In this document: piece after piece, positions 1 through 38,936 of the stretch
How positions within the stretch are numbered: the stretch's first letter is position 1
Layout of the letters: every line of letters starts with the position of its first letter
Notes under the pieces: model-generated
Seen by the model: only the letters and a program-made list of their open reading frames with translations
Database searches by the model: none
Told to the model about the DNA's origin: nothing
Assembly (NCBI GenBank): GCA_027002375.1
Contig: JALWZX010000065.1
Span: forward strand, 1 to 38,936
Source of the DNA: a candidate division WWE3 bacterium
Lineage (GTDB): Bacteria > Patescibacteriota > WWE3 > 2-01-FULL-39-13
Length of the DNA: 38,936 nucleotides
Direction of reading: 5' to 3'
Position numbers and translations under genes: made by a program

Positions 1-1
1 A

Positions 2-3000
2 GTAACAGTAACAGATAATACAGATGGAACAGTTACATTAAACTTACCACAAGATATACATACATCAGCAACACCAACATTTGATTCATTAACTTTAACA
101 AATGGATTAGTAGCAGATACAAATACACTAGTAGTAGATGCATCAAATAATAGAGTAGGAGTAGGTAATGCATCACCAAGTGCATTATTTACAGTAGGTA
201 CAGGTGCATCAGCTTTTACTGTAGATAATGCAGGGTTAGTTACAACGAATAATGATGTAGTAATAGGTAATAGTGCAGACCTAAAGATTGGTTCTATAGC
301 GTTAAGCGATGGAGCATCGGCATCATCAACAACGTCAGGTGCATATTTAGTAGGTGTGTATGATGAATTTGATAATAGTAATAGCACAAATGTACAGGAT
401 GTTCTTGATGATTTAGATGCAGCCATAGCAAATGCTGGTGGCGATGTAACAACTGTAGGTGATGCGACTTCCTCAACACCGTTTACCGCCGATGGCGATG
501 GTAATACATTATGGTTTGAAGGTTCAACTGCTGATAACAACGAGATAATATTGACGACAGCAACTGACCCGACTACAGATTATACTATCAATTTACCAGC
601 ATCAAACGGCACAATTGCATTGGGTTCAGGTACAACAAACGGGGTGGCGTATTGGTCAGCAGATCATGTTCTCACATCAGAATCACAACTTAGCGTATCA
701 AGAGGTGGTACTGGCGCATCCTCATTAACGTTAGGGGGAATTCTACTCGGTAACGGTACGAATGCGATAACTGCAACGGCACAACCAACAAACGGGCAAT
801 TACTAATAGGTTCAACTGGAAATAATCCAGTATTAGGTACAATAACAAGTACTGATTCGGCAAATGAGATATCAATAACAAATGGTGCAGGTACAATACA
901 ATTAGACTTACCACAAGGTATCTCAACAACTTCAACCCCAACGTTCTCAACAATAAGAACAGGTACAGCAGCCGGGCAAGGGTTCGTAGAACTTTATCAA
1001 ATGGATCAACCAGTAACAAAGGCTTCAAATGTAGAATTTGCTGATATATTATACACCCCTGAAAGTTCGGCAACTGCTACAAGAGGTAGATTATACTTTG
1101 ATTCCGATGACAATAAATTATATGTTTACGATGGTTCGAATTGGGTCGATTTAACTCAACAAGATACAAATACCCAATTATCAGAATCTGATGTCGAAGC
1201 AATGATATATGATAACGATAATGATTTAAACGCTAACTGGTTAGTAAATTTTGGAGCTTATAACGGTACATTCAACCTAAATGGCACTGGTGATCTTAAC
1301 ATACAATCGAATGGGTCAACATTTGCATCATTTGACAATTCAGGTTTATTTACTTTAGATAATTTGCAATTAAACGGTAATACCATTGGGCTAACAACAG
1401 ATTCAGATCTATTATCACTAGCAAACAGCGCACTCACAGTTAATGGCACATTAACTACAACCGGGTCAGTAACAGCTCCAACTGATGAATCAATAAATGG
1501 TATAGATATTAATAATGGTGCAGTTTCAGATGTATCTAACTTGTCAGTAAATACTGGTGGGTATGTATCAATTGGTGGAATTCAATTAGATGCTTCTGGT
1601 TCCGATAATACACATTCTGGTGCGTCAATAATTGGAACATACGATGAGTTTGCAAACAGTGACAGTACAACTGTTCAAGGTGTACTAAACGATTTAGACG
1701 ATAAAATTACGAATTCTACACATGATCCTGTAACTTTGGCTGGTTCGTATGATTACTTAACATTAAGTGGTCAGCAAATCACATTAAATCAAATCGACTT
1801 AACAACAGATGTAACAGGAACACTACCAACGAATAATGGTGGTACAGGTATGGATACAAGTGGGTCAACAGGTGTGGCTACAATAAATAGCGGTACATGG
1901 GCAATAACACCGAATTTATCTTCTTCATTAGGTGGTACAGGAAAAGATACATCAGGCAGTACAGGTGTACCATTTATATCAAATGGAACATGGAACGTAG
2001 ATAATAATTACTTATCAGTAGCACATGGTGGTACAGGTACAAATACATTTACGGCAAATGGTGTACTGTTTGGCAACGGTGTTAGTGCAATACAATCTAC
2101 AGCACAAGGCACAGCTGGGCAAGTGTTGTCTGTGAATTCCACCACACTAAACCCTGAATGGATAAACCAAAGTGCTATAGATGCAGGTACAGTTGACGGC
2201 AGAGACGCAGCTGATTTCCTAAGATCAAATGCCACAGACAACTATACATCAGGAACATTAACATTTGATAGCGCTACAACATTAAATATAGCGTCAGGTT
2301 CGACTTTAGATATCGATGGCACATGGCAAATCGGTGATACTGCAGTAACAGCAGATGCAAACGAATTAAATATTCTTGATGGTGCTACCATTTCAACCAC
2401 AGAACTTAACTTGTTAGATAACAGATCTGGCACACTAGTAGATACAAACAATATCTCAAGCTATGCGGTTACATCATTGACAGCTGGTTCTGGTTTAAGT
2501 GGTACGGCTACCCAGGGTGCAGTAACATTATCAGTAAACGCTGGTGACGGTATTATAATGGGTGGTACAGGCTCAGACTATGTAACTGTTGATTTGTCAT
2601 CAGGTGCAGGTACAACAAGTTTGAGTCAATCAGCTTCAGGTTTAGAAGTAGATTCTGATGGTTTAAGCTTACTTTCTAATTGTGGTGATGCTGAAGTTCT
2701 GGTTTGGGACGATTCATCTGCCGTATGGAAATGCCAAGCCACCAGCTCATTTGGGTCAATAAGTCAGGTTGGTGAAGTTACAACAGGCGCAGCATTTTCT
2801 GAAGATGGCTCTGGTAATTCGTTGTGGTTTGAAGGTGCAACATCTAATGACAACGAAATCTTATTAACTGCAGCAGATCCTGGTGCAGACTACACAATTA
2901 CATTACCTGCTGTTACAGGCGATGTTGTACTTGGTTTAGGTGCAACAAACGGTGTACCATATTGGACATCAGCTCATGTATTGTCATCAGAATCACAACT

Positions 3001-6000
3001 TAGTGTTTCAAGAGGTGGTACTGGTGCATCCTCATTAACGTTAGGGGGAATTCTACTCGGTAACGGTACGAATGCGATAACTGCAACGGCACAACCAACA
3101 AACGGGCAATTACTAATAGGTTCAACTGGAAATAATCCAGTATTAGGTACAATAACAAGTACTGATTCGGCAAATGAGATATCAATAACAAATGGTGCAG
3201 GTACAATACAATTAGACTTACCACAAGGTATATCAACAACATCTGCTCCAACTTTTGCAACGTTAAATACAGGTCATGGAGATAATGAATTGTGGGCTAT
3301 GGATCAAGATGTAAAGACAGATAGTAACGTAACATTTTCAAATATGACATCATCAAATGATTTAACAGTTGATACAGATACACTTTATGTTGATAGTGCT
3401 AATGATCGAGTAGGTATAGGAACAACGAATCCTGGAGCGGAATTAGAGGTTGCTGGTAATTTACATATTACTGGCTCATCTAATACGTTATCTGTGGGTG
3501 GTGTTGCCTTAACTGATAACACATCTACATCATCTGGAGCATCTTTAATCGGTTTATACGATGATAACATGAGCAGTATATCAGGCAACACCACCGTACA
3601 AAACGCTATAAAGCAACTAGACTCTGCATTGGGTAGTGCATCGCATGATCCTGTCACATTAGATACGACAAGTCATGATTACTTATCATTAGACGCAGTA
3701 AATACGCAGGAAATAATATTAGGTGCAATTGACGCGGCAACCGACTTAACAGGTCTCGTACCAGCAGCAAACGGTGGTACAGGGTTAGATACATCTTCAG
3801 GCAATGGTCATGATCAAGGGGTTCCAGTAATAGATTCTGGCACATGGTCAGTAACATCACAACTAGCACCTGCTAAAGGTGGTACAGGTGATGATACTTC
3901 AGGTGAAAATGGTGTACCTATAATATCTGGTGGAAATTGGACATATCCTGATCAATTACCATTAGCACAAGGTGGTACAAACAAAGCGTTATCAGCAGTC
4001 GCCGGTGCAATAGCATGGTCTGATGCTGATTCCTTAGAACTAACATCAGCAGGAACAAGTGGACAAATATTAACAAGTGGTGGAACGGGTACGCCAACAT
4101 GGCAAGATGTATCCAATGTCTTTGATGATAAATATGTAGCAATTGATGATGCAGCAACACCAGGTTATTTAGGTGCAACAGGTAATGCCGGTGTATTGAG
4201 AACAGATTCCTCGATAACATATACTGATAATGGTGATTATGTAACTTTAGGCCATGCAGATACATCAAGTCAGGCAAGTTCTGACAATTCAACAACTACT
4301 GTAATACAAGATGTAGGTTTAGACACATATGGCCATGTAACGTCGTTAGGTACAACAGATTTATCTACAGTATTAGACAACTATGGATCGTGGACAGCTC
4401 AAGACGGTGATACAGATACATTAGCAGTTACATCGGGTACAACATTGCAATTCGGTGAAGGTACGGCAATTGATATTAATTTTGACGGTTCGAATCCAAA
4501 TAAACTAAATATTACAAATACAGGTGTTACACAACTAACAGGTACAACAAACCAAGTAAATGTGTCTGCATCAACTGGAGCGATAACGTTATCACTGCCA
4601 CAAAGAATCGATACATCAGCACCTGTGCAATTTGCGACTGTAAATACAGGGCATGGCGACAATGAGTTATATCCAATGGATCAATCTGTATTACAAGCAG
4701 CTTCACCAACATTTGCAGGTCTTACATTAACGGGTTTGTCTGATGGGGTAGTAACTGTATCATCAAATGTATTAGGGTCCTCATCTGCGCTATCTCCGAC
4801 TCTTGGTGGTACTGGAGCAACATCACTTACAGATCACTCAGTATTATTGGGTAGCGGAACATCAGCAATAACACCTATTGCATTAACAGATGGTCAACTA
4901 TTAATTGGCTCAACTGGCAATGACCCAATATCTGCACAATTAACCGCTGGTGCAGGAATAGGTATAAATTCCGCATCAGGAGCAATAACAATATCTAACT
5001 CAGATACAGGTTCTGATCAAAATATATTCAAGCATATAGCTGTAGATACTCAAAGTACAATAGATGCAGATACAAACGATGATACATTAACATTAGAAGC
5101 TGGAACAAACATAACTTTAACAACAGATGCAGTAAACGATAAAGTTACCATTGCAGGTACAGCATATACTGCAAACAACGGTTTAACATTAAATGGTACA
5201 ACATACGAATTAGGTGGAACTCTAACTAAGAGTACAACAATAACAAGTGGTGGCAATAGTATGATATACAACCTAAACGGGGCATCAGAGAGTTTCGAAA
5301 TTCAAGATGCAGGTGTGCATTTCGCCAAATTTACAAATGCTGGAATATTCGAACTAGACAATTTAAGACTAGACGGAAACAACATAGGTATAAATACTAA
5401 TTCAACATTATTGCAATTGGCAGCAGATCAAATAACGGTAGATGGTAAAATTGTTGCTGACGAAACTGACACAATAAATAGCGTTGATATAACAACTAGT
5501 GGCGCAATAAGCGGTGTCAATGGGCTAACAATAAATTCAGGACAAGACTTAATAATTAACACAACTGGATTAAGTGAAACAAATGACGGTGATTCTGGTT
5601 CTGAACTAGTAGGCGTATATACGGGTAACTTTAGCAATATAAGCCCCACATCTTCAATATTACAAGACGTTTTAGAGTCTATGGATAGTACGTTGCATCC
5701 TGCATTATCGCTAGTTGATACAAATTCATATGGGTACTTGACACTTAATTCGTCTACACAAGCATTAACTCTAGACCAAATAGGGTTAGATGAAGATGAC
5801 ACTAAAGGCATTTTACCAGTATCCAAAGGTGGTGTTGGGCAAAATTCATCATCATGGACAGGTGTGTCAGTAGTTGATTCAGGTGTATGGTCAGCTTCAG
5901 CACAATTAGCACTAGATAAGGGTGGTACAAATAAATCATTAACTGCAAGCTCAGGTTCAGTAGTATATTCAGATTCAGATTCGTTAGAACTATCAGCAGT

Positions 6001-9000
6001 TGGGTCAGGAGGTCAAATACTAAAGAGTGCTGGTACAGGTGCGCCAACATGGGATAATATCGTTAACTTCTTATCAGCTGGTGACGATATAAGTATAACG
6101 GGTACTACAACAGCAACGATAGCATTACCCGATACCATAGATTTATCATCATTAAGCGCTTCTGGTGTTGGTGGTTTGTCATTATATGATGATGATAGCA
6201 ACTTAGGTATATTTATAGAAGATGGTGGGCAGGTAAATATTGGTGGTGGAACTTCACCGATAGCCGATTTACAAATTGGTTCTACCTATGACAATTTGCA
6301 AATTGATGGTACAGATGACCTATATGTTTATGATGACATAGAATTAGATGGTGAGCTATATATAAACAATGAAGGTTTATATAATGCGATGCTTGGTAAT
6401 CGACAATATTCAGCTAACAACTACATAACCGATTCCGAAACATTAACGAGCTCAATTAATAAACTAGATCAACAAACCTATGATATTGCAGTTGGTAACG
6501 ATGGTATGTGGTTAAGAGATAATACGAACCATTATAACTATTCTGACAATTATCATAATTTTGTTATAACAGATAGTGGTAATGTCGGTATAGGTACAAA
6601 TGATCCGAGTGCAAGATTAGAGATAGCAGGTGGAACTTCAACAATATCAAATGCTTCAGGTGATATTACAATCAACGCTGCATCAGATAGTATATCCTTT
6701 GCAGGTGATGATCTTACCAATCTCTCTAATATAGATGTAAGTGGCTATGTTACATTCTCCGCAAATTCTGTACCAACGACACAATCAGGACGTGTTTACT
6801 ATGATACAACTGATAACACATTATACATGTATAACGGTTCAGCGTGGAAAGATTTAGCGGGTGGGCAATCACCAGGTACAAATTGTGATATTGTTTATAC
6901 TGACGCAAATGGTGACTTCAAATGTGGTACAAACGAGGGAGCTGCGTTTAATGCATACGATAGTACCGGTGGTCAAACGTTTACATCTACAGCTATTACA
7001 GTTAATATTGATACAACAACAAAATCTAACTCAAATTATACATTATCGTCTGACGAAATTGCTTTTGGTAGCAACGGTACTTATCAAGTAGCGTATACAT
7101 GTGCGATAGATATTGATTCCGGTAGTTCAAGATCGGGTGCTAAATGCTATTTGGAAACAGATTCAAGTGGCTCATGGGCAACGATATCCGGATCTGAATG
7201 TTATACATATAACAGAACTAATAATGCTGCTGCACAGTCATGTAGCAAAACGATTGTCTTGGATGCTAATTCATCTGATAAGATAAGAATTAGAACAGTG
7301 AGAAATTATGGAACTTCAACCTTAAAGACGATTACTGATGGTTCTTCAATCGCCATAAATAAATTAATAGCTGTTGGTGCTGATTTAGCAGAAATTTATT
7401 ATACAGAAGATGACTCAATAGACGCCGGTGATGTCGTTTCCATAGATTCAGAACTTTTAGATGGTGTAAAGAAAGCTGTTGGCGCATACTCAGATACAGC
7501 AATGGGAGTTATTTCAACACAGCCGGGCAAAATTATAGGTGTAGAAGATAAAAGTCATGATGGTAGACCAGTACTTTTGGCATTAAGCGGTAGAGTTCCA
7601 GTAAAAGTAACAACAGAAAATGGTGAAGTTGAGCCTGGTGATTTTGTTACCGCATCGGAAACACCTGGTATTGCCATGAAAGCCACAAAATCTGGTTACA
7701 TATTAGGTCAGGTATTAAATGAATTTGAGGATATTGATGGTGATGGTGTTGGCACTGTTGACGTGTTCTTAAAACAAGGTTGGTATAACGCGGAACTGGG
7801 TTTAGCATCAGCGCTAGAAAATGATGACACATTTATTGATAAATTCGGTGATGCAATAATGACACATGTTGAAACAAGTGATGCTATTAGTAATTTATTA
7901 TCAAGTACAGCTTCACAGAAATATTTGGTAGATCTTAATAATGTCAATGTTGAAAAAGGCGATTTAGTATCGATTTCCACAGACGAATATCAAACAATTG
8001 AGAAGACAACCGTCGCAAATGAAAATGCAATTGTGGGTATAGTTAAAAACATAATAGAAAGTGATGAAAATATTAAAGGTAGTCTTTGTACAGAAAATGG
8101 TTTAACAACAGAAGATTGCGCTCAATTACCAAGCAGTATTGTAGAAGTAGCAGTGGCGGGTCAAACAAAGGTTAAAGTTGATAATTCTAATGGGGAAATC
8201 AAAGTTGGTGACCTGTTAGCGTTATCACGGGTAAATGATGGTTATGCAACAAAAGCCACAGATAAAGGTTGGACAGTAGGTAGAGCCCTAGAAGATCTAA
8301 CTGATGAATCTGGGAAAATTACAATTGTTTATACAAATGCGTGGTTTAACGGTTTAGATAACGATAATGAGGATTTGGTATTCGAAACCGATAAAGACGT
8401 AACAAGTATAAACGAAGCATTAGTTGCATATGATGATTTAACAGTTCTAGGCAATACCACAATGAATGATTTAAGTCTTACTGGTACATTTAATGCGGGT
8501 ATAATCTCAATTGATGGTGTTTCTGGATCAATAAATTCGACAGGTGACATATTAAGATTGCAAGATCAATATGGAGCAGGTAACATAGATATATTCGCAG
8601 GAAAAATTGCAATAACAACTGATGGTAGCATAATAGCTAGAGAAGGAACAATAGAAGCAAAAGAAGTTGTTGCTGGCGTGTTTACAGTTAGAGAAGAGAG
8701 CCAAGGTTCTGAAGATTCGTCGAGTGTTGGTAGTTCAGTCATAATATCTGGTGATACAAAGGTTGAGATTGAAAATACACTAGTGAATGAAAAAAGTAAG
8801 ATATTTATAACACCGACATCAAGTACTGGTGGTGAACAATTAATTGTTTCAGAAAAATCTGATGGTAAATTTACAGTAACGATAGACAATTCATTAGATA
8901 ATGATATAACGTTCGATTATTGGGTTGTTAAAGTCGAAGCTCCTGTAGCTAAGAATGTAGGTGATAATGAATTAGATAACAACACTGGTGCAAGTGATCA

Positions 9001-9277
9001 AAATGATGAAATAGATAATTCGAATCTAAATGCAGATTCAAATGCTGACGTAAACACAAACGAGACTGATCAACAAGATGATACCAGTCTAACAAATGAT
9101 ACAAATGGTGAAGATGGCGAGTTATCAGGTACTAACGATGACGCCATTGTAAATCAAAACAATGATAGTAACGATGATCAGAATTCAGATAATAGCATTG
9201 TTAATGATCAAAATAATGGTGACATAACAAATGATTCTGGTGAAGTGGTAACTTCAGCACAGGGTGAACAGAGTTAG
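2..9277 (+). CDS. Giant tail-fibre/adhesin-like beta-repeat surface protein, 5' truncated at the window edge
   Basis: The frame of the 356..9277 ORF is open back to nt 2 (VTVTDNTDGTVTLNLPQDIHTSATPTFDSLTL...), so the ATG at 356 is internal. Repeated LSVxxGGTGxxSL.xxGxLLGNGT, VGIGTNxPxAxLEIAGG and GRVYYDTTDNTLYMYNGSAWKDLA motifs, as in phage-tail-fibre-like proteins; Asp/Asn-rich C-terminus. Confidence 0.9.
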   Translation, partial: VTVTDNTDGTVTLNLPQDIHTSATPTFDSLTLTNGLVADTNTLVVDASNNRVGVGNASPSALFTVGTGASAFTVDNAGLVTTNNDVVIGNSADLKIGSIALSDGASASSTTSGAYLVGVYDEFDNSNSTNVQDVLDDLDAAIANAGGDVTTVGDATSSTPFTADGDGNTLWFEGSTADNNEIILTTATDPTTDYTINLPASNGTIALGSGTTNGVAYWSADHVLTSESQLSVSRGGTGASSLTLGGILLGNGTNAITATAQPTNGQLLIGSTGNNPVLGTITSTDSANEISITNGAGTIQLDLPQGISTTSTPTFSTIRTGTAAGQGFVELYQMDQPVTKASNVEFADILYTPESSATATRGRLYFDSDDNKLYVYDGSNWVDLTQQDTNTQLSESDVEAMIYDNDNDLNANWLVNFGAYNGTFNLNGTGDLNIQSNGSTFASFDNSGLFTLDNLQLNGNTIGLTTDSDLLSLANSALTVNGTLTTTGSVTAPTDESINGIDINNGAVSDVSNLSVNTGGYVSIGGIQLDASGSDNTHSGASIIGTYDEFANSDSTTVQGVLNDLDDKITNSTHDPVTLAGSYDYLTLSGQQITLNQIDLTTDVTGTLPTNNGGTGMDTSGSTGVATINSGTWAITPNLSSSLGGTGKDTSGSTGVPFISNGTWNVDNNYLSVAHGGTGTNTFTANGVLFGNGVSAIQSTAQGTAGQVLSVNSTTLNPEWINQSAIDAGTVDGRDAADFLRSNATDNYTSGTLTFDSATTLNIASGSTLDIDGTWQIGDTAVTADANELNILDGATISTTELNLLDNRSGTLVDTNNISSYAVTSLTAGSGLSGTATQGAVTLSVNAGDGIIMGGTGSDYVTVDLSSGAGTTSLSQSASGLEVDSDGLSLLSNCGDAEVLVWDDSSAVWKCQATSSFGSISQVGEVTTGAAFSEDGSGNSLWFEGATSNDNEILLTAADPGADYTITLPAVTGDVVLGLGATNGVPYWTSAHVLSSESQLSVSRGGTGASSLTLGGILLGNGTNAITATAQPTNGQLLIGSTGNNPVLGTITSTDSANEISITNGAGTIQLDLPQGISTTSAPTFATLNTGHGDNELWAMDQDVKTDSNVTFSNMTSSNDLTVDTDTLYVDSANDRVGIGTTNPGAELEVAGNLHITGSSNTLSVGGVALTDNTSTSSGASLIGLYDDNMSSISGNTTVQNAIKQLDSALGSASHDPVTLDTTSHDYLSLDAVNTQEIILGAIDAATDLTGLVPAANGGTGLDTSSGNGHDQGVPVIDSGTWSVTSQLAPAKGGTGDDTSGENGVPIISGGNWTYPDQLPLAQGGTNKALSAVAGAIAWSDADSLELTSAGTSGQILTSGGTGTPTWQDVSNVFDDKYVAIDDAATPGYLGATGNAGVLRTDSSITYTDNGDYVTLGHADTSSQASSDNSTTTVIQDVGLDTYGHVTSLGTTDLSTVLDNYGSWTAQDGDTDTLAVTSGTTLQFGEGTAIDINFDGSNPNKLNITNTGVTQLTGTTNQVNVSASTGAITLSLPQRIDTSAPVQFATVNTGHGDNELYPMDQSVLQAASPTFAGLTLTGLSDGVVTVSSNVLGSSSALSPTLGGTGATSLTDHSVLLGSGTSAITPIALTDGQLLIGSTGNDPISAQLTAGAGIGINSASGAITISNSDTGSDQNIFKHIAVDTQSTIDADTNDDTLTLEAGTNITLTTDAVNDKVTIAGTAYTANNGLTLNGTTYELGGTLTKSTTITSGGNSMIYNLNGASESFEIQDAGVHFAKFTNAGIFELDNLRLDGNNIGINTNSTLLQLAADQITVDGKIVADETDTINSVDITTSGAISGVNGLTINSGQDLIINTTGLSETNDGDSGSELVGVYTGNFSNISPTSSILQDVLESMDSTLHPALSLVDTNSYGYLTLNSSTQALTLDQIGLDEDDTKGILPVSKGGVGQNSSSWTGVSVVDSGVWSASAQLALDKGGTNKSLTASSGSVVYSDSDSLELSAVGSGGQILKSAGTGAPTWDNIVNFLSAGDDISITGTTTATIALPDTIDLSSLSASGVGGLSLYDDDSNLGIFIEDGGQVNIGGGTSPIADLQIGSTYDNLQIDGTDDLYVYDDIELDGELYINNEGLYNAMLGNRQYSANNYITDSETLTSSINKLDQQTYDIAVGNDGMWLRDNTNHYNYSDNYHNFVITDSGNVGIGTNDPSARLEIAGGTSTISNASGDITINAASDSISFAGDDLTNLSNIDVSGYVTFSANSVPTTQSGRVYYDTTDNTLYMYNGSAWKDLAGGQSPGTNCDIVYTDANGDFKCGTNEGAAFNAYDSTGGQTFTSTAITVNIDTTTKSNSNYTLSSDEIAFGSNGTYQVAYTCAIDIDSGSSRSGAKCYLETDSSGSWATISGSECYTYNRTNNAAAQSCSKTIVLDANSSDKIRIRTVRNYGTSTLKTITDGSSIAINKLIAVGADLAEIYYTEDDSIDAGDVVSIDSELLDGVKKAVGAYSDTAMGVISTQPGKIIGVEDKSHDGRPVLLALSGRVPVKVTTENGEVEPGDFVTASETPGIAMKATKSGYILGQVLNEFEDIDGDGVGTVDVFLKQGWYNAELGLASALENDDTFIDKFGDAIMTHVETSDAISNLLSSTASQKYLVDLNNVNVEKGDLVSISTDEYQTIEKTTVANENAIVGIVKNIIESDENIKGSLCTENGLTTEDCAQLPSSIVEVAVAGQTKVKVDNSNGEIKVGDLLALSRVNDGYATKATDKGWTVGRALEDLTDESGKITIVYTNAWFNGLDNDNEDLVFETDKDVTSINEALVAYDDLTVLGNTTMNDLSLTGTFNAGIISIDGVSGSINSTGDILRLQDQYGAGNIDIFAGKIAITTDGSIIAREGTIEAKEVVAGVFTVREESQGSEDSSSVGSSVIISGDTKVEIENTLVNEKSKIFITPTSSTGGEQLIVSEKSDGKFTVTIDNSLDNDITFDYWVVKVEAPVAKNVGDNELDNNTGASDQNDEIDNSNLNADSNADVNTNETDQQDDTSLTNDTNGEDGELSGTNDDAIVNQNNDSNDDQNSDNSIVNDQNNGDITNDSGEVVTSAQGEQS
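716..921 (+). repeat. 206-bp exact direct repeat, copy 1
   Basis: Identical base for base to 3026..3231 (offset 2310 nt = 770 codons). Confidence 0.95.
3026..3231 (+). repeat. 206-bp exact direct repeat, copy 2
   Basis: Identical to 716..921; both flanks diverge. Confidence 0.95.
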
Positions 9278-9292
9278 TACAGTTAATACATT

Positions 9293-11971
9293 ATGCGGTT
9301 AAAAGACATAAATAATATTTTAATAATACTTGTTATTCTGATTGCTCTTAGTGTTAATCAGGTTCTAATTGCACAAGATGTAAATTACGACGTTCTAAAA
9401 TATGCAAATGCACAAGAGATAAGTGATCAGATTCAACAAAATAATGATGAGATTGCAGTTGATATTCCAGCCGAGGTAAAAGAATCTGCAGATGAATTGG
9501 TGAAAAGTAAGAATACTACAGAAAGTAATTTTGATCCAGAACTTAAAACGCATGTTTCTGATGAGTTTGTCACAGTTTATAAGCGTAATGGTAAGTATAA
9601 AATCAGCTATACTCTTGGTGAAGGTTCTAACCTTGGAGTTCCTCATAAATCTGCATATAAAAAAATAGAAGATAATATTTACCAGTATGATAATGTTTAC
9701 GATGGTATAGATTTGAGATTTACAAAAAGTAATTCAGATGTATTAGAGGAATTCATTGTTGATTCAAAAGAAAAAGCTTTAGAGATTACAGAATTGCCTG
9801 AAATAGTTTCACATGATGGTTTATATTATGAAACGAATTTTGATGGCTCAATAACATTCAGAGATGAAAATACCACAGAAGTAATTTTTTCTATACCGAA
9901 GCCGGTAATGTATGAGCTAAATGATAAGGATGATGATAATTACGGTTTGCACTACGAAATTTACAAAAAGAACGACAAAACATATTTAGTAAAAGTAATC
10001 GATAAACAAGGTAGAGAATGGTTAGCAGATTCAAATCGACAATACCCAATTGTTGTAGATGCAACTACCGTAGATACATCTACATCTGTTAACGCGACTG
10101 TATATTCTTTTCAAAGGAAAATTTGGTTTGACGGTCAAAGGTATTGGGTTTCATTTTATAGTTATGGGGATACAAGATTAGAATTTTGGTATTCAGAAGA
10201 TGGAACAAGTTGGACAGAAAATACAAGTGCGAGATTATCGTATGCTAATTATGATTATTCAATTGTTCCAAGCAGTGGATATCTATATATAGCATATACT
10301 AGGTCAAATGATATTAGGTTGCGAAAAGCCAAAGACTACCCATCTGGTTTGTTTTCGTGGGATACCGAAGTTACCATTTTCGATGGAACCGGTAGTACTA
10401 ATGCTTATAGATACCCAAATGTCTCGGTTAGTCCCAATGGAAACGTTTTTGTTACTGCAAGGCATTATATAGAAACGTCAGCAACAATTACAGATGTAAC
10501 AGAAGACGGAACTGTGGATTCCTGGGGTGGTCAAGATACGAGCTCAGATTATTTTGGATTTGGTAGGCAAAAGTTCATATGGTGGTATTATCAAGAAAGA
10601 GGCTATATTGAATGGAATGTCGCATCAAAATTACCGTATGATGCTAATATTACAGATGTTGATTTTACGTATCATGGTTATCAAAGGGATTATGACGGTC
10701 AAATTAGAGATTTGAAAACATACAGGCCATCTACGTCATCTGCGAGTGATATATACTCTGATGCAGGTGGTGGAACAACCTATATTAACCCTTCTAACTT
10801 TCCACAAGTAGCGTCAAATCAAACAGTTGACCTTGGAACAACAGCTGATTCTGATCTAGAAGGACAATTGTCTAGCGGGTGGTTTGCAATTGGAGTGAGG
10901 TGTGATACTGAGGGGTCAGGTACAGGTAGATCGCTTATATATTCTGAAGATAATACTAGCTCGAATCCAGCGCCAAGGTTAAGTGTTCAATATAATGAAT
11001 ATCAAATTGTCTCTAAAAAAAGTACATATTCAGATAACATAACAACGTGGGATTCCACAGTAACCTTAGATCACTCAAGTACAAGTTATAATACAAGTGC
11101 AATTGTTCCATTAGCTAGTGGTAAAATGTATGCAGTTTGGCAAAAGGGAAACGATCTGAAAGGTGCGATTTATAACGGTACAAGTTGGGGTTCTACGTCT
11201 ACCATTGTTTCAGGTGGAATTGCCAGCGGAACTAGCAGTATATCTGTAGTTAGTGTCCCGAGTAAAGATGATGTTCACGTGGCATATATATCAAACTCTG
11301 GTGGTTATATTAGATACATATACTATAATGGGTCTTCGTGGGGGTCATATGTAACGTTAGATGGCACAGGAACAAACTACACACCAGTAATATCAGTAGA
11401 TACTAATAGAAATGACAATGTTCATGTTGCATGGATTCGCAACAATCAGACTATATATTATAAACGCGGTGTATCACCATATGCTAGCGCCAATTTTACA
11501 AGCACTGCTGATACGATTGAAAGTACTGGAACTAATAAATGGTTAACGACAACATTCGATACGCGTGATACCAATGATTTCATAATACTCGCATGGACAG
11601 AGGGATCCTCTTCGCCTTATAATATTAAATGGTACAAAAGATCTTTATATCAACCAGGCAATTGCGTATTAGATGAGAATTCGAGTAGGGATCAAGTAAT
11701 CATTAATTGGATCGATACAAACAACCAAGAAAAACATTACATATTGCAAAAAAGTACTAATGAAGGTGCTTATTCTACTATTGGTACATTAAATGCTAAT
11801 ACCACCTCTTATACTGATACAAGTGTTTCAACTGGAAATTCGTATCAGTACAAGGTATATGCAACTGATGACGTAAATGAATCATACGCATGCTATACTT
11901 CTAAGTTAACATTTGCTACTAGTAGTTTCGGTTTTGAAGGTGTCAAACTAGAAGGTTTAGAAATTAATTAG
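9293..11971 (+). CDS. Secreted/surface protein with BNR/sialidase-like repeats, a DNRLRE/CBM-like segment and a C-terminal FN3-like domain
   Basis: 892-aa ORF starting 15 nt after the previous stop; N-terminal hydrophobic segment (NNILIILVILIALSVNQVLIAQ); repeated 'VHVAYIxNxGxIxYxYYNGSSW' units; C-terminal 'ILQKSTNEGAYSTIGTLNANTTSYTDTSVSTGNSYQYKVYATD' is FN3-like. Confidence 0.8.
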   Translation: MRLKDINNILIILVILIALSVNQVLIAQDVNYDVLKYANAQEISDQIQQNNDEIAVDIPAEVKESADELVKSKNTTESNFDPELKTHVSDEFVTVYKRNGKYKISYTLGEGSNLGVPHKSAYKKIEDNIYQYDNVYDGIDLRFTKSNSDVLEEFIVDSKEKALEITELPEIVSHDGLYYETNFDGSITFRDENTTEVIFSIPKPVMYELNDKDDDNYGLHYEIYKKNDKTYLVKVIDKQGREWLADSNRQYPIVVDATTVDTSTSVNATVYSFQRKIWFDGQRYWVSFYSYGDTRLEFWYSEDGTSWTENTSARLSYANYDYSIVPSSGYLYIAYTRSNDIRLRKAKDYPSGLFSWDTEVTIFDGTGSTNAYRYPNVSVSPNGNVFVTARHYIETSATITDVTEDGTVDSWGGQDTSSDYFGFGRQKFIWWYYQERGYIEWNVASKLPYDANITDVDFTYHGYQRDYDGQIRDLKTYRPSTSSASDIYSDAGGGTTYINPSNFPQVASNQTVDLGTTADSDLEGQLSSGWFAIGVRCDTEGSGTGRSLIYSEDNTSSNPAPRLSVQYNEYQIVSKKSTYSDNITTWDSTVTLDHSSTSYNTSAIVPLASGKMYAVWQKGNDLKGAIYNGTSWGSTSTIVSGGIASGTSSISVVSVPSKDDVHVAYISNSGGYIRYIYYNGSSWGSYVTLDGTGTNYTPVISVDTNRNDNVHVAWIRNNQTIYYKRGVSPYASANFTSTADTIESTGTNKWLTTTFDTRDTNDFIILAWTEGSSSPYNIKWYKRSLYQPGNCVLDENSSRDQVIINWIDTNNQEKHYILQKSTNEGAYSTIGTLNANTTSYTDTSVSTGNSYQYKVYATDDVNESYACYTSKLTFATSSFGFEGVKLEGLEIN

Positions 11972-12009
11972 TATGCTTGGTGGAAATTAACCTAATTTTT
12001 GGTTTATTG

Positions 12010-15000
12010 TTAGGTGTCACTTGTAGCTACTATGTAATTACCTCCTGTATAGCTACCTTCACCTAAAACTGAAGGTATCTTAATACCCCAGTAGATTGTT
12101 GTAGATGAATTTGATGGTGATTGTGTTGATTTAGGCAAACTTATATCGACAACAGATGAAGTTGTTGATAATTGTGTGCCAGATCCATAAGTAAAGGTAG
12201 ATGTTGAATATTCTTGGTTATTAGCTGGTATTGTATCACCACTACAAGTAGGGTAGGTTGTGCACATATCATCACCAGAAAGATCTACATCAATAGATTG
12301 ATTGCCTGTATTTGTTACAGTTGTAGTTTGATTTGTTGACCCAGAGTCGTCGCCCGCTAACATAAAACCGTAAGATAAAGAAGAGTCAGTAGATAAGGCT
12401 AAAAGACTATTTACATCTGTAATGTCAGAACTACTTAAATTGTCGGCATTTTTTCCAGCCTGATCTGTTGCTTTTATATATCCAAGCCAATATTCTGTAG
12501 CATAAGTTCCAGTATCAGTTGCATCAGCGAAGAACTGTATATCTGCTGAGCAAGTAGCTGTACATGAGCTTCCTGAACAATTTGATAAATTACAATTTGT
12601 ATCTGCATAGCAATTTTCATCATTTGTGGTACAGCTACTTGCTCCTGTTACACCTGATCTAAATAACTTTCCGGTTACAGTATCAATGTCAGAATATCCG
12701 TCTGGATCTGTGACTGTAGCTGTCCAAGTTACAGTTTTGGTAGAACCCTCACTTAAATCAATGTCATTACCTGAATTTACATCAACTGTTGTTACAGTTG
12801 GTAATTGGTTAGTCTTAAATTCTTGAATCTTAGACCAAGCTCCAGCAACACCGCCTGAGTCCCAAAACCTAATGCGCCAATAGTAAGTGCTACCATCAGA
12901 TAGAGCAGATCCACCGTAAGAAATATCACTCGATCTAGAATCTTCAGACAATGACGATATTGAGGTTTTACCACTATCCCACATTTCTGGTGTGTCAGTC
13001 CAATCATTATCATTACCAACTTGTATCTGATAATAACTTGAGGTTTCCCCGGTATCATCGTCATCAAAGATAGCTGAAAAAACAGGCGCAGATATTCCCG
13101 TGGCAGGTGATGTTTGTCCGTTTTGTGCTGATGTGTTATTGCAGTATGGTGTTTGTGGTGGATTCGGTCTAGGTGAAAACAAAGAACTTAGGTTTACACC
13201 AGTTAAACCATACGAATTCCCAATAAATATATCGTCACCACCATTATCACCTTCATCTAATTGTCTAAAATCTATTGTGTCGTTAGCAGTTAAACTAAAA
13301 ATACCACTACCAGACCAACCCCCATCAAATGTATCGGCAGTACCTTGATCGCCCCTAATATATGTTCCTGTATTTCCCAATGGCGAAATTGTATCATTTA
13401 TGTAAAATATACCAGCCGAAGTAAGCCGTGCTGTGCCGGTTGTTCTGTTAGTTCTTGCGCCACTTGTGAATATATATTTATCAGTTTTCAAAACAGTTGT
13501 TTTGCTATTAGATAAGGAGAAAGAAAATGATCCTGTACTTTGTGTATCTACCGTATCGAAGGTAATTATTTCATTACGTCCACCAATATCTTGACTTCCA
13601 GCATTTTCATGTATTTGCAAATAATCCGCGTAATTAGGCAATTGAACAATGGCTATACCAGTTTTTGAGGATATCGTTTGTGTGCTATATGCCGAATATG
13701 CACCAGTTGCTCCCCATTCTAATCTTAAGACGTCGTCCTTATTCGCTTTTATTATAGTCATGTTTGATGTCGCACCCTCAGTAATTCCGTCGGTACCCCT
13801 TATATACACATAGTCAAATGATTGAGGTATAGCAGTGCCATTTAGGCTTAAATCTGAAGTAGCGCTAGTTCTGTTTGTTGCACCATCAATACCGATATTA
13901 TAAGTAATTAGATAGTAGCCAGCTTCTTTCAGCACAATTTGCTCTGGGTTAGTTGAAGTACTATGGCCATAAACATTTGTGTCAGAATTTTCTATCGATG
14001 TTGTAAAATTAATATTTTGTTTTGATGTGGAAGTCGACTGATTATCTTGTCCTTGCAGTTTTAAATAATTCCAATTGTCATCTAATTTTAAGATCCAAAG
14101 TGACGATCTGTTAGCAACAAGTGTATGTGATGCGCTATTAGTGCCAGATCTAATAATTTCTACTCTAAAATTATCGTTCAAATCTGCATTAGCAACTCCA
14201 TAACCATATGTATAATATCTATCGTTATTCGCATTGCGTCTATAACCCTGACCGTGACCCAACAAACCTTCAGTTCCACCTAACAAAACTCTTGATAGAT
14301 AACTTATTCTGTTTCCGTATGTATCGTTCCTTGCAACTACTACATAACCAAATAAAAAATGTCCACTGTCGTTAAATAAAACATCTATATCGTTGGCATT
14401 TTGTGTAAATGCAGAATCTTCTGTTACTTGTGAATTAAAAGGCACACCAGTATAAGATGTATTATTAGTATCATGTGTACCGCTCGTGTCCCTATAAATT
14501 CCCATATTACCAGTTGAATCAAAATTAGATGCCATACTAAATTGTTGTGTGGTAGACCAAGAACCCTCACCACCTCTGTTATCCCAAAACTTAATACGCC
14601 AGTAATATGTATTACCCTCACTTAGTGAAGTACCAGAATAAATTATGTCATCACATCGAGTATTCTCGCTACAAGCGCTTTGTGAAGTTTTACTACTATC
14701 CCACATTTCTGCAGAAGTCCAATCTGTATCTGTACCAACTTGAATTTGGTAATAAACTGCAGTATCAGAAGTATTGGTGTCATCAAATATTGCAGAAAAA
14801 GCTGGTGTAGAATCGGTTAAATTTGTAACAGGCGATGCCTGGCCACTCTGTGCTGTATTATTATTACAATAAGGCGTTTGTGGTGCATTTGGATTATCGT
14901 TTGAGGCTGTACTAAATTGCTGATTAGCAGACCATGTACCCTCGCCACCCTGATCATCCCAAAATTTAATACGCCAATAATATGTTGAGCCAGCAGTTAG

Positions 15001-16788
15001 AGATGAACCATCGTAGATAATGTCTGATGATCTAGTATTTTCGTCTACTGGTGAGCTAAATAAAGTTTTATTACTGTTCCACATTTCTGCAGAAGTCCAA
15101 TCTGTATCTGTACCGACTTGAATTTGGTAATATTTCGCTTGATCTGATGTATCGTCATCGTCAAAAATAGCAGAAAATGCAGGTGTAGGGTCAACCAAAC
15201 CAGAAACAGGAGTAGCCTGTCCAGTTTGAGCACTATTATCGTTTGCATAAGGCGTTTGTGGTGCATTTGGAGCGTTGTTAGGGGGAACATATGGAAATAT
15301 TGTATCTAGGTTTATTGCATCTAAGCCAATTGCATTAGCAACGAACTTATCATTGTTTCCGTTGTCGCCTTCATCTATTTGTCTAAAGGTAACAGCGTCA
15401 TTTGTCGATAAATCAAATAAGCCAGCAGCAGACCATCCGCCATCAAAAGTATCAGGTGTGCTTTGATCACCTCTTACATACATACCAGTATTACCAACAG
15501 GTTGAACAGTGCCATTTATATAAAACCTGCCAGCAGATAGTAATCTTGTTGTTCCAGAGGTTCTATTGCTTCTTGCGCCAGACATGAAAAGGTATGTTCC
15601 ATCTTGTTGAATAGTGGCAGTACCTGTAGAAGTACTAAACGAAAAAGATGTTGAGTCCGCTTCGTCTGAAGTATCAAAAAGTATAGTGTTATTTAATCCT
15701 CCAACATCTTGAGTTCCACTTGTATCATGTGTTATTAAGTAATCGCCATCATCAGGTAGTTTAACAATTGCAATAAATGTTCTATCAGATCTCGTTTGAG
15801 TTCCATATGCACCAACAGCACCAGTTGCGCCCCATTCTAAAGTCAAAACATCGTTGGCAGATGCATTAATAATAGACATATTTGTAGCCGTGCCGTGTGT
15901 TGTTGAATTTAAGTATCGAATGTAAGAATAATCATATGATTGTGGTACAGCTGTTCCATTTAATGCTAAGTTAGTTGTTATAGAGGTTCTATTGGCCGCT
16001 CCATCAACACCAACAGAGTAGGTTACTAGATAATGGCCCGCAGTTTTTAAAGTAATTTGGTTTGAGTTTGTTGAAGTACTATGTCCAAAAGTATCCGTAT
16101 CCGTATTTTCAACAGATGTAGTAAAATTTATATCTTGTTTTGATGTGGAAGTCGATTGATTGTTTTGTCCCTGCAGTTTTAAATAAGCCCAACTTTCGCG
16201 TAGTTTAACGATCCAAAAAGACGAATGATTTGCTTCTAGTACATGTGATGCTGTGTTCGCCCCTTGCCTTATGATTTCAACTCTAATATCATCATTAGAG
16301 CTAACATTAACAATGCCATAACCATAAGCATAATATCTATCTGTTGTAGCGCTTCTTCTATAACCTTGACCATGCCCTGATAAGTTTTCAGTGCCACCGA
16401 CGGTTACTCTAGATAAATAAGAGATACGATTACCATATGAATCATTTCTGGCTTGCACAGAATAACCAAACAAATAGTGGCCAGCATCGCCTAAATCAAC
16501 ATCAATGTCATTAGCATCTTGTGTAAACGCTGATTCCTGAGTTTGCTGATAATTAAAAGGTACGCCTGTATAAGAAGCATTATCTGTGTCATGAGTTCCA
16601 TTTGTGTCAACATAAATAGCATAATCACCATCAGTTGCAAAAACCGTAGTGGCAAAAATACCGGTAAATAGGGTAATAACAAGAAAAAATAATAAAGCAC
16701 TGTAAATTATTCTATATTTAGAAATTTGTAATTTTAAAATATGCTTTAAAAAAGCATTAAACCAATAACACCTCAGGCAGGAATTCAT
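12010..16788 (-). CDS. Large secreted surface protein with two blocks of three C1q/TNF-like units, three FN3-like units and a Cys-containing C-terminal module
   Basis: 1592-aa ORF; hydrophobic signal-like N-terminus (IIYSALLFFLVITLFTGIFATTVFA); internal repeats visible at protein and DNA level. Confidence 0.85.
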   Translation of the reverse strand: MNSCLRCYWFNAFLKHILKLQISKYRIIYSALLFFLVITLFTGIFATTVFATDGDYAIYVDTNGTHDTDNASYTGVPFNYQQTQESAFTQDANDIDVDLGDAGHYLFGYSVQARNDSYGNRISYLSRVTVGGTENLSGHGQGYRRSATTDRYYAYGYGIVNVSSNDDIRVEIIRQGANTASHVLEANHSSFWIVKLRESWAYLKLQGQNNQSTSTSKQDINFTTSVENTDTDTFGHSTSTNSNQITLKTAGHYLVTYSVGVDGAANRTSITTNLALNGTAVPQSYDYSYIRYLNSTTHGTATNMSIINASANDVLTLEWGATGAVGAYGTQTRSDRTFIAIVKLPDDGDYLITHDTSGTQDVGGLNNTILFDTSDEADSTSFSFSTSTGTATIQQDGTYLFMSGARSNRTSGTTRLLSAGRFYINGTVQPVGNTGMYVRGDQSTPDTFDGGWSAAGLFDLSTNDAVTFRQIDEGDNGNNDKFVANAIGLDAINLDTIFPYVPPNNAPNAPQTPYANDNSAQTGQATPVSGLVDPTPAFSAIFDDDDTSDQAKYYQIQVGTDTDWTSAEMWNSNKTLFSSPVDENTRSSDIIYDGSSLTAGSTYYWRIKFWDDQGGEGTWSANQQFSTASNDNPNAPQTPYCNNNTAQSGQASPVTNLTDSTPAFSAIFDDTNTSDTAVYYQIQVGTDTDWTSAEMWDSSKTSQSACSENTRCDDIIYSGTSLSEGNTYYWRIKFWDNRGGEGSWSTTQQFSMASNFDSTGNMGIYRDTSGTHDTNNTSYTGVPFNSQVTEDSAFTQNANDIDVLFNDSGHFLFGYVVVARNDTYGNRISYLSRVLLGGTEGLLGHGQGYRRNANNDRYYTYGYGVANADLNDNFRVEIIRSGTNSASHTLVANRSSLWILKLDDNWNYLKLQGQDNQSTSTSKQNINFTTSIENSDTNVYGHSTSTNPEQIVLKEAGYYLITYNIGIDGATNRTSATSDLSLNGTAIPQSFDYVYIRGTDGITEGATSNMTIIKANKDDVLRLEWGATGAYSAYSTQTISSKTGIAIVQLPNYADYLQIHENAGSQDIGGRNEIITFDTVDTQSTGSFSFSLSNSKTTVLKTDKYIFTSGARTNRTTGTARLTSAGIFYINDTISPLGNTGTYIRGDQGTADTFDGGWSGSGIFSLTANDTIDFRQLDEGDNGGDDIFIGNSYGLTGVNLSSLFSPRPNPPQTPYCNNTSAQNGQTSPATGISAPVFSAIFDDDDTGETSSYYQIQVGNDNDWTDTPEMWDSGKTSISSLSEDSRSSDISYGGSALSDGSTYYWRIRFWDSGGVAGAWSKIQEFKTNQLPTVTTVDVNSGNDIDLSEGSTKTVTWTATVTDPDGYSDIDTVTGKLFRSGVTGASSCTTNDENCYADTNCNLSNCSGSSCTATCSADIQFFADATDTGTYATEYWLGYIKATDQAGKNADNLSSSDITDVNSLLALSTDSSLSYGFMLAGDDSGSTNQTTTVTNTGNQSIDVDLSGDDMCTTYPTCSGDTIPANNQEYSTSTFTYGSGTQLSTTSSVVDISLPKSTQSPSNSSTTIYWGIKIPSVLGEGSYTGGNYIVATSDT

Positions 16789-16860
16789 AATACTATTTTA
16801 ACAGAAAAAAAAGGTGAATGTATGAGAAATGTTACTTCAATTATGTAATAATACCTATAA

Positions 16861-16952
16861 TTTATTATCGCCAAACTTAAAACCATGCACGTTAGTGCGT
16901 GGTTAGGGTTAGCGATAAGAAACCACGGGCTTTAGCCAGTGGAGTTTCATAA
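16861..16952. repeat. Two-hairpin intergenic repeat, copy 1 (partly decayed)
   Basis: tttattatcgccaaacttaaaaccatgcacgttagtgcgtggtt...agcgataagaaaccacgggctttagccagtggagtttcataa; near-identical to 30725..30833. Confidence 0.85.
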
Positions 16953-18419
16953 CGCCAATGTTTTCTTATATAACATAGTATATTTTTGGGCGCTTTTGTT
17001 CCAGCTAAAGTCTTGGTTAACACAATTATTTACCATTGATGCCCATTTATTCTTATCAGACGAATACGTCACAAAAGCGCGCTGTAATGCATTTAATAAT
17101 GCATCAGAAGAAAGATCATCGAATGTAAATCCCGTTGTATTGTCGTGAACTGTATCATACAGTCCCCCAGTTGCTCGAACAACTGGTACTGAACCATATT
17201 TCATTGCAATCATTTGAGTTAGTCCGCATGGTTCAAATCTTGATGGAATTACAAACATGTCACTTGCTGAATAGATTTTTCTAGCTAAATCTTCTGAAAA
17301 TGTTATATTAGGGCTGTAGTCCTGTGTAAATTGTGGGTGTGTTTCTTTAAAATCTTTAAATAAAGCTTCTAATTGTGGATCTCCTGTGCCTAGTAAAACA
17401 AATTGATATCCCATTTCTAATATTTCTGGTAATTTATCTGCGATCAAGTCTAAGCCTTTTTGATCAGCTAAACGGCTGATTGCCGCCAAAATCGGTTTAT
17501 TTGGGTTTACATCTAATCCTAGATCCATTTGCAATCGTGCCTTGTTTTCTGCTTTTCCTTCTTTAACATTAGCCTTAGAATAGTTTTTATATATCATTTT
17601 GTCTGTTAAAGGGTTAAACACTTCGTAACTTATGCCGTTTAGAATTCCAATAATTCTTGATTCTCTTGCCTTCAAAATTTCGTCTAACCCTTCGCCATAT
17701 TCTGGTGTCAATATTTCTTTGGCATAATGCTCTGAAACAGTTGTAATAAAATCAGCACCAACAATGCCTTGCAATACAAAATCTAGATTATCATCGGCTG
17801 TGTCCCATTTAACGGTTTGATTTGTTGCAATATCTATGCCAACTTTTTCAGCAACATCTATGCTACTAAAACCTTGGTAAGCAAGATTATGTATAGTAAA
17901 AACTGTTCTTGGTAAGCCAGTTGTATTGTACCTATGCGTACTTTGAACTATTTGGGGAACTAAACCTGTGTGCCAGTCATTAAGGTGCATTACATCTGGG
18001 TGAAATATGCTGTCAGGGTAGGTAAACGCATCAGAAATTGTTCTACTAAAAAAGGCGAATCTGATTAACTCGTCCTGTGTGCTAGGCATTGCAGTTGGTG
18101 AATAATATACACCACCATTAGATAAAATTTCTTCATTATATATCAAATAGACCGGCACATCAGTATTTGGAATTACAGTTTCGTAGATGATTACTGAATA
18201 TTCCTTATCCCCATAAGGTGTTTTAAATCGTAACACTTCCTCAGTTTTTATGGTGGAATCATTGTGAATTTTTTCGTGCAGTGGTTTATAATACGGAATT
18301 GCAACTCTAACATCAACGCCTAGTTGCTTCAATGCTATGGGTAAGCTACCAATTACATCAGCGATACCACCGACTTTTACTAATGGGGAACATTCAGAAG
18401 CTGCTATTAATACTTTCAT
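16947..18419 (-). CDS. glgA: Glycogen/starch synthase (GT5)
   Basis: MKVLIAASECSPLVKVGGIADVIGSLPIALKQLGVDVRVAIPYY...; PSRFEPCGLTQMIAMKYGSVPVVRATGGLYDTV. The track starts at a TTG (18425); the ATG at 18419 gives the canonical N-terminus. Confidence 0.95.
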   Translation of the reverse strand: MKVLIAASECSPLVKVGGIADVIGSLPIALKQLGVDVRVAIPYYKPLHEKIHNDSTIKTEEVLRFKTPYGDKEYSVIIYETVIPNTDVPVYLIYNEEILSNGGVYYSPTAMPSTQDELIRFAFFSRTISDAFTYPDSIFHPDVMHLNDWHTGLVPQIVQSTHRYNTTGLPRTVFTIHNLAYQGFSSIDVAEKVGIDIATNQTVKWDTADDNLDFVLQGIVGADFITTVSEHYAKEILTPEYGEGLDEILKARESRIIGILNGISYEVFNPLTDKMIYKNYSKANVKEGKAENKARLQMDLGLDVNPNKPILAAISRLADQKGLDLIADKLPEILEMGYQFVLLGTGDPQLEALFKDFKETHPQFTQDYSPNITFSEDLARKIYSASDMFVIPSRFEPCGLTQMIAMKYGSVPVVRATGGLYDTVHDNTTGFTFDDLSSDALLNALQRAFVTYSSDKNKWASMVNNCVNQDFSWNKSAQKYTMLYKKTLAL

Positions 18420-18434
18420 GGGCAAGTTTTGTCA

Positions 18435-19961
18435 CTATTCGTTACTAGTGTTATCGCTAACCTTTTCTACTGCAGTTTTCTCGGATTCCTTTGTGGTTAT
18501 GGAATTGTCAGTTTTCTTTACTGTTTTTGTTTTTTTCACCTTATAAGTTGGATTTGCTAAATCATTTACAGATTTTACGTTCTCAGCGTTTATCCAACCG
18601 CTTGTTCCGTCTGGTAATAAGATTCCGTACCAACCATTTTGCTCATCAAAGACATCTAATTCTTCACCATCTTTAGCTTCATAAACAACTTTAGAGTTTA
18701 GATCAGGTTTACTATATATATAATAAATTCCTTCGTTTTCAGGACCTGCAACAAATAGGGTAGATGTTGGTACGTTTCTTGTAGCTTCAGTCTCTGCACC
18801 TTTAACTACTTCATCTGTTGGTGTTTTACTTTCATCTACAACATTTTCTTCACCCTTATATTCTGTTGATGTATCTGTAGTAGGAGATATTGTTGTTGTT
18901 GTGTTAAATATTAATTCCTGCGCAGTGTACATTATTACTATTGCATATACCATGTATAACAATATGAATATAAAGATGATATACGGTATGTGGTGTATGG
19001 CATTTACATGCCTTTCAGGATTTTTCTTTATTAAAACAATTATTAATATTAGTAGTAATAGCAATATTATTGCACCTACACCGAGCAACATATACATATT
19101 GTTTTGCACGTATTGAACATATGTAGGAACACTTATTTCTGTACTAGTAATAGTTTGTGTTGGGTTTTCTTCTACAACAGGTTTTTCATTTACCTTAAAA
19201 TACATCTTAGCTTCTCTAATAACATTATCTCCTAGGTATACCTTTGCAACACCGAAATATTCACCTGGGTCAACGTCTGGGTAAAATTCAGCTGAGACTT
19301 CTTGGGTTTTGCCAGGTTCTACACTTTTAATTTCAGTAGCGGTTGCTTTTGTTATTTCATTGTCAGCTAAATCGTAAACAATTAGATTTACTTTTGTTGG
19401 TGCAGATGCCTTATTCCCAACGTTTTCTATGTTCATTGTCAAAATGACAGGTTCACCGTCAACAGCAGGTGTTATTTTCATAGATCTAATAAGCAGATCT
19501 ACTACATCTAATTCAGTAGTAGCTAATGCAACTTGTACTTTTGCGCCTTTAACAATAGATACACCCGATTTTTGTTCTTCTGGTGACATTGCCTTTATTC
19601 TAATTGAACCAGTGTATTTTTGAACCGGCGCATCTTCTGGTACATCAATCACGATTTTTAGGGGAAATCGTTTTTCACCTTTTGGTAGTGTGAATTCTTG
19701 GCCAGGATCGAAGGTAAACCATTGGTCTATGCCTTCAAAATCCACATCCACGACAGCTGTCAGATCTTCAGTTGGGTCAGATCTTGAAATTATTATCGTT
19801 TTTTCATAATGATCTCCCGGTTTTAAATGCCCATTTACTATATCTGACGGACTAATACCGAAACCTGCAAATGACTTTACAGGCAATAAAAATGATATCA
19901 TGAGTAAAATCACTAATACTGAAAAGATTAATTTGAATTTATTTTTGCGTGTTATTTTCAT
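18435..19961 (-). CDS. Membrane protein with extracytoplasmic DUF916/CARDB-like N-terminal domain, two TM helices and C-terminal SH3b-like domain
   Basis: Signal-like N-terminus; 'GISPSDIVNGHLKPGDHYEKTIIISR'; TM1 'MYMLLGVGAIILLLLLILIIVLI'; TM2 'IPYIIFIFILLYMVYAIVIMY'; C-terminal 'VVYEAKDGEELDVFDEQNGWYGILLPDGTSGWINAENV' resembles bacterial SH3. Confidence 0.8.
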   Translation of the reverse strand: MKITRKNKFKLIFSVLVILLMISFLLPVKSFAGFGISPSDIVNGHLKPGDHYEKTIIISRSDPTEDLTAVVDVDFEGIDQWFTFDPGQEFTLPKGEKRFPLKIVIDVPEDAPVQKYTGSIRIKAMSPEEQKSGVSIVKGAKVQVALATTELDVVDLLIRSMKITPAVDGEPVILTMNIENVGNKASAPTKVNLIVYDLADNEITKATATEIKSVEPGKTQEVSAEFYPDVDPGEYFGVAKVYLGDNVIREAKMYFKVNEKPVVEENPTQTITSTEISVPTYVQYVQNNMYMLLGVGAIILLLLLILIIVLIKKNPERHVNAIHHIPYIIFIFILLYMVYAIVIMYTAQELIFNTTTTISPTTDTSTEYKGEENVVDESKTPTDEVVKGAETEATRNVPTSTLFVAGPENEGIYYIYSKPDLNSKVVYEAKDGEELDVFDEQNGWYGILLPDGTSGWINAENVKSVNDLANPTYKVKKTKTVKKTDNSITTKESEKTAVEKVSDNTSNE

Positions 19962-20012
19962 ATTTTTATTACCTAATAATACTTTTGATTTCCAAATAAT
20001 TATTTACAAAAA

Positions 20013-21686
20013 CTACCAGTCAGCGAATTCACCTTTGACTGCTGTTACTGTATCTTGGCCTGTGTACGTACCTGATACTGTACCCGTTGGAATTTCTATG
20101 CCCCACCAAGTATCACCAGTTTCAGGTGTAGTTGTAGTACCAACAGATTTAGTTTTAGCTACGTTTAATTCTGATTCTACATCTGTTGTACTTAAAGCTG
20201 TCGCTGACGAATATGCTACTTGTGATAAATCATAATGCTGTTTGCCGACTGGTATTGTGTGGCCACTGCCATCAGTCATGTCTGTACCTGAGAGCTGTTC
20301 ATCAAGACCTACGTTACCAGTTGCGGTAACCACAGTTGTTTGATCTAGATTACTAGAATTAGTGCCTACTGTTTGCAAACCGTAATCAATAGCAGATGTA
20401 ACATCCATTGCTGTTAAACTATTAACTTCTACACCGCTAGAAGACTCTGTTGAGCCTTGTGCAGAATCATCGTCTGTCGCTAAAACCGTAGCTAACCAAT
20501 TTTCACTTGTGTATTGAGTATTTGTGTCAGTTGGGTCGGCATGGTATTGAAGATCTACTGTACAACTATATGTTGCACCTGCACCAGTGCATGAAGTTTG
20601 TGTACAAGACTTTACAGGATAGCAACTATCGTAATCTTCTTCACCTGTTGTATCACAAGAAGAGTACCCAACACCTGATCTGTATAAACTTGTTACAACT
20701 GTTGGTATTTCCGTTGTATTACAGCCATTATTATCTGTTACATCAGCAGTGATAGTCGCCGAATAAGTAGCACTTTCATTTAAATTTATATCATTACCGC
20801 TATCAATAACAACATTAGATATAACTGGGTTTACATTGCTTACAACATATGAATTGTTTGTTCCTTGGTTAGTATCTGTCGAGGGTAAGTAATGCTGGTC
20901 TACTAAGTAAACGTAAGCATCATAAGTATCATCAGCTGTTGGTATCGGTACTGTATAAGAACATGATGGGGAATCAGCAACAAATGCACTAGCGCACCAT
21001 CTATCTGAGGCTCCACCATCGCAGTCATCCGCCGTTATACCTGCAGTTTTACATACAATCAATTTAACTGTATCTGCTGTTGTTGCCGTATCAGGGTCAG
21101 TTGTAGATGCGTTTGTTGACCAAGTTACATCTTCACCGGGGTTCTTAGGACCATCATTTGAAATTGTATCAAATACAGGTGGGTGGTTTACACTAAAAGG
21201 TGAGCCACTACTACCTGAACCTTGATTTGCACTCGAACATTGTGCAGATGAAGAGTTGCTATCACATACAAATGCATACCAATCATAACTTTCATTTGTG
21301 TCCGTTGCTTGTACTGTATAACTACATGTTGCCTGACTGCCTGATGTGGTAGAACTGCTTATACACCATTGACCACTATCGCATGTTGGTGCACCGCCAT
21401 TCGTTGCTGTTACTGCATTGGTTTTACAAATTATCAAATAATAATCTTCTAGGTTTGGATCGTTCGCAGTAGCCTCAAAAGTTACATCAGACCCGACATC
21501 TGTTGGTGTGGTATCATCACTAGCGGGGTTTTCAGTTGCGTTACCTGAAAAAGAAGGTGGTGTATTCCCAACTGTAACAGAGGTAGTTACCGTATCTGCT
21601 TCTAATTTTTGCGCATTATGTAAAAACAGCAATGCGATTGTTATAGTAATAAGTAGCAAAAAGGTTCTTTGTTTGAATTTATACAT
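20013..21686 (-). CDS. Secreted Cys-containing Ig-like repeat surface protein
   Basis: ORF 20013..21707 begins with TTG; the ATG at 21686 (MYKFKQRTFLLLITITIALLFL) gives a good signal peptide. C-terminus is homologous to that of the 12010..16788 protein. Confidence 0.8.
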   Translation of the reverse strand: MYKFKQRTFLLLITITIALLFLHNAQKLEADTVTTSVTVGNTPPSFSGNATENPASDDTTPTDVGSDVTFEATANDPNLEDYYLIICKTNAVTATNGGAPTCDSGQWCISSSTTSGSQATCSYTVQATDTNESYDWYAFVCDSNSSSAQCSSANQGSGSSGSPFSVNHPPVFDTISNDGPKNPGEDVTWSTNASTTDPDTATTADTVKLIVCKTAGITADDCDGGASDRWCASAFVADSPSCSYTVPIPTADDTYDAYVYLVDQHYLPSTDTNQGTNNSYVVSNVNPVISNVVIDSGNDINLNESATYSATITADVTDNNGCNTTEIPTVVTSLYRSGVGYSSCDTTGEEDYDSCYPVKSCTQTSCTGAGATYSCTVDLQYHADPTDTNTQYTSENWLATVLATDDDSAQGSTESSSGVEVNSLTAMDVTSAIDYGLQTVGTNSSNLDQTTVVTATGNVGLDEQLSGTDMTDGSGHTIPVGKQHYDLSQVAYSSATALSTTDVESELNVAKTKSVGTTTTPETGDTWWGIEIPTGTVSGTYTGQDTVTAVKGEFADW

Positions 21687-21827
21687 ATTTATAGCAATAT
21701 TTAACAACTTATCATTAGACTACAAAAACTTTCGAATAATTTCTACTATGTAAAATTACTATATACATTTTTTTGAATCAAAAAATGCATAAATTGGTTT
21801 ATAAACATATTATTTGCGTGTGTTTTT

Positions 21828-21836
21828 TGGTATAAT
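21828..21836 (+). promoter_or_regulatory. Extended -10 promoter (TGGTATAAT)
   Basis: 10 nt upstream of the ATG at 21847. Confidence 0.6.
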
Positions 21837-21846
21837 TTAACTTGTA

Positions 21847-24800
21847 ATGAAAATAAAAAACCTGTCCAAAATATGTGCTTTCACATTAGTTGCACTTTTG
21901 ATATTTTTAGTAATCATTTTCGTATCTACAGATTTAGTATTTTCATATAATGATTTAAATTTGCAGAATATTTGGACTAAAACATTTGGTGGTACTAGCA
22001 CAGACGAGGGAAATGCAATAATAATGGGCTCAGATGGGTCTGTATACGTTACTGGGTCATTCAGAAGTACAGTGGACTTTGACCCTTCTAATGATGTCGA
22101 TGAGCACATATCTAATGGTTCATATGATGTATTTATAACCAAGTATGAATCAGATGGAACTTATGAATGGACTAAAACATTTGGTGGTAGTGGCAGTGAT
22201 AAAGGCTATTCAGTTACATTTAGTAATGGTTCAATATATATTATAGGCACATTTTCGAATACAGTAGATTTCGACCCTTCTAGTGGTGTTGACAATCATA
22301 CTTCTAACGGATCTTATGATGTGTTTGTTTCGAAATATCAGTCAGATGGAACTTATGAATGGACTAAAACGTTTGGAGGTAGTAATGCTGACAAAGGATA
22401 TTCAATTACTGCTAGCGATAATGTTTTATATGCTGTTGGAACATTTTCAAATACTGTAGATTTTGACCCAACAACTACTACAGATAATCACGTCTCAAAT
22501 GGATACTATGACGTATTTATAACAAAATACCAGGCAGATGGCACATACGTGTGGACTAGAACTTTTGGTGGTACTAGTTTAGACTATGGTAGTTCCATCA
22601 AAGTAAAAGGAAATTATTTTTACGTTGTTGGATCCTTTAACAATACGGTAGACTTTGATCCAAGTGACAGTGTAGATAGTTATACATCTAACGGCTTAGT
22701 TGATGCTTATATCGTTAAATATCAGTCAGACGGATCTTATCAGTGGACAAAACCATTTGGAGGTGTAGGTTATGATTATGCGAACGAGTTGGTCATTAGT
22801 TCAGATGACGCTTTGTATATTACAGGAGTCTTTCAAAATACAGTGGATTTCGATACTAGTACTGGTGTAGATAATCACACTTCTAATGGATCATATGATT
22901 CGTATGTTATTAAGTACAATTCAGATGAAATATATTCATGGGCTAGAACGTTTGGTGGAGCTGGTACTGATCATTACTCAAACATATGTGTATACAATGA
23001 TAATATCTACTTGACTGGAGAGTTTTCTAGTTCGTTTGATTTTGATCCAACTGAAGATGAAGATATACATGCAACAAACGGAACGAGCGATATATACATT
23101 ACGAAGTATAAAACAAATGGCGAATACAAGTGGACGAAAACATTTAATGGGTCCATTTATGGCGATGAAAAAAGTAATGCTATTATCGCAGGTACTAACG
23201 GTTCCATATATTTAATTGGCTCTTTTGAAGATACAGTAGATTTTGATTCCACATTCAAGGTTAATAATAAATCATCAAATGGTAACGTCGATAGTTTTAT
23301 ATCTAAGTACACAGAGGAGCCTTCACCATACGTAACAATCAATAGATTTCCACAAGATACCACAAGAGATAATACACCTGAAATAATTATACAAGTAGAT
23401 TCTTCTGTACCATTGAGCAATGTATCTTATAATTTAGAAAACATAAACAATTCTGATGATTGTACGTTTTTAAGACAAATTGAGTCTAATCAAAGTCTTT
23501 ATTCATGTAATATAGATAGCGAATTAGATGATAACAGATATTATACAATAAATATCTTTGCGTTAGACAACAATAACAATGGGTCAGATTTGACTGATTA
23601 CAAGTTTCTAGTAGATCATACTAGTGAAAAAGATTTATATTATGTTGATACAACTTTGATAGAGACAGGTTCTTCTACTACTGCTGAAGCCAATGCTATT
23701 GATAATGACGCATTATATACAATTGGAATTTTTACAGATACAGTAGACTTCGACCCAACAAGTGGTGTAGACGAACATACCTCAAATGGAAATAAAGACG
23801 TATATGTGTATAAGGTAAAGCATGATGGTACATACGAATGGACAAGAGCTTTTGGGGGTACTGGTAATGATTATGGGAAATCAATAGCAATCTCAGCAGA
23901 TGCTGTTTATATGACGGGGTATTTTATGGGTACAGTTGATTTTGATCCAACAGATGAGACAGATGAATATACATCTGTTGGTAGTAATGATGTATATGTA
24001 ACAAAATATAAAAAAGATGGTACATATGAATGGACAAAAGTTTTTGGTGGTATTGGTAGTGATGCTGGATATTCTATTTCTTTACAGGCAGATAATGTGT
24101 ATATAACCGGTAATTTTAGTGATACTGTAGACTTTGACCCAACTAGTAATGTAGACAATAATACATCTATTGGTGGTACTGATATTTTTGTTGCTAGATA
24201 TAGTTCAGATGGTACATATGAATGGGTTAAGACCTTTGGTGGTACTAATTCAGATACAGGAGTTTCAATAGCAACTGATGATAATTATATATTTTTGACT
24301 GGTAATTATTATGACACAGTAGACTTCGACCCAAGTGATGATGTAGATAACCATACATCTAATGGTGATTCTGATGTTTTTGTATCTAGTTATGCTTTAA
24401 ACGGTATATACAAATGGGCAAGAACTTTTGGAGGTACAGAATACGATGCTACACAATACATATATGTTGACTCAGGTGATATATATATAACAGGAAGTTT
24501 CGCCAATACAGTAGATTTCGATCCGAGTGGTGATGTAGATAATCACACATCTAATGGTGATTTAGATATTTTTATTACTAAATATAATTCAGGTGGTACA
24601 TATAAGTGGGCTAAAACTTTTGGTAGTAGTGAATACAATGATTACGGATATTCAATAGCTTCTGCAATAGATGGTATATACGTAAGTGGTACTGTTAACA
24701 ATTCAGATCAAGTGGATTTTGATCCCTCAAATGATGAGGACATCTATAATATTTCCGGTATAGATGTATTTATATCTAAGTATGATACAGATGGGGGATA

Positions 24801-26100
24801 CGAATGGTCTAAAGTTTTTGGAGATTTTGGTGATGTAAGCGGTGGACACATTGTTAGTACAAATAATCTTGTGTATACATCCGGGCACGTAAATTATGGC
24901 AGAGTCGTTGATTTTGATCCAAGCGATGATACAGACTATTATCAAGCTGAAAGTTCTCAAGCAAGTTTTATATCAAAATATACGTACGATGAATTACCGA
25001 CAGAAATATTTCTAGAAAATATTGAGTTGAATCCACCATATAGACAACAAACAAGTTTTACATTAACGGGGAATTTAACAGAGAATCTAGGTATTATATT
25101 TGATTTACAATATCAATTAGATAATAGTGGTATTTGGACATCATGTCAGGCAGATGATGGTGAATTCGATGAAAAGAACGAAAGTTTTACATGTGCAATC
25201 ACTGGACTAGATGATGGTACTCATTCTATTAAACTAAGATCTGTTGACTCGAACAACAATTATACAGGTGCTGGCGATTATGCTATCACGAATTATAAGG
25301 TAGATACAACGAAGCCTAGTAATGATGTAGATAACACCGATTATGAGATAACCAAAATAAGTGGAAATCATATTCAAGATGACGATAAAAAGAGGGATGA
25401 CTATAGAAGAATAGAAAGTCTAAAGAACAAACCAACTATAAAATTTGAAACCATTGCAGATGTTGTAAGCGGAATCAAAAAATATGAAATAAGAATTACT
25501 AAAACTAATAAAGTAGGTAGAAAGAAAGATAACGATTACACTTACATTGGTGACATACCAGCAAATTCTCCTAATGATGGTAAAGATAGGGAACGTGATG
25601 GGGTAGTTATAAAATACGATGGTGATTACATAACAGTTGAACCAAAAGATAATAAATATAAATTAGATAGTGGAAGATCTTATTACATAAAAGTTAGAGC
25701 TTACGATGAAGCAAATAATTTTGTTGATAGCAAAGAAGTTAAAGTAAATGTTCTTAACGAAGAAGAAAAAGGTAAAGTAGATGTTAAGAATACAAATTTT
25801 GAACTAACTAAAATAAGTAAAATAAGTTATACACCATCTATAGATAGTTATTATTATACTAGTTCAAACATCGTGTTTAAGGGTATCACCAACCAAACTG
25901 GAAATATAAGTGTGTATGTAGATGGTCAGAAGTCTTATGATTCTGTATCTCGAAATAATAAATTTGAAATACGTACTAACTTATCACATGGAGAGCATAA
26001 TATTGAGATAAAGTCTGGAGATAGGGTAGAGAGTTTTAAACTTACTATAGGTGTTGAGAATTTTCCACAATATATACTTCAAATGTATAATTTACAGTGA
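21847..26100 (+). CDS. SBBP-type beta-propeller surface protein (2 x 7 repeats) with Ig-like linkers
   Basis: 14 repeats of [W-(T/A/S/V)-(K/R)-x-FGG ... VYxTGxFxxTVDFDPxxxVDxHTSNGxxDVFITKYxxDGTYE]; period mostly 192 nt. Confidence 0.9.
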   Translation: MKIKNLSKICAFTLVALLIFLVIIFVSTDLVFSYNDLNLQNIWTKTFGGTSTDEGNAIIMGSDGSVYVTGSFRSTVDFDPSNDVDEHISNGSYDVFITKYESDGTYEWTKTFGGSGSDKGYSVTFSNGSIYIIGTFSNTVDFDPSSGVDNHTSNGSYDVFVSKYQSDGTYEWTKTFGGSNADKGYSITASDNVLYAVGTFSNTVDFDPTTTTDNHVSNGYYDVFITKYQADGTYVWTRTFGGTSLDYGSSIKVKGNYFYVVGSFNNTVDFDPSDSVDSYTSNGLVDAYIVKYQSDGSYQWTKPFGGVGYDYANELVISSDDALYITGVFQNTVDFDTSTGVDNHTSNGSYDSYVIKYNSDEIYSWARTFGGAGTDHYSNICVYNDNIYLTGEFSSSFDFDPTEDEDIHATNGTSDIYITKYKTNGEYKWTKTFNGSIYGDEKSNAIIAGTNGSIYLIGSFEDTVDFDSTFKVNNKSSNGNVDSFISKYTEEPSPYVTINRFPQDTTRDNTPEIIIQVDSSVPLSNVSYNLENINNSDDCTFLRQIESNQSLYSCNIDSELDDNRYYTINIFALDNNNNGSDLTDYKFLVDHTSEKDLYYVDTTLIETGSSTTAEANAIDNDALYTIGIFTDTVDFDPTSGVDEHTSNGNKDVYVYKVKHDGTYEWTRAFGGTGNDYGKSIAISADAVYMTGYFMGTVDFDPTDETDEYTSVGSNDVYVTKYKKDGTYEWTKVFGGIGSDAGYSISLQADNVYITGNFSDTVDFDPTSNVDNNTSIGGTDIFVARYSSDGTYEWVKTFGGTNSDTGVSIATDDNYIFLTGNYYDTVDFDPSDDVDNHTSNGDSDVFVSSYALNGIYKWARTFGGTEYDATQYIYVDSGDIYITGSFANTVDFDPSGDVDNHTSNGDLDIFITKYNSGGTYKWAKTFGSSEYNDYGYSIASAIDGIYVSGTVNNSDQVDFDPSNDEDIYNISGIDVFISKYDTDGGYEWSKVFGDFGDVSGGHIVSTNNLVYTSGHVNYGRVVDFDPSDDTDYYQAESSQASFISKYTYDELPTEIFLENIELNPPYRQQTSFTLTGNLTENLGIIFDLQYQLDNSGIWTSCQADDGEFDEKNESFTCAITGLDDGTHSIKLRSVDSNNNYTGAGDYAITNYKVDTTKPSNDVDNTDYEITKISGNHIQDDDKKRDDYRRIESLKNKPTIKFETIADVVSGIKKYEIRITKTNKVGRKKDNDYTYIGDIPANSPNDGKDRERDGVVIKYDGDYITVEPKDNKYKLDSGRSYYIKVRAYDEANNFVDSKEVKVNVLNEEEKGKVDVKNTNFELTKISKISYTPSIDSYYYTSSNIVFKGITNQTGNISVYVDGQKSYDSVSRNNKFEIRTNLSHGEHNIEIKSGDRVESFKLTIGVENFPQYILQMYNLQ
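21960..23310 (+). repeat. Tandem propeller repeats, block 1 (7 units)
   Basis: Conserved Trp codons at 21973, 22168, 22360, 22552, 22744, 22939, 23131 (192/195-nt steps). Confidence 0.9.
23635..24985 (+). repeat. Tandem propeller repeats, block 2 (7 units)
   Basis: Conserved Trp codons at 23839, 24031, 24223, 24415, 24607, 24805 plus a divergent first unit (YYVDTTLIETGSSTTAEANAIDNDALYTIG...). Confidence 0.88.
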
Positions 26101-26150
26101 TAAAGAAGTAGGGAATGTGTATTTGTTGCACTTGTATAAGTGCTAAATTA

Positions 26151-26183
26151 AAAAAAGAGGCACGGGCGTGAGCCCGTGCCTTC
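26151..26183 (-). terminator. Intrinsic terminator of the rpl operon
   Basis: GGCACGGGC-TCAC-GCCCGTGCC then TCTTTTTTT on the minus strand, 3' of rplL. Confidence 0.88.
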
Positions 26184-26218
26184 TTAACTTAATGCCGACT
26201 GCATAAGCTGTCGGTGTT

Positions 26219-26689
26219 TTACTTTAGTTCAACTGTTCCTCCAGCTTCTTCTAATTTCTTCTTAGCTTCTTCAGCTTCTTCTTTCTTAGCACCCTCTAAT
26301 ATAACCGCATCTGCAGTTTCGGCTAAATTCTTTGCCTCAACTAGCCCAAGATTTTGGTTTAACTCTCTAATTACCTTAATAACTGCGATTTTTTTGTCTC
26401 CTGCACTCTTAAGTACGACATCGTATGCGGATTTCTCTTCTTCTGCTTCTTCACCACCAGCAGTGCCTGTTGCACCAGCAACTCCTGCTACCATCATTGG
26501 TGCTGAAGCAGATACACCAAACTTATCTTCTAAAGCCTTTACTAAGTCAGATAGTTCTAAAACGGTCATGCTTTCTACAATTTCCATAACTTTTTTACCA
26601 TTGTCTGATAATTTCACTTCTTCTTTTGTTTCTGTTGCTGTTGCTGTATCTTGTACTTCTGGTTCTTTTTTTTGTACTTCATCTGCCAT
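26219..26689 (-). CDS. rplL: 50S ribosomal protein L7/L12
   Basis: [19 protein letters not shown]...[42 protein letters not shown]...; strong SD (AGGAGGTGA) upstream of the ATG on the minus strand. Confidence 0.97.
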
Positions 26690-26834
26690 ACTTTATTCAC
26701 CTCCTAAGTGACTATGTAAATGTTAATTGATTACAATTCAACCAACAATTATTGCATTTTGTCTTTTGTTTAATAACGATATATCTAAACTAATTGTAAC
26801 TATTTTAGTACTCAAAATTGATTTTGTTTCAAAT

Positions 26835-27374
26835 TTATTCCTTTTGATTTTTAATTTCACCCAACACTCTTACAAATTTTGATTGAATTCCACCTAAAAC
26901 ATAGGTAAAACCACGAATAGGTGATGCAAATCCGCCAACAACCTGTGCAAGCAATTCATCTCTAGAAGGCAATTTCGACAATTCTTCAACTTTTTCTTTA
27001 GTAATTAACTCATTATTTAAGATGCCTAGTGTTATTTCTCCTTTTTCATTCTTTTTAATAAATGTAAATAATTCTTTTAATGGGGAAATTACATCTTTAT
27101 TATTAGGTATTAGTATTGCATTTTGACCGACTAGATCGTCTTTTAATGAGATACCTATATTGTCTAATACTCTTTTAATAAGTGTATTTTTCGCAATTTT
27201 CAATTTCGCATCATACTCAAAGAGTTTAGATCTTAATTCGTTTATTTCATTTGCCGAAATGTTTGTATAGTTAAAAACTACACTAGTTGCCGAGCCTTCT
27301 GTATCGCCTGTTTGTGACAATTGAACAGTAAGGTCATTAACGATTTGTTTCTTTTTTTCTAAATTTTGTGACAT
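26835..27374 (-). CDS. rplJ: 50S ribosomal protein L10
   Basis: L10-like sequence (KKKQIVNDLTVQLSQT..., LRSKLFEYDAKLKIAKNTLIKRVL...) between L1 and L7/L12 genes. Confidence 0.95.
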   Translation of the reverse strand: MSQNLEKKKQIVNDLTVQLSQTGDTEGSATSVVFNYTNISANEINELRSKLFEYDAKLKIAKNTLIKRVLDNIGISLKDDLVGQNAILIPNNKDVISPLKELFTFIKKNEKGEITLGILNNELITKEKVEELSKLPSRDELLAQVVGGFASPIRGFTYVLGGIQSKFVRVLGEIKNQKE

Positions 27375-27390
27375 TTTTTGGATAATTATT

Positions 27391-27475
27391 GAAACTTCGC
27401 AAAAAAATTGAAAAGTTTCTAGTTCTATACAGGGTGAACTTTTAACTTAGGGCCCCGTAGTCTTTGAACAATGTT
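27391..27475 (-). promoter_or_regulatory. Candidate L10-leader-like structured 5' UTR of rplJ
   Basis: Minus strand: TACGGGG...CCCTGTA 7-bp helix (27428-27459), then GAAACTT...AAGTTTC helix enclosing a U-run, in the 144-nt rplA-rplJ gap. Confidence 0.4.
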
Positions 27476-27518
27476 TATAATATCATCTAATTAAATAAAC
27501 GCAATAGCTTTTCTGCTC

Positions 27519-28445
27519 TTACTGTGTAACTTTTATGCTAGGACTCATTGTTGTTTTTACATAAATGCTTTGTATAAACTTTTTCTTCGTCTTTAACGGT
27601 TTGTTTTTCTCAACCTCGGCAAGCAAAAAGTTAATATTTTTTACCAAATCGTCTGTAGAAAAGTCTATTTTGCCAACGACTTGATGTAGAACCGCGTGTG
27701 CAGATTGGTTTCTTATCTCAATTTGTCCCTTTGAAAATTGCTCGATTGCTTTGTCGATATTACTTGTTACAGTACCATTCTTAGGCGATGGCATAGCGCC
27801 TTTAGGTCCTAAAACTCTAGCTGTTTTTGCAACATCCTTCATGAATTCAGGTTTGGTGATTACAACATCGAAATCTTTTCCAGGTACAAATTTGCCTTTA
27901 ACAATTTCATCAACAACAGATTTGTCTCTATATATAACATTGTCCTTCTTACCGCTAGTATCATCAGAAATTACTAAAACTGTAACAGATTTGCCTGTTC
28001 CATGGGGTAGGGTGGTAGTAAATCTGATTCTTTGATCATTGTTATTGGGGTCAATGCCTAAATTAACATGAATTTCAACTGATTCATTAAAATTAGCAAG
28101 TTTTAATCCTTTCAATATTTTTATTGCACTAACTAAATCATATGTTTTACTCTTATCAATTTTTTTCAGAGCGTCTTTATATTTTTTTCCTCTTTTTCTT
28201 TTTTGTTTGTTCGATTTTGGGGAATTTTTAGCTTTTACTTCTTCTTTTGCTTTACCTGTTTTATCTACCGCATCCGCATTAACTGTGTCTTCAATGTTTG
28301 CTTGCGTACTTTTTTTTGTTGCAATTTCTTCTTTTACTTGTTCTTTTATCTGCTCGGCAAGATGTTTAGCTTTTTCTGCTTCTAACTTTGCACCTTCTGC
28401 AATTGAACCTAATGTTACTGAGTGATCTACAATTCTTTGTGCCAT
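27519..28445 (-). CDS. rplA: 50S ribosomal protein L1 with ~80-aa N-terminal extension
   Basis: KRGKKYKDALKKIDKSKTYDLVSAIKILKGL...VLGPKGAMPSPKNGTVT. Confidence 0.96.
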   Translation of the reverse strand: MAQRIVDHSVTLGSIAEGAKLEAEKAKHLAEQIKEQVKEEIATKKSTQANIEDTVNADAVDKTGKAKEEVKAKNSPKSNKQKRKRGKKYKDALKKIDKSKTYDLVSAIKILKGLKLANFNESVEIHVNLGIDPNNNDQRIRFTTTLPHGTGKSVTVLVISDDTSGKKDNVIYRDKSVVDEIVKGKFVPGKDFDVVITKPEFMKDVAKTARVLGPKGAMPSPKNGTVTSNIDKAIEQFSKGQIEIRNQSAHAVLHQVVGKIDFSTDDLVKNINFLLAEVEKNKPLKTKKKFIQSIYVKTTMSPSIKVTQ

Positions 28446-28578
28446 AATTAATTCATGACTTAGCTTTAACCAACATGTTAAAACGATTCGTCAAATTATT
28501 TAACTAAATATATTTTATGGGAAATTAAAGTTTAATGTATACGTTTTCAACGTTAGAGTAATAGTAATGTTAAAATTT

Positions 28579-28610
28579 ATGATTTGTGTCGTTATCACGA
28601 CACAAATCAT
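28579..28610. other. Perfect 14-bp inverted repeat, 4-nt loop, in the rplK-rplA intergenic region
   Basis: ATGATTTGTGTCGT-TATC-ACGACACAAATCAT. Confidence 0.85.
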
Positions 28611-28646
28611 GTTGATATAATCTTACAAATACCCTAGATTGGCAAC

Positions 28647-29066
28647 TTACTTCTCAACTTCAACTCCCATATTGCGTGCTGTACCAGCCACGATTTTCAT
28701 CGCTTGCTCTATGGTATTAGCGTTTAAGTCAGGCATTTTTATTTCTGCGATTTCTCGCAATTGTGCCTTAGTAATTGTACCGATTTTTTCTTTATTTGGT
28801 TCACCTGAACCTTTTTCTTTACCAATTGCTTTTAGTATCAAACTTGAAGCAGGGGGTGTTTTTAATATAAACGAAAAACTGCTATCTTCGAATACTGTTA
28901 TTTCTGCAGGAATAATACCTTCTTTGTCTTTAGTTCTATCATTAAATTCCTTGCAAAACTGCATTATTTGAATACCATGTTGACCAAGTGCTGGCCCTAC
29001 TGGTGGCGCAGGATTAGCTTTTCCTGCTTCTATATTTAATTTAAATTTTGTTTTAACTTTTGCCAT
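28647..29066 (-). CDS. rplK: 50S ribosomal protein L11
   Basis: [38 protein letters not shown]... Confidence 0.98.
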
Positions 29067-29155
29067 AATAATTATTTAAAATTTTGTTAGCGAGTGAATT
29101 CCCAATAACAAAACTACTGACATATATTAATAGATAAGAGCAGTATTGTCTATAC

Positions 29156-29791
29156 TTACTCAGGTACCACTTGTGTAAAATCAACTTCAACAGGTGTTTC
29201 TCTGTCAAATACAGAAACCAAAACTTCAAGTCTACCTTGATCTTCCATAATCTTACTTACCTTACCAACAAAGTCCTTAAATGCGCCTTCGGTAATCTTA
29301 ACAGTATCATCAACTCTATATTTTGTTTCAAATTTAGGCGTATCAATTTTCATGAATTTGATAATTGAATCAACCTCTTTTTTCATAAGTGGGGTGGGGC
29401 GATTACCAATACCTACAAACCCTGTAACACCAGGTGTTCTTCTAATAGCGTGCCAAACATTATCATTAATAACTGCGTGAACCAATATGTACCCAGGGAA
29501 CATTCTTTCATCAACTTCACGTTTTTTTCCAGATGATATTACAATTTTCTTTTGAGTTGGAATTAAAACTTCATCAATATAATCTTGCAAGTTCATGACA
29601 GCCACACGTTCTCTTAATGTTAAGGCGACCTTTCTTTCGTGACCAGAATATGTGTGAACTACAAACCATTGTGAATCAGGATTAACATGATCACTTAGTT
29701 TAACACTTGTTGGTGCGCTTTTTCTTTTTGCAATTGTATCATCTGTTTTCTTGGTATCTTTCACTTCTTTTGTATCTTTTACGTCTGACAT
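29156..29791 (-). CDS. nusG: Transcription termination/antitermination protein NusG
   Basis: WFVVHTYSGHERKVALTLRERV...RRTPGVTGFVGIGNRPTPL...DFVGKVSKIMEDQGRLEVLVSVFDRETPVEVDFTQV. Confidence 0.97.
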   Translation of the reverse strand: MSDVKDTKEVKDTKKTDDTIAKRKSAPTSVKLSDHVNPDSQWFVVHTYSGHERKVALTLRERVAVMNLQDYIDEVLIPTQKKIVISSGKKREVDERMFPGYILVHAVINDNVWHAIRRTPGVTGFVGIGNRPTPLMKKEVDSIIKFMKIDTPKFETKYRVDDTVKITEGAFKDFVGKVSKIMEDQGRLEVLVSVFDRETPVEVDFTQVVPE

Positions 29792-29899
29792 AAAATTTAT
29801 TTTATTAAGTGAGATTCACAATTTGAATTCCACCTAAGCAAACTAACATTCTGCTCAATGCTCGCTTACGCTCGCATATAGCATTATCATTTTATACAT

Positions 29900-30094
29900 T
29901 TAGCCTATTATTTCAACAACATATTTCAATAATTTATTGAAGATATAATCTAATGACCCAAGGTACAAACTAACAACAAGGCTAATCAAAATAACTACAA
30001 TCGTTAATTTTACTGTTTGATCTTTAGTAGGCCAAGTTACTTTTTTCAGCTCAGCCTTAGTTTGTTGTAAGAAATTTGTTATTTTATTTGCCAT
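29900..30094 (-). CDS. secE: Preprotein translocase subunit SecE
   Basis: 64 aa, FLQQTKAELKKVTWPTKDQTVKLTIVVILISLVVSLYLGSLDYIFNKLL; upstream of nusG. Confidence 0.95.
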   Translation of the reverse strand: MANKITNFLQQTKAELKKVTWPTKDQTVKLTIVVILISLVVSLYLGSLDYIFNKLLKYVVEIIG

Positions 30095-30230
30095 AAGGCT
30101 ATTTTAAACAATCACTTATACGACAATTTATCACTATATAATAGATAATTCAATTATTTATTGTGATGATAATTCAAACATAGAATATTGGGATATTGTC
30201 AATATTGAGTATACCACAACTTGTTGATTT

Positions 30231-30239
30231 TGATACAAT
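30231..30239 (+). promoter_or_regulatory. Extended -10 promoter (TGATACAAT)
   Basis: 6 nt upstream of the dgkA ATG at 30246. Confidence 0.55.
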
Positions 30240-30245
30240 GTAATT

Positions 30246-30659
30246 ATGCCTAAATACAAACCAATAAGTACCAAAAAATATGATCATAGAAGACATATAA
30301 TTTCTTTTAAAAATGCTATTAATGGAATTCGATTGGCGCTTGATACGCAACCTAATTTACGAATACACTTCGTGGTTTTATTTTTAGTTTTAATAGCATC
30401 TATAATATTTAAGATTTCTGTTTGTGAGTATCTGATAATACTTTTAGTAAGCGGGGGTGTAATAGCATTAGAATTAGCAAACACTGCGGTTGAAGCAATA
30501 GGTGATGAATTAGCGGGCACGAAATACAACAAATTGGTAGGTGTGTCTAAAGACGTTGCAGCTGGTGCAGTTTTAGTAATGGCAAGTACGGCTATCATAA
30601 TAGGAATTGTTATTTTTTTGCCAAAAGTGTTACTAATGTTTGGTGCGATTCCTCAATGA
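30246..30659 (+). CDS. dgkA: Diacylglycerol/undecaprenol kinase family protein
   Basis: NAINGIRLALDTQPNLRIH...ELANTAVEAIGDELAG...VSKDVAAGAVLVMA signature. Confidence 0.9.
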   Translation: MPKYKPISTKKYDHRRHIISFKNAINGIRLALDTQPNLRIHFVVLFLVLIASIIFKISVCEYLIILLVSGGVIALELANTAVEAIGDELAGTKYNKLVGVSKDVAAGAVLVMASTAIIIGIVIFLPKVLLMFGAIPQ

Positions 30660-30724
30660 AAACATAGGTTACATTGTGTAGTTTTCTAGCGATATTGTAG
30701 CTAAATCGATGATATCATGATGAT

Positions 30725-30833
30725 TTTATTATCGTCAAACTTAAAACCACGCACTTTAGTGCGTGGTTGGAGTTGGTCAACAATGGTAATTAGCGATAAG
30801 AAACCACGGGCTTTAGCCCGTGGAGTTTCATAA
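30725..30833. repeat. Two-hairpin intergenic repeat, copy 2 (perfect hairpins)
   Basis: AACCACGCAC-TTTA-GTGCGTGGTT and CCACGGGC-TTTA-GCCCGTGG; same flanking ends as copy 1. Confidence 0.85.
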
Positions 30834-30883
30834 TTTACTTGTTATACTATGATAAGTCTTTAGCTATATTATGACTAATTTGA

Positions 30884-30892
30884 TGATATAAT
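30884..30892 (+). promoter_or_regulatory. Extended -10 promoter (TGATATAAT)
   Basis: 12 nt upstream of the ATG at 30905. Confidence 0.55.
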
Positions 30893-30904
30893 TAATACTC
30901 AATT

Positions 30905-31516
30905 ATGTTTGGATTTATAAATTTAATACAAGAAAATCCGTTAGTGGCTGTGGTGTATGCAATATCTGTAATACTTGCTATAGCCTTGCACGAAGCAGCG
31001 CATGCCTATACTGCCAACTATCTTGGTGATGATACGCCGAAAATACAAGGTAGATTAACCATAAATCCAATGGCGCATTTAGACCCGATCGGTACATTAT
31101 TAATTTTTGTAATAGGTTTTGGTTGGGGCAAGCCTGTACAATTCAATCCATACAACCTTAAAAATCCTAAAAGAGATACAGCATTAATTGCTTTAGCAGG
31201 CCCAACTACAAATATTATATTAGCAGTGATTTCCTCATTATTATTAAAATTATTTGGAATTCAACTGCCTATGCTTGCACTATTCTTGAGTGCGTTTATA
31301 AGCCTAAATGTAGTGTTAGCAGTATTCAACATGGTGCCACTAGACCCATTAGATGGATTTAAAGTTGTGCGTGGAGTGCTACCACACAAATACTTGGCCG
31401 ATTGGGATGCAACTGCAAGATACGGAATGTTTGTATTATTATTTCTATTATTGACAGGTGTCTTGTGGAAAGTTATGAACCCGTTTATAAATTTATTGAT
31501 GGGAATATTGATGTGA
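30905..31516 (+). CDS. Site-2 protease family (M50) membrane metalloprotease
   Basis: HEAAHAYTANYLGDDTPKIQGRLTINPMAHLDPIGTL (HExxH) and NMVPLDPLDGFKV. Confidence 0.92.
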   Translation: MFGFINLIQENPLVAVVYAISVILAIALHEAAHAYTANYLGDDTPKIQGRLTINPMAHLDPIGTLLIFVIGFGWGKPVQFNPYNLKNPKRDTALIALAGPTTNIILAVISSLLLKLFGIQLPMLALFLSAFISLNVVLAVFNMVPLDPLDGFKVVRGVLPHKYLADWDATARYGMFVLLFLLLTGVLWKVMNPFINLLMGILM

Positions 31517-31666
31517 AGCTTGGTGGTCGCCTATGTATATGTTTTGTCTGAATACGGGTGGATTTCTACATTATAGTGAAGTATCATTGTGTGCAGATTA
31601 GAATGAGTAATATAGGTATGATTTGTTATAGTTATTATAGATAGGGAGGATTTTAAATCAATTTTG

Positions 31667-31743
31667 GCCTGGGTAGCTCAGTTGGTTAGAGCGCATCCAT
31701 GGTAAGGATGAGGTCCCGAGTTCGACTCTCGGCCCAGGCTCCA
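31667..31743 (+). tRNA. tRNA-Thr (GGT anticodon), CCA encoded
   Basis: Folded by hand: GCCTGGG/CCCAGGC acceptor, GCTC/GAGC D-arm, CATCC-ATGGTAA-GGATG anticodon arm, CCGAG-TTCGACT-CTCGG T-arm. Confidence 0.95.
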
Positions 31744-31775
31744 GAGATTAAATGTTGTTGATTATTGAGTTTTTG

Positions 31776-32348
31776 TTAATTTTTTAGTTTTCTAGCAATA
31801 ATTTGTGCTATTGGTTTTTGTGGCAAGCTAAACTCATCGTATAATTCTATTTTCCAATTAGGTAGGCCATACATATTTTTTAGCTCATTAGGTTTGAACA
31901 CATGTGGTAAATCACCTTTTCTGTTTTGAGTCATCTTTACAGCAACAATATTTACACCATTTGGTTTAGTCCAGTCTTGCATGTTTTTAACGAGTTTTTC
32001 TGCTTCGTTAATTGGTAAGAAATGCAATAATCCTATGGCTAAAACAGCATCATAAGTTTTATCTGTTGTAAATTGTGTTACATCTGATTGAACCAATTGT
32101 AGATTTTTATTGTTTTTACCCGCACGATCGCGTAGTACGCGCAATCCTTCATCTGAAGAATCAACAGCTGTTACTTGATACCCTAGATTTAACAAATATA
32201 ACGTGTTACGACCATTTCCGGCTCCTAAATCAAGAACTGTTTTGCCAGAAATTAGTTGTGGTAACTGTTTTACCAAATCAAATGGTTCAGTCCCAAATGT
32301 ATCAGGTCTGTTTTTGTATTTTAAATCAAAACGATCAGTGTGGTTCAT
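31776..32348 (-). CDS. Class I SAM-dependent methyltransferase (TehB-like)
   Basis: TVLDLGAGNGRNTLYLLNLGYQVTAVDSSDEGL motif I/II. Confidence 0.88.
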   Translation of the reverse strand: MNHTDRFDLKYKNRPDTFGTEPFDLVKQLPQLISGKTVLDLGAGNGRNTLYLLNLGYQVTAVDSSDEGLRVLRDRAGKNNKNLQLVQSDVTQFTTDKTYDAVLAIGLLHFLPINEAEKLVKNMQDWTKPNGVNIVAVKMTQNRKGDLPHVFKPNELKNMYGLPNWKIELYDEFSLPQKPIAQIIARKLKN

Positions 32349-32354
32349 TTTTAA

Positions 32355-32987
32355 TCATGTAGTGCTTTTGGTGGAACTCAATCTAGTTTTACAAAGCTCA
32401 AAGATAAGTGGAAATTCTTTGAAACCAGCCTCTTCGTCTAGATGTCCACCGCCACGTATTATAATTGGTGAGCTATTCATACTTTCTGCAAAGTATTTCA
32501 TTTTTTCAATTGGTACATAAGGATCGTTATCAGAATATAAGGTATATGATATGGGTATTAATTTGTGCAACTTATCGAAATCAAAGTCATCTTTATAGAA
32601 TGAATTGTTCACTGTGGTAAATTGCCACACATCGCCAACAACTCTAAGAAATGGAGATACAAATATAGCATTATCTAGGTTTATGTTGAATTTATCAATA
32701 GTGTGAAGTATAAAAACCGCACCTAGCGAATGACCTATCATACAAACTTTTTCATTTTGATCTATTTTAGGTAAAACATTCTTTTCAAAAGTTTCAAGCC
32801 ACTTGTTTAGATTTTGATTTTTAGCTACTGCATTTTCGGGGCCTTGATTTGTTAGTTCTTGCCAATTTTCGATTGGAAACCCGGGTACAATAACCTCTTG
32901 CCCGATTTCAGCAAGTTTTTTAGATAGGTAAGGGAACCAGTTTTCTTCTGGTGTACCAAATGATCCGTGAATTATTATGAATTTCAT
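32355..32987 (-). CDS. RBBP9/YdeN-type alpha/beta hydrolase
   Basis: FIIIHGSFGTPEENWFPYLSKKL...MIGHSLGAVFILHTI (GHSLG nucleophile elbow), C-terminal GGGHLD. Confidence 0.88.
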   Translation of the reverse strand: MKFIIIHGSFGTPEENWFPYLSKKLAEIGQEVIVPGFPIENWQELTNQGPENAVAKNQNLNKWLETFEKNVLPKIDQNEKVCMIGHSLGAVFILHTIDKFNINLDNAIFVSPFLRVVGDVWQFTTVNNSFYKDDFDFDKLHKLIPISYTLYSDNDPYVPIEKMKYFAESMNSSPIIIRGGGHLDEEAGFKEFPLIFELCKTRLSSTKSTT

Positions 32988-33028
32988 GTTGTTATTAGTC
33001 TATATAAACTTTGGTTTTAATGTAGGGT

Positions 33029-33061
33029 GGGCGAGGTTGCGTTATTTATGAAACCTCGCCC
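33029..33061. other. GC-rich 10-bp inverted repeat downstream of the DUF4349-like gene
   Basis: GGGCGAGGTT...AACCTCGCCC; no T-run on the minus-strand side. Confidence 0.75.
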
Positions 33062-33093
33062 CTATACTCGACAAATATTTAGTGTTATTGCAA

Positions 33094-34065
33094 CTATTCT
33101 TTAACACTATCGCTAGATTCAGGTTTTGCTACTTTTTTATTATTTCTTTTTTTCCACATTTTACTGCCCACCCAAATTATTAATAGTACAGGAACCCATA
33201 TTACAGCATAAACGCCAACCCATATTACAAATCCTAGTATAGAATTCAATGTTTCCATTAAACTTCTAATTGCCTGATGATATATTGCTTTCGGGCTATA
33301 CATGCTTTGTGGATTATATGGTAATTCGAGTTCCTCGGTTGAGAAGTCTATAGTTACAAGAGTAGTTTCAGAGATTTCCGCCAAATACTTCTGCTGACCC
33401 GTTATTCTATCAATTTGTGCCTGAGTATTTAATATTTCGCGTTGTACTCGCAATATTTCGTCAATTGTTTTTGCTTTGCTCATCATATCTTCAAATATCG
33501 CTTTTGTTTTATTCAATGTTGCAAGTTTTGCTTCATTATCTTCGTATTGATCAGTAATGTCTTGTGAATTTGTAGAAATCGATGTAATTCTTAACGAATT
33601 ATCTTTAATGTAGTTTTTAAGATTATCTACTTGATCTAAAGGAATTCTAATCGTCATATAACCACTACCACCTGTGTCTTTCGGTAACGAGACATTTGAA
33701 TTCACAACGAACCCGCCAAGTTTAATTACTTCGTTATTCAAACCCTGTGCAAATTCAGTAACCTTATCTACAAGAACAGACATATTGTAATTGGTTGAAG
33801 TCTTTCGTGGTTTAGAAACATTTCCACCAGATGCGTCGTTAACATATGCTGGTGTGTTAGGTAAAGCCTCAACACCGCCCATACCACTTTCAGGGGCATA
33901 TGCCTTCATATTTGGAGCTTCGTAAGATTGCTCGATGTCATACTGTCCTAATGGAAATGGTTTCGGTCTATATGTATTATAGTCTTTGTATATAAAGAAT
34001 AATAAAACTAAAGCAAGAATAACGATAACTTTATTGGTTTTAATATAATTTATTATTTTTTTCAT
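33094..34065 (-). CDS. DUF4349-like membrane protein
   Basis: N-terminal TM; 'GGFVVNSNVSLPKDTGGSGYMTIRIPLDQVDNLKNYI'; coiled-coil; C-terminal TM. Track start (34101) is TTG; ATG at 34065 (MKKIINYIKTNK) is more plausible. Confidence 0.8.
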   Translation of the reverse strand: MKKIINYIKTNKVIVILALVLLFFIYKDYNTYRPKPFPLGQYDIEQSYEAPNMKAYAPESGMGGVEALPNTPAYVNDASGGNVSKPRKTSTNYNMSVLVDKVTEFAQGLNNEVIKLGGFVVNSNVSLPKDTGGSGYMTIRIPLDQVDNLKNYIKDNSLRITSISTNSQDITDQYEDNEAKLATLNKTKAIFEDMMSKAKTIDEILRVQREILNTQAQIDRITGQQKYLAEISETTLVTIDFSTEELELPYNPQSMYSPKAIYHQAIRSLMETLNSILGFVIWVGVYAVIWVPVLLIIWVGSKMWKKRNNKKVAKPESSDSVKE

Positions 34066-34117
34066 TAATTTGACTGTATTTCTTTTGTTGGGGGAAGTCA
34101 AGTCGTTGTTGTGAGTG

Positions 34118-34147
34118 TGGGCGGGCAGATTTTAATCTGCCCGCCCA
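34118..34147. other. GC-rich 14-bp inverted repeat upstream of the DUF4349-like gene
   Basis: TGGGCGGGCAGATT-TT-AATCTGCCCGCCCA. Confidence 0.85.
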
Positions 34148-34230
34148 GACATACTCAACCTAGATTTAATACTTGTTACTCCTTTGAAATTTATATAGAA
34201 TAGTTCTCGTTGATTAAGTCAGAAATATTT

Positions 34231-34307
34231 GCCTCGGTAGCTCAGTTGGTCAGAGCAACGGTTTTGTAAACCGTAGGTCGTGAGTTCGAATCTCACCCGA
34301 GGCTCCA
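34231..34307 (+). tRNA. tRNA-Thr (TGT anticodon), CCA encoded
   Basis: GCCTCGG/CCGAGGC acceptor, ACGGT-TTTGTAA-ACCGT anticodon arm, GTGAG-TTCGAAT-CTCAC T-arm. Confidence 0.95.
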
Positions 34308-34518
34308 TTGAAACATTAATTCTCAAAACTTGAAATTAACTGTGTAAGTTGTGGATATTTGCTAGTGCTTAAATTTCTTAAAATAGTTGTAGTGTATCGT
34401 ACATTAACTTGCTAATTTAATTTGGTGAAGTATATGTGTTTTATGAAAAACAAAATCTGAATGTCCAATCTGTAATTCTGGCAATACAGTTCGTAGTGGA
34501 AAAAGAAACGTAGAATGT

Positions 34519-35769
34519 TTATTGCTGAGTATTACGATTTTCTTTTAGTTTTTCAATTAACTTTTCAGCTTCTTCGTGTGTTAAAAAGCCGTATGACACG
34601 GCTTCCTCAATAGAAGAACTAGTTTCAGGTTTGAGTTCCGTTACCATGACTTGAATGAGATCTTTTACTTCGGTACGTACTCTAGATATGGATTTCTGTG
34701 ATAAGAGTCCAGACACCGACAAGTCCCTAATTAAGTTTTTAGCGTCTAGAAAATTGCCATTATTTGCAATCAAGTTTTCCACTTCCACGATAACTTTATT
34801 CTCCACTGTCTTTCTAAATTCAGATTCAAACCTTGGTTGTAATAGTCCGGATGAAATAGCGGTTTGAAGCAATTCACTAGCGCTAAGCAGAGCGTTAAAT
34901 GTGCCTATTTGGGGTCTTATCATTATATCTTCTGAGATATTTGTATCTAGGCCCAAAAATTTTTCAACTAAATGAATTACGTTAGAAGAAATCATTTTGC
35001 TTATAACGTCTTTGATCTGTTTTTCAGTGTCATCCGTTAAATATCCGAACTGATCAGCATCATAAAGTATTCGAGTGGCATCAAATAAAGAGCGCTTCTT
35101 AACTAATTCTTGTACACCTTTACTAACTTTTTGTGTTATACTATCCAGTATTTGAGCTTTAGACTCTTCTGACAAAAAACCCGCTTTATCTAGTTGATCC
35201 ATATATTCATGAACATCATCCATCCACAATGCTGGATCCTTAGGAGGTTCATTCAGATCATTTAATTCCATCATAGCAAGTGCTTTCCCCACAATTCTGT
35301 TTCTTATCGAAGTAGCTTCTTGAGCATCAATGAATCCTAATTCAAGTGCAACGTTGAAAGCATCACCGACATTTGAGATTTCGTCGTCATAAATGATTCT
35401 TTCCTCACTTGTAGCATTACTCAAGAATTCTGAGACCCTTTGTAACACTAAACCTTTTATTCTAAGTCTTGTAGAAATAGCACTAGGAGTTTCACCAGTT
35501 CTAAGATTAAATTCGCTAACCCCATTCTCATCAGACGCTAATCTACTACTAAGACTACGTATATCTTTAAAACCATCCATTGTGCGTTTGCTATGTTCTA
35601 AGGCACTTTTTAATTCACCTTCGTATATTGTAATATTGTCAGCGTACGCTTGCTTTAAAGAGTGTATGACTTCTTCTTCAGGGGGTATTTTGTTGCCCTC
35701 AACTTCTCCGTGGCCCTTATCCAAATCAATAAACTCTCCAGAAATGGTTATTGGTGATCGATTGGTCAT
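34519..35769 (-). CDS. Uncharacterised alpha-helical repeat protein
   Basis: Long ORF with recurrent GFIDAQE / GFLSEES / GYLTDDT / GLLQPRF / GLLSQKS / GFLTHEE units; ATG at 35769 preferred over the TTG at 35775. Confidence 0.75.
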   Translation of the reverse strand: MTNRSPITISGEFIDLDKGHGEVEGNKIPPEEEVIHSLKQAYADNITIYEGELKSALEHSKRTMDGFKDIRSLSSRLASDENGVSEFNLRTGETPSAISTRLRIKGLVLQRVSEFLSNATSEERIIYDDEISNVGDAFNVALELGFIDAQEATSIRNRIVGKALAMMELNDLNEPPKDPALWMDDVHEYMDQLDKAGFLSEESKAQILDSITQKVSKGVQELVKKRSLFDATRILYDADQFGYLTDDTEKQIKDVISKMISSNVIHLVEKFLGLDTNISEDIMIRPQIGTFNALLSASELLQTAISSGLLQPRFESEFRKTVENKVIVEVENLIANNGNFLDAKNLIRDLSVSGLLSQKSISRVRTEVKDLIQVMVTELKPETSSSIEEAVSYGFLTHEEAEKLIEKLKENRNTQQ

Positions 35770-36068
35770 GTTCAATCTCTAATTAGAAAACTATATATTA
35801 AACATTGTATAATAAAACATTACGTGGTGTCTATCACCAGTCTTTTCCAATACAAAATGAGACCAAAGAGAATTTTAATTTTCAACACATCTTGATTCTG
35901 TGTCAACTACATTAACCACTGCGAATTAAGTTTACAGCATTCTGTAATTGTACCAATTATACCGAGAGAGCCGTAACCATGTAATGATAGTACAAATGAT
36001 TCGGCAACGTTCATTTTCCAGCGCTTAAACTTTTCAAATAGGTTATATTAATATAGCAAATTGCTAAG

Positions 36069-36539
36069 TTAACGCTCACTCTCTGGCGCTTGAGTTTTTA
36101 AATATCCATTTAATAGTTTTATATGATTAAGATCTTTTGTTCTATTCTTTTCTTTCTTCCATCGAATAGTATCTTCTATTGATGCAAAATTAAAATCGCC
36201 AATTTTTACAGCATTGTTGATTAATCTATCAATATCGTAAATTCCAGGTCCCCATTTGTTCCAAATCTCTATTTGATTGTCAAATAGTTTAATGTAATTT
36301 GCGTTCCATTCATCATCATGAAATATTTTGTGTGCATGGCTTGCTTGTTTCCATAGAGTTTTAGTAACAAGTAGATCTAAGTCGTCTAAATCATCTAATG
36401 GGCGAATTCCCAAAGCAAACATTACACCTGACCCAAATATTACATATTCATTTTTAGGTAAATTTAATAATTCTAAAGCTTGAAATAAGCGATGACTAAT
36501 AAGTTCCTCATAAGAAATCATATGCGTAAAGTTTAACAC
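36069..36539 (-). CDS. Nucleotidyltransferase-fold protein (putative)
   Basis: 'VIFGSGVMFALGIRPLDDLDDLDLLVTKTLW': GS..DxD-like signature; ends in NRTKDLNHIKLLNGYL. Confidence 0.65.
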   Translation of the reverse strand: MLNFTHMISYEELISHRLFQALELLNLPKNEYVIFGSGVMFALGIRPLDDLDDLDLLVTKTLWKQASHAHKIFHDDEWNANYIKLFDNQIEIWNKWGPGIYDIDRLINNAVKIGDFNFASIEDTIRWKKEKNRTKDLNHIKLLNGYLKTQAPESER

Positions 36540-36584
36540 TTAAACATATATTGAAAATCTGTAGTTTTATTGTAGATTTAATAC

Positions 36585-37010
36585 ATGCACCATGTAGCAA
36601 TAATGAAAAAGAAATGGAAATTAATAGATAAAATTCTATCTGGTGAAAAGACAATAGAATCTAGGTGGTATAAAAATCGTTACAAACCTTGGAACAGTAT
36701 TAAAGCTGGTAACTTAGTTTATTTCAAAAATTCCGGTGAGGCGGTAACTGCAGTTGCTGAGGTTGAAAAAGTGTTGCAGTTTGACAATTTAGATAAGAAT
36801 CAGTTCAATTACATTATAAGAAATTATGGGAAATCTATTGGTTTGCGAAACGCAAAATATAGTGATTATTACAAGTCGAAGAACTATTGCATATTGATAT
36901 TTCTAAAAGATGCTAAAGAATTGCAATGTCCATTTAGCATAGATAAAACAGGATACGGTAACGCATGTGCATGGTTGTGCGTTGATGATGTTAAAAATTT
37001 AAAGAGATAA
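36585..37010 (+). CDS. ASCH-domain protein
   Basis: 'WKLIDKILSGEKTIESRWYKNRYKPWNSIKAGNLVYFKNSGEAVTAVAEVEKV' matches the ASCH/PUA-like pattern. Confidence 0.8.
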   Translation: MHHVAIMKKKWKLIDKILSGEKTIESRWYKNRYKPWNSIKAGNLVYFKNSGEAVTAVAEVEKVLQFDNLDKNQFNYIIRNYGKSIGLRNAKYSDYYKSKNYCILIFLKDAKELQCPFSIDKTGYGNACAWLCVDDVKNLKR

Positions 37011-37058
37011 TTCTAGCTTCATTATTTGTAATATTGTTGCACATGTAGGTAAATCTTC

Positions 37059-37087
37059 TTGCATGGTTAAATCCCCCATAATATAAT
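37059..37087 (+). promoter_or_regulatory. -35/-10 promoter (TTGCAT-17-TATAAT)
   Basis: -10 ends 7 nt before the ATG at 37095. Confidence 0.55.
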
Positions 37088-37094
37088 TACCGGC

Positions 37095-37826
37095 ATGAAA
37101 CCATTTCTAGTACTACAATTACGCCCTGAAGATGAGGCTTCAAATAGCGAATTTCGTGCAATTTTGCGAGCAGGTGAATTGAACGAAGTAAATGTTGAAC
37201 GAATTAGAGTTGAACAAGCTCCCTTACCTAATATTGATTTAAACAAGTATTCTGCAGTAATTGTTGGGGGAAGTCCGTTCGATTACACTACCCCGGAGAA
37301 TGAAAAAAGTGATTTACAAAAGCGTGTAGAGAAAGAAATGTATGATCTAGCTGATAAAATTGTCAAGGCTGACTTTCCATTTTTGGGCGTGTGTTCAGGA
37401 AATGGTTTGATTGGAAATTACCATGGAGTTCCCATAACAAATAAATATAAAGAACCTGTGAGTGCAATTGATATATCTTTAACAAAAGAGTGTAGGCAAG
37501 ACAAAATTTTAAAAGGTGTGCCAGATAAATTTAGGGCGTTAGTAGGGCATAAAGAAGCGTGTGAAATTGCGCCACAAGGTGCTACCTTGTTAGCTTATTC
37601 TGAAACTTGCCCAGTTGAGATGTTTAGAGTCAAGAATAATGTATATGCAACGCAATTTCACCCAGAAGCAGATGCAGATGAATTTGAAGTTAGAATTCGT
37701 GTTTATAAAAATTACGGTTATTTTAAAGCAGAAGATGCTGAAGATTTAATTGAAACTATCAAACAAGAGAAAATTATATACCCACGATTAGTTTTGAAGA
37801 ATTTCGTTGAGTTTTATGGAGAATAA
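37095..37826 (+). CDS. Class I glutamine amidotransferase (GMP-synthase-like)
   Basis: FLGVCSGNGLIGNYHG (Cys elbow) and YATQFHPEAD (His/Glu). Confidence 0.88.
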   Translation: MKPFLVLQLRPEDEASNSEFRAILRAGELNEVNVERIRVEQAPLPNIDLNKYSAVIVGGSPFDYTTPENEKSDLQKRVEKEMYDLADKIVKADFPFLGVCSGNGLIGNYHGVPITNKYKEPVSAIDISLTKECRQDKILKGVPDKFRALVGHKEACEIAPQGATLLAYSETCPVEMFRVKNNVYATQFHPEADADEFEVRIRVYKNYGYFKAEDAEDLIETIKQEKIIYPRLVLKNFVEFYGE

Positions 37827-37840
37827 TTATGTTAAACATA

Positions 37841-37880
37841 AACCGCATTAGAGGTGCTTTGCACACATAATGCGGTTTTG
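37841..37880 (+). terminator. Intrinsic terminator after the amidotransferase gene
   Basis: AACCGCATTA ... GTGC-TTT-GCAC ... TAATGCGGTT followed by TTGTTTG. Confidence 0.7.
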
Positions 37881-37903
37881 TTTGTGAAGGTGATGGTTGG
37901 GGA

Positions 37904-38548
37904 TTAGAACTGCACTAGTTTTCTTGCTATGCTTAAAGTTTCTTTAGCACGTTCAATTCCTGTTAGTAATTCGCTTGGAATGTTGTTGTTGGGAAATAGA
38001 ATATTCAGTCTTTCTGGGTTTATCCAAGTTAGCACAAGTTGGTCTTGATATTCTCCAAGTGTGAACTCAGTTTTGTAAAATCTGCCTGTTACAGTGTATC
38101 CAACTTTCTGCAGGGCTTTCCATGATCCAACGTTATCTGCATTAACTTGTGATCGAATTGTATTTCTGTTCAAAACATTGGCAGCGTACCATGTTCTAAG
38201 AATGTGTGCTCTATATGCAACACCTTTTCGCCACCAGTTTTGGTCTGCAATCATTATTCCACTTGAGCAACTTAAACCTTTATCATTAATGTGGTGCAAA
38301 CTTGTGTAACCTATCAAACTACTGCCATCTTGTGGTTCAATTGCCCATGTTATTGCATCGTTTTGTTCTCTAATGTTCTTAAACCAATATTCTTCATCTT
38401 CTTTTACCGATCCTTGAATCATACCTAAGTATCTTATTACTCTGTACGAAGATACTAAAGTTGCAGATCTTTCCATTTCATCTTTTCGTGGTGGGCGAAG
38501 TGTGATTTTTAAACCATCTAAGTTTATGCTAATTGTAGGACCAAACAT
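37904..38548 (-). CDS. GNAT N-acetyltransferase (RimJ/RimL type)
   Basis: 'NRNTIRSQVNADNVGSWKALQKVGYTVTGRFYK'. The ATG at 38548 (MFGPTISINLDGLKITLRPP) has an AAGGAGA SD at the right distance; the track's upstream ATG (38698) has none and lies next to a terminator. Confidence 0.88.
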   Translation of the reverse strand: MFGPTISINLDGLKITLRPPRKDEMERSATLVSSYRVIRYLGMIQGSVKEDEEYWFKNIREQNDAITWAIEPQDGSSLIGYTSLHHINDKGLSCSSGIMIADQNWWRKGVAYRAHILRTWYAANVLNRNTIRSQVNADNVGSWKALQKVGYTVTGRFYKTEFTLGEYQDQLVLTWINPERLNILFPNNNIPSELLTGIERAKETLSIARKLVQF

Positions 38549-38701
38549 TGTAGAATCTCCTTTTAAGAATGTTATGAAATTGAAATGTGCAAGTTGATCC
38601 ATCTGACTTAAGCACAGCAAACCATCACCTTCGATTAGGCCTAAATTTGATGGATCAGAAAAACCGTTAACAAAGACTAAAAGATTATAATAATACATAA
38701 C

Positions 38702-38724
38702 AAAAAAGCCTCTGTTAGAGGCTT
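38702..38724 (-). terminator. Intrinsic terminator/attenuator upstream of the GNAT gene
   Basis: Minus strand AAGCCTCT-AAC-AGAGGCTT followed by a run of T; 8-bp perfect stem. Confidence 0.85.
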
Positions 38725-38810
38725 ATCTTATCGGTCAAAATTTTATGTGGAATTAAAAGGTTAGATAAGCTCTAACATATGTACAATTGCAGTAGCCACC
38801 CTTGTTAGAG
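38702..38810 (-). promoter_or_regulatory. Candidate leader-peptide transcription attenuator (segments 1-4)
   Basis: mRNA segments: 1 CTCTAACA (38810-38803), 2 TGTTAGAGCTTATCT (38777-38763), 3 AGATAAGCCTCTAACA (38728-38713), 4 AGAGGCTT + U tract. 1:2 gives 8 bp; 2:3 gives 15 bp with one bulged C; 3:4 is the terminator. Confidence 0.7.
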
Positions 38811-38854
38811 ATTTCTACAGCAGAATATGTGTTAGTCATCTTATCTAATTTCAT
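38753..38854 (-). CDS. Putative leader peptide, 33 aa (or 28 aa from the in-frame ATG at 38839)
   Basis: MKLDKMTNTYSAVEISNKGGYCNCTYVRAYLTF*; preceded by -35/-10-like boxes and followed by attenuator hairpins. Confidence 0.5.
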   Translation of the reverse strand: MKLDKMTNTYSAVEISNKGGYCNCTYVRAYLTF

Positions 38855-38863
38855 AATAGACGG

Positions 38864-38892
38864 ATTTTAGCCTATAATAAACCAGAACGCAA
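38864..38892 (-). promoter_or_regulatory. Putative promoter for the leader ORF/GNAT
   Basis: Minus strand TTGCGT - 17 nt - TAAAAT. Confidence 0.45.
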
Positions 38893-38936
38893 TATTTAAT
38901 TTGAAATTATAGTCTTTATGTTATTATTTAATTAAT

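Follow-up and report, generated by a model that had tools for sequence, protein, structure and literature searches.

The window analysed here, the whole stretch of 38,936 nt of contig JALWZX010000065.1 from a candidate division WWE3 bacterium, very probably carries a ribosome-mediated transcription attenuator, most likely sensing a general slowing or stalling of elongation, in front of a RimL/SpeG-like GNAT acetyltransferase gene. The parts of this predicted switch, their covariation, the set of genes it precedes and its leaderless geometry were established by comparative analysis of homologous loci. The recurrence of the same switch before dozens of acetyltransferase and drug-pump genes suggests, at the sequence level, an inducible resistance system. 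A system with such a switch seems to be undescribed in Patescibacteria; a literature search, with most subscription journals outside its scope, found no paper on attenuators in this phylum.

Architecture of the leader in the window

All the elements of the leader, as well as the regulated gene, are on the minus strand. The promoter lies near the contig edge, since the contig stops at 38936, and consists of a -35-like box TTGCGT (38887-38892), a weak match whose spacing fits the -10 box, and, after a 17-nt spacer, of the -10 box TAAAAT (38864-38869). Nine nt separate the end of the latter from the ATG of a putative leaderless upstream ORF (uORF) of 33 codons, MKLDKMTNTYSAVEISNKGGYCNCTYVRAYLTF (38753-38854), with counterparts in 42 related leaders; the transcript start is predicted 2-3 nt 5' of this ATG, and an inner ATG at 38839 gives 28 codons. 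The uORF includes the main segment 1, TTAGATAAG ... CTAACA (38830-38848, with TTAGATAAG at 38848-38840 and CTAACA at 38835-38830), identified by the uORF fold and the 1:2 arm swap as the partner of segment 2. Segment 2, TGTTAGAGCTTATCTAA (38761-38777, with TGTTAGAG at 38777-38770), occupies the final uORF codons and was defined by its conserved pairing with segment 3 and by compensatory changes. An octamer, CTCTAACA (38803-38810), is, by sequence and folding, an inner alternative partner of segment 2, and a second copy of it is found inside 38720-38713.

Downstream of the uORF, segment 3, AGATAAGCCTCTAACA (38713-38728), comprises the 5' arm of an intrinsic terminator, its extension and the loop. 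The terminator, AAGCCTCT-AAC-AGAGGCTT (38724-38706), is completed by segment 4, AGAGGCTT (38706-38713), as the 3' arm of a hairpin of -9.9 kcal/mol, and is followed by a U tract (38700-38706). Segment 5, TGTTAACGGTTTTTCT (38657-38672), an imperfect complement of segment 3 which is weak in the window, and the hairpin H2, GATCCATC ... GATGGATC (38596-38656), seen in the fold of the post-terminator leader, lie between the terminator and the gene. The Shine-Dalgarno (SD) sequence AAGGAGA (38556-38562) and the GNAT gene follow (37904-38548; 214 aa, Pfam Acetyltransf_3, SpeG/RimJ-like fold).

The promoter boxes, the 33/28-codon ORF, the octamer copies, the terminator, AAGGAGA and the GNAT ATG at 38548 had been reported in an initial annotation and were all found as described there. 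This ATG was retained as the GNAT start because the MFGP sequence beginning at it is conserved across homologs; a longer ORF, starting at 38698, was ruled out by the homolog alignment. Except for a tRNA, no Rfam family scored above its gathering threshold in the window. An intrinsic-terminator scan of the window was at chance level (1 found, against a shuffle mean of 1.0) and, since the terminator match alone equals the shuffle level, the significance of the leader rests on its conservation.

An ASCH-domain gene (36585-37010, plus strand) is close to the GNAT gene but in the opposite orientation. An ASCH-domain gene is likewise found antisense to the GNAT of the homologous locus L006 (2171-2635, GNAT-sense-strand numbering), possibly as a conserved neighbour, the two loci sharing it despite GNATs only about 43% identical.

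Conservation of the leader and of its alternative pairings

A search of 98 related genomes retrieved five GNATs of the same class with 42-50% identity; a named genome collection added members from WWE3, Dojkabacteria, Collierbacteria and Saccharibacteria, and a sample of the phylum four more GNAT homologs. The promoter, a uORF of 24-44 codons, the terminator, the SD-like site and the gene order are kept in 15 of 17 homologous GNAT loci. The GNAT homologs L021 and L036 have no leader; there the promoter stands directly at the GNAT gene, and these loci represent natural controls without the switch.

A first covariance model, built on segments 2-4 of ten loci and searched in 48 and 389 genomes, found the full leader before an MFS transporter gene (L044) and before a distant GNAT (L070), and matched more weakly ahead of two other MFS genes (L075 and L080). 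A second model came from 15 loci; applied to 298 and 91 genomes belonging to two further classes, it returned 22 new matches with E<=1e-4. Twenty of these 22 include a uORF and precede a GNAT or MFS gene. These searches, all within Patescibacteria, used the leader only and were blind to gene content. The resulting set amounts to 43 leaders, 31 before GNAT and 12 before MFS genes; leader statistics were computed on 42, L104 having been dropped in re-annotation. Among the regulated proteins scanned against Pfam, MFS_1 or Acetyltransf_3 was confirmed.

Leaders were also observed before other genes. L114 (match 1501-1577, plus strand) has a leaderless-looking Trp uORF, MVTRTSHANYWFTGSTSCGLFRVLK, and a terminator before trpS, with a small ORF between, and looks like a patescibacterial attenuator of the classical amino-acid type. 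L129 (match 1501-1569) has an HFHHYH uORF and a terminator before an M20 peptidase-like gene, possibly a His-type attenuator, and L122 and L132 have LVLIIIVSS uORFs and a terminator before uncharacterised genes, possibly branched-chain-type attenuators. In L113 (match on the minus strand) a similar leader precedes a small ORF and a gene for an AlaX-like alanyl-tRNA editing protein.

The 2:3 duplex of the window has an energy of -12.2 kcal/mol, against -5.4 in shuffles (p 0.004), reaching -18.2 kcal/mol once the 5' part of segment 2 is included. The uORF end complements the terminator 5' arm in 15 of 15 leader-bearing GNAT loci, examples of 2/3 complements across loci being GCTTATC/GATAAGC, GACTCAT/ATGAGTC, GGCTCG/CGAGCC and GGCGAAG/CTTCGCC. 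The sequences vary between loci, yet arms of the same locus pair better than arms taken from different loci (-16.7 versus -12.0 kcal/mol over 42 leaders, p 5e-5), and pairing is better than in shuffles (z below -2) in 37 of the 42. Combined Fisher p values against shuffles were 6e-15 for the 15 loci and 5e-38 for the 42 leaders, values that ignore relatedness, leaders of the same family not being independent. For this reason arm-swap and covariation counts were added, by which kinship is only partly removed. The 15-locus alignment contained 11 double-sided changes against 2.9 in shuffles (0/500), and swapping arms between loci of the same set weakened 2:3, 3:5 and 1:2; with 20,000 permutations, all three reached the lowest attainable p value. 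The 2:3 antiterminator, which the initial annotation had proposed as exclusive with the terminator 3:4, is thus sustained by conservation and compensatory changes; indeed, the homologous loci, to whose comparison that annotation had entrusted its reading, have retained both the uORF and, through compensatory changes, the complementarity of segments 1, 2 and 3.

The pairing 1:2 is conserved in a different form from that first suggested. The minimum-energy 1:2 structure in the window uses TTAGATAAG and CTAACA and not the octamer at 38810-38803, which, in window folding, pairs with segment 2 when the main segment 1 is occupied by a ribosome. If segment 2 was drawn narrowly, 1:2 gave no significant result (p 0.24); significance appeared once 14 upstream bases were added to segment 2. 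The uORF fold has a z of -2.6 in the window and a mean z of -2.85 over 15 loci, in most of which segment 2 pairs with codons 2-9, L006 being a clear exception. Over 42 leaders, cognate 1:2 pairing reached -17.3 versus -10.7 kcal/mol (p 5e-5), with z below -2 in 27, and the control pairings 1:3, 1:5 and 4:5 showed nothing in the same leaders. The octamer CTCTAACA, taken earlier as segment 1, is not conserved as such in other leaders; what is conserved is the 1:2 pairing as a whole-uORF hairpin. The features recognised are those of a ribosome-mediated transcription attenuator of the trp/his/erm(K)/mef type: a short ORF, predicted to be translated, upstream of the gene; an intrinsic terminator between the two; a mutually exclusive antiterminator on the terminator 5' arm, kept by covariation; and an anti-antiterminator (1:2) when the uORF is untranslated, with L006 and L022 as exceptions.

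Segment 5 sits 3' of the terminator, directly before H2; its complementarity to segment 3 takes in the terminator loop. Over 42 leaders, cognate 3:5 pairing was -19.8 versus -14.0 kcal/mol (p 5e-5; median z -4.6), with z below -2 in 35 of the 42 and of only -0.5 in the window itself; segment 5 is absent from the two shortest leaders, L023 and L024. It emerges too late for a direct effect on the terminator, and a role in stabilising or processing the read-through mRNA is possible. A translation-level switch in which segment 5 masks the SD of the gene was considered and found weak support, as did segment 5 freeing that SD; masking of the SD by segment 3 found none, the arm-swap test over 42 leaders having failed. 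A hairpin equivalent to H2 is present in the post-terminator fold of most homologs. In L002, L003, L004 and L016, an SD-like AAAGGAG/TGGAGG motif with no clear start codon is found in the H2 loop region, possibly a ribosome standby site or a decoy.

Ribosome position, signal and regulated proteins

In equilibrium folding of the window, the RNA free of ribosomes adopted 1:2 and 3:4; placing a ribosome near codon 5 gave 2:3, and placing one at the stop codon gave 3:4. This reproduces the trp/erm-type logic (OFF, ON upon early stalling, OFF) anticipated by the initial annotation, the balance being close to borderline once U-tract bases may pair. The same OFF/ON/OFF behaviour, with 2:3 for a ribosome near codon 5, was obtained in most loci in an analysis covering 11 of 15. 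In L006 and L022, 1:2 is not favoured over 2:3 without a ribosome, so that absent translation might there switch the gene ON rather than OFF. Given the close equilibrium balance, the order of synthesis must decide, and we infer that the switching takes place co-transcriptionally. At the pre-terminator stage, 2:3 can form when the ribosome stalls anywhere between codon 1 and about codon 20-25, a broad range of stall positions which fits a general sensor.

A uORF of 24-44 codons is present in all the leaders used, namely the window and 42 related leaders. The end of the -10-like hexamer is 6-10 nt from the uORF ATG in 38 of 42; the uORF has no SD in 41 of 42, the regulated gene has an SD-like motif in 39 of 42, and 18-40 nt separate the uORF stop from the terminator arm. 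Since the -10 box adjoins the ATG and the SD is absent in 41 of 42 leaders, the uORF is probably on a leaderless transcript, with start sites as predicted.

According to the proposed mechanism, the transcript would begin at the uORF AUG or 2-3 nt 5' of it and would be translated during its synthesis. A ribosome reaching the stop codon would cover segment 2, letting the 3:4 terminator form; with no translation, the uORF RNA would fold on itself (1:2) and 3:4 would again terminate transcription. A ribosome slowing or stalling after having melted segment 1, short of segment 2, would instead leave segment 2 free to pair with segment 3 while segment 4 has yet to emerge, and the polymerase would read into the acetyltransferase gene. 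The signal would most likely be elongation that generally slows or stalls, chiefly under ribosome-targeting antibiotics coming from neighbouring organisms or the host.

As to the leader peptide, the uORFs of 42 leaders contain no amino-acid run reaching 4 residues, the longest being of 2-3 mixed residues, and most amino acids are absent from at least some uORF; the lack of a single-amino-acid run, previously remarked for the window, extends to the 42 leaders. No peptide conservation between clades was observed, and no conserved arrest motif of the MRLR type was found. An unconserved peptide without a long run, and the presence of this switch before TetA(P)-like pumps as well, make a general slowing or stalling of elongation the likely signal. 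An antibiotic-specific stalling of the erm/mef type, in which an early uORF peptide together with the bound drug would arrest the ribosome, appears rather unlikely. Many uORFs do have a basic residue among the first codons, and the mef(E), msr and erm(K) leaders are known to use an MRLR-like arrest (PMC4335068), but the peptides vary by clade and several are without a basic residue. An early basic residue was considered as a universal feature; it holds in the first 15 loci and fails in others.

The GNAT was modelled with AlphaFold2 (mean pLDDT 92), and its fold is closest to SpeG polyamine acetyltransferases, RimJ-type acetyltransferases and a lasso-peptide acetyltransferase also being among the matches. 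The sequence profile retrieved SpeG first and aminoglycoside 6'-acetyltransferases lower down, with the GNAT below the SpeG NCBIfam equivalog cut-off (PRK15130, 24 bits versus 218). The leader-controlled MFS transporters resemble TetA(P)/Tet(40): when six were scanned against NCBIfam, TetA(P) was the best match in five, and L096 matched the HP1165 efflux family first and TetA(P) third. All these matches stay far below the cut-offs (for TetA(P), 24-67 bits against an exception-level value of 750), with membership of MFS_1 reached, so that these proteins are to be regarded as relatives, not members. Since its regulation is shared with efflux pumps, a GNAT acting as drug- or target-modifying enzyme is favoured; such a role would have polyamine detoxification as its main rival. 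A translation-inhibiting drug as the inducer is strengthened, short of proof, by this gene set of GNATs and efflux pumps.

If the system served the detoxification of polyamines or cationic compounds, SpeG-like GNATs and MFS exporters would remove polyamines sensed through the ribosome. Among PDB entries, SpeG spermidine acetyltransferases are indeed the closest in both sequence and fold, and in Bacillus the MFS exporter Blt is paired with the polyamine acetyltransferase BltD. We deem this unlikely, however, as the similarity, of about 20%, extends only to the general Acetyltransf_3 fold, the leaders showed no conserved polyamine-arrest peptide and the MFS matches are mostly to drug-efflux models.

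An amino-acid-specific attenuator of the trp/his type, where one limiting charged tRNA would stall the ribosome in the uORF, would have an identical architecture; leaders of this type seem present in the phylum (the Trp uORF of L114 before trpS and the HFHHYH uORF of L129), and Asn is frequent in our uORFs, at position 2 in 21 of 42. It is nonetheless very unlikely here, given that no residue recurs preferentially at a given position, no run is longer than 3, no regulatory codon run was found and the regulated genes are neither biosynthetic nor tRNA genes. An ordinary terminator of an upstream transcript with chance complementarity, the GNAT having its own promoter, would agree with the chance-level scan and with promoter-like hexamers found also downstream, but is hardly credible, being already contradicted by 1:2 and 2:3 pairings conserved and covarying over 42 leaders and by the repeated gene association.

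Significance and comparison with known attenuators

Patescibacteria are tiny and mostly uncultured, and their gene regulation is, to our knowledge, almost unstudied. A ribosome-mediated attenuator responding to general elongation slowing would provide a testable regulatory element in this phylum, with ribosome progress as input and acetyltransferases and efflux pumps as outputs; the leaderless uORF is offered as the ribosome sensor, and the conserved downstream partner of the terminator arm is unexplained by existing attenuator models. Resistance-like genes have been listed for these genomes, with leaders or attenuation not mentioned (PMC8651080), and among many such weak matches the switch would point to those GNAT and MFS genes that are probably genuine, inducible determinants of resistance. 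That these leaders form a distinct five-segment class of Patescibacteria, with a self-folded leaderless sensor uORF, a terminator arm with two partners (2 and 5) and fixed GNAT/MFS targets, has in our judgement about even chances. If true, this class would be a phylum-wide, post-initiation response to translation inhibitors, and segment 5 a second checkpoint, on mRNA stability or read-through translation, not known from other attenuators.

The trp and his attenuators share the 1:2, 2:3 and 3:4 segments with our leaders, which differ in having no regulatory codon run and in a uORF that itself holds segments 1 and 2. Leader peptides on leaderless transcripts, as proposed here, are also found in the attenuator uORFs of S. 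meliloti and Actinobacteria, which are amino-acid-specific and belong to other phyla and genes. Generic ribosome slowing, a leader ORF of about 28 codons, no specific peptide and intrinsic terminators make the tet(M) leader of Tn916 alike; it controls a ribosome-protection gene and has a different anatomy, and is not known to have a downstream segment 5. The vmlR, vga(A) and cplR uORFs control ABC-F factors in Firmicutes. They are short uORFs before a resistance gene that respond to several antibiotics, as ours would, but, unlike ours, are thought to stall ribosomes at start codons (as cited in PMC12121999). The mef(E)/mel (msr(D)) system of Streptococcus likewise combines a leader peptide, a terminator, an anti-attenuator and an MFS efflux pump; its leader peptide, MTASMRLR of 8 codons, has a dedicated SD and an arrest motif specific for macrolides (PMC4335068), whereas the uORFs described here are long, probably leaderless and without an arrest motif. 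Finally, toiL, upstream of topAI-yjhQ-yjhP in E. coli, acts on topAI translation and Rho termination, in place of the intrinsic terminator found here, but senses many ribosome-targeting antibiotics, as our leaders would, and, as in our leaders, has the whole uORF engaged in the repressive pairing (PMC12121999).
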